Shown: in pieces, positions 1-35,445 of the stretch
How positions within the stretch are numbered: position 1 is the stretch's first letter
Layout of the letters: the number at the start of each line of letters is the position of its first letter
From: a virus
Virus record (IMG/VR): IMGVR_UViG_3300030107_002727
Coordinates: 1 to 35,445 of that record
DNA length: 35,445 nucleotides
Direction: 5' to 3' (one strand)
Notes under the pieces: model-generated
Database searches by the model: none
The model's input: only the letters and a program-made list of their open reading frames with translations
Told to the model about the DNA's origin: nothing
Translations under genes and position numbers: made by a program

Positions 1-1104
1 AGAACTGATCAGGCTACAAGTACCAATACTTATTTTAATGCTAATAATGGAATCTTTGTATATAGTGGAACTACAAGTGATTCTGAAGCTTATAGAACCA
101 TAATGGAAGTTAGAGCATGGGATGCTGGTGATGTTGCAGATAGAAACTGCATCTATTTTGTTGATAGTCAAGCTGATGATACAGCTGCTGATTATGACCA
201 AGATCAAAGATTTGGTGTTAAAGCGAATGGAATGACCCACTGTAGAGAGGATCTTTGGTCTGGTAGAATTGAGTCAAATGAAGGATCTCCAAATAGTGTT
301 TACACTACTGCAAATACAAACCTCATAAGAACTTACGCTGATAACTCTAATGCTCAAGTTTATCTACAAGCAGTAGCTACTCCAGCGACTAACATTTATT
401 CTATGTACGTTGAAACAGGTACAAGCAATGCTGATGATGATATTCAATTAAGAATTAGATCATCAGATGGTAGAATTAGTAGTGATAATGGTACAATAAC
501 TAGTCCTGCTGACTACGCTGAAATGTTTGAGTGGGAAGATGGAAACCCAAGTAATGAAGATCGTGTTGGAACATCAGTTGTTTTGGTTGGTGAAAAAATA
601 AGAGCATCTACTTCTTCTGATGATGCAAGTCAAATTATTGGAATTGTATCTGCTACTCCTGCAATTGTTGGAGACGCAGCACCATTAAAACATCATGCCA
701 GATATTTAAAAGATGAGTGGGGTAGAGATATTCTTGAAGATGTTGAAATGTTAGTTTGGAATATTGGTCAGAATAATCCACAACCAAATGAATCAGAGAC
801 TTTTTCTCTTACCAAAGCAGATGAGTGCTGTTTTGTTTCTAATATTGCAACAGAATTATCTAATGGAAATGTTCCACAATGGGCAGTTGATCAAAACATA
901 AGAAGGACTGATAAGGTACGTAAAGTGAATCCTGATTATGATGTTAATAAAAAAGATAATTATGAACCTAGACTAGATAGAAAGGAATGGGAAGCAATTG
1001 GTCTAGTTGGTAAATTGTATATGAAGAAAGGGCAAAAAACAGGAACAAATTGGATTAAATTATCAGACAAAACTGCATCCATAGAGAGATGGTTAGTCAG
1101 ATAA
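1..1104 (+). CDS. Fibre/virion-associated protein with Peptidase_G2-type chaperone domain (5' partial)
   Basis: The frame is open from the first base of the window, so the gene starts upstream and only the last 367 codons are present. The first half is a repetitive, Asp/Asn/Ser/Thr-rich, beta-type sequence as in tail fibres. The segment encoded at about 506-720 (ADYAEMFEWEDGN, then DRVG, a KIR, IGIVSATPAIVGD and RYLKDEWGR) matches what I know of the Peptidase_G2 family, an intramolecular chaperone that folds trimeric phage fibres or spikes and then cleaves itself off. The C-terminal roughly 130 residues are polar and charged. Role inferred: a host-contacting fibre or virion appendage released from its chaperone by autoproteolysis. 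The exact fibre type cannot be told from this fragment. Confidence 0.75.
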   Translation, partial: RTDQATSTNTYFNANNGIFVYSGTTSDSEAYRTIMEVRAWDAGDVADRNCIYFVDSQADDTAADYDQDQRFGVKANGMTHCREDLWSGRIESNEGSPNSVYTTANTNLIRTYADNSNAQVYLQAVATPATNIYSMYVETGTSNADDDIQLRIRSSDGRISSDNGTITSPADYAEMFEWEDGNPSNEDRVGTSVVLVGEKIRASTSSDDASQIIGIVSATPAIVGDAAPLKHHARYLKDEWGRDILEDVEMLVWNIGQNNPQPNESETFSLTKADECCFVSNIATELSNGNVPQWAVDQNIRRTDKVRKVNPDYDVNKKDNYEPRLDRKEWEAIGLVGKLYMKKGQKTGTNWIKLSDKTASIERWLVR

Positions 1105-1107
1105 AAA

Positions 1108-1115
1108 TATAAATA
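1108..1115 (+). promoter_or_regulatory. T4-type late promoter (TATAAATA)
   Basis: Exact match to the T4 late -10 octamer TATAAATA, 20 bases before the start codon at 1135 and just after the fibre gene's stop. It would drive the small gene at 1135 and probably gp17 by readthrough. Recognition by the gp55 sigma encoded at 16489 is inferred. Confidence 0.7.
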
Positions 1116-1134
1116 TATCGGAGATACTATAATA

Positions 1135-1398
1135 ATGAAAGAAAAGAAACTGGTAGAAAAAATTTTAGATGAAGTAACTATCCTTAAACAAAAGGTAGGA
1201 CAGGTAGTTACTGTAATGTTAATTTGGAGAGGAAAGACTATTACTATTAAGATGTTTTTTCCTAAACCTGGAATGCCAACAAGAAGTGAAGTTGTAAATG
1301 CAGTTAATAAAGTATACCCAAATTCAAATGTAATTCACTTTAGAATGGATAGGAAGGATAAAGGAGAAGCAATGTTATTTGTTAATACTACTGATTAA
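1135..1398 (+). CDS. Conserved phage protein of unknown function upstream of terminase
   Basis: An 87-residue basic protein. The N-terminus is helical and charged (about residues 1-25), followed by a strand-rich core with WRGKTITIKMFFPKPGMPTR and a segment around VYPNSNVIHFRMD. I recall similar small proteins directly upstream of the large terminase in cyanomyoviruses, none with a known function. It does not look like the small terminase gp16, which is larger and helical. The GGAG at 1120-1123 may be its ribosome binding site. It ends three bases before gp17, so a shared transcript and a late or packaging role are likely but unproven. Confidence 0.75.
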   Translation: MKEKKLVEKILDEVTILKQKVGQVVTVMLIWRGKTITIKMFFPKPGMPTRSEVVNAVNKVYPNSNVIHFRMDRKDKGEAMLFVNTTD

Positions 1399-1401
1399 AT
1401 C

Positions 1402-3075
1402 ATGGCAACAATTGAAGATTTACAATTAAGAGCATCTGATATTTATCTTGGTAATCCCAATTTAAAAAAAGCAAATACACCTGTTAATTTCACTAAACCA
1501 CAGGTTAAGGAATTCATGAAGTGTTATTCTGATCCTGTGTATTTTGCTAAGAAGCATGTTAAAATTGTTAGTCTAGATGAAGGTTTAACTAGATTTAAAC
1601 CATACCATTTTCAAGAGAAATTAATTACAAATTTCCATGATAACAGATTTAATATCTGTAAAATGCCACGTCAGACTGGTAAGTCTACTACTGTAGTAGC
1701 ATATCTTTTACATTATTGTGTTTTTAATGATAGTGTTAATGTAGGTATTCTTGCAAACAAAGCTGCAACTGCTAGAGAATTATTAGCAAGATTGCAGACT
1801 GCATATGAAAATTTACCTAAGTGGATGCAGCAAGGTATTATATCTTGGAATAAGGGATCATTAGAATTGGAGAATGGATCAAAGATATTAGCAGCTTCTA
1901 CATCTGCAAGTGCTGTTCGAGGTATGTCTTTCAATGTTCTTTTCCTTGATGAGTTTGCATTTGTTCCTAATCATATTGCGGATGCATTCTTTTCATCTGT
2001 TTATCCTACTATTACTTCTGGTAAAAGTACAAAAGTTATAATGGTTTCAACCCCTCACGGGATGAATCATTTCTATAGATATTGGCACGATGCAGAAAGA
2101 GGAAAGAATGAATATGTTCCTACAGATGTTCATTGGTCTGAAGTTCCAGGAAGAGATTCTAAATGGAAAGCACAAACTATTGCAAATACATCAGAACAAC
2201 AATTTAAAGTTGAGTTTGAATGTGAATTCTTAGGATCTGTTGATACTCTTATTGCTCCTAGTAAATTAAGAACTTTGGTTTATGATGAACCATTAAAGAG
2301 AAATGCTGGTCTCGATATTTACGAAGAAGTGAAAGAAAAACATGATTATGTAATAACAGTAGATGTGGCAAGAGGAGTTGGTAGTGACTATTCTGCTTTT
2401 GTTGTTGTAGATATTACTACTTTTCCTCATAAGATAGTTGCAAAATATAGAAATAATGAAATTAAACCAATGCTTTTCCCTAGTATTATAGAGGAAGTAG
2501 GAAAGAATTATAATAATGCATTTATATTATGTGAAGTAAATGATGTAGGTGATCAAGTTGCATCTATTCTTCAATATGATTTGGAGTATGAGAATGTATT
2601 AATGTGTTCTATGAGAGGAAGAGCAGGACAAATTGTAGGACAAGGTTTTTCTGGAAAGAAAACACAACTTGGAGTGAAGATGTCTAAGACAGTTAAAAAG
2701 GTTGGTTCACTAAATCTTAAAACATTAATTGAAGAAGATAAAGTTGTATTTAATGATTATGAGATTATTAGTGAATTAACTACATTTATTCAAAAACATA
2801 ATTCATTTGAGGCAGAAGAAGGATGTAATGATGATCTTGCAATGTGTCTTGTAATATATGCATGGTTAGTTGCTCAAGATTATTTTAAAGAATTAACTGA
2901 TCAAGATGTAAGAAAACGGATATATGAAGATCAAAAAAATCAAATAGAACAAGATATGTCTCCTTTTGGTTTTATAGAAACTGGATTAGATGGAGATACT
3001 TTTGTGGATGGTGAAGGTGATGTTTGGAAAACAGATGAGTATGGAGATCGTTCGTACATGTGGGAATATAGGTAA
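1402..3075 (+). CDS. 17: Terminase large subunit gp17 (packaging ATPase/nuclease)
   Basis: Motor that pumps DNA into the prohead and cuts the concatemer. The 557 residues are slightly shorter than T4 gp17 (610). The N-terminal ATPase has a Walker A RQTGKST at about residues 90-96, Walker B FLDE at 181-184 with the catalytic Glu, and a coupling motif STPHG at 216-220. The C-terminal RNase H-fold nuclease begins near VITVDVARGVGSDYS, with metal-binding Asp at about 321, and has a late NDDLAMCL motif near residue 484. The start follows the previous stop by three bases, and the stop overlaps the next start (TAATG at 3073-3077). An antisense frame at 1713-1934 is only a shadow. Confidence 0.97.
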   Translation: MATIEDLQLRASDIYLGNPNLKKANTPVNFTKPQVKEFMKCYSDPVYFAKKHVKIVSLDEGLTRFKPYHFQEKLITNFHDNRFNICKMPRQTGKSTTVVAYLLHYCVFNDSVNVGILANKAATARELLARLQTAYENLPKWMQQGIISWNKGSLELENGSKILAASTSASAVRGMSFNVLFLDEFAFVPNHIADAFFSSVYPTITSGKSTKVIMVSTPHGMNHFYRYWHDAERGKNEYVPTDVHWSEVPGRDSKWKAQTIANTSEQQFKVEFECEFLGSVDTLIAPSKLRTLVYDEPLKRNAGLDIYEEVKEKHDYVITVDVARGVGSDYSAFVVVDITTFPHKIVAKYRNNEIKPMLFPSIIEEVGKNYNNAFILCEVNDVGDQVASILQYDLEYENVLMCSMRGRAGQIVGQGFSGKKTQLGVKMSKTVKKVGSLNLKTLIEEDKVVFNDYEIISELTTFIQKHNSFEAEEGCNDDLAMCLVIYAWLVAQDYFKELTDQDVRKRIYEDQKNQIEQDMSPFGFIETGLDGDTFVDGEGDVWKTDEYGDRSYMWEYR

Positions 3076-3305
3076 TGGAAATAGATAGCCAGATAAAATT
3101 AGGTCATCTATTATTATCCGAGAGAACTTGTAGAGTTTGTAAAGAAACTAAGAATTTAATAGAAGGATTCTATAGAACTCGTAAAGATAGAGGTGCTTTA
3201 CCTTCCTCATATTCTTATGAATGTAAAGTATGTACTGTAAGAAGAATAGTTAATACAAGAAAATTAAAGACTGAAATATGTGATTGGAATTATCCAGATT
3301 GGTAA
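3075..3305 (+). CDS. Small zinc-ribbon protein
   Basis: A 76-residue protein with two Cys pairs, CRVC (near residue 19) and CKVC (near 50), separated by an FYRTRKDRG segment. This spacing resembles the zinc ribbon that accompanies phage HNH endonucleases, but no HNH catalytic residues follow, so it is either a stand-alone zinc finger or a remnant. The start overlaps the gp17 stop in a TAATG arrangement, implying translational coupling with the terminase. A nucleic-acid-binding role near packaging is an inference only. Confidence 0.7.
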   Translation: MEIDSQIKLGHLLLSERTCRVCKETKNLIEGFYRTRKDRGALPSSYSYECKVCTVRRIVNTRKLKTEICDWNYPDW

Positions 3306-3343
3306 TGTTCACGTAGTGTTTCCCCACTGAAGAAGTACCTTTT

Positions 3344-3351
3344 GATAAATA
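3344..3351 (+). promoter_or_regulatory. T4-type late promoter (GATAAATA) of gp18
   Basis: GATAAATA lies 35 bases upstream of the gp18 start in an 81-base intergenic gap. A strong AAGGAG ribosome binding site follows at 3373-3378. It fits the NATAAATA late motif of T4-like phages. Confidence 0.7.
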
Positions 3352-3386
3352 TTTTTAGGTTTTAAGATTATCAAGGAGAAAAAAAC

Positions 3387-5597
3387 ATGGCGACTCCTCA
3401 ATTATCTCCTGGACTACTGGTCAGGGAAGTTGATCTCACAGTCGGAAGAGCTGATAATGTACAGGATACAATTGGGGCTATTGCAGGTCCATTCCAGTTT
3501 GGTCCAGTTGATGAAGTTGTTCAAATTAATACAGAACAACAACTCACAGACACATTTGGTCCACCATTAAGTACTAATAGACAGTATGAATATTGGTTGG
3601 CAGGTGCAAGCTATTTAAGTTATGGTGGCGTATTAAAAGTTGCTAGAACTGACGACACAGATTTAAATAATGCAAATGCTGCAGCAGGATATGCTTCTAC
3701 AGATAGCATAAAAATTAAAAATTATGACGATTATCTAGAAAATTATGATAATGACAGTCAAGCATGGTTATTTTCTGGTAAAACACCAGGTAGATATTTA
3801 AATTCACTTAAGGTTTGTGCAATTGACGATTTTGCCGATCAAAGAATTGGTATTAATACAACAAGTCTTTCTGCTGCTGGTGCTGTTGTTGGTAATGGTG
3901 TTACTATTGCTTTAACAAATGCAGTTCTTCCAGGAACAGGTAGTACTTCAAACTTTAATGGATATCTTCAGGGTATTGTTGCTGGTGTATCAACCGATTC
4001 TACGAATGGAACAAGTACAGTTGATGTTAAGATAACAAATAGAGTTGCTGCTGGTGGAACAATCACTCCAGTAACTTATGCTAAGTTAGATGGAAATAGA
4101 TCACTTTCAGTAAGTGATTCAATTCACTTTGTTAATTCTTCTGGTATTAATACAGGTGTTGCAAACGGAGTAGCAGGTGCTACTTGGAGTGTTGCTACAC
4201 AGGTTGACTGGTATGATCAGCAAACATTAGGTCTTAAGAATAGTAATGTTTACTGGAAGGCAATTGCTCCTAAACCAGTTTCAAGTCAATATGCATTAGA
4301 CAGACAAGGAAAGAATGATACTCTACACGTTGTAGTTGTAGATGATGAAGGAACAGTTACTGGTATTCAAGGTAATATTCTTGAGAAGCATCTCAATCTT
4401 TCTAAGGCATCTGATGCTACCGATAATCTAATTTCTCCTGATAAGAGCTACTATAAAGATTATCTTGCTAAGTTCTCTGAATATGTTTATGCTGGTAAGA
4501 ACCCATCTTCTGGTTGGGATTCATACTGGGGATTTGGTCCTGTAGCATCTGGTTTCTCAACAGACTTTACTCAAGTCACTAGAGCAGGTGGTCTTTGGGG
4601 ACAAGAAGCACAGGGAGTTAACTTTACCTCTATTGGACCTATTTCACTTACTCTTGCTGGTGGTGAAGATTATGGTTCTGGTGGAGGAATGACAGCAACC
4701 CTAGGTAATTTGATAACTTCTTACAATCTTTATAGTAATAAAGATGATGAAGCAGTCGATTTCCTAATCATGGGTCCTGGTGCATCTACTGAAGCAGAAA
4801 CACAAGCAAAAGCAAATAAATTAATTGCCCTTTGTGAGGCAAGAAAAGATTGTATGACTACAATATCTCCTTATAGAGGAAATGTTGTTAATCTTACAAA
4901 CTCAACAACACAAACAAATAATGTTCTTGGGTTCTATTCACCAATTGCATCTTCTTCTTATGCTGTATTCGATACTGGATATAAGTATATGTACGATAGA
5001 TTCAATAACGCATTCCGTTGGATACCAACTAATGGAGACGTTGCTGGATTGATGGCAAGAACAAATGTTGAAGCATATCCTTGGTTCTCTCCTGCAGGTC
5101 AGCAAAGAGGTGTTCTTAACAACGCTATCAAACTTGCATACAATCCTGATAAGGATGAGAGAGATTTACTATATCCAGAAAGAATTAATGCCGTAATTAA
5201 TTCTCCTGGTCAAGGTGTATTGCTCTTCGGTGATAAGACTGGATTGGGTTATGCGTCTGCATTCGATAGAATTAACGTTCGTCGCTTATTCCTTACAATT
5301 GAACAAGCACTTGAGAATGCTGCTAAAGCACAACTCTTCGAATTGAACGATGATATCACAAGAGCAAACTTTGTGAATATTGTTCAACCATATCTTCGTG
5401 ATATTGAAGCAAAACGTGGTCTCTATGGATTCCTAGTTATTTGTGATGAGACTAATAACACACCTGATATTATTGATAACAATGAATTCAGAGCAGACAT
5501 CTTCCTGAAGCCTGCTAAATCAATTAATTATGTGACACTTACCTTTGTTGCTACACGTACTGGTGTTAGCTTCGAAGAAGTGGCAGGTCGAGTTTAA
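3387..5597 (+). CDS. 18: Contractile tail sheath protein gp18
   Basis: Subunit of the contractile sheath around the tail tube. The 736 residues are comparable to T4 gp18 (659). The N-terminus (MATPQLSPGLLVREVDLT) and the conserved C-terminal half, with LLYPERINAVINSPGQGVLLFGDKT around residue 600 followed by NVRRLFLTIEQALENAAK, are the sheath hallmarks that form the tube-facing domain. The central 150-300 region is Gly/Thr/Asn-rich and variable, as expected of the outward-facing insertion. It has an AAGGAG ribosome binding site and a late promoter upstream, with tail tube and portal genes downstream. High late expression is expected. Confidence 0.97.
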   Translation: MATPQLSPGLLVREVDLTVGRADNVQDTIGAIAGPFQFGPVDEVVQINTEQQLTDTFGPPLSTNRQYEYWLAGASYLSYGGVLKVARTDDTDLNNANAAAGYASTDSIKIKNYDDYLENYDNDSQAWLFSGKTPGRYLNSLKVCAIDDFADQRIGINTTSLSAAGAVVGNGVTIALTNAVLPGTGSTSNFNGYLQGIVAGVSTDSTNGTSTVDVKITNRVAAGGTITPVTYAKLDGNRSLSVSDSIHFVNSSGINTGVANGVAGATWSVATQVDWYDQQTLGLKNSNVYWKAIAPKPVSSQYALDRQGKNDTLHVVVVDDEGTVTGIQGNILEKHLNLSKASDATDNLISPDKSYYKDYLAKFSEYVYAGKNPSSGWDSYWGFGPVASGFSTDFTQVTRAGGLWGQEAQGVNFTSIGPISLTLAGGEDYGSGGGMTATLGNLITSYNLYSNKDDEAVDFLIMGPGASTEAETQAKANKLIALCEARKDCMTTISPYRGNVVNLTNSTTQTNNVLGFYSPIASSSYAVFDTGYKYMYDRFNNAFRWIPTNGDVAGLMARTNVEAYPWFSPAGQQRGVLNNAIKLAYNPDKDERDLLYPERINAVINSPGQGVLLFGDKTGLGYASAFDRINVRRLFLTIEQALENAAKAQLFELNDDITRANFVNIVQPYLRDIEAKRGLYGFLVICDETNNTPDIIDNNEFRADIFLKPAKSINYVTLTFVATRTGVSFEEVAGRV

Positions 5598-5606
5598 GCA
5601 TTACCA

Positions 5607-5614
5607 TCTAAATA
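5607..5614 (+). promoter_or_regulatory. Late-promoter-like octamer (TCTAAATA) before gp19
   Basis: TCTAAATA in the 39-base gp18-gp19 gap, followed by an AGGAGG ribosome binding site at 5620-5625. The CTAAATA variant recurs before gp19, gp20 and the gene at 12289 in this window, which supports it as a phage-specific late motif. Confidence 0.5.
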
Positions 5615-5636
5615 ACCACAGGAGGATTAAAGAACA

Positions 5637-6257
5637 ATGACTTTAAAGACGATCACGGATCTCAAGACCAAACTGGCAGGTGGTGGTGCGAGGCCGAATT
5701 TATTCGAAGTTAGTATACCAAGTTTACCAACCGCCGCTACTAATGGTTCTGGTTGGGACGCAGGAAGTGCTGGTGCAAGTGCTGCAAGTAAATTGCAGTT
5801 CTTGTGCAAGGCTACTGCATTGCCAGCATCAAATATTGCAAATATTGATGTTCCTTTTAGAGGAAGAATATTGAAAGTTGCTGGAGATAGAACAGTTGAT
5901 ACTTGGACAATCACTGTTATTAATGATGAAGATTTCATAATCAGAAATCATATGGAAGATTGGATGAATGGAATTTCTAAATTAGATAACAATACTGGTG
6001 CTACAAATCCACAGTCTTATATGACTGATGCAAATGTAGTTCAACTGGGTCATGGTGCTGGATTAGGAATTGAATCTACTGGAAATACAACTGGTACTTC
6101 ATCAGTTGAATTAAGAAGATACAACTTCTTTGATATTTTCCCAACTAATGTTTCTACAATAGATCTTTCTTATGACTCTACTGATACTATTGAAGAATAC
6201 ACAGTTGAATTCCAAGTCCAATACTGGTCAGCAGTTCAAGGAATAACCGTTGATTAA
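5637..6257 (+). CDS. 19: Tail tube protein gp19
   Basis: Forms the stacked hexameric rings of the inner tail tube. The 206 residues include the family features: an N-terminal basic segment with RPNLFEVSIP, a central VPFRGRILKVAGDRTVDTW strand pair followed by NDEDFIIRNHMEDWMNGI, and a C-terminal FFDIFPTNVSTIDLSYDSTDTIEEY block. T4 gp19 is 163 residues, so a loop has been gained around residues 40-60 and 130-150. The start has an AGGAGG site 11 bases upstream. A frame at 5680-5874 on the same strand and one at 5627-5938 antisense are shadows. Confidence 0.95.
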   Translation: MTLKTITDLKTKLAGGGARPNLFEVSIPSLPTAATNGSGWDAGSAGASAASKLQFLCKATALPASNIANIDVPFRGRILKVAGDRTVDTWTITVINDEDFIIRNHMEDWMNGISKLDNNTGATNPQSYMTDANVVQLGHGAGLGIESTGNTTGTSSVELRRYNFFDIFPTNVSTIDLSYDSTDTIEEYTVEFQVQYWSAVQGITVD

Positions 6258-6274
6258 TTAAAGGCAATTACAAT

Positions 6275-6290
6275 CCTACTAAATAGTAGG
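6275..6290 (+). promoter_or_regulatory. Palindrome containing a late-promoter core (CTAAATA) before gp20
   Basis: CCTACTAAATAGTAGG is an inverted repeat with 7-base arms around two central A bases, placed 26 bases before the gp20 start. Its centre contains CTAAATA (6279-6285), the late-promoter variant. It may be a promoter, an RNA hairpin, or both. Confidence 0.5.
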
Positions 6291-6316
6291 AACAGTAAAG
6301 TCTATTATAAAATATT

Positions 6317-8005
6317 ATGGCAAAACTCTTTGGATTTTCTATAGAGGATGAAGAACAAAAGCCGAAAGGCGTAGTCTCCCCTGTCCCCGAAAATGACGAG
6401 GACGGGGTTGATTATTTTACAACGTCTGGTGCTGGCTTTTATGGTTCATATGTAGATATTGAAGGTGTCTATAGAAACGAAACCGATTTAATAAGAAGAT
6501 ATAGAGAAATGGCACTTTATCCAGAAGTGGATAGTGCCATTGAAGATATTGTTAATGAAGCAATTGTTTCAGATACAAATGATGTTCCTGTACAGGTTGA
6601 TCTTTCAAATTTAAATGCAAGTGATTCTATAAAGCAAAAGATTAGAGAAGAATTTAAATTTATATTAGACTTATTAGATTTCGATAGAAAATCACATGAG
6701 ATTTATAGGAATTGGTATGTAGACGGAAGATTATATTATAATAAAGTTATTGATATGAAGAATCCACAAGATGGGATTCAAGAATTAAGATATATTGACG
6801 CAGTTAAAATGCGTTATATTAGAAAATTACAGAAGAAAGATAAGAGTAATGGTGATGAATATCTAGATAGTTTAGGAAAAGGACAAGACGTTTCAAGATA
6901 TCCTTTCCCTAAGATTGATGAGTATTTTCTTTATAATCCAAATACATCTTCTCAGTTAAATGGTCCACAAATTGGTCCAACATATGGCGGTAATACTGAT
7001 AAAGCCATTCCGATGTCAAAGGATTCAATTACCTATTGTACTTCGGGTCTTGTAGATAGAAATAAAGGATTAGTTTTATCATATTTACATAAAGCAATTA
7101 AGGCACTTAATCAATTAGGAATGATTGAGGATAGTCTTGTTATCTACAGATTATCTCGTGCACCAGAAAGAAGAATTTTTTATATTGATGTAGGTAATCT
7201 TCCTAAGATGAAAGCAGAGCAATATCTGCGTGATGTTATGATGAGATATCGTAACAAGTTAGTTTATGATGCAAAAACTGGTGAACTTAGAGATGATAAA
7301 AAGTATATGTCTATGCTAGAGGATTTCTGGCTTCCTAGACGTGAAGGTGGTAGAGGTACTGAGATAACTACACTTCCAGGTGGTCAAAATCTTGGAGAAA
7401 TAACTGATATTAAGTATTTCCAAAGCAAACTTTATAAGGCATTAAACGTTCCTTCATCTAGAATGGAAGGAGATGGTGGTTTTAATTTAGGTAGATCATC
7501 AGAGATACTAAGAGATGAAGTTAAATTTAGTAAGTTTGTAGGAAGATTAAGAAAAAGATTCAGCAATATGTTCAATGATATGCTGAAGACTCAATTACTA
7601 CTTAAAAATATAGTAACTCCTGAAGATTGGGAGATAATGAGTGAGCATATACAATATGACTTCTTATATGATAATCATTTCGCAGAACTTAAGGAGGCAG
7701 AGTTGCAGACAGAAAGATTAAATCTTCTTGCAAGTGCAGAACCTTATGTTGGAGTTTACTATTCACAAAATTATGTTCGTAAGAATATCCTACGTCAAAC
7801 TGATGGAGAGATATTAGAGCAGGATGATATTATTAAACAGGAAATTGAGGATGGAAAAATACCTGATCCTACTGCTGAACCAGAAGGAATGCCTGGAGAA
7901 CCAGGTGCAATGGGAGATCTTGGAGATCCAGTACTAGAACCAGATTTGGCAGCAGGTGCTGCAGAATTTGATGCTAATATTGTTCCCAAGGGAGGGGAGA
8001 TATAA
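6317..8005 (+). CDS. 20: Portal vertex protein gp20
   Basis: Dodecameric portal through which DNA enters the head, and nucleation site for prohead assembly. The 562 residues compare with 524 in T4. Recognised from the myoviral portal pattern: an N-terminal YRNETDLIRRYREMALYPEVDSAIEDIVNEA helix region, the GLVLSYLHKAIKALNQLGMIEDSLVIYR core, RAPERRIFYIDVGNLPK, the NVPSSRMEG loop and FSKFVGRLRKRF. The C-terminal tail from about residue 515 is Pro/Gly/Glu-rich and low-complexity. It sits between tail genes and the prohead core gene, as in T4. Confidence 0.96.
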   Translation: MAKLFGFSIEDEEQKPKGVVSPVPENDEDGVDYFTTSGAGFYGSYVDIEGVYRNETDLIRRYREMALYPEVDSAIEDIVNEAIVSDTNDVPVQVDLSNLNASDSIKQKIREEFKFILDLLDFDRKSHEIYRNWYVDGRLYYNKVIDMKNPQDGIQELRYIDAVKMRYIRKLQKKDKSNGDEYLDSLGKGQDVSRYPFPKIDEYFLYNPNTSSQLNGPQIGPTYGGNTDKAIPMSKDSITYCTSGLVDRNKGLVLSYLHKAIKALNQLGMIEDSLVIYRLSRAPERRIFYIDVGNLPKMKAEQYLRDVMMRYRNKLVYDAKTGELRDDKKYMSMLEDFWLPRREGGRGTEITTLPGGQNLGEITDIKYFQSKLYKALNVPSSRMEGDGGFNLGRSSEILRDEVKFSKFVGRLRKRFSNMFNDMLKTQLLLKNIVTPEDWEIMSEHIQYDFLYDNHFAELKEAELQTERLNLLASAEPYVGVYYSQNYVRKNILRQTDGEILEQDDIIKQEIEDGKIPDPTAEPEGMPGEPGAMGDLGDPVLEPDLAAGAAEFDANIVPKGGEI

Positions 8006-8008
8006 ATA
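8001..8008 (+). promoter_or_regulatory. T4-type late promoter (TATAAATA) overlapping the gp20 stop
   Basis: Exact TATAAATA that overlaps the gp20 stop codon (8003-8005). A second CTAAATA-like element follows at 8010-8016. Start of the next gene is at 8041. Confidence 0.6.
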
Positions 8009-8040
8009 CCTAAATACTAACATAATTATTTCTTAAGAAT

Positions 8041-8253
8041 ATGGACGAACTGATGGATTTGTTGGCAAAAGATGGAAGTGCATCTCAAGTTAGTGATAAA
8101 ATTAAAGATATGCTTTATGCCAAAACTGCTGAAAAAGTTGATTCTGTTAAACCAGATGTAGCAACAGGAGTTTTTGGTGATGCGAATACAGGCATAGACG
8201 GACCTCATGAAATCGATGTTGCACAAGTAGGTGCTGCAGATAATGAAGAGTAA
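8041..8253 (+). CDS. 67: gp67-like prohead core protein
   Basis: A 70-residue acidic protein in the exact T4 position of gene 67, between portal and the gene 68/21 region. The N-terminal helix MDELMDLLAKDGSASQVSDK, followed by IKDMLYAKTAEKVDSVKP, resembles the gp67 family of cyanophages as I remember it, and the C-terminus is acidic and unstructured (ends in DNEE). In T4, gp67 is an abundant internal core protein cleaved by gp21. No clear ribosome binding site is seen; a 10-base palindrome TTCTTAAGAA sits at 8030-8039 just before the start. The function is assigned mainly from position. Confidence 0.7.
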   Translation: MDELMDLLAKDGSASQVSDKIKDMLYAKTAEKVDSVKPDVATGVFGDANTGIDGPHEIDVAQVGAADNEE

Positions 8254-8258
8254 GTTTT

Positions 8259-8266
8259 AATAAATA
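8259..8266 (+). promoter_or_regulatory. Late-promoter octamer (AATAAATA)
   Basis: AATAAATA, 28 bases upstream of the gene at 8295, in a 41-base gap. Confidence 0.55.
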
Positions 8267-8294
8267 ACTACAAATAGTGTAATTTTTTAAAATA

Positions 8295-8873
8295 ATGGCG
8301 GCGTTACAACAAGTAGGATCAGGTGCTTCCGTTGCGATGTCCATCGCAGGATTTGCTCAAACAACTGGTTATATAACCCAAAAATCAGATACTATAAGAG
8401 TTTTTGCTTTAGATGGGGGTGTACACGTTGCGATTGGAACTGATCCTTCAGCATCTAACACAGATTTTTATCTAGCTGCAAATACAGGACAAACCTTCGG
8501 AATAGGAAAACCTAATTCTCAAAGAGTTGTAGGGGTAACTACAAGTGGTAATGTAACTCACATTACTTTCCCAGAAGGAACTGGATCGCCTTTTGTTGCT
8601 GGTGATATTGTTAGTTTAAGTATAACAGGACAATCTTATTATGATTTTGATTCTGCAGGAGTAATTTCAGTTGAAAGTTCTTCTGGTGTTCATGGATATT
8701 TCAGTCAAAGAATTACAGTAGACAATCGTTATAGTGTTGCTATTAGCACTGCTGTAGGTGATCTTGGCGGTGATCTTAGAAATGTCTTTAAAGTAAGTGC
8801 AATACCAGCTCCTACAACTGATACTGGTGGAGCAGTATATGTTCAACAAGTACAAATTACAGGAGATGCCTAA
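8295..8873 (+). CDS. Beta-rich putative virion protein at the gene 68 position
   Basis: A 192-residue protein rich in Gly, Ser, Thr and Val, with alternating strand-like segments (TIRVFALDGGVHVAIGT, RVVGVTTSGNVTHITFPE, GDIVSLSITGQSY). T4 gene 68 occupies this slot, but gp68 is a helical core protein and this sequence does not resemble it. The composition suggests a beta-sandwich structural or decoration protein. It has its own late-promoter octamer upstream and its stop overlaps the gp21 start (TAATG at 8871-8875), so it is made together with the protease. Whether it is packed inside the prohead or decorates the capsid cannot be told. Confidence 0.75.
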   Translation: MAALQQVGSGASVAMSIAGFAQTTGYITQKSDTIRVFALDGGVHVAIGTDPSASNTDFYLAANTGQTFGIGKPNSQRVVGVTTSGNVTHITFPEGTGSPFVAGDIVSLSITGQSYYDFDSAGVISVESSSGVHGYFSQRITVDNRYSVAISTAVGDLGGDLRNVFKVSAIPAPTTDTGGAVYVQQVQITGDA

Positions 8874-9523
8874 TGAAACTCATTAGAGAAGAAATCGAAT
8901 CTGTCGATTTTGTAATCGAAGAACGAAACGGTAAGAAGAATCTTTATATTGAAGGAGTTTTCCTTCAAGGTAATATTCAAAACCGCAATAATCGTATGTA
9001 TCCTATGGATACATTGAGAAAAGAAGTTCAGAGATATGATGAGAATCATATTAGGACTGGAAGAGCATTAGGAGAACTTGGTCATCCTGATGGTCCAACT
9101 GTTAATTTGGATAGAGTATCCCATAAAATTGTTTCTCTTAGAGAAAATGGAACTAATTTTATTGGAAAAGCAAAAATCATGAATACTCCAATGGGCAATA
9201 TTGCTCGTAATCTTATTGATGAAGGAGTAAAACTAGGTGTATCTTCTAGAGGAATAGGTTCATTGAGACCAACTAAAGAAGGATGCAACGTAGTTTCTGA
9301 TGATTTTATGCTTGCAACTGCTGCTGATATAGTAGCAGATCCCTCTGCTCCCGATGCTTTTGTAGAGGGAATTATGGAAGGAAAAGATTGGGTATGGGAT
9401 GGTGGAGTTCTTCGTGAAAGAGCTGCTGCTAAGACATATCGCTATATTAATACGCTAGTTGACCAGAAAAAATTGCAAGAAAACAAGCTAGCACTATTCA
9501 ATGACTTTCTTGCAAATTTATAA
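8873..9523 (+). CDS. 21: Prohead maturation protease gp21
   Basis: Serine protease that degrades the scaffold and trims capsid proteins during head maturation. The 216 residues match T4 gp21 (212). Visible features: NRNNRMYP near residue 38-44, the catalytic-His motif ELGHPDG with His71, the LGVSSRG motif with Ser124/125, and an ADIVADPSAPDAFV segment with Asp152/156, consistent with the His-Ser-Asp arrangement of herpes/T4-type prohead proteases. It follows its neighbour with a four-base stop/start overlap and precedes its substrates gp22 and gp23. Assignment of the exact catalytic Ser between the two adjacent ones is inferred. Confidence 0.95.
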   Translation: MKLIREEIESVDFVIEERNGKKNLYIEGVFLQGNIQNRNNRMYPMDTLRKEVQRYDENHIRTGRALGELGHPDGPTVNLDRVSHKIVSLRENGTNFIGKAKIMNTPMGNIARNLIDEGVKLGVSSRGIGSLRPTKEGCNVVSDDFMLATAADIVADPSAPDAFVEGIMEGKDWVWDGGVLRERAAAKTYRYINTLVDQKKLQENKLALFNDFLANL

Positions 9524-9526
9524 TTC

Positions 9527-9538
9527 TATAAATAAATA
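9527..9538 (+). promoter_or_regulatory. T4-type late promoter (TATAAATAAATA) of gp22
   Basis: TATAAATA at 9527-9534 overlapping AATAAATA at 9531-9538, in the 49-base gap before gp22. It gives two registers for late initiation, and probably also feeds gp23, which lacks a convincing octamer of its own. Confidence 0.7.
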
Positions 9539-9572
9539 TAGATTTTAACAAAGGAAATCGGAGTACAAACAA

Positions 9573-10715
9573 ATGTCTAGTGGAGATTTACAAGAAATGG
9601 AAGTAGGCACTAAACCATCCAAAACTGCAGTAAATGCTAATGCAGCACCTGCACAACCGATGCAAAGTGAACCTGGTGCGTCTTATGAGGACCTTGGAGG
9701 TCCAACACCTGATAATAATAGTCCTATTGGAGATTCCAATAAACTAAAAGAACCCCGAATTAAAACTGTTAAAGATATAGTTAACGCTAAGGCAAAACCT
9801 GCTGAACCTATGGAGAAACTAAAAGGTGCAATTGGTCAGTCTGAAGAAGTTGAAGTAACTGATGAAGTAGTTGCTGAAGCTGAATCACCTGCTGCAGAAG
9901 AAGAGAAACTCAAGAAAGATGATGATCTTGCAGGATCTCCTAATTCCAAGAAAAAGGTTAAGGAAGAAGCAGAAGAGGAAGTTAATGTCGAGGAAGATGT
10001 TAATGCCCTTCTTGGCGGCGAAGATCTCTCCGAAGAATTTAAGGAGAAAGCAAAAGTAATTTTCGAAGCTGCACTTCGCTCTAAAGTAGAAGAAATTAAG
10101 GAATCTTTAGAGAAGCAGTATGACGAAAAACTTTCCGAAGAGGTAGAAGTAGTCAAAGAGTCTCTAGTCGAGCGTGTTGATTCTTACCTAGAATATGTTG
10201 CAGAAGAGTGGATGTCTGAGAACAAACTCGCTGTAGAAAACGGACTTAAGACTGAAATGACTGAATCTTTCCTTAATGGAATGAGAAGTCTTTTTGAAGA
10301 ACATTATGTATCAATCCCTGAAGAAAAATACGATGTATTACATAACATGGTAGAAAAACTTGATGATATGGAAACCAAGCTCAATGAGCAGATCGAGAAA
10401 AATATGTCACTTAACAAGAGACTCGCTGAGTCTGTTGCTGATAGCATATTAGATCAAGTCTCTGAAGGTCTTGCTGAGACCCAGAAAGAGAAGCTCGCCT
10501 CACTTTCCGAAAGTGTAGAGTTTGAAAGTGAAGAAGAATATCGTGACAAATTGGAGATGTTGAAGGAATCTTATTTCCCTTCAAAGGCAGGTTCTCCAAG
10601 AGCAGTAGCAACAGAAACCCTATCAGAGGGCGTAGAAAATGTTGAACCAGAAACTTATGGTTCTAACATGAACGCATATCTAAAGACATTGGGTTCATTC
10701 TCTGCTAAATCCTGA
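9573..10715 (+). CDS. 22: Prohead core scaffold protein gp22
   Basis: Major internal scaffold on which the capsid assembles, later digested by gp21. The 380 residues are longer than T4 gp22 (269). The first 100 residues are Pro/Ala/Asn-rich and disordered. The rest is extremely acidic with long Glu/Lys heptad helices (from about residue 150 to 340), typical of a rod-like scaffold, and the C-terminus has an SNMNAYLKTLG segment. The extremely Glu-rich code makes antisense Ser-rich frames (for example 9836-10156), which are shadows. Identity rests on composition, position between gp21 and gp23 and the C-terminal segment. Confidence 0.93.
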   Translation: MSSGDLQEMEVGTKPSKTAVNANAAPAQPMQSEPGASYEDLGGPTPDNNSPIGDSNKLKEPRIKTVKDIVNAKAKPAEPMEKLKGAIGQSEEVEVTDEVVAEAESPAAEEEKLKKDDDLAGSPNSKKKVKEEAEEEVNVEEDVNALLGGEDLSEEFKEKAKVIFEAALRSKVEEIKESLEKQYDEKLSEEVEVVKESLVERVDSYLEYVAEEWMSENKLAVENGLKTEMTESFLNGMRSLFEEHYVSIPEEKYDVLHNMVEKLDDMETKLNEQIEKNMSLNKRLAESVADSILDQVSEGLAETQKEKLASLSESVEFESEEEYRDKLEMLKESYFPSKAGSPRAVATETLSEGVENVEPETYGSNMNAYLKTLGSFSAKS

Positions 10716-10767
10716 ATTTAATATTAGTTCAAACGTACAAAATCACACTTTTTTATAGGTAATAGCA

Positions 10768-12219
10768 ATGTTCCAATCAGAACAGTTGCAGGAAAAGTGG
10801 GCACCGCTTCTTAACTATGAAGGTCTTGATCCAATCAAAGACAATCATCGTAAGGCAGTAACCGCAGTCCTGCTAGAAAACCAAGAGAAATTTTTAAGGG
10901 AAGAGCAAGCTTTCGGCAACGGAATCAACTTGATGGAAGCTCCCCCAACCAACAGTGCTAACGCTGCTGGTGCTCAGGGTGGTTATGGTGGAGATGCCAC
11001 AGCTGCAGGTCCAGTTGCTGGTTTCGACCCAGTTCTAATCTCATTGATTAGACGTGCAATGCCAAACTTGGTCGCATATGACCTTGCTGGCGTTCAACCA
11101 ATGAGTGGTCCTACTGGACTCATCTTTGCGATGCGTTCACGCTACACCGATCAGTCTGGTACTGAAGCATTCTACCAAGAAGCAGATTCTGCATTCTCTG
11201 GTCAGGATGACGGCTTCAACCTAACTGCTGGTGAGTCTGACTCTATCGCTGGTATGGGTACAACTGGTCAGTCTGGTACTAACCCATCCGTACTTAACCC
11301 CGTCGGTTCTGCATCCTCTACTGGATACAACGTCGGACAAGGAATGTTCACTGGAGATGCTGAGAACTTAGGTTCTGCTGCTGGTGATCTATTCAACCAG
11401 ATGGCATTCAGCATTGAAAAAGTTACTGTGACTGCGAAGTCTCGTGCTTTGAAAGCTGAGTACTCACTAGAACTCGCTCAAGACCTCAGAGCAATCCACG
11501 GATTGAATGCAGAAGCTGAATTAGCAAACATTCTTTCTACTGAGATTCTTGCTGAGATCAACAGAGAAGTTATCAGAACAATCTACAAGGTTGCTGAACA
11601 AGGTGCTGTTTCTAACGTCGCAACTCCAGGTGTGTTCGACTTAGACATCGACAGTAATGGTCGTTGGTCTGTTGAGAAGTTCAAGGGACTTATCTTCCAG
11701 ATCGAAAGAGATGCAAACGCTATTGCACAAAGAACTCGTCGTGGAAAGGGTAACATCATCCTTTGCTCTGCAGACGTTGCTTCTGCACTAACAATGGCTG
11801 GTGTACTTGATTACACTCCTGCTCTTAATGCTAATCTTAACGTTGACGATACTGGTAATACATTTGCTGGTACTCTTAACGGTAAGTACAGAGTATACAT
11901 CGACCCATATGCTGCTAACTTAGCAGTTGGTAGTTCTGCTGGTAGTGGAAACATTTCTACAAACAGTGGTAACCAGTACTATGTTGTTGGATACAAAGGT
12001 ACTTCTCCTTATGATGCTGGTCTGTTCTATTGCCCTTACGTTCCTCTACAGATGGTTCGTGCAGTTGGTCAGGACACCTTCCAGCCCAAGATCGGATTCA
12101 AGACTCGTTATGGTCTAGTTGCAAACCCATTTGCAGAAGGCATGACACAAGGTCTTGGTCGTCTTAAGATTAACGCTAACCGCTACTACAGACGTGTTGC
12201 TGTTAAGAACCTTATGTAA
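10768..12219 (+). CDS. 23: Major capsid protein gp23
   Basis: Forms the hexamers of the head. The 483 residues compare with 521 in T4. The N-terminus LQEKWAPLLNYEGL aligns with T4 LLNKWKPLLEGEGL, and LIRRAMPNLVAYDLAGVQPM with the conserved IPNLIAFDICGVQPM block used for g23 phylogeny. A probable gp21 cleavage site is LME/A at residues 55-58, aligning with T4 LTE/A, which would leave about 426 residues. Codons here are visibly richer in C-ending forms (aac, ttc, gtc) than in flanking AT-rich genes, as expected for the most abundant phage protein. A strong terminator follows. The frame at 11927-12118 is a shadow. Confidence 0.98.
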   Translation: MFQSEQLQEKWAPLLNYEGLDPIKDNHRKAVTAVLLENQEKFLREEQAFGNGINLMEAPPTNSANAAGAQGGYGGDATAAGPVAGFDPVLISLIRRAMPNLVAYDLAGVQPMSGPTGLIFAMRSRYTDQSGTEAFYQEADSAFSGQDDGFNLTAGESDSIAGMGTTGQSGTNPSVLNPVGSASSTGYNVGQGMFTGDAENLGSAAGDLFNQMAFSIEKVTVTAKSRALKAEYSLELAQDLRAIHGLNAEAELANILSTEILAEINREVIRTIYKVAEQGAVSNVATPGVFDLDIDSNGRWSVEKFKGLIFQIERDANAIAQRTRRGKGNIILCSADVASALTMAGVLDYTPALNANLNVDDTGNTFAGTLNGKYRVYIDPYAANLAVGSSAGSGNISTNSGNQYYVVGYKGTSPYDAGLFYCPYVPLQMVRAVGQDTFQPKIGFKTRYGLVANPFAEGMTQGLGRLKINANRYYRRVAVKNLM

Positions 12220-12241
12220 GCAAGACGCTTATATTTCTTAC

Positions 12242-12272
12242 AAAGACTCTCCTTCGGGAGGGTCTTTTTTTT
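12242..12272 (+). terminator. Rho-independent terminator after gp23
   Basis: Arms 12242-12252 and 12257-12267 pair around a TTCG tetraloop, with one G-T wobble, and a run of T bases ends at 12272. This is a textbook intrinsic terminator isolating the capsid gene from the accessory late genes. Confidence 0.92.
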
Positions 12273-12273
12273 G

Positions 12274-12281
12274 TCTAAATA
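12274..12281 (+). promoter_or_regulatory. Late-promoter octamer (TCTAAATA) directly after the terminator
   Basis: TCTAAATA starts two bases after the T run of the gp23 terminator and 15 bases before the start at 12289. It would restart late transcription of the deformylase cluster. Confidence 0.55.
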
Positions 12282-12288
12282 AAAATAA

Positions 12289-12486
12289 ATGCAAAAATCA
12301 CTTGAAGATTCTACTGTCGGACTTAAATTAGACGGAGTAATTAAAGATCTATATCCAGATCTCTCTAAAGAACAAGTAAATGATATATCATATCATGTGT
12401 ATCATAAGATGAATATAATACCTTTATATGATCAGGCAAAAGAACTTATAAAACAATACGTTGATGAAAAGATTAGTTCCATCTGA
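12289..12486 (+). CDS. Small unknown protein upstream of peptide deformylase
   Basis: A 65-residue, mainly helical protein (LKLDGVIKDLYPDLSKEQVNDI then KELIKQYVDEKISSI). I do not recognise a domain. It overlaps the deformylase start by 23 bases and is preceded by a late-promoter octamer, so it is probably a late gene translationally coupled to the deformylase. With the late promoter only about 8 bases before the start, its leader would be very short. Confidence 0.65.
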   Translation: MQKSLEDSTVGLKLDGVIKDLYPDLSKEQVNDISYHVYHKMNIIPLYDQAKELIKQYVDEKISSI

Positions 12487-12907
12487 ACATCCATTACTAC
12501 ATAAAAAAATAGAAAAGTGTAGTTATAATCTTGATCGTCAAAATTTATCAAAGATATTAGTAGATAATATGTTACATCATAATGGTGTAGGACTTTCTGC
12601 TAATCAAATTGGTATAGATGAAAGAGTATTTGTAATGATGCCAGATACGGAAACTAAAAAAACTATCACTTGTTTTAATCCTAGAATAATAAAAGAGTCA
12701 AGGAAGAGAGTGGTGATGGAAGAAGGTTGTTTATCTTATCCAGATCTATATTTGAAAGTAGAAAGACCTGAAGGTGTTGTAGTTAAATATGAAGATGAGA
12801 GTAAAAATATTTTTAAAAGAAGATTTGATGGATTTGTTGCAAGAGTTTTTCAACATGAGTATGATCATATGGAAGGAATAGATTTCACTGAAAGAGTAGA
12901 TAAATAA
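12464..12907 (+). CDS. def: Peptide deformylase
   Basis: Metalloenzyme that removes the N-terminal formyl group from nascent proteins. All three family motifs are present: GVGLSANQ (41-48), EGCLS with the metal Cys89 (87-91), and QHEYDH with His131, Glu132 and His135 (130-135). The 147 residues are shorter than bacterial enzymes (about 165-180), lacking the C-terminal helix, as reported for marine phage deformylases. I chose the ATG at 12464 over the TTG three bases upstream. It overlaps the preceding gene by 23 bases. In cyanophages this enzyme has been proposed to support processing of photosystem II D1 during infection; here it lies in a late cluster, so a general role in phage protein maturation is equally possible. 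Confidence 0.96.
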   Translation: MKRLVPSEHPLLHKKIEKCSYNLDRQNLSKILVDNMLHHNGVGLSANQIGIDERVFVMMPDTETKKTITCFNPRIIKESRKRVVMEEGCLSYPDLYLKVERPEGVVVKYEDESKNIFKRRFDGFVARVFQHEYDHMEGIDFTERVDK

Positions 12908-12929
12908 TATTACATTGTGTTAATCAAAA

Positions 12930-13139
12930 ATGTTTTGTAAAGTAAGAAAGTCTATTAAAGAATATCGTCAATGGCAATTGAAGATGTACACTAGAGTCCA
13001 AGATACTCTGGAGCAACGTTTAGCAGGAGTTATTGCAGCTAAACAAAAGTTAGCAGAGCAAATGGAAAGAGATAGTACAGAACAGTTGCATGACGACATT
13101 AAAAAAACTAGGCATAACGACTTAGGTGCATTAGATTAA
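12930..13139 (+). CDS. Small coiled-coil protein of unknown function
   Basis: A 69-residue basic N-terminus followed by an amphipathic helix (about residues 20-60, LEQRLAGVIAAKQKLAEQME) with heptad character. No recognised domain. It lies between the deformylase and the Asn/Gly-rich gene in the late cluster. The ribosome binding site is poor (TTAATCAAAA before the ATG), so the start is provisional. Confidence 0.6.
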   Translation: MFCKVRKSIKEYRQWQLKMYTRVQDTLEQRLAGVIAAKQKLAEQMERDSTEQLHDDIKKTRHNDLGALD

Positions 13140-13157
13140 TTGCTATCATGGGAGAAA

Positions 13158-13171
13158 GATAAATATAAATA
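13158..13171 (+). promoter_or_regulatory. Tandem overlapping late promoter (GATAAATATAAATA)
   Basis: Two late octamers overlap by two bases: GATAAATA at 13158-13165 and TATAAATA at 13164-13171. They precede the gene at 13185 by 13 bases. Confidence 0.7.
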
Positions 13172-13184
13172 AACTCCTAGTGAT

Positions 13185-13466
13185 ATGAAATCATTTAACG
13201 ATTTTGTTGAAGAATCTAGCATTAAAAGGTGTCCAGAAGGCAAATATTATTGTCATAAGGAAAAGAAATGTATGCCCATCCCTAGAGGATATTATGTTGG
13301 TGCTAGAGGGTGGTTAACTCGTGATAATCAAAATGAAAATGGAAATGGCAACGGCAACGGAAGTTCTAATGGACATGCGAATGGTGGAAATGGTAATGGT
13401 AATGGTGGTAACCACTCTGGCAATGGTGGGAGTAATGGTGGCGGTAATGGTGGGGGCAACTCATGA
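13185..13466 (+). CDS. Small Cys-containing protein with Asn/Gly repeat tail
   Basis: A 93-residue protein. The N-terminus MKSFNDFVEES resembles short leader segments I recall in other phage head proteins. Residues 17-35 hold a compact Cys motif, RCPEGKYYCHKEKKCMPIPRG, with three Cys, and from about residue 50 to the end the protein is almost only Asn, Gly, Ser and His in short NG/GN repeats encoded by aatggt/ggtaat units. The tail is low complexity and probably disordered or glycine-loop like. A tandem late promoter precedes it, and its stop overlaps the next start (ATGA). A virion or cell-surface role is a guess; no catalytic motif is visible. Confidence 0.7.
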   Translation: MKSFNDFVEESSIKRCPEGKYYCHKEKKCMPIPRGYYVGARGWLTRDNQNENGNGNGNGSSNGHANGGNGNGNGGNHSGNGGSNGGGNGGGNS

Positions 13467-14029
13467 GTAATATCACAGGAAATCCATTTGAAAAGCAGAT
13501 TAAGAATAGAAATTTTCTTAGTGCAGTTGGATTTAAATTTACAATTGTAAGATCACCTAAAGTTGCTTTCTTTGGTAATTCTATTAATATTCCTTCCTTA
13601 CAATTTGGTGTTACTGAAGTAGCATCATACTTAAGAGATATACCTTTTCCTGGTGATAAGATTGAATTTGAAGATTTAACAGTTAGATTTTTAGTTGATG
13701 AAGACTTATCCAACTATATGGAAATACAAAAATGGATACGTGGACTAGGATATCCAGAGTCATTAGAAGAAACTTATAACTATCAAAAACAAAAGGGAGA
13801 TTTTGCCGATACTAAAGGACAATTAAATCTTTATTCTGATGCGACTCTATTAGTTTTAAACAGTAGTCAAAATTTGAATTTTAAGGTAGAATTCTCTGAT
13901 ATATTCCCAATTAGTTTATCAACTCTAACATTTGATGCTACGGATACTGATATAGAATACTTTACAGCAGAGGCAACTTTCAAGTATACTATGTACAATA
14001 TTGTTAATACACTCAACAAACCTTTATGA
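13463..14029 (+). CDS. gp19-family tail protein paralogue at the gp3 position
   Basis: A 188-residue protein that shares family blocks with the tail tube protein at 5637: RDIPFPGDKIEFEDLTVRF then DEDLSNYMEIQKWIRG matches GDRTVDTWTITVINDEDFIIRNHMEDWMNG, and FSDIFPISLSTLTFDATDTDIEYFT matches FFDIFPTNVSTIDLSYDSTDTIEEYT. In cyanomyoviruses the gene directly before uvsY is usually called gp3, the tail completion protein, but T4 gp3 is not in the tube family as far as I know. It may be a tube terminator, a tube initiator or a second tube protein. The start overlaps the preceding stop; the stop overlaps the uvsY start (ATGATCG at 14026). Confidence 0.75.
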   Translation: MSNITGNPFEKQIKNRNFLSAVGFKFTIVRSPKVAFFGNSINIPSLQFGVTEVASYLRDIPFPGDKIEFEDLTVRFLVDEDLSNYMEIQKWIRGLGYPESLEETYNYQKQKGDFADTKGQLNLYSDATLLVLNSSQNLNFKVEFSDIFPISLSTLTFDATDTDIEYFTAEATFKYTMYNIVNTLNKPL

Positions 14030-14460
14030 TCGATCTTGAAAAGATTCAAGAGATGTGGGAAAAAGATTCAAAGATAGATCCAGACAATTTACATGATGAA
14101 TCATTAAAAATTCCATCTCTTCATGCAAAATATCATGAATTATATAATAATTTAACTCTTCTTCTTAAGAAAGCAGAACAACAACGTAAGAATGTACGTC
14201 ATACTCGTTATGAATATTTTAGTGGGAAAGCAGATCCAGAGATCTATGAGAAGAATCCTTTCCCTAAAAAGATAAGAGATAAAGATACAATGCAAAAGTA
14301 TTTGGATGCTGATGAAAAATTATCAGAAGTATCTTTAAAGATAGAATATTATATAACTATGCTTACATATATCGAAAGTATTTTAAAACAAATATCAAAT
14401 AGAACCTATCAGATTAAAAATGCAATAGAATGGAATAGATTCCAAGCAGGGTTTGGATAG
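14026..14460 (+). CDS. uvsY: UvsY recombination mediator
   Basis: Loads UvsX recombinase onto gp32-coated single strands in T4-type recombination-dependent replication. The 144 residues match T4 UvsY (137). Family pattern: N-terminal acidic helix MIDLEKIQEMWEKDSKID, the central QRKNVRHTRYEYFSGKADPEIYEKNP block aligned to T4 KARLDYYSGRGD, and the C-terminal helix RTYQIKNAIEWNRFQAG aligned to RGFAIKHIQDMRAFEAG. It is coupled to the upstream tail gene by a four-base overlap and precedes uvsW, as in T4. Confidence 0.95.
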   Translation: MIDLEKIQEMWEKDSKIDPDNLHDESLKIPSLHAKYHELYNNLTLLLKKAEQQRKNVRHTRYEYFSGKADPEIYEKNPFPKKIRDKDTMQKYLDADEKLSEVSLKIEYYITMLTYIESILKQISNRTYQIKNAIEWNRFQAGFG

Positions 14461-14480
14461 AATAGGTCTCAAAAGAAGGT

Positions 14481-14488
14481 AATAAATA
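14481..14488 (+). promoter_or_regulatory. Late-promoter octamer (AATAAATA) of uvsW
   Basis: AATAAATA, 26 bases upstream of the uvsW start. Initiation about six bases downstream would fall inside the first arm of the hairpin at 14492-14507. Confidence 0.6.
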
Positions 14489-14491
14489 CTT

Positions 14492-14507
14492 ATAGCAGTG
14501 ATGCTAT
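14492..14507 (+). promoter_or_regulatory. Leader hairpin before uvsW start
   Basis: Inverted repeat with perfect 6-base arms (ATAGCA at 14492-14497, TGCTAT at 14502-14507) and a GTGA loop, ending seven bases before the uvsW ATG. It would form in long transcripts read through from uvsY and would obstruct ribosome access; transcripts begun at the late octamer would lack part of the left arm. Confidence 0.5.
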
Positions 14508-14514
14508 TTGTATT

Positions 14515-15975
14515 ATGAATTCTTCTCACCTGAGAATTAAAAAATCTAATGAAGTTTTTCTAAAGATAGAAACTCAACCTCACATTGAATATGAATTAAG
14601 AGATCATTTTACCTTCGAAGTTGAAGGTGCTAAATTCATGCCTCAATTTAGAGGAAAGTATTGGGATGGAAAAATACATCTATTCGATTTAAGAACGAAG
14701 CAAATATATGTTGGATTATTAGATAGAATTGTAAGTTTCTGCAAGAAATATAATTATAGTTATGAATTTGAAGATAATAAGTATTATGGTCTTCCATTTG
14801 AAATGAATGATATGATCTCTCTTGAAGGGGTCAAAGATTATATGCACTCTATTTGTACGTATAAACCTAGAAAATATCAGATAGAAGGAGTATATGATGC
14901 ACTAAAATGTAATAGAAGACTTTTACTTTCACCAACAGCATCTGGTAAGTCTTTAATGATATATTCTCTTGTGAGATATTACGTTGAAAGAAAGAAATCT
15001 ATTATTTTAATTGTTCCTACTACATCATTGGTGGAACAGATGTATAAAGATTTTCAAGAATATGGATGGGAAGTTGAAAGATATTGTCATAAAATCTATT
15101 CAGGTAAAGAAAAATTTGATCCTAGACCTGTTACTATTACAACATGGCAGTCAGTTCATAAGTTAGATAGAACATTCTTTGAAAAATATAATGTTGTCAT
15201 AGGAGACGAGGCACATCAATTTAAGAGTAAGTCCTTAGTTTCTATCATGACTAAGCTGCATCATGCTAAACATAGATTTGGGTTTACTGGAACTTTAGAC
15301 GGCACACAGACGCATAAATGGGTCTTAGAAGGACTCTTTGGTCCCACATATAAGGTCATAAGAACAAAAGAGTTGATGGAGAAGGGTCATCTTTCGACTT
15401 TAGATATCATGTGCCTAGTATTAAAGCATCCTCCACAAAAGTTTTTAACCTATGAAGATGAAATACAATATTTGATTACTAATGAAAAAAGAAATAATTT
15501 TATTGTGAATCTTGCTTTAGATTTAAAAGGAAATACTTTAATTCTTTATAGTAGAGTTGAGGCACATGGAGAGCCATTATTTAATAAAATAAATAGTAAA
15601 GAGACTAATCGTAAAGTATTCTTTGTTCATGGTGGAGTGGATGCTGAACAACGTGAATTAGTTAGAGAAATTACTGAAACTGAAAATGATGCTATCATTG
15701 TTGCCTCTTACGGCACCTTCTCAACTGGAATTAACATTAAAAACCTTCATAATGTAATTTTTGGATCACCTAGTAAATCCAGAATCAGAAATCTTCAAAG
15801 TATTGGAAGAGTGCTAAGGAAATCCAAAAGGAAAGACAAAGCAACTTTATATGATATTTCTGATGACTGTACCTATAACTCTAGGAAAAACTATACATTA
15901 AATCATTTAATTGAAAGAATTAAAATATACAATGAAGAACAATTTAATTATGAAATTATCACCATAAAAATCTAA
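14515..15975 (+). CDS. uvsW: UvsW helicase
   Basis: Superfamily 2 DNA/RNA-DNA helicase that reverses forks, branch-migrates Holliday structures and removes R-loops, switching T4 from origin to recombination-dependent replication. The 486 residues match T4 UvsW (about 500). N-terminal domain with WDGKIHLFD near residues 50-58; helicase motif I SPTASGKS (139-146), motif II DEAH (231-234), motif III FTGT (257-260), SYGTFSTGIN and motif VI IGRVLRKS near residue 437. No Shine-Dalgarno is visible; the leader hairpin and late octamer suggest strictly late translation, as for T4. Confidence 0.97.
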   Translation: MNSSHLRIKKSNEVFLKIETQPHIEYELRDHFTFEVEGAKFMPQFRGKYWDGKIHLFDLRTKQIYVGLLDRIVSFCKKYNYSYEFEDNKYYGLPFEMNDMISLEGVKDYMHSICTYKPRKYQIEGVYDALKCNRRLLLSPTASGKSLMIYSLVRYYVERKKSIILIVPTTSLVEQMYKDFQEYGWEVERYCHKIYSGKEKFDPRPVTITTWQSVHKLDRTFFEKYNVVIGDEAHQFKSKSLVSIMTKLHHAKHRFGFTGTLDGTQTHKWVLEGLFGPTYKVIRTKELMEKGHLSTLDIMCLVLKHPPQKFLTYEDEIQYLITNEKRNNFIVNLALDLKGNTLILYSRVEAHGEPLFNKINSKETNRKVFFVHGGVDAEQRELVREITETENDAIIVASYGTFSTGINIKNLHNVIFGSPSKSRIRNLQSIGRVLRKSKRKDKATLYDISDDCTYNSRKNYTLNHLIERIKIYNEEQFNYEIITIKI

Positions 15976-15983
15976 AGGATATA

Positions 15984-16382
15984 ATGGAAAACGACTTCTA
16001 TGCTACAATAAAATTTAAATCTGGCGAGGAAATACTGTCAAAAGTTGCTCCATGCGATGAAGAAGATAGGATTCTATTAGTTCTATCAATGCCTGTGATT
16101 GTAGAAGAAGTTGCTATTAGATCTAATGTTTATGGATATAAATTTGAACCTTGGTTAAAAACCTCTAGTGATGATATGTATATTGTTGATATAGAAAATG
16201 TTTTAACTATGACAGAAAATACTGATTTACAAATTTTGTCCGTCTATGAAAAATATATGGAAGAGACTAGTGGTCAACGTTCCCATAGAGTGAAACCAGA
16301 TAGGGATATGGGATATGTAATTTCCGTAAGTGATGCTAAAAAACTTCTAGAAAAACTCTATAATAAGAATACTCAATCTTAA
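15984..16382 (+). CDS. Small conserved protein, paralogue of genes at 31100 and 31479
   Basis: A 132-residue acidic protein: N-terminal ATIKFKSGEEILSKV (strand with a Gly-Glu turn), a MPVIVEE strand, FEPWLKTSSDDMYIVDIENVLTMTE, and a helical C-terminus. The pattern of an opening strand, a hydrophobic P-x-x-I block, PW followed by a polar turn, then an I/L-V-x-x-M/L-T/V-E/D strand is shared with the proteins at 31100 and 31479. The short five-strand layout recalls Sm-like barrels, but I cannot prove the fold. It follows uvsW by eight bases with an AGGA ribosome site and ends before a nested hairpin. Confidence 0.75.
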   Translation: MENDFYATIKFKSGEEILSKVAPCDEEDRILLVLSMPVIVEEVAIRSNVYGYKFEPWLKTSSDDMYIVDIENVLTMTENTDLQILSVYEKYMEETSGQRSHRVKPDRDMGYVISVSDAKKLLEKLYNKNTQS

Positions 16383-16384
16383 AG

Positions 16385-16430
16385 CTATTATTTCTTCAAC
16401 CCTCACAGGGTTATTGTAATAGTATTTTTA
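16385..16430 (+). terminator. Nested hairpin, likely terminator upstream of gp55
   Basis: Inner arms AACCCT (16398-16403) and AGGGTT (16407-16412) with a CAC loop, enclosed by outer arms CTATTA (16385-16390) and TAATAG (16417-16422), then AGTATTTTTA. The T run is interrupted, so termination may be partial. Confidence 0.6.
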
Positions 16431-16434
16431 TATC

Positions 16435-16463
16435 TTGTCAATAGCATGTTTGCGTGATACAAT
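16435..16463 (+). promoter_or_regulatory. Sigma-70 early promoter of gp55
   Basis: TTGTCA (16435-16440), 17-base spacer, TACAAT (16458-16463) with an extended -10 TG at 16455-16456. It would start transcription about 19 bases before the gp55 ATG, and gives the late sigma gene access to host polymerase early in infection. Confidence 0.8.
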
Positions 16464-16488
16464 ATTAATAACTTAATAAAGTTAACAA

Positions 16489-16974
16489 ATGGCACCTAGA
16501 CGAAAACGATCCGAGCATTATGTAAATAATAAAGAATTTCTTGCTGCTTTAATTGATTATAGGCAGTTAGTTGCAATTGCCGAGACTAAGGGGGAACCTA
16601 AACCTAGAATTACAAATTATTTGGGATCTTGTTTTTTAAAGATTGCTACTCATCTTTCATTTAAACCGAATTTTGTTAATTATATGTTTAAAGATGATAT
16701 GATATCTGATGGCATAGAGAATTGCGTACAGTATATTCATAATTTCGATCCAGAGAAGTCAAGAAACCCATTTGCATACTTTACTCAGATCATTCATTAT
16801 GCTTTTTTAAGACGTATTCAAAAAGAGAAAAAGCAATTAGAGATTAAAAATCGTATTTTAGAGAAGACTGGTTATGAAGAAGTTTTCAATAATGATAATT
16901 CACTTGACGGAATCAATTCTGCAGACTATAATAGTATAAAAGATGCTGTTTATTCTAAGCTTCGCAATCAATGA
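16489..16974 (+). CDS. 55: Late-transcription sigma factor gp55
   Basis: Alternative sigma that directs host RNA polymerase to the TATAAATA-type late promoters, with the sliding clamp as activator in T4. The 161 residues compare with 185 in T4. The recognisable core is DDMISDGIENCVQYIHNFDPEKSRNPFAYFTQIIHYAFLRRIQKEKK (about residues 69-115), a region 2-like sequence: a helix resembling core-binding 2.2 followed by an aromatic, basic stretch for -10 recognition. No region 4 is present, as in T4. It has a sigma-70 promoter upstream, no obvious Shine-Dalgarno, and a four-base overlap with gp47. Confidence 0.96.
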   Translation: MAPRRKRSEHYVNNKEFLAALIDYRQLVAIAETKGEPKPRITNYLGSCFLKIATHLSFKPNFVNYMFKDDMISDGIENCVQYIHNFDPEKSRNPFAYFTQIIHYAFLRRIQKEKKQLEIKNRILEKTGYEEVFNNDNSLDGINSADYNSIKDAVYSKLRNQ

Positions 16975-18011
16975 GAGTAGCGGTTATAACCGATCAGCAT
17001 TTTGGTTGTCGGAAAAATTCAAAATTATTTCATGATTATTTCTTGGAATTTTATGAGAATGTTTTCTTTCCTACTATAGAAAAGGAAGGTATCACTACTG
17101 TTATTGATATGGGTGATACTTTTGATTCTCGGAAGGGAATAGATTTTTCTGCATTAACGTGGGCAAAGGATAATTATTTTGATAGGCTCCAAAAACTGGG
17201 GTGTAGAGTTATAACTATTGTTGGAAATCATACTGCATATTATAAAAATACTAATAATGTGAATGCTGTAGATTTACTTTTACGTGAGTATGATAATGTA
17301 GAAGTTTTAGCAGAGACTCAAGAATTAGAGATTGATGGATTAAATATTCTATTCATACCGTGGATTAATAAAGAGAATGAAGAACAAACTTTAAAAGCAA
17401 TTGAAAAGAGTAAGAGTTCTGTTGCAATGGGACATTTGGAATTATCTGGATTTAGAGTTAATAATCAGATTGTAATGGAGCATGGTCTTAGTGCAAATAT
17501 ATTTAAGAAATTTAGTAAAGTATATTCAGGACATTATCATACTAGATCTACTGATGGAACCGTATATTATTTGGGAAATCCATATGAGATGTATTGGCCA
17601 GATGTAGCAGATACTAGAGGTTTTCATATATTTGATACAAAAACTCTAGAACATACACCAGTAAATAATCCTTATAGATTATTTTATGTAATTTATTATG
17701 AGGATACTAATTACAAACTTTTTGATACTACTCCTTATGAGAATAAGATAGTGAAGGTTATTGTAAGAAAGAAATCTAAACCAAAACAGTTTGAAAAGTT
17801 TATTGATAAACTTTATAGTAGCAATATAGCAGAACTTAAAGTAGTTGAAAATTTCCAATTAGATGATGAAGAAACCTCTGATGTATTTGAATCTGAAGAT
17901 ACATTAACGATTTTGAATAGATATATTAAGGAATATGAAATAGATTTGGATAAATCTAAAGTTCATAAACTTGTATCATCTGTATATCAGGAGGCTTGTG
18001 AGTTAGTATAA
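16971..18011 (+). CDS. 47: Recombination endonuclease subunit gp47 (Mre11-like)
   Basis: Nuclease partner of gp46, resecting DNA ends for recombination-dependent replication and host DNA breakdown. The 346 residues match T4 gp47 (339). Calcineurin-like phosphoesterase motifs in order: TDQHFG (residues 7-12), DMGDTFDSR (46-54), GNHTAYYKNTNN near residue 85, GHLELSG near 154 and SGHYHTR near 186. The start overlaps the gp55 stop (ATGA at 16971-16974), so the sigma and nuclease are coupled. Confidence 0.97.
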   Translation: MRVAVITDQHFGCRKNSKLFHDYFLEFYENVFFPTIEKEGITTVIDMGDTFDSRKGIDFSALTWAKDNYFDRLQKLGCRVITIVGNHTAYYKNTNNVNAVDLLLREYDNVEVLAETQELEIDGLNILFIPWINKENEEQTLKAIEKSKSSVAMGHLELSGFRVNNQIVMEHGLSANIFKKFSKVYSGHYHTRSTDGTVYYLGNPYEMYWPDVADTRGFHIFDTKTLEHTPVNNPYRLFYVIYYEDTNYKLFDTTPYENKIVKVIVRKKSKPKQFEKFIDKLYSSNIAELKVVENFQLDDEETSDVFESEDTLTILNRYIKEYEIDLDKSKVHKLVSSVYQEACELV

Positions 18012-18012
18012 T

Positions 18013-18285
18013 ATGTTTATTTTAACTACTACTAAGGAAGATGAAGAAGGAGCCTTTTCTGTTTCAGATAGAACAGGACATAGGGTTCTTTATATTTTTG
18101 AACAAGAAGATGATGCTCTCAGGTATAGTATGATGTTGGATGATGAAGGATATCCAGAAACAGATGTACTTGAGGTGGAGGAAAGTCTTCTTATGCAAGT
18201 TTGTGATATGAGAAATTATAAGTATAGTGTTATAACATCAAATGATATAATGGTTCCTCCAAGAGAGAGGAGTTTAATGAACTGA
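18013..18285 (+). CDS. DUF3110-like protein between gp47 and gp46
   Basis: A 90-residue acidic protein. The order of features (an opening strand, then RVLYIFEQEDDALRYSMMLDDEGYPETDVLEVE, then a Cys-containing helix, and a C-terminal ITSNDIMVPPRE) matches DUF3110, a family I know mostly from cyanobacteria and plants, where FE-x-EDDA-x-RY and a C-terminal PP are typical. Function unknown. Its position between the two SbcCD/Mre11-Rad50-type subunits, one base after gp47, points to co-expression with recombination genes, and its family points to a cyanobacterial host. Confidence 0.8.
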   Translation: MFILTTTKEDEEGAFSVSDRTGHRVLYIFEQEDDALRYSMMLDDEGYPETDVLEVEESLLMQVCDMRNYKYSVITSNDIMVPPRERSLMN

Positions 18286-18298
18286 AGATTATATAATT

Positions 18299-20011
18299 AT
18301 GATTGTTTTTGAAACTATAAAATGGAAGAACTTTTTGAGCACGGGTAATCATTTTACTCAGGTGACTTTAAATGATCATTCAACAAATTTAATTATTGGT
18401 AGTAACGGTTCGGGTAAAAGTACGGTTCTGGATGCTCTTACATTTAGTTTGTTCGGTAAACCCTTTCGTAAAATTAATAAAGGACAATTAGTTAATACTG
18501 CTAATGAAAAAGATTGTATTACTGAGGTAGAGTTTAAGATAGGGACAATTAGTTGGAAGATTAGAAGAGGAATAAAACCAAATATTTTTGAGATATGGAG
18601 AGATGGGAATATAATGGATCAGTTTTCCCATTCAAATGATCAGCAGAAATGGGTGGAACAGAACGTTTTGAAGATGAACTATAAGTCATTCACTCAAATT
18701 GTTATATTAGGAAGTAGTACATTTGTTCCTTTTATGCAATTAACGGGCAACAATCGTAGAGATGTTATTGAAGATTTGTTAGATATTCGTATATTCTCCT
18801 CTATGAATTTAGTGATGAAGGATAAGATGCGTATTATTAGAGATGAAGTTAAAACTTTAGAATTGAAAAGTGAGTCTCTATCTGATAAGTTTGAGATGCA
18901 GCAAGATTTTATTGATGAGATAGAACAAAGAGGAAAGGATAATATAAAATCAAATGAGGATAAGATTAAAATATTAAAGATTGAAGTTGGTACTCATATG
19001 GAACATAATGAACTTATTGAATCTAGCGTTGTTGATCTTCTAGAAGAACAAAAAGATGTAGTAGGAGCATCTGATAAGTTAGTGAAACTTAATAATTATA
19101 AGGGAAAAATATCTAATAAAGTAGCGACCATTACTAAAGAGCATAAGTTTTTCACAGACAATAAGGTTTGCCCTACTTGTACACAACAGATAGAAGAAGA
19201 GTTTCGTGTAAATAGAATTGATGATGCTCAAAATAAAGCAAAGGAGTTGCAATCTGGATACAAGGATCTAGAACAAGCAATTAAAAAGGAACAAGAGCGA
19301 GAGCATCTTTTTACACAACTATCTCAGGAGATTACTAAACTCAACCATGACATTTCTCAAAACAATACTCGGATTAACCTCAAGCAGCGACAAATCCGAG
19401 ATTTTGAACATGAAATTCAAACTATTACCTCTCAGTTTGAAAACCGAAATACTGAACATGAGAAATTAGACCAATATGAGAATGATTTAAAAGAAACTAA
19501 AGAGAAGATTTTTTCTAAAAAAGAGAATTTATCTTATTATGATTTTGTTTTTGGTCTCCTTAAAGATGGTGGAGTAAAGAGGAAGATTATTAAAAAATAC
19601 TTGCCACTCATTAACCAACAAGTTAATAAATATCTTCAAATGATGGATTTTTATATTAACTTTAAGCTCGATGAAGAGTTTAATGAATCCATTCAATCTC
19701 CTATACATGAAGATTTTTCTTATGCCTCTTTTTCAGAGGGTGAAAAAATGAGGATTGATTTGTCTCTTCTCTTTACTTGGAGAGAGATTGCAAAATTAAA
19801 GAACTCTGTCAATACAAATTTATTAATCATGGATGAAGTTTTCGATAGTTCATTAGATGGAATGGGAACAGAAGAATTTATTAAGATAATTAATTACGTT
19901 ATTAAGGATGCTAATATTTTTGTCATTTCTCATAAGTCTGGTTTACAGGACACTTTTAGAAATGTCATAAGGTTTGACAAATTAAAAGGATTTTCGAGTA
20001 TAGTGCAATGA
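18299..20011 (+). CDS. 46: Recombination endonuclease subunit gp46 (Rad50-like)
   Basis: SMC/Rad50-type ATPase that works with gp47. The 570 residues match T4 gp46 (560). Walker A GSNGSGKS (34-41), a long coiled coil with a zinc hook CPTC at 291-294, ABC signature FSEGEK (478-483) and Walker B LLIMDEVFD (508-516), then the ISHKSG switch His. Order and spacing are canonical. The ribosome binding site is poor; the start at 18299 follows 13 bases of AT-rich sequence. The stop overlaps a downstream ATG (20008). Confidence 0.97.
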   Translation: MIVFETIKWKNFLSTGNHFTQVTLNDHSTNLIIGSNGSGKSTVLDALTFSLFGKPFRKINKGQLVNTANEKDCITEVEFKIGTISWKIRRGIKPNIFEIWRDGNIMDQFSHSNDQQKWVEQNVLKMNYKSFTQIVILGSSTFVPFMQLTGNNRRDVIEDLLDIRIFSSMNLVMKDKMRIIRDEVKTLELKSESLSDKFEMQQDFIDEIEQRGKDNIKSNEDKIKILKIEVGTHMEHNELIESSVVDLLEEQKDVVGASDKLVKLNNYKGKISNKVATITKEHKFFTDNKVCPTCTQQIEEEFRVNRIDDAQNKAKELQSGYKDLEQAIKKEQEREHLFTQLSQEITKLNHDISQNNTRINLKQRQIRDFEHEIQTITSQFENRNTEHEKLDQYENDLKETKEKIFSKKENLSYYDFVFGLLKDGGVKRKIIKKYLPLINQQVNKYLQMMDFYINFKLDEEFNESIQSPIHEDFSYASFSEGEKMRIDLSLLFTWREIAKLKNSVNTNLLIMDEVFDSSLDGMGTEEFIKIINYVIKDANIFVISHKSGLQDTFRNVIRFDKLKGFSSIVQ

Positions 20012-20160
20012 TGACTACTCCAAACTGGCAACACCACTCGAAGAAAGAACCGAAACGCAGTCTGAAACCACAGGCACTGCGACAAGCAAAATATAGAAGA
20101 AAAGCACTCCTAAAGAAGATTAGGGGTGCTTCTTCTTTGTCAACACTTATATGGAGGTAA
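20008..20160 (+). CDS. Possible basic microprotein overlapping gp46 end
   Basis: Fifty codons beginning with ATGATG that overlaps the gp46 stop in an ATGA arrangement. The product is very basic (NWQHHSKKEPKRSLK, then RQAKYRRKALLKKIRG) and could bind nucleic acid. A terminator-like hairpin (20102-20138) sits inside its 3' end, which argues either that the gene ends within a terminator or that the frame is fortuitous. I lean to a real gene because of the coupled start and the protein-like composition. Confidence 0.5.
   Translation: MMTTPNWQHHSKKEPKRSLKPQALRQAKYRRKALLKKIRGASSLSTLIWR
20102..20138 (+). terminator. Terminator-like hairpin after gp46
   Basis: Arms AAGCACTCCTAA (20102-20113) and TTAGGGGTGCTT (20120-20131) pair over 12 bases with one G-T wobble around AGAAGA, followed by CTTCTTT. 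The T tract is broken by C bases. Confidence 0.7.
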
Positions 20161-20162
20161 AA

Positions 20163-20327
20163 ATGCCAAAGACTTATCATATATACTTAGATGATAGATG
20201 TTTGTTCAAGAATTTGAATGATGATGAGTTTAGGGTAGTGTGGGGAAGACTTTATCATTCTTATTGGGATGGTCTTACTTATTCTGAGTGTGAGGAGAAG
20301 CAATACGATCTAGAGCCCAGTTATTAA
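20163..20327 (+). CDS. Small acidic conserved microprotein
   Basis: A 54-residue protein beginning MPKTYHIYLDDRCLFKNLNDDEF, with WGRLYHSYWDGLTYSECEE in the middle. It has an excellent ribosome binding site, GGAGG at 20153-20157 six bases before the ATG. I remember similar short proteins with an HVYL-x-D-x-C-L opening in cyanomyoviruses; none has a known function. It lies downstream of the gp46 terminator and 66 bases before the VWA gene. Confidence 0.7.
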   Translation: MPKTYHIYLDDRCLFKNLNDDEFRVVWGRLYHSYWDGLTYSECEEKQYDLEPSY

Positions 20328-20393
20328 AGTGGCACAGTCATTTCCCATAGAGGTGATTTCTTTTGTATTATAGGTTTATACGAAAGAAACTTC

Positions 20394-22610
20394 ATGCCAG
20401 TTAATTTTGATATTAAAGGACAGTTAGCTAAACTCCTTGCCACAGAAGATTTAATTATTGAGAATAAAAAGGTTCAGACAGCCTCATTTAATGTGGGAAC
20501 TCGTGTATTAACCTTACCAATGTGGGATAAAGCAACCAACAATGTATATGATCTGTTGGTTTCTCATGAGGTAGGACATGCACTCTTTACACCAGATGTT
20601 GATTGGTCTATAGAGAATCCAATGCCACCTCAGTTTGTAAATGTATGTGAGGATGTAAGAATTGAGAAGTTGATGAAGCGTAAGTATATGGGTCTTGCTA
20701 AAACATTTTATAATGGATATAATGAACTGAGTGATGATGATTTCTTTTCTATAGAAAATGAAGATATTGATAATTTTAATCTTGCTGACCGTATTAATCT
20801 ACATTTCAAGATTGGTAACTTCGTTGATATACCTTTTTCAATTTCTGAAAAGAAAATTGTGGATTTAGTTTCTAATACAGAAACATTTGAAGAGGTATTG
20901 AAAGTATCTAAGATGCTTTATGATTACTGTAAAGAAGAGAATGATAAAAATAATGAAAGTGGAAGTGGAAAAAATGAGCAAATTTCATCTGAAATGGATG
21001 AGGATTCAATAGGTGAAAGTTCTGAAAAGAATACTGATGAGATGAGTGATAAAGAATTACTTGACCTTTTAGAAAAAGGATTGGAAGGAGGTGAGTCGGA
21101 ACGTCCTGATTTGGGTGAAGATGAAACTGAATATGAAGATGATTTAGAAGAAGATATGGAGGATTTTCCAGTATTAGAAAATTCTACACCCACTGAACCA
21201 GAAGTTCAAACTGCAAATTCATTGGATAGTAAATTAAAAAATCTTCTTTCTGATGATAGAGTTGCTAATGAATATATTGAGATTCCTGAATTAAATCTTG
21301 ATACAATTATAAGTAAAAATGATGATATACATTCATATATTAATAAAGTATTCAGTGACTTTGTTAATGATGTTAAAGATACTGATGAGTTAGAACATCC
21401 TTATTATGATCATCGTATAACTTTTGAGGAAGTAGATGGTGATTATAGAAATTTTAAAAAATCAGCACAAAAGGAGGTTGGGTATCTTGTTAAAGAATTT
21501 GAATGTAGGAAAGCAGCTGACAATTATTCTCGTTCTGCTACAAGTCGCACTGGGATTCTCTCTACAGAAAAGCTTCATACATATAAATTCAATGAAGATC
21601 TTTTTAAGAGAGTTAATGTTGTCCCTGATGGGAAGAACCACGGATTAATATTCATATTAGATTGGTCTGGTTCTATGGGTAATATCATGGAAGATACTAT
21701 TAAACAATTATATAATTTAATATGGTTTTGTAAAAAAGTTTCTATTCCATTTCAAGTGTATGCTTTTACACAAGAATATAGAGGGGATGGTCCTGGTTAT
21801 TATGGAAGAGATGAAAAACTCTCAGAACATTATGAGGCAAAAGATAATTTATTTCTTATAGATAGTAGATTTTCATTAATGGAGTTTTTTACTAGTGATG
21901 TTTCTACCAAGGTATTAGAAGAACAAATGAAGAATATTTGGAGAGTAGTAGCAGGATTGAGATCTCGTACTGTTTATCCATATCCTGTTCGTTTATCTCT
22001 TTCTGGAACTCCTTTAAATGAAGCTCTCATTTCTTTACATAAAATTATTCCTTATTTTCAGAAGAAGAATAAACTTCAAAAAGTTCAATGCGTAGTTCTT
22101 ACTGATGGTGAAGCAAATCATATTCCATGTCATAAAACAGTTCAACGTCATTGGGAGAATGAGACTTATCTTGGTTCTAGAGGATTACATCCATTAAAAG
22201 ATTATCTAAGGAATAGAAAGACTGGATGTACTTATAAAGTACCTTCGGCATGGTTTGAGTTTACTAGCATCCTTTTGAAAGATTTGAAAGATACTTTTCC
22301 TAATGTTAATTTTATTGGTATACGTATTTTAGAACCTCGTGAAGCAACACATTTTATCCGTAGATATAATGGATATACTGATTGTGAATCAATAATAAAA
22401 AGATGGAGAAAAGATAAATCATTTTCTTTAGAACTTACTGGATATGAAAAATATTTTGGATTATCTTCCAATGCTTTGAATGAAGAAACTGATTTTGAGG
22501 TAAAAGAAGATGCAACTAAAGGACAGATAAAGAGTGCTTTTGTTAAGTCTCTTAAGAATAAAAAGATCAATAAAAAGGTTTTAAGTGAGTTTGTGGATTT
22601 AATAGTATAG
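20394..22610 (+). CDS. HExxH metallopeptidase-like / von Willebrand A protein (CobT-like partner of CobS)
   Basis: A 738-residue protein. N-terminal domain has SHEVGHALF with HEVGH at residues 58-62, a zinc-peptidase signature, followed by NVCEDVRIEKL (86-90) that may supply a further acidic ligand. Residues about 185-275 are a highly acidic, disordered linker. The C-terminal domain is a von Willebrand A fold with the MIDAS motif DWSGS (423-427), a SGTPLNEAL threonine motif and VVLTDGEA. This is the layout of CobT-type partners of MoxR/CobS AAA+ ATPases, and a CobS-like gene follows immediately. In cobaltochelatases CobS/CobT drive metal insertion by CobN; no CobN is present here. Antisense frames at 20924-21193 and 22232-22570 are shadows. 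Confidence 0.88.
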   Translation: MPVNFDIKGQLAKLLATEDLIIENKKVQTASFNVGTRVLTLPMWDKATNNVYDLLVSHEVGHALFTPDVDWSIENPMPPQFVNVCEDVRIEKLMKRKYMGLAKTFYNGYNELSDDDFFSIENEDIDNFNLADRINLHFKIGNFVDIPFSISEKKIVDLVSNTETFEEVLKVSKMLYDYCKEENDKNNESGSGKNEQISSEMDEDSIGESSEKNTDEMSDKELLDLLEKGLEGGESERPDLGEDETEYEDDLEEDMEDFPVLENSTPTEPEVQTANSLDSKLKNLLSDDRVANEYIEIPELNLDTIISKNDDIHSYINKVFSDFVNDVKDTDELEHPYYDHRITFEEVDGDYRNFKKSAQKEVGYLVKEFECRKAADNYSRSATSRTGILSTEKLHTYKFNEDLFKRVNVVPDGKNHGLIFILDWSGSMGNIMEDTIKQLYNLIWFCKKVSIPFQVYAFTQEYRGDGPGYYGRDEKLSEHYEAKDNLFLIDSRFSLMEFFTSDVSTKVLEEQMKNIWRVVAGLRSRTVYPYPVRLSLSGTPLNEALISLHKIIPYFQKKNKLQKVQCVVLTDGEANHIPCHKTVQRHWENETYLGSRGLHPLKDYLRNRKTGCTYKVPSAWFEFTSILLKDLKDTFPNVNFIGIRILEPREATHFIRRYNGYTDCESIIKRWRKDKSFSLELTGYEKYFGLSSNALNEETDFEVKEDATKGQIKSAFVKSLKNKKINKKVLSEFVDLIV

Positions 22611-22629
22611 GACAGTTAAAAAACTGTCC
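22610..22629 (+). other. Perfect hairpin overlapping the VWA gene stop
   Basis: GGACAGTT (22610-22617) and AACTGTCC (22622-22629) form an 8-base stem with an AAAA loop; the last base of the stop codon is the first base of the stem. No T run follows, so it is more likely an RNA stabiliser, a weak terminator or a protein site than a standard terminator. Confidence 0.6.
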
Positions 22630-22642
22630 CATTCCATTACCA

Positions 22643-22671
22643 TTGACATCATATTTCTATTATAATAAAAT
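22643..22671 (+). promoter_or_regulatory. Sigma-70 early promoter of the CobS-like gene
   Basis: Consensus TTGACA (22643-22648), 17-base spacer and TAAAAT (22666-22671), which overlaps a TATAAT at 22661-22666. The predicted start site leaves about 12 bases before the ATG at 22690, with no Shine-Dalgarno. Confidence 0.7.
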
Positions 22672-22689
22672 CATTGAAACAAACACATT

Positions 22690-23805
22690 ATGACTGCTCC
22701 ATTTGAATTAAAGATGACTGAACAACAAGCATATGACGGATTAAAGAAACAGTTTGGCACCGAGTTTACAGCTCCTGAAGTTCGTGCATTCTGTGCTATG
22801 AATGATATTGCTTATCAGACTGTTACTAAAAAGATTAAAAAATATAATGTTGGTAAAGGTAAATGGAATCTTACAGTCACTAAAACAGATGTAAAGAATA
22901 TAGAAAAAGCATATAAAGCACCTGCTGTTAATCCTTCTAGTCATAATCTAGTTCCAAGTAAAGATGATACTTATGTAAAATTTGGTAATTTTAATGATGT
23001 TAAAAAGATTATTCAATCTAAGCAGTTTTATCCTACATTTATTACAGGTCTCTCAGGAAATGGTAAAACTTTTGGAGTAGAACAAGCATGTGCACAACTA
23101 AATAGGGAGTTAATTCGTGTTAATATTACGATAGAGACGGATGAAGATGATCTCATTGGTGGGTTCCGTCTGGTTGACGGTAATACCGTATGGCACAACG
23201 GACCAGTTATTGAAGCTCTCAATAGGGGAGCAATCTTGCTTCTTGATGAAATCGACCTTGCCAGCAATAAAATCCTCTGCCTCCAACCCATCCTTGAAGG
23301 AAAAGGAATCTTCCTCAAAAAAACTGGAGAGTTCGTCGAACCATCAAAAGGATTCAATGTCATCGCAACAGCAAACACTAAAGGTAAAGGTTCAGACGAC
23401 GGAAGATTTATTGGAACTAACGTGCTTAATGAAGCCTTTCTTGAAAGATTTCCAGTAACATTTGAGCAAGAGTATCCATCTCCAAATATAGAAAATAAAA
23501 TCTTAGGTGGTATTGCTGCTAAGTTAGGTGTTACTGATACTGATTTCTGTAAGAGATTGGTTGATTGGGGTGATATTATCCGTAAAACATTCTATGATGG
23601 TGGGATTGATGAAATCATTAGTACTCGTCGTTTAGTTCATATAGTACATGCATATTCTATTTTTAAGAATAAAGAAAAGGCAATTGCTGTATGTGTAAAT
23701 CGTTTTGATGATGAGACTAAACAAGCATTCCTTGAATTATATGATAAGGTTGATGCTGACTTTGTATTTGACAAAGCAGAAGATAATGCTTATAATGAGG
23801 ATTGA
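22690..23805 (+). CDS. cobS: CobS-like MoxR-type AAA+ ATPase
   Basis: A 371-residue AAA+ ATPase. N-terminal 90 residues form a small helical domain; Walker A GLSGNGKT at 120-127, DEDDLIGGFRL after a beta hairpin, Walker B AILLLDEIDLA (181-191), sensor ANTKGKG near residue 229 and NEAFLERF with the arginine finger near 253. Annotated as CobS (cobaltochelatase subunit, cobalamin synthesis) in cyanophages I remember. Together with the upstream HExxH-VWA protein it resembles a MoxR/VWA chaperone pair. The Walker core at 23141-23400 uses many C-ending codons unlike its flanks. It has its own promoter. Frames at 23141-23458 (+) and 23028-23378 (-) are shadows. Confidence 0.9.
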   Translation: MTAPFELKMTEQQAYDGLKKQFGTEFTAPEVRAFCAMNDIAYQTVTKKIKKYNVGKGKWNLTVTKTDVKNIEKAYKAPAVNPSSHNLVPSKDDTYVKFGNFNDVKKIIQSKQFYPTFITGLSGNGKTFGVEQACAQLNRELIRVNITIETDEDDLIGGFRLVDGNTVWHNGPVIEALNRGAILLLDEIDLASNKILCLQPILEGKGIFLKKTGEFVEPSKGFNVIATANTKGKGSDDGRFIGTNVLNEAFLERFPVTFEQEYPSPNIENKILGGIAAKLGVTDTDFCKRLVDWGDIIRKTFYDGGIDEIISTRRLVHIVHAYSIFKNKEKAIAVCVNRFDDETKQAFLELYDKVDADFVFDKAEDNAYNED

Positions 23806-23810
23806 AAAAT

Positions 23811-24158
23811 ATGACTTACAGTATGGAGAAGAGAAAATTATCTATAGAGAAAACGGAGATTAGGAAGTATGAAGAAGATAAAGGAATTATAGATCTTCAA
23901 GATTATATCACCACAACGTATAAGGGACACTATACTTCCAAAGGAACGAATGTCCAGACTCTTGATCTTATTGAATCTGTTGGTGATGCAGAGGCTTTCT
24001 GTCGTTCTAATGCAATCAAGTATTTAACTCGATACGATAAGAAGGGATTTCCTAAGCAAGACATATTAAAAGCAATGCATTATTGCTTACTTCTTTATTA
24101 CTTTAGTGGAAACACTCAACCACCTGATACAACAAACGCTCGTTATGAAACTTTCTGA
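23811..24158 (+). CDS. DUF3310-like phage protein
   Basis: A 115-residue protein. The core TLDLIESVGDAEAFCRSNAIKYLTRYDKKG, then DILKAMHYCLLLYYF, matches DUF3310, a small phage family sometimes called nucleotide-kinase-like or SaV-like, usually near nucleotide metabolism or replication genes. The exact biochemical role is unknown to me. I use the ATG at 23811; an upstream in-frame TTG at 23802 overlaps the CobS stop. Its 3' end overlaps the gp45 start by 14 bases, placing it in the replication operon. Confidence 0.85.
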   Translation: MTYSMEKRKLSIEKTEIRKYEEDKGIIDLQDYITTTYKGHYTSKGTNVQTLDLIESVGDAEAFCRSNAIKYLTRYDKKGFPKQDILKAMHYCLLLYYFSGNTQPPDTTNARYETF

Positions 24159-24810
24159 AAAAACTCTCAAAATTTTTGAAAACTTTTCTACAATTAATCA
24201 ATCAATCCTTGTAAAAAAAGGACAACATATTAAAACTATTTCTGTTATGAAGAATATTCTTGCAGAAGCAGAGATTGAAGAAGATTTCCCTAAAGACTTT
24301 GGGGTGTATGATCTTAAACAATTTCTTGGTGGATTGAGTCTACATGAAGATCCAGATTTGGATTTTGATAATGATTCTTATGTCCTTATTCGAGAAGGTA
24401 AAAGAAGGGTAAAGTATTTTTTTGCTGATGAAACTGTAATTGTTTGTCCACCTGATAAGGAGATGAAGCTTCCAAGTGAAGATGCTCATTTCCAATTAGA
24501 GTATTCACAGATGGATAAGTTGTTGAAGGCAGCAGCAGTATATCAACTTCCAGATTTATCTGCAGTTGGTGAGAATGGTGTAGTTAAATTAGTAGTAAGA
24601 GACAAGAGAAATGATACTTCTAATGAGTATTCTATAGTTGTAGGTGAGACTGATAAAGAGTTTGTATTTAATTTTAAGGTTGAGAATATTAAAGTTATTC
24701 CAGGATCTTATGATGTTGTAGTTTCTTCTAAGTTTATATCTAAGTTTACGAATAAGAATTGTAATCTAAGATATTATATTGCACTAGAACCTGATTCAAC
24801 TATTGGTTAG
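24145..24810 (+). CDS. 45: Sliding clamp gp45
   Basis: Trimeric DNA sliding clamp, processivity factor of gp43 and, in T4, activator of late transcription through gp55. The 221 residues match T4 gp45 (228). The start MKLSEKTLKIFENFSTIN aligns with T4 MKLSKDTTALLKNFATIN, which fixes the start at 24145 rather than an upstream TTG at 24106. Further matches: VYDLKQFLGGLSL with T4 IYDLNGFLGILSL, PGSYDVVVSSKF with PGNYKLLLWAKG, and the ending YYIALEPDSTIG with T4 YVVALEADST. Overlaps the DUF3310 gene. Confidence 0.97.
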   Translation: MKLSEKTLKIFENFSTINQSILVKKGQHIKTISVMKNILAEAEIEEDFPKDFGVYDLKQFLGGLSLHEDPDLDFDNDSYVLIREGKRRVKYFFADETVIVCPPDKEMKLPSEDAHFQLEYSQMDKLLKAAAVYQLPDLSAVGENGVVKLVVRDKRNDTSNEYSIVVGETDKEFVFNFKVENIKVIPGSYDVVVSSKFISKFTNKNCNLRYYIALEPDSTIG

Positions 24811-24812
24811 AA

Positions 24813-25001
24813 ATGGAACTATTTGATCTTATTGTAATTCCATTCTTATATCTTGAGTATTTCGTTCAGAAATTTTTATGTGGAATATACTACACATCTC
24901 AAAATATAAGTTATTGGAATTTTAATAGGACACTAGATAAAAAAAATCAAGAACTTTACAATCAAACTCCAAAACCAAATGAGGTAAAATCTAATGAGTG
25001 A
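24813..25001 (+). CDS. Small membrane-associated protein
   Basis: A 62-residue protein with a hydrophobic, aromatic N-terminal segment (LFDLIVIPFLYLEYFVQKFLCGIYY, about residues 3-27) that could span or lie along a membrane, followed by a polar tail. Starts two bases after gp45 and overlaps the next gene by eight bases, so it belongs to the gp45 operon. Function unknown. Confidence 0.6.
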   Translation: MELFDLIVIPFLYLEYFVQKFLCGIYYTSQNISYWNFNRTLDKKNQELYNQTPKPNEVKSNE

Positions 25002-25473
25002 TGAATTTAAGCCTCTTATTGTGGAGGGTGAAAAAGTAGGAGATTATAATGATGATACTTATTCTTTTGATAAGTATGCTATGGCAACAGTAGAGTTATG
25101 GTCTTCTCCTAAAGAATTTGATGCTTATCAATATGATTATGAAACATTTTGTGCGTTCTATAACCCAGAGAATGATGACTATAAGTATGTTGATTGTGAA
25201 GATGAAGAGTTTACACCAGGTTTTAAGGGTATCGATACCTGTGATATTGAGAAATGGTTATTGAATTTTTGTGAGAATAGTAGTTGGATTAAAGATGAAT
25301 TTTATTTTATAGTTCATTGGAGGAGGTACGCAATTTATAAGAAACAAGAATATTCTGATGGAGAATTTGAGTGGTCTTTAGAGGATATGGGTGATTCTTC
25401 ACCAGATAGATATTATTATAAGGATGGTAAGATTGGAGAATGTTGGTCTACTCCTATGGAGGATGATGAATGA
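24994..25473 (+). CDS. Conserved acidic phage protein of unknown function
   Basis: A 159-residue very acidic protein, rich in Tyr, Trp and Asp (for example WLLNFCENSSWIKDEFYFIVHWRRYAIYKK around residues 88-117). No catalytic motif is seen. Coupled to the upstream gene by an eight-base overlap and to the downstream microprotein by an ATGA overlap at 25470. Acidic and aromatic composition would suit an inhibitor or DNA-mimic-type protein, but that is speculation. Confidence 0.7.
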   Translation: MSDEFKPLIVEGEKVGDYNDDTYSFDKYAMATVELWSSPKEFDAYQYDYETFCAFYNPENDDYKYVDCEDEEFTPGFKGIDTCDIEKWLLNFCENSSWIKDEFYFIVHWRRYAIYKKQEYSDGEFEWSLEDMGDSSPDRYYYKDGKIGECWSTPMEDDE

Positions 25474-25649
25474 GATTAACTGAAGATGTAATTAACAAGA
25501 TTGCTGTCCTCATGCAACACACCAAAATGAATGGTGAAGTTAATTGGAAGGATGGTGATGAGATAGATGTCTGCTTAGGTGGACATTTTGCTGGTGATAA
25601 ATTTATTTCAATTATAAACCGAACACGTAGCAATACTACTAAAGTATGA
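25470..25649 (+). CDS. Microprotein between gp45 and gp44 modules
   Basis: A 59-residue protein, MRLTEDVINKIAVLMQHTK at the start, then a strand-rich half (DEIDVCLGGHFAGDKFISIINR). The start overlaps the previous stop (ATGA at 25470-25473), and the stop region overlaps the next start (25646). Both couplings support a real gene despite its size. Function unknown. Confidence 0.65.
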   Translation: MRLTEDVINKIAVLMQHTKMNGEVNWKDGDEIDVCLGGHFAGDKFISIINRTRSNTTKV

Positions 25650-25816
25650 TAAAATTGTGGAGGGTATGGAAGTATGCGTTGGGTTCATTCTCTGATGCTC
25701 AGACCAAGCGGTATGATAATATTGTACTCCTTGTTCGATCTAGCATCTTTCTTACTTATCTTATCACTAATTGCTTTATTGTGGCAGGTGTAATTCGTCA
25801 TTGGAATGATTTATGA
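25646..25816 (+). CDS. Single-span membrane microprotein
   Basis: A 56-residue protein: basic N-terminus MIKLWRVWKYALGSFSD, a polar middle (AQTKRYDN) and a membrane segment IFLTYLITNCFIVAGVIRHW (34-53). I recall close relatives in other cyanomyoviruses that keep the ALGSFSD and AGVIRHW ends. Overlaps both neighbours by four bases (ATGA starts at 25646 and 25813). Function unknown; a role at the host membrane is inferred from the hydrophobic helix only. Confidence 0.72.
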   Translation: MIKLWRVWKYALGSFSDAQTKRYDNIVLLVRSSIFLTYLITNCFIVAGVIRHWNDL

Positions 25817-26346
25817 ACATTTTTGTAACAAATCCTGATCCTCATGTATCTGCAAGAGTATTGCCTGATAAACATGTGGTCAAGATGCCCTTAGAGACAT
25901 GTCAAATGCTCTCCATTATCTTCTCCCATTGGTATTATGATTGGGGTGATGATTTAGTTAAGAAGAAAGATGGAACCCCTTTCAAGACAGAGAAAGGTGC
26001 ATTCCGTAATCATCCTTGCACTCAATGGGCTGCTGCTAGTTTATACAATACAGCATGGTTGATACAGCATGGGTGTGCTTTATCTGGTGAGTATACGCAT
26101 CGTTATGGTAAGATTCATGGATGTGCTGATGCATTGTTTGAAGCAAAGAAAACATTTCACAGATTTGCAGGAGAAGTAATTACATGCTATTGTATGGTAG
26201 AGTCCTTTACTCGTGCGATGCCTGATGAGTATAAACATGACACAAGCATTGACACTTTTACTGCTTACAAAAATTACATTAGGAGCAAACCTTGGGTTGC
26301 ATCTAATTATTTACGTGACGAATCCAGAAAACCAAATTGGATCTAA
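25813..26346 (+). CDS. Conserved phage protein of unknown function (MNIFVTNPDP family)
   Basis: A 177-residue protein with many conserved-looking His, Cys and Trp: DKHVVKMPLETCQMLS (19-34), NHPCTQWAAAS (66-76), GEYTHRYGKIHG (92-103). Family members with the opening MNIFVT-D-DP and KHVVKM-LE-QML occur in several T4-like and other phages in my memory, without a proven activity. The clustered His/Glu/Cys residues would suit a metal- or nucleic-acid-acting enzyme. Coupled to the microprotein before it, four bases before gp44. Confidence 0.75.
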   Translation: MNIFVTNPDPHVSARVLPDKHVVKMPLETCQMLSIIFSHWYYDWGDDLVKKKDGTPFKTEKGAFRNHPCTQWAAASLYNTAWLIQHGCALSGEYTHRYGKIHGCADALFEAKKTFHRFAGEVITCYCMVESFTRAMPDEYKHDTSIDTFTAYKNYIRSKPWVASNYLRDESRKPNWI

Positions 26347-26349
26347 ATT

Positions 26350-27294
26350 ATGAGAGATGAATTTCTTTGGGTTGAAACTTATAGACCTAAAACAATTGAA
26401 GAATGTATTCTTCCACATGATATTAAAAAAACATTTCAGGATTTTGTAGAAAGAGGAGAGATACCAAACCTTCTACTTTCTGGTCCACCTGGAATAGGTA
26501 AAACCACAGTAGCAAAAGCACTTTGTAATCAATTAGGAGCAGATTTCTATGTCATCAATGGATCCGATGAGGGGCGGTTTCTTGATACGGTACGCAACCA
26601 AGCTAAAAACTTCGCTTCAACAGTCTCGCTTCAAGCAGACGGTAAGCACAAAGTCATCATTATTGATGAAGCAGATAACACGGGCAACGATGTCCAGCTC
26701 CTTCTTAGGGCAAACATTGAAACGTTTCACAACAACTGTAGATTCATCTTCACCTGTAATTACAAAAACAAAATTATCGAACCTCTCCACAGCAGATGTG
26801 CAGTGGTCGATTTCGGAATTAGAGGAAAAGAAAAGCAACAAATCGCAGGAGGATTCTTTACTAGGATCCAAGAGATCCTTGATAAAGAAAAAGTTGAGTA
26901 CGATAAAAGAGTCCTTGCTGAACTCATTCACAAGCATTTTCCTGACTGGAGACGAATATTAAATGAATGTCAAAGATATTCTGTTGGTGGTGTAATTGAT
27001 ACTGGTATTCTTACTACATTTTCAGATGTTGCTGTAGATGATCTTCTTAAAAACCTTAAAGAAAAGAATTTCTCAGAAGTTAGGAAATGGGTGGTTAATA
27101 ATATGGATAATGATAGTGCTGTATTATTGCGTCGTATTTACGATAGTCTATACGAATCCCTTGTCCCTGGCACTATTCCTGCTGCCGTTCTTATTATTGC
27201 AAAGTACCAGTACCAAATAGGATTTGTTGCAGATCAAGAGATAAATATGTTAGCATGTTTAACTGAAATTATGGTGGAGTGTAAATTCAAATGA
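26350..27294 (+). CDS. 44: Clamp loader ATPase subunit gp44
   Basis: AAA+ subunit that with gp62 opens gp45 and loads it on primed DNA. The 314 residues match T4 gp44 (319). N-terminal WVETYRPKTIEECILP, Walker A GPPGIGKT (45-52), Walker B VIIIDEADN (102-110), and the SRC arginine-finger motif (148-150). DFPDWRR-type lid sequence HFPDWRRILNECQR near residue 195. The stretch 26550-26950 uses many C-ending codons compared with flanks. The stop overlaps the next start (ATGA). The frame at 26549-26962 (+) and the antisense frame at 26617-26937 are shadows made by this composition. Confidence 0.97.
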   Translation: MRDEFLWVETYRPKTIEECILPHDIKKTFQDFVERGEIPNLLLSGPPGIGKTTVAKALCNQLGADFYVINGSDEGRFLDTVRNQAKNFASTVSLQADGKHKVIIIDEADNTGNDVQLLLRANIETFHNNCRFIFTCNYKNKIIEPLHSRCAVVDFGIRGKEKQQIAGGFFTRIQEILDKEKVEYDKRVLAELIHKHFPDWRRILNECQRYSVGGVIDTGILTTFSDVAVDDLLKNLKEKNFSEVRKWVVNNMDNDSAVLLRRIYDSLYESLVPGTIPAAVLIIAKYQYQIGFVADQEINMLACLTEIMVECKFK

Positions 27295-27500
27295 CATTAT
27301 CAAGACCAGTAGAAGAATCTTTAAGAGCATCTCAAGAACATTTGAGAGATGCATTAGCATTTGCTGCAAGAGGTGAGAGACCATATGTAGCAAAACATAT
27401 TGCTGATACATTAGCAGGTATAGATAATATTATTGATTCTCAGGATATAATAGAAAAAATGGATGAATTTATTAAAAGGGAAGGTAATAAAGATGAGTGA
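27291..27500 (+). CDS. Small helical protein downstream of gp44
   Basis: A 69-residue, predominantly helical protein (RPVEESLRASQEHLRDALAFAARGERPYVAKHIADTLAGI). No recognised domain. Translationally coupled to gp44 by an ATGA overlap at 27291-27294, and its stop overlaps the next start. It sits where gp62 would be in T4 but shows no gp62 features. Confidence 0.65.
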   Translation: MTLSRPVEESLRASQEHLRDALAFAARGERPYVAKHIADTLAGIDNIIDSQDIIEKMDEFIKREGNKDE

Positions 27501-27735
27501 TAAAACATTAGAAGATCTAAAAATAGATGCACATATTGCTGTGCTTCATACTAAAGTAGATTCATTAATTGAAAAGCAGAAAGAACTTACTGCAAGAGTA
27601 CGTGCTAATGAGAAGGTAGTTGCTGCTGTAACTTTATTAGGAACAGTAGTTCTTGCTGTTATTGGAGCAGGATACTTTACACCTTCAGCAGATTCTACAC
27701 CTGTAATTGAAACAACTTTAACAAGGAGTTATTAA
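27493..27735 (+). CDS. Coiled-coil, single-span membrane protein
   Basis: An 80-residue protein: residues 1-45 form a charged helix with heptads (DAHIAVLHTKVDSLIEKQKELTARV), then a membrane span VVAAVTLLGTVVLAVIGAGYF (about 47-67), and a short polar tail. I chose ATG 27493 because GGGAAGG at 27478-27484 lies eight bases upstream and the start overlaps the previous stop; a longer in-frame ATG at 27463 lacks a site. The layout is like phage holin-associated or membrane-anchor microproteins, but function is unknown. Confidence 0.7.
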   Translation: MSDKTLEDLKIDAHIAVLHTKVDSLIEKQKELTARVRANEKVVAAVTLLGTVVLAVIGAGYFTPSADSTPVIETTLTRSY

Positions 27736-27736
27736 G

Positions 27737-27913
27737 ATGAATAAATTACTATGGAGAATGTGGTATAAATTTCAGTATTTTTGGAATTGGGGTATGGGAT
27801 CTCCAACTACCACACTACCACCAGAAGTACCAGATGATATAGGTATTGGTGAAGAGATTTATGAGGAACTTTTAGATCCAGAAGAATATGCAAAATTTAA
27901 AGAAAATAATTGA
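27737..27913 (+). CDS. Microprotein with Trp-rich N-terminus
   Basis: A 58-residue protein: an aromatic basic start (MNKLLWRMWYKFQYFWNWG) followed by a Pro-rich hinge and an acidic tail (EEIYEELLDPEEYAKF). An AAGGAG ribosome site at 27723-27728 lies eight bases before the ATG, and the gene begins one base after the previous stop. The amphiphilic aromatic head suggests membrane-surface binding. The stop codon lies within the -35 box of the next promoter. Confidence 0.68.
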   Translation: MNKLLWRMWYKFQYFWNWGMGSPTTTLPPEVPDDIGIGEEIYEELLDPEEYAKFKENN

Positions 27914-27938
27914 CTTTTTTTTATAGAACACTTATACT
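27910..27938 (+). promoter_or_regulatory. Sigma-70 early promoter of the PsbN-like gene
   Basis: TTGACT (27910-27915), 17-base spacer, TATACT (27933-27938). The predicted start site is about seven bases before the ATG at 27952, so the GGAG at 27940-27943 would lie outside the transcript. Confidence 0.75.
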
Positions 27939-27951
27939 TGGAGTTAAGTAA

Positions 27952-28167
27952 ATGGTTTTAGTTTACATTATTATTGCTCTTCTTGCTTTTCTAGTTGGTT
28001 GGGGTTTATATTTAACCTTTGGACCAGGTGGAGAAGGGGTGAGAGATCCTATTGATGAACATTCAAAAATGCATGAATTGGGAATTGCTCACTCACATAA
28101 GGAGGGTACTTATCGTTTGATCGCTGAAAATGAACACAAATCTGACAAAGAAAAGAGCTCAAGTTAA
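27952..28167 (+). CDS. psbN: PsbN-like photosystem II-associated membrane protein
   Basis: A 71-residue protein. One N-terminal membrane span (VLVYIIIALLAFLVGWG, residues 2-18), then GLYLTFGPGGEGVRDPIDEH, which follows the cyanobacterial PsbN pattern of a Gly-x-Tyr segment, FGP, a short spacer, R/D-DP and an acidic EH end. PsbN is thylakoid-associated and implicated in assembly or repair of photosystem II rather than being a core subunit. The phage version continues about 34 residues beyond the usual end (MHELGIAHSHKEGTYRL..). It has its own sigma-70 promoter. Its 3' end overlaps the next gene by 38 bases. Confidence 0.8.
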   Translation: MVLVYIIIALLAFLVGWGLYLTFGPGGEGVRDPIDEHSKMHELGIAHSHKEGTYRLIAENEHKSDKEKSSS

Positions 28168-28324
28168 ATCTAGATGGTATTACATCTTTTGGGGAACTGC
28201 TACAGTTGCTGTAGTTGCAGGACAAATATATGTTGGTTCTGGATATCGTCAGATGTCACGTTCTCTTAATAGGATATTTGAGTCTATAGAAGTTTCTATT
28301 TTTCGTGGTGATAGATTTTATTAA
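28130..28324 (+). CDS. Small basic single-span membrane protein
   Basis: A 64-residue protein: basic N-terminus (KKRAQVKSRW), a membrane span YYIFWGTATVAVVAGQIYVGSG (17-38), and an Arg/Ser-rich tail (YRQMSRSLNRIFESIEVS). I recall highly similar short proteins in cyanomyoviruses. It overlaps the PsbN-like gene by 38 bases and the Dam start by one base (TAATG). With the genes at 27493, 27737 and 27952 it makes a run of four small membrane-type proteins. Function unknown. Confidence 0.72.
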   Translation: MNTNLTKKRAQVKSRWYYIFWGTATVAVVAGQIYVGSGYRQMSRSLNRIFESIEVSIFRGDRFY

Positions 28325-29169
28325 TGAAAGCACTTAAAACTCCTCTTCGTTATCCTGGTGGCAAGTCTCGTGCCTGTGTTAAACTGGAACAATATCTTCC
28401 AGATTTAAATGGGTATAAAGAATTTAGAGAACCTTTTATTGGTGGAGGAAGTGTTGCACTTCATCTTACTAAAAAGTATCCAGATATTTCTATTTGGGTA
28501 AATGATCTTTATGAACCTTTAGTTAATTTTTGGAAAGAATTACAACACAATGGAGAAAGACTTCAACATGAACTTTTAGATCTTAAGAGAAGGCATTCTA
28601 CACCTACTGATGCAAGAGTTTTGTTTAATAATTGTAAAGATCATTTGAGTTTACCTGTAGAAAAAAGTTTACCTTTTTGGAGAGCAGTTTCTTTTTATGT
28701 GGTTAACAAATGTAGTTTTAGTGGATTAACTGAATCAAGTTCTTTTTCTAAACAAGCATCAGAATCTAATTTTTCAATGAGAGGAATTGAGAAATTGGTA
28801 GAGTATTCAAAATTAATTGAAGATTGGAAGATTACAAATTCTTCTTATGAGGATCTTCTAACAGATTGGAATGGTGCATTTATATACTTAGATCCTCCAT
28901 ATGATATTAAGGATAATTTGTATGGAAGAAAGGGAGGTATGCATAAGAAGTTTGACCATGACAAGTTTGCAGAGGATTGTGATAACTCTGTTGCACATCA
29001 ATTGATTTCATATAATAGTAGTCAATTGGTTAAAAATCGTTTTAAAGAATGGAATGTTTCTGAGTTTTCTCATACATATACTATGAGGTCTGTTGGTCAA
29101 TATATGTCTGATCAGCAGGATCGAAAAGAATTAGTTTTGTTCAATTATAGGGTAGACTCTAATGAATGA
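28324..29169 (+). CDS. dam: DNA adenine methyltransferase (Dam-like)
   Basis: Transfers methyl from S-adenosylmethionine to N6 of adenine. The 281 residues are typical of Dam/MboIIA. RYPGGKSR (9-16) and the AdoMet motif PFIGGGS (37-43), then DLYEPLVNFW as the acidic Asp motif, and catalytic DPPY at 190-193 with upstream AFIYL. T4 also encodes Dam. Likely target GATC, by family; protection from host or competitor nucleases is inferred. Located inside the clamp-loader operon, it starts in a TAATG overlap and its stop overlaps the next start. Confidence 0.95.
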   Translation: MKALKTPLRYPGGKSRACVKLEQYLPDLNGYKEFREPFIGGGSVALHLTKKYPDISIWVNDLYEPLVNFWKELQHNGERLQHELLDLKRRHSTPTDARVLFNNCKDHLSLPVEKSLPFWRAVSFYVVNKCSFSGLTESSSFSKQASESNFSMRGIEKLVEYSKLIEDWKITNSSYEDLLTDWNGAFIYLDPPYDIKDNLYGRKGGMHKKFDHDKFAEDCDNSVAHQLISYNSSQLVKNRFKEWNVSEFSHTYTMRSVGQYMSDQQDRKELVLFNYRVDSNE

Positions 29170-29344
29170 ATATGATCCAGAAGAACATATAAATGATTTG
29201 TGGCAGGATATGGATCGTCTCAATGCTTTATATGAAGAATTAATGTGGCCTCATGATGTTGAGTTAGAATTTAGTGCTGACTATAAGAATAATAGAATTA
29301 TTATTTCAGTAAAAGATGAAAAGATTAAACGTCCTGCATTATGA
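29162..29344 (+). CDS. Small acidic protein upstream of gp62
   Basis: A 60-residue protein: acidic helix (EEHINDLWQDMDRLNALYEELMWPHDVELEF) then a strand hairpin (NNRIIISVKDEKI). No recognised domain. It overlaps dam by eight bases and gp62 by four bases (ATGA at 29341-29344), so it is embedded in the replication operon. Function unknown. Confidence 0.68.
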   Translation: MNEYDPEEHINDLWQDMDRLNALYEELMWPHDVELEFSADYKNNRIIISVKDEKIKRPAL

Positions 29345-29727
29345 AAACTGAATTGAAAGAATGGTTAAATTCTATTAACCAAAACAAGATTAATCTTATT
29401 GATGAAGATCCTTTGTTAGAAAAGGATTATGCTCCTTATATTATCAATAAATGTTTGTCGGGGCATATTGATTGTATAATGTATGCTAATGAAATGAATC
29501 AGAACCATTTTATAGATAGGAAACTTCAGTATGATTTTTTTATAAATACAGTGAGGGCAAAGAAGAGGTTCTCTCCTTGGCTCCGTAAAGATAAAGTGAC
29601 AGACCTAGAATGTGTTAAAAAATACTATGGTTATAGTAATGAAAAAGCATCACAAGCTCTGAAGATCTTATCAAAAAAACAACTGGCATTCATTAAATCG
29701 AAGTTTGAATTGGGAGGATCAAAATGA
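29341..29727 (+). CDS. 62: Clamp loader small subunit gp62
   Basis: Partner of gp44 in the clamp loader (four gp44 to one gp62 in T4). The 128 residues are shorter than T4 gp62 (187), as in other cyanomyoviruses. Identification uses the conserved segments KLQYDFFINTVRAKKRFSPW (61-80) and YYGYSNEKASQAL (95-107), and the position directly before regA, as in T4 44-62-regA. The coupling to regA (ATGA) supports it. Without structural comparison the assignment rests on motif memory. Confidence 0.85.
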   Translation: MKTELKEWLNSINQNKINLIDEDPLLEKDYAPYIINKCLSGHIDCIMYANEMNQNHFIDRKLQYDFFINTVRAKKRFSPWLRKDKVTDLECVKKYYGYSNEKASQALKILSKKQLAFIKSKFELGGSK

Positions 29728-30161
29728 ATACTGTGGAACCCGAAGTAAAGTGGTCACAAGATGCGATGATTGAAGTTAGTCTGAATGAACCAGACGACTT
29801 CTTAAAAGTAAGAGAGACTCTCACCAGGATAGGTGTAGCTTCTAGGAAAGAAAAGAAGTTATATCAGTCTTGTCATATATTACATAAACAAGGAAGATAT
29901 TATATCGTTCACTTTAAGGAATTGTTTGCACTAGATGGTAAACGTGCAAATATTACTGTGAATGATGTACAAAGAAGAAATAGAATTATTAGACTCCTTC
30001 AAGATTGGGGACTTATTACTGTATTAAAGCAGGATGATGTTGTAGATATTGCTCCTCTTAATCAAATCAAAGTACTTGCTTATAAAGAGAAAGGAGATTG
30101 GATCTTAGAACAGAAATATAATATTGGTAAGAGGAGTAAAACTACTGTTAAGGAAGATTAA
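29724..30161 (+). CDS. regA: RegA translational repressor
   Basis: mRNA-binding protein that represses early genes by occupying their ribosome sites. The 145 residues compare with 122 in T4. From residue 15, MIEVSLNEPDDFLKVRETLTRIG aligns with T4 MIEITLKKPEDFLKVKETLTRMG, and YQSCHILHKQGRYYIVHFKELF is nearly identical to T4. The first 14 residues are an extension; GGGAGG at 29712-29717 supports the long start at 29724, which also overlaps the gp62 stop (ATGA at 29724-29727). Autoregulation, as in T4, is likely. Confidence 0.97.
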   Translation: MNTVEPEVKWSQDAMIEVSLNEPDDFLKVRETLTRIGVASRKEKKLYQSCHILHKQGRYYIVHFKELFALDGKRANITVNDVQRRNRIIRLLQDWGLITVLKQDDVVDIAPLNQIKVLAYKEKGDWILEQKYNIGKRSKTTVKED

Positions 30162-30178
30162 ATTTAGTTAAAAAATAC

Positions 30179-30206
30179 TTTACTTTTGTCAGGATTCGAG
30201 TATAAT
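30179..30206 (+). promoter_or_regulatory. Sigma-70 promoter after regA
   Basis: TTTACT (30179-30184), 16-base spacer, TATAAT (30201-30206). It would make a leader of about 90 bases before the gene at 30304, containing a minimal ORF. A closer TTGTCA (30186-30191) is too near to serve as -35. Confidence 0.55.
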
Positions 30207-30232
30207 AAGCCTACATAATATAGGACTAGGAG

Positions 30233-30247
30233 ATGCCAATGATCTGA
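30233..30247 (+). other. Minimal upstream ORF in leader
   Basis: ATG-CCA-ATG-ATC-TGA directly after an AGGAG (30228-30232). The second ATG (30239) has ideal spacing of six bases from AGGAG and would encode only Met-Ile. Between it and 30290 nothing else is apparent. Confidence 0.35.
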
Positions 30248-30303
30248 AACCCCTCAATTTATTTTGTAATTATTAAACGTCTGTAAAATGGAGGAAAAAA
30301 CTC

Positions 30304-30465
30304 ATGCATAACATTATCTCTTTTAATAATCTTAAAGCATGGTCAAATTTAAACACGGAGGACCCATACGGAACAGATTTAGTAAACGAGTATTTTGAAT
30401 GTATAACGGAGTGTGGGATAAAAGATCGGGAATGTGTGCATGAGTGTAGATTGATACTAGGATAA
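30304..30465 (+). CDS. Cys-rich microprotein
   Basis: A 53-residue acidic protein whose C-terminal half has four Cys in a CITECGIKDRECVHEC layout (C-x3-C-x6-C-x3-C), a paired CxxxC pattern that could form a small helical hairpin with two disulfides or bind metal. GGAGG at 30290-30294 lies nine bases before the ATG. I remember similar CxxxC microproteins in cyanomyoviruses. It is the only clear gene in the 421-base gap between regA and hsp20. Function unknown. Confidence 0.75.
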   Translation: MHNIISFNNLKAWSNLNTEDPYGTDLVNEYFECITECGIKDRECVHECRLILG

Positions 30466-30489
30466 GGAGGAAAACCGAAATTGTAATTA

Positions 30490-30512
30490 GGGGGTTCAAC
30501 ACCCCCTTTCTT
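30490..30512 (+). terminator. Terminator after the Cys-rich microprotein
   Basis: GGGGGT (30490-30495) pairs with ACCCCC (30501-30506) around TCAAC, followed by TTTCTT. Short but GC-rich stem; moderate T tract. Confidence 0.75.
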
Positions 30513-30520
30513 AATGTTTG

Positions 30521-30529
30521 TGATATAAT
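30521..30529 (+). promoter_or_regulatory. Extended -10 promoter of hsp20
   Basis: TG-A-TATAAT (TG at 30521-30522, TATAAT at 30524-30529), a perfect extended -10. No good -35 is seen at 17 bases because the terminator arm occupies that place. The leader would be about 47 bases with AAGGAG at 30572-30577. Confidence 0.6.
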
Positions 30530-30582
30530 TAGTAATGTCGCCGTAAGGGACAACATTTACACTCGCTTATTTAAGGAGAACC

Positions 30583-31017
30583 ATGAACGCACTACAACGC
30601 TATCACTCAGCTAACCTTCCAGAATTAATGGAAAGGATTCAAAAGAATGGAATAGGAATGGATGATTACCTAGACCGATTCTTTAATACAGACTTTCCAC
30701 AATCAAACTATCCACCATATAACTTGATACAATTAAATAATCATGAATCGAAATTGGAGATCGCACTTGCAGGGTTTAAGAAAGATGAACTCAAAGTCTT
30801 CACGGAGTTTGGAAAACTATATGTCCAAGGCAAGAAAGAAGAATCAGAAAATGTTGGAGAATTTGTTCACAAAGGATTGGCCCAACGCTCCTTTGAAAGG
30901 GTCTGGACGATCACAGATGATACGGAGATTGGATCCGTCAAGTTTGAAGATGGACTCCTCACCGTGGAGTTGAAGAAGATAGTTCCAGAACATCATGCTC
31001 GTAAAGAATATCTCTAA
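30583..31017 (+). CDS. hsp20: Hsp20 / alpha-crystallin small heat shock protein
   Basis: ATP-independent chaperone that holds unfolding proteins. The 144 residues carry an alpha-crystallin domain from about residue 45: NLIQLNNHESKLEIALAGFKKDELKV, then LYVQGKKE, HKGLAQRSFERVWTITDD and the C-terminal motif DGLLTVELKK. A 44-residue N-terminal arm precedes it, and the C-terminal tail is short with no clear IXI motif. Hsp20 genes are common in cyanomyoviruses. It is a free-standing unit bounded by a promoter/terminator on each side. The frame at 30743-30973 is a shadow. Confidence 0.96.
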   Translation: MNALQRYHSANLPELMERIQKNGIGMDDYLDRFFNTDFPQSNYPPYNLIQLNNHESKLEIALAGFKKDELKVFTEFGKLYVQGKKEESENVGEFVHKGLAQRSFERVWTITDDTEIGSVKFEDGLLTVELKKIVPEHHARKEYL

Positions 31018-31042
31018 ATATAAATGAGTTCGAGATGGATCA

Positions 31043-31067
31043 GGGTTCCTTGACGGAACCCTTTTTT
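31043..31067 (+). terminator. Rho-independent terminator after hsp20
   Basis: Perfect 7-base arms GGGTTCC (31043-31049) and GGAACCC (31055-31061), loop TTGAC, then six T bases. Textbook intrinsic terminator; the loop also forms part of a promoter (see next). Confidence 0.93.
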
Positions 31068-31078
31068 ATTGGTATAAT
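31050..31078 (+). promoter_or_regulatory. Sigma-70 promoter embedded in the hsp20 terminator
   Basis: TTGACG (31050-31055), 17-base spacer, TATAAT (31073-31078). The -35 box is the terminator loop plus first base of its right arm. It would drive the gene at 31100 and the gp43 operon. Confidence 0.8.
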
Positions 31079-31099
31079 AAACTGGAAGTTAAATAAACC

Positions 31100-31531
31100 A
31101 TGACAATTAAACTCATTTTATTAAAAAGTAATGAAAGGGTAATTGCAGATGTCCGACAGGCAACTCATCCTGATAAGAAGGATCAAGTAGTTGGTTATTA
31201 TTTTAATAAGCCATGTATAACTTTTATTGAGAATAAAGATCGTTATCTAGAGGATAGTGAGGATTATTCTTATGAGGATAATTTAGAATTTGAGGATGAT
31301 TCAGTTGCAGAAGCAACTATAGATTCTGATGATAATGATATTAATATTCAGTTATTACCTTGGATGCCATTATCTGCGGATGATGAAATACCAGTTTCAT
31401 TGGATTGGGTGGTTTCTATGGTAGAACCAGTTGACGGATTACGAAAATTATTTACAGAAAAAGTATTGGAGGGAACTAATGGTCAAGATAATAGTGCTAA
31501 CAAATCAGTTGGTTTTGGTCTCACAAATTGA
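31100..31531 (+). CDS. Small conserved protein, paralogue family member 2
   Basis: A 143-residue acidic protein. N-terminal TIKLILLKSNERVIADVRQA, then VVGYYFNKPCITFIE, an Asp/Glu-rich loop of about 45 residues, INIQLLPWMPLSADDEIPVSLDWVVSMVEPVDGLRKLF. The strand layout and PW block match the proteins at 15984 and 31479. It may be an Sm-like or related small barrel. First gene after the sigma-70 promoter and probably translationally coupled to the next, overlapping gene. Function unknown; its place upstream of DNA polymerase suggests an early role. Confidence 0.75.
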   Translation: MTIKLILLKSNERVIADVRQATHPDKKDQVVGYYFNKPCITFIENKDRYLEDSEDYSYEDNLEFEDDSVAEATIDSDDNDINIQLLPWMPLSADDEIPVSLDWVVSMVEPVDGLRKLFTEKVLEGTNGQDNSANKSVGFGLTN

Positions 31532-31727
31532 TGAAGTAACATCAGATTTAGGAGAACCAGATTGCAAATTAACTGAACCATTTGTGATTGGTGATGATGA
31601 TGTTTTGACCCCTTGGTTGATGAATTATACATCACAGAACACATTTATGTTATCATCGGATAAGATTCTTACTCTTACTGATCCTAAGCCTACCTTACTT
31701 GAGAAGTACGAAAACCTTACTAAATGA
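31479..31727 (+). CDS. Small conserved protein, paralogue family member 3
   Basis: An 82-residue protein: MVKIIVLTNQLVLVSQIDEV, GEPDCKLTEPFVIGDDDVLTPWL, then FMLSSDKILTLTDPKPTLLEKYENL. It is a minimal version of the family seen at 15984 and 31100. The start at 31479 is chosen because GGAGGG at 31468-31473 precedes it; a TTG farther upstream (31431) would be needed for a longer frame and has no site. It overlaps the previous gene by 53 bases and gp43 by four (ATGA at 31724). Confidence 0.78.
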   Translation: MVKIIVLTNQLVLVSQIDEVTSDLGEPDCKLTEPFVIGDDDVLTPWLMNYTSQNTFMLSSDKILTLTDPKPTLLEKYENLTK

Positions 31728-34216
31728 GATTCTATACTAATGTTCAGCAAGTAGGTAATGAATTTCTTGTTCGGGGATATGATAATGGAAGAAATTTTAT
31801 CACCCGTGAACAATATCGACCTACTTTGTTTGTGAAGTCCAAGAAGAAAACAAAATATAAAACTTTAGAGGGTGATTATGTTGAATCTATTCAACCAGGA
31901 TATGTAAAAGATTGTAGAGAATTTTATAATAAATATGAAAATGTTGATGGGTTTTCTATCTATGGGAATGATAGGTATGTTAATCAATTCATTTCTGATA
32001 ATTATCCAGAACAGGAAATAAAGTTTGATATTAAAAAGATTAAGCTTATAACTCTTGATATTGAGGTTTCTGCTGAAGAAGGGTTCCCAGATGTGGATTC
32101 TTGTTCTGAGGAAATGTTAACTATAACAATTCAGAATTATTCTAATAAAAATATTTTAACGTGGGGTAGAAAACCTTATACTCCTACACAAGATAATGTT
32201 AAATATATTCATTGTCCTACTGAATATGATCTGTTAACTTCTTTTATTAACTTTTGGGATAAAGAGAAACCAGAAATTATTACTGGATGGAACATTCAGT
32301 TTTATGATATTCCTTACATCTATGGACGCTTATCTAGAATCTTAGGTGAACGGGAAGCACGAAAACTTTCTCCTTGGAATTATGTAAGAGAAAGAGAAGT
32401 TGTTATATCAGGAAGAAAAAATAAGGTATGTGATGTTGCTGGTATTGCACAGTTAGATTATCTGGAATTGTATAAGAAGTTCACTTATAAGGCACAAGAG
32501 TCTTATAGGTTGGATTATATTGCACAGGTTGAATTGGGACAGAAGAAGTTAGACCACTCTGAATTTGATACATTTAAAGATTTTTATAGAGGTAATTGGA
32601 AGAAGTTTGTAGATTACAACATCATTGACGTGGAACTTGTTGACCGTCTGGAAGACAAGATGAAGTTGATTGAATTAGCAGTCACAATGGCATATGATGC
32701 AAAGGTAAACTTTGATGACGTTTTTTATCAAGTTCGGATGTGGGATAATATAATTTATAACTATCTTAAGAGGAGAAATATTGTTATTCCTCCTAAGAAA
32801 AGATCTCAAAAAAACGATAAGTACGCAGGAGCTTATGTTAAGGAACCGAAACCAGGACGCTATGATTGGGTGGTTAGTTTTGACCTCAATAGTCTGTATC
32901 CTCATCTTATTATGCAGTACAATATCTCGCCAGAGACCATCAGGGAGACTAGACATCCCAGTGCGAGCGTTGAGAGGATCTTAAAGGAGGAAATAGAAGA
33001 CTTTAATCCTGATTATGCAACATGTGCTAATGGAGCACAATATAGAAAAGATGTCAAAGGATTTCTTCCAGAACTTATGGAGAAGATGTATGAAGAACGT
33101 GTTATATTTAAGAAGAGGATGCTCGCAGCGAAGCAGGAGTATGAGAAGACACCCTCGGTTGCTCTTACAAAAGAGATTGCCAGGTGTAACAACATCCAAA
33201 TGGCAAAGAAGATTTCTCTTAACTCTGCTTATGGTGCTATCGGCAATCAGTACTTCAGGTATTATAAACTAGCAAATGCTGAGGCTATTACATTATCAGG
33301 TCAAGTCTCAATTAGATGGATTGAGAATAAGATGAATGGTTATCTAAATAAACTACTCTCTACAGAGAAGGTAGATTATGTCATTGCATCTGACACTGAC
33401 TCAATATATCTTAATCTTGGACCTGTTGTTGATAAATTTTTTAGTAGTAAGTCTGGTGATAAGGTTAAGATTGTGGACTTACTTGATAAGATCTGCCAAG
33501 ATAAGTTGGAACCGTTCATTGATGCGTCCTATCAGGAACTTGCGTCGTATGTTTCAGCGTATGATCAAAAAATGAGTATGAAAAGGGAGAATATTGCTGA
33601 TAGAGGTATATGGACTGCTAAGAAAAGATATATTTTAAATGTATGGGATAGTGAAGGGGTTCGTTATGATGATCCCAAACTTAAGATAATGGGTATTGAG
33701 GCAGTTAAATCTTCAACACCAGCACCTTGCCGTCAGATGATTAAGGATGGATTGAAATTAGTTATGACTTCGACTGAAGATGATGTTATTTCTTTTATCG
33801 ATAAGTGTAGAAGTGATTTTAAAAAACTTCCTCCTGAAGATATCTCATTTCCTAGAACGGTATCTGATGTTGAAAAACATAAAGCATCTTCTACCATATA
33901 TGGTAAAGGAACTCCCATACATGTAAGAGGATCCCTTTTATATAATCACTACATAAAAGAGAAGAAATTAACTAATAAGTATTCTTTAATAAAGAATGGT
34001 GAAAAAATTAAATTCTGTTATATGAAATTACCAAATCCTATTCATGAGAATGTATTTTCATTTATTCAGGATTTTCCTACTGAGGTTGGTATTGACAAAT
34101 ATGTTGATTATGATTTACAATTTCAGAAAGGGTTTCTTGATCCTCTCAAAGCAATTTTAGATGCTATTGGGTGGAGTGTTGAAAAAACTGTAAACTTAGA
34201 ACTTTTTTTCCAATGA
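31724..34216 (+). CDS. 43: Family B DNA polymerase gp43
   Basis: Replicative polymerase with 3'-5' exonuclease. The 830 residues are shorter than T4 gp43 (898), as in cyanomyoviruses. Exonuclease: LDIEVS with Asp112 and Glu114, GWNIQFYDIPYIYGRL with Asp195, and Tyr298-x3-Asp302. Polymerase motif A SFDLNSLYP (385-393, Asp387), motif B KKISLNSAYGAIGN (495-508) and motif C SDTDS (556-560). The coupling to the preceding gene is through ATGA at 31724-31727; the next gene starts within its stop. C-terminal tail ends in LELFFQ, consistent with a clamp-binding peptide. Several antisense frames between 32675 and 33918 are shadows. Confidence 0.98.
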   Translation: MRFYTNVQQVGNEFLVRGYDNGRNFITREQYRPTLFVKSKKKTKYKTLEGDYVESIQPGYVKDCREFYNKYENVDGFSIYGNDRYVNQFISDNYPEQEIKFDIKKIKLITLDIEVSAEEGFPDVDSCSEEMLTITIQNYSNKNILTWGRKPYTPTQDNVKYIHCPTEYDLLTSFINFWDKEKPEIITGWNIQFYDIPYIYGRLSRILGEREARKLSPWNYVREREVVISGRKNKVCDVAGIAQLDYLELYKKFTYKAQESYRLDYIAQVELGQKKLDHSEFDTFKDFYRGNWKKFVDYNIIDVELVDRLEDKMKLIELAVTMAYDAKVNFDDVFYQVRMWDNIIYNYLKRRNIVIPPKKRSQKNDKYAGAYVKEPKPGRYDWVVSFDLNSLYPHLIMQYNISPETIRETRHPSASVERILKEEIEDFNPDYATCANGAQYRKDVKGFLPELMEKMYEERVIFKKRMLAAKQEYEKTPSVALTKEIARCNNIQMAKKISLNSAYGAIGNQYFRYYKLANAEAITLSGQVSIRWIENKMNGYLNKLLSTEKVDYVIASDTDSIYLNLGPVVDKFFSSKSGDKVKIVDLLDKICQDKLEPFIDASYQELASYVSAYDQKMSMKRENIADRGIWTAKKRYILNVWDSEGVRYDDPKLKIMGIEAVKSSTPAPCRQMIKDGLKLVMTSTEDDVISFIDKCRSDFKKLPPEDISFPRTVSDVEKHKASSTIYGKGTPIHVRGSLLYNHYIKEKKLTNKYSLIKNGEKIKFCYMKLPNPIHENVFSFIQDFPTEVGIDKYVDYDLQFQKGFLDPLKAILDAIGWSVEKTVNLELFFQ

Positions 34217-34413
34217 AGGATCAAAACACAATTAGTAATGAAGAAACTAAAGCTGAAAAATATCAACGTGCTTTAGATATATTCATAGAATCGGTACACA
34301 AACCTGATCCTTCTTTACGTGCTTGTGCTCATAATCAAAAATGTTATAATGAGCTTTTGGAAGTTCGTTCAGAAGTGTTAGATCATTTGAATACAATGAG
34401 GAGATCTTTATGA
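34213..34413 (+). CDS. Small helical protein downstream of gp43
   Basis: A 66-residue mainly helical protein with NEETKAEKYQRALDIFIESVH and a C-terminal YNELLEVRSEVLDHLNTMRRSL. Two Cys (RACAHNQKC) in the middle. No recognised domain. Overlaps the gp43 stop and the next start by four bases each, so it is part of the gp43 operon. Function unknown. Confidence 0.68.
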   Translation: MKDQNTISNEETKAEKYQRALDIFIESVHKPDPSLRACAHNQKCYNELLEVRSEVLDHLNTMRRSL

Positions 34414-34868
34414 TTATTGAAAAGTTGAGTCTTGTTACTGGTGGATTTGATCCAATTCATAGTGGGCATATAGCATACTTTAAAAGAGCAAAAGATTATT
34501 CAGATTATCTTGTAGTTGGATTAAATAGTAATGATTGGTTAACTCGAAAGAAAGGTCAGTATTTTCAATGTTGGACTGAGAGAGCAGATATTATGCGGCA
34601 TTTAAATATGGTGGATGCTGTTATCTCTTGGGATGATTCAGATGATTCTGCTATTGGAGCTATTTCAAAGTGTTTGAAAACTGCTAAGAAGGTTATTTTT
34701 TGTAATGGTGGTGATAGGACTAAAACCAATATACCAGAAGTAATGGGATATGCTGATGATCCTAGAGTGGAATTTCAATATGGTATTGGTGGAGTAGATA
34801 AAATGAACAGTAGTTCATGGATTCTCGATAATTATTTTGAGAAACAACGTAAATTATTAGGTATCTGA
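34410..34868 (+). CDS. Nucleotidyltransferase (RfaE/HldE-domain type)
   Basis: A 152-residue protein of the cytidylyltransferase-like HxGH family: GGFDPIHSGH (11-20) as the nucleotide-binding motif, LVVGLNSNDWLTRKKG, a central WDDSDDSAIGAI region, FCNGGDRTKTNIPE, and a C-terminal SSSWIL that resembles the ISST-type signature. RfaE-type enzymes couple a nucleotide to a sugar phosphate; in cyanophages, similar genes often lie between gp43 and uvsX. The substrate is unknown. Starts in ATGA overlap with the gene before. Confidence 0.9.
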   Translation: MIIEKLSLVTGGFDPIHSGHIAYFKRAKDYSDYLVVGLNSNDWLTRKKGQYFQCWTERADIMRHLNMVDAVISWDDSDDSAIGAISKCLKTAKKVIFCNGGDRTKTNIPEVMGYADDPRVEFQYGIGGVDKMNSSSWILDNYFEKQRKLLGI

Positions 34869-34869
34869 A

Positions 34870-35445
34870 ATGGATTTTTTAAAAGACATAGTAAAAGAAA
34901 TAGGTGATGACTACACCCAACTCGCAGCAGACATCGAAGAAAAAGAAGAGTTCATCGATACAGGTTCGTACATCTTTAACGGATTGGTTAGCGGTTCCAT
35001 TTTTGGTGGCGTATCTAGTAATAAGATTACTGCCATCGCTGGTGAGTCTAGTACTGGTAAAACTTTTTTCTCGCTCGCTGTGGTTAAAAACTTCCTTGAC
35101 AATAATCCTGATGGTTACTGTCTCTATTTTGATACTGAAGCCGCAGTTAATAAGTCATTATTGGAATCTCGTGGCATTGATTTAAAGAGACTAGTTGTTA
35201 TAAATGTAGTTACAATTGAAGAGTTTAGAACTAAAGCTCTTAAAGCTGTGGACATTTATCTAAATAATAACACAGAGGATCGCAAACCATGTATGTTTGT
35301 GTTAGACTCTTTGGGTATGCTTTCTACAGAGAAAGAGATACGAGATGCATTAGATGATAAACAGGTACGGGACATGACCAAATCCCAACTTGTTAAAGGA
35401 GCATTTAGAATGCTTACTCTAAAACTTGGTCAAGCAAATATTCCT
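34870..35445 (+). CDS. uvsX: UvsX recombinase (3' partial)
   Basis: RecA/Rad51-like recombinase that forms filaments on single strands, loaded by UvsY. The first 192 codons are present; the gene continues past the window end (T4 UvsX is about 390 residues). Walker A GESSTGKT at 58-65, CLYFDTEAA near 84-92 and Walker B CMFVLDSLG (141-149) are visible. It starts one base after the nucleotidyltransferase stop. Frames at 34904-35185 (+) and 34911-35102 (-) are shadows. Confidence 0.97.
   Translation, partial: MDFLKDIVKEIGDDYTQLAADIEEKEEFIDTGSYIFNGLVSGSIFGGVSSNKITAIAGESSTGKTFFSLAVVKNFLDNNPDGYCLYFDTEAAVNKSLLESRGIDLKRLVVINVVTIEEFRTKALKAVDIYLNNNTEDRKPCMFVLDSLGMLSTEKEIRDALDDKQVRDMTKSQLVKGAFRMLTLKLGQANIP

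Follow-up and report, generated by a model that had tools for sequence, protein, structure and literature searches.

Layout of the locus

The window, a 35,445-nucleotide stretch of viral DNA (IMG/VR record IMGVR_UViG_3300030107_002727), carries two neighbouring genes on its plus strand. The first (20394..22610) encodes a 738-residue, CobT-like protein that joins a putative metallopeptidase domain to a VWA domain and matches phrog_459 over its full length (E 2.6e-261; 463 phage records). The second (22690..23805) encodes a 371-residue AAA+ ATPase of the MoxR/CobS type, which is annotated as cobS in cyanophages and matches phrog_249 over its full length (E 5.4e-137). The two phrogs constitute a cyanophage core pair. 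The initial annotation had described an HEVGH- and MIDAS-bearing protein followed by a complete CobS-type ATPase, and the open reading frames and motifs are as it stated.

In the 738-residue protein, the HEVGH motif (residues 58–62; 20565..20579) and the N83..E86-D87 motif (20640..20654) precede a stretch at about residues 190–270 (20961..21203). The description of this stretch as an acidic linker holds: it is acidic and probably disordered, with pLDDT below 50 over most of residues 191–265. The VWA domain (about residues 416–659; 21639..22370) is modelled as an alpha/beta fold with pLDDT mostly above 90, and its best PDB match is NorD of the NorQD complex (chain G). Its MIDAS motif DWSGS (residues 423–427; 21660..21674) lies within a segment, D423–M428, that is invariant in 78 sequences. 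The motif GILSTEKL (residues 387–394; 21552..21575) follows the pattern GxL..[K]L, which sits 36 residues before the MIDAS in 77 of 78 relatives and 38 residues before it in CobT. From this spacing and the NorD precedent, it is predicted to be a finger that enters the AAA+ pore.

The ATPase contains a Walker A motif (GLSGNGKT, residues 120–127; 23047..23070), a Walker B motif (ILLLDEID, residues 182–189; 23233..23256), a sensor-1-like ATAN and C-terminal arginines, and matches the Pfam families AAA_5 (E 2.6e-18) and CbbQ_C. This MoxR-clade ATPase and its VWA neighbour, whose MIDAS is intact, thus have the arrangement of a MoxR AAA+/VWA pair. Neither protein matches the anti-phage defence families of PADLOC.

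Between the genes, an 8-bp stem-loop directly 3′ of the stop codon (22610..22629; −11.1 kcal/mol) has no T run and is therefore not a canonical terminator. It is followed, 5′ of the ATPase gene, by a promoter-like site, TTGACA-17-TAAAAT (22643..22671), with 11 of 12 consensus bases. The hairpin and promoter-like site from which separate production of the ATPase had been proposed are both present, and the closest relative (L002) retains the two. The sequence here is AT-rich, however, and promoter-like matches occur in it no more often than in shuffles (22 vs 19.3). In other relatives the gap varies from an overlap up to 4 kb, so that independent control of the ATPase does not hold generally.

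The N-terminal domain and its predicted zinc site

Of the 118 loci of IMG/VR relatives, 114 extend to the N terminus of the protein, and every one of these has HExxH; the motif is also retained in nearly all distant phage families. No substitution of H58, E59, H62, N83, E86 or D87 occurs among 78 cyanophage-type proteins. The same six residues are invariant in 68 N-terminal domains, 27 of them from distant phage proteins that share 15–22% identity with the 738-residue protein and in whose alignment the median column shows no identity. Exceptions are phiK7B1 and an Acinetobacter plasmid, which carry the gene pair and have lost HExxH, and the MJW protein, in which Val replaces the third zinc ligand; the predicted zinc site is therefore not always needed.

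The AlphaFold2 model of the N-terminal domain (pLDDT 87.6, pTM 0.83) has a zincin-like fold in which HEVGH lies in helix 49–65 and E86, the predicted third zinc ligand, in the next helix (79–97). An HExxH helix with a downstream Glu-ligand helix is the gluzincin-type arrangement, and the possibility that HEVGH might lie outside a zinc-site helix is not borne out by the model. The first twelve PDB matches of the model are all zincins, among them selecase, ArdC, abylysin and jannalysin, with probabilities up to 0.99 and weak Foldseek E-values (best 0.043). Selecase and the minigluzincins, the best of these fold matches, are small stand-alone peptidases without a VWA or AAA+ partner, and in this respect differ from the phage protein. 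Viral matches of the domain are phage CobT/VWFA proteins, followed by SprT/IrrE-type metallopeptidases, while a PDB profile search returned no solved sequence relative of the 738-residue protein. Residue invariance and the model favour an intact zinc site in this protein.

Distribution and gene neighbourhood

The gene pair occurs in nearly all large cyanophages and is a core pair of cyanomyoviruses; it is also found in unrelated phages and in phage-plasmids, including plasmids of E. coli. The pair is already known (PMC7824862, PMC8651126, PMC3037559) and cannot be presented as new. The ATPase gene adjoins the VWA gene in 103 of the 118 loci, the remainder being cut by contig ends, and isolate counts are the same for both genes (365/61/24). 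Co-occurrence is thus almost strict. Inserted genes are frequent between the two, yet they remain neighbours throughout, and the routine separation that would argue against a joint machine is not seen. Scans of viral contigs for Ochrobactrum- and MJW-type proteins gave no matches.

In the window, the pair lies between gp46 and gp45/gp44, as it does in 63 of 71 and 54 of 60 relatives. Its neighbours in the phage-plasmid type are a sigma factor and DnaE, and a ligase, primase or polymerase is found near it in phiK7B1 and MJW. The pair therefore falls within the replication module in most lineages examined. This context is not universal, as the genes beside the pair in Gordonia phages have no recognised function. 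Phages of non-photosynthetic hosts also carry the pair, mostly adjoining replication genes, and nothing points to the photosystem or chelatase target that the initial annotation had suggested.

Known relatives and possible roles of the pair

Two papers from 2021 read the same pair oppositely. Iyer et al. (2021; PMC7824862) described a chaperone pair from group 2.2 jumbo phages, in which a MoxR ATPase is paired with a neighbouring vWA protein whose N-terminal domain is a metallopeptidase, the same organisation as described here; their account is in outline, covers jumbo phages only and proposes virion assembly. Liu et al. (2021; PMC8651126) described the identical gene pair in tailed viruses, explicitly including cyanophages, as a viral CobST that borrows the host CobN, and regarded the VWA protein as “mistakenly annotated as a peptidase”. 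On that last point, the evidence for a zinc site obtained here from conservation and modelling contradicts them.

Like the phage pair, CobS and CobT (TIGR01650/TIGR01651, PF06213/PF11775) are an AAA+ and a VWA subunit. Both window proteins fall short of the equivalog cut-offs, however: the ATPase scores 67.4 bits to TIGR01650 against a cut-off of 558.55, and the 738-residue protein does not match TIGR01651 at E 0.001. The N-terminal domain of cobaltochelatase CobT has no HExxH, and some HExxH-bearing phage relatives align with CobT end to end and score above the PF06213 cut-off. The peptidase motif is not an extra fused to an ordinary CobT, since CobT's own N-terminal domain fills the same place; from sequence comparison, that domain appears to be a form of the phage domain without the zinc site. 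The connection runs via other phage families. Directly compared, the cyanophage and CobT N-terminal domains reach an hhalign probability of 7% (E 0.005), which is not significant alone. A five-sequence phage-plasmid set gave 69% against CobT, and its enlargement reduced this to 1.7%, so the link rests on L245-type proteins and their Pfam matches.

In the ATPase tree, cyanophage sequences form their own clade beside CobS and outside the CobS clade, with deep branches unresolved and long branches flagged. Cyanophage cobS has been stated to be host-derived (PMC9983427). Transfer of the ATPase from host to phage was considered and rejected, because the 101 genomes of the picocyanobacterial host family contain neither CobS nor CobT and the cyanophage ATPases form a clade of their own.

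Several further systems were compared. NorQ/NorD, an iron-insertion complex, likewise combines a MoxR ring with a finger-bearing VWA protein, but NorD has a different N-terminal domain from that of the 738-residue protein. DUF2201 proteins (PF13203/PF09967) have an HExxH domain, a VWA domain with DTSGS and, in most loci, an adjoining ATPase-sized ORF. Despite this fitting architecture, DUF2201 was rejected as the parent family: there is no PF13203 match, hhalign probabilities are 0.1–6% overall and about 1% for the cyanophage family, and the DUF2201-associated ATPases form a separate clade from the phage ATPases. The ATPases of Staphylococcus kayvirus and Acinetobacter AM24 belong to a different pair, their neighbour being a DUF7192 protein that has neither HExxH nor DxSxS.

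If the pair were a viral CobST, it would take the place of the ChlI/ChlD-type component that partners host CobN, and would raise both cobalt insertion and the supply of cobalamin to enzymes such as a ribonucleotide reductase that depends on B12 (Liu et al., 2021; PMC8651126). This published proposal draws on the relationship of the VWA part and ATPase to CobT and CobS, and suits picocyanobacterial hosts, in which CobN is present (shown for six picocyanobacteria) while CobS and CobT are missing from the 101 genomes. We nevertheless consider it improbable. Apart from the failed equivalog matches and the position of the phage ATPases outside the CobS clade, phages retain the HExxH that CobT lacks, and a class I ribonucleotide reductase, which needs no B12, is present in four of six phages. 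As the initial annotation had noted for this locus, no CobN accompanies the pair: a search of nine pair-bearing phage or phage-plasmid records yielded none, which disfavours simple support of cobalamin synthesis. The host survey is divided, as the E. coli control genome also has no CobN, even though the pair occurs on E. coli plasmids. Overall, the evidence is a poor fit to the proposed B12 role.

A chaperone or protease that matures or folds structural proteins, proposed for jumbo phages by analogy with p618/p892 of Acidianus two-tailed virus (Iyer et al., 2021; PMC7824862), has a MoxR-VWA precedent in the tail development of that virus. It is an unlikely role here, since the genes around the pair in cyanophages, the phage-plasmid type, phiK7B1 and MJW serve replication and recombination and are not structural, gene position being only indirect evidence. 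The literature yielded no virion proteome statement for either protein and no usable statement on their expression timing or virion presence. The HExxH might instead hold or deliver a metal ion while the motor opens the client, as NorQD does with nitric oxide reductase, and the closest solved machines, NorQD and CobNST, do insert metals. Such a remodeller without proteolysis seems quite improbable, given that E59, the kind of Glu found in catalytic sites, never varies among the 68 domains and that CobT does its job without HExxH.

We lean, by a modest degree, towards a MoxR-type AAA+/VWA remodeller that acts around phage DNA replication and has a gluzincin-type zinc metallopeptidase built into its VWA subunit. 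Between the proteolytic and metal-insertion machines suggested initially, a protease-bearing remodeller is favoured. We infer complex formation, a mechanism of five steps and the stage of infection at which it would operate. The ATPase would assemble as a hexameric ring, on which the VWA subunit would dock with its finger (around residues 387–394) in the pore; the finger mechanism of NorD within NorQ provides the precedent. A client protein would be gripped by the VWA MIDAS and/or the N-terminal domain, and the client would be remodelled as ATP turnover twists the VWA domain relative to the linker. The putative zinc site formed by HExxH and E86 may then cleave the exposed chain. The most likely setting would be phage DNA replication or recombination, with a specific phage or host protein as client, and not cobalamin synthesis.

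Cyanophage cobS has been counted as a vitamin B12 auxiliary metabolic gene (PMC10452541, PMC10665884) and has served as a community marker in PMC9983427, which itself describes the function as unknown. Tentatively, cobS could be no B12 gene at all, and the pair an uncharacterised ATP-dependent metalloprotease, composed of a MoxR ring, a VWA finger and a gluzincin, which serves unrelated phages in the context of DNA replication; CobT would then be a relative that had lost the zinc site and been recruited to metal insertion. With an invariant predicted zinc site that true CobT lacks, the conflict between the published accounts becomes directly testable. Should the protease reading prove true, a widely used metabolic label would fall, a new type of ATP-dependent protease would be added, and CobT would gain an evolutionary history.

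The gene pair and its surroundings in the window

The window belongs to a T4-like phage contig, the full IMG/VR record of which is 37,377 bp long. A first block comprises terminase, sheath, portal, scaffold and capsid genes; in a second, UvsW-type helicase, gp47 and gp46 genes precede the pair, while genes for a DUF3310 protein, gp45, gp44 and DNA polymerase follow it. The pair consists of a 738-residue CobT-like protein (20394–22610, + strand), with HEVGH at residues 58–62 and DWSGS at residues 423–427 of its sequence, and an AAA_5/CbbQ_C-type ATPase with intact Walker motifs (22690–23805, + strand). Both are found in known phage families, namely phrog_459 (existing label, peptidase) and phrog_249 (existing label, porphyrin biosynthesis), respectively. 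The N-terminal part of the ATPase (22690–23010, TAPEVRAFCAMNDIAYQTVTKKIKKY...), which is without a Pfam match, resembles a helix-turn-helix by eye.

The hairpin and promoter described between the two genes in the initial annotation are present, and are kept in the closest relative (L002), but are not a general feature across relatives; the count of promoter-like sites in this stretch is within chance expectation. A terminator-like hairpin (20102–20131; 12 pairs, T-rich tail) is located downstream of gp46, within a stretch without an obvious gene (20012–20393), where P-SSM2 carries a 2OG-Fe(II) oxygenase and an HNH endonuclease. Late in the ATPase gene, at 23768–23796, is a perfect match to the sigma-70-type consensus (TTGACA-17-TATAAT, 12/12); the DUF3310 and gp45 genes are downstream of it.

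A predicted zincin-like domain, probably related to that of CobT

In the AlphaFold2 model, HEVGH is located in a helix (residues 49–65), as anticipated in the initial annotation, and E86 in a second helix (residues 79–97), both of which come after a small beta sheet. Modelled alone, the N-terminal domain reached a pLDDT of 87.6 and a pTM of 0.83. Its first 12 Foldseek matches in the PDB are all zincins (selecase, ArdC, abylysin, jannalysin), with probabilities of up to 0.99 but weak E-values. Among viral models, phage CobT/VWFA proteins are followed by SprT- and IrrE-type metallopeptidases. The whole protein finds its best PDB match in one chain of the NorQD complex.

HExxH is found in all 114 IMG/VR relatives whose sequence covers the N terminus, and H58, E59, H62, N83, E86 and D87 are unchanged across 78 aligned relatives. 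An alignment of 68 N-terminal domains included 27 from distant phage groups (15–22% identity), in which the median alignment column has no identity to the window protein. Ten residues, including all four expected zinc-site residues, are fully conserved in this alignment. Although stacking of motifs is a common tendency of multiple alignment programs, HExxH can also be read directly in the unaligned sequences. Its conservation is more than chance. Natural variants without the motif occur in Pseudomonas phage phiK7B1 (L037:2442–4526, DSEISK) and an Acinetobacter plasmid (L125:2995–4917, DQEVAK), the relatives of which keep HExxH.

Phage proteins of the L245 type, which carry HExxH, align nearly end to end with cobaltochelatase CobT (hhalign probability 100%, E 2e-48), placing phage RGYVDHEAGH opposite CobT RGLGDSMALR, and ALEDIWLE opposite AVEQARVE. 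Two HExxH-bearing phage proteins also score above the cut-off of the CobT N-terminal domain in Pfam (54.4 and 29.9 bits against 26.1). Because of this alignment and these matches, the CobT N-terminal domain most likely shares a common ancestor with the phage zincin domain, its zinc site being absent and the Glu kept. The CobT sequences compared were proteobacterial, and the direct comparison of the cyanophage and CobT N-terminal domains was not significant alone. The zinc site may have been lost in CobT rather than gained in phages. The kinship with CobT is real. DUF2201 proteins of some cyanobacteria (L267–L272) resemble the phage architecture in combining HExxH with VWA, with an adjoining ATPase-sized ORF in most loci; homology to the phage pair was not detectable, and the likeness is possibly convergence.

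Published readings of the pair

The pair itself was already known, and what is new here is that its published readings are tested against one another. Sullivan et al. (2010) listed cobS as cyanophage core. Liu et al. (2021; PMC8651126) described viral CobST, cyanophages included, and called the peptidase label mistaken; sequence and predicted fold lend that label support in the 738-residue protein. Iyer et al. (2021; PMC7824862) proposed virion assembly for the MoxR and metallopeptidase-vWA pair of jumbo phages. ATV p618/p892 is a precedent for a viral MoxR-VWA pair.

CobN is present in six picocyanobacterial genomes, while neither CobT nor CobS was found among 101 genomes of the host family, so in cyanobacteria the phage pair could conceivably borrow host CobN. 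Elsewhere such a model is harder to sustain. CobT-like relatives occur in 966 plasmid records, mostly from Klebsiella, Escherichia, Acinetobacter and Enterobacter, and the same CobN search gave no match in an E. coli control genome. Most of the plasmid records are non-mobilizable and around 110 kb long. The ATPase gene follows the CobT-like gene in all three plasmids that were examined (L124, L125, L126), and nearby integrase, sigma factor or DnaE genes suggest that the carriers are phage-plasmids. CobN is absent from all nine phage or plasmid records carrying the pair, as the initial annotation had noted for the window. With the CobS equivalog (cut-off 558.55), the window ATPase reaches 67.4 bits, and the 738-residue protein has no match to the CobT equivalog. 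Class I RNR does not need B12, and its small subunit is found in four of six tested phages. A B12 role is the weakest part of the published readings. A near-identical psbA at L139, in a MAG labelled Gammaproteobacteria, is probably contamination or a phage/cyanobacterial contig.

Linkage, replication neighbours and a possible mechanism

Across 118 cyanophage-type loci, the ATPase gene is nearby downstream of the CobT-like gene in 103, and the sequence ends within 1.9 kb in the other 15. The two genes overlap at one extreme and are 4 kb apart at the other (median gap 271 bp), and extra genes are therefore often inserted; the two stay together despite these insertions. In isolates, record counts per organism name are identical for both genes (365, 61 and 24).

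Where flanks were sufficient, 63 of 71 loci have gp46 upstream of the pair, and 54 of 60 have gp45 or gp44 downstream of it. The phage-plasmid type has the recurrent order CobT-like gene, ATPase, sigma factor, DnaE; DNA ligase precedes and DnaE follows the pair in phiK7B1, and primase and polymerase follow it in Vibrio phage MJW. Gordonia phages lack such replication neighbours beside the pair. As indirect evidence, the gene neighbourhood points to a function around replication and not to one in virion assembly. In another pair, shared by a Staphylococcus kayvirus (L040:4707–6682) and Acinetobacter phage AM24 (L041:4479–6692), the protein encoded after the AAA ATPase is of the DUF7192 family and has neither HExxH nor DxSxS.

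A GxLxxxKL-type motif is located 36 residues before the MIDAS of the window protein and is matched in 77 of 78 relatives; this spacing is also 36 in other phage families, and 38 in CobT. Confidence in the single-chain model is low over this stretch, as expected if it is ordered only within a pore. Such a finger may enter the ATPase pore, and, with a protease domain placed at one leverage point, the pair may pull and cut its target.
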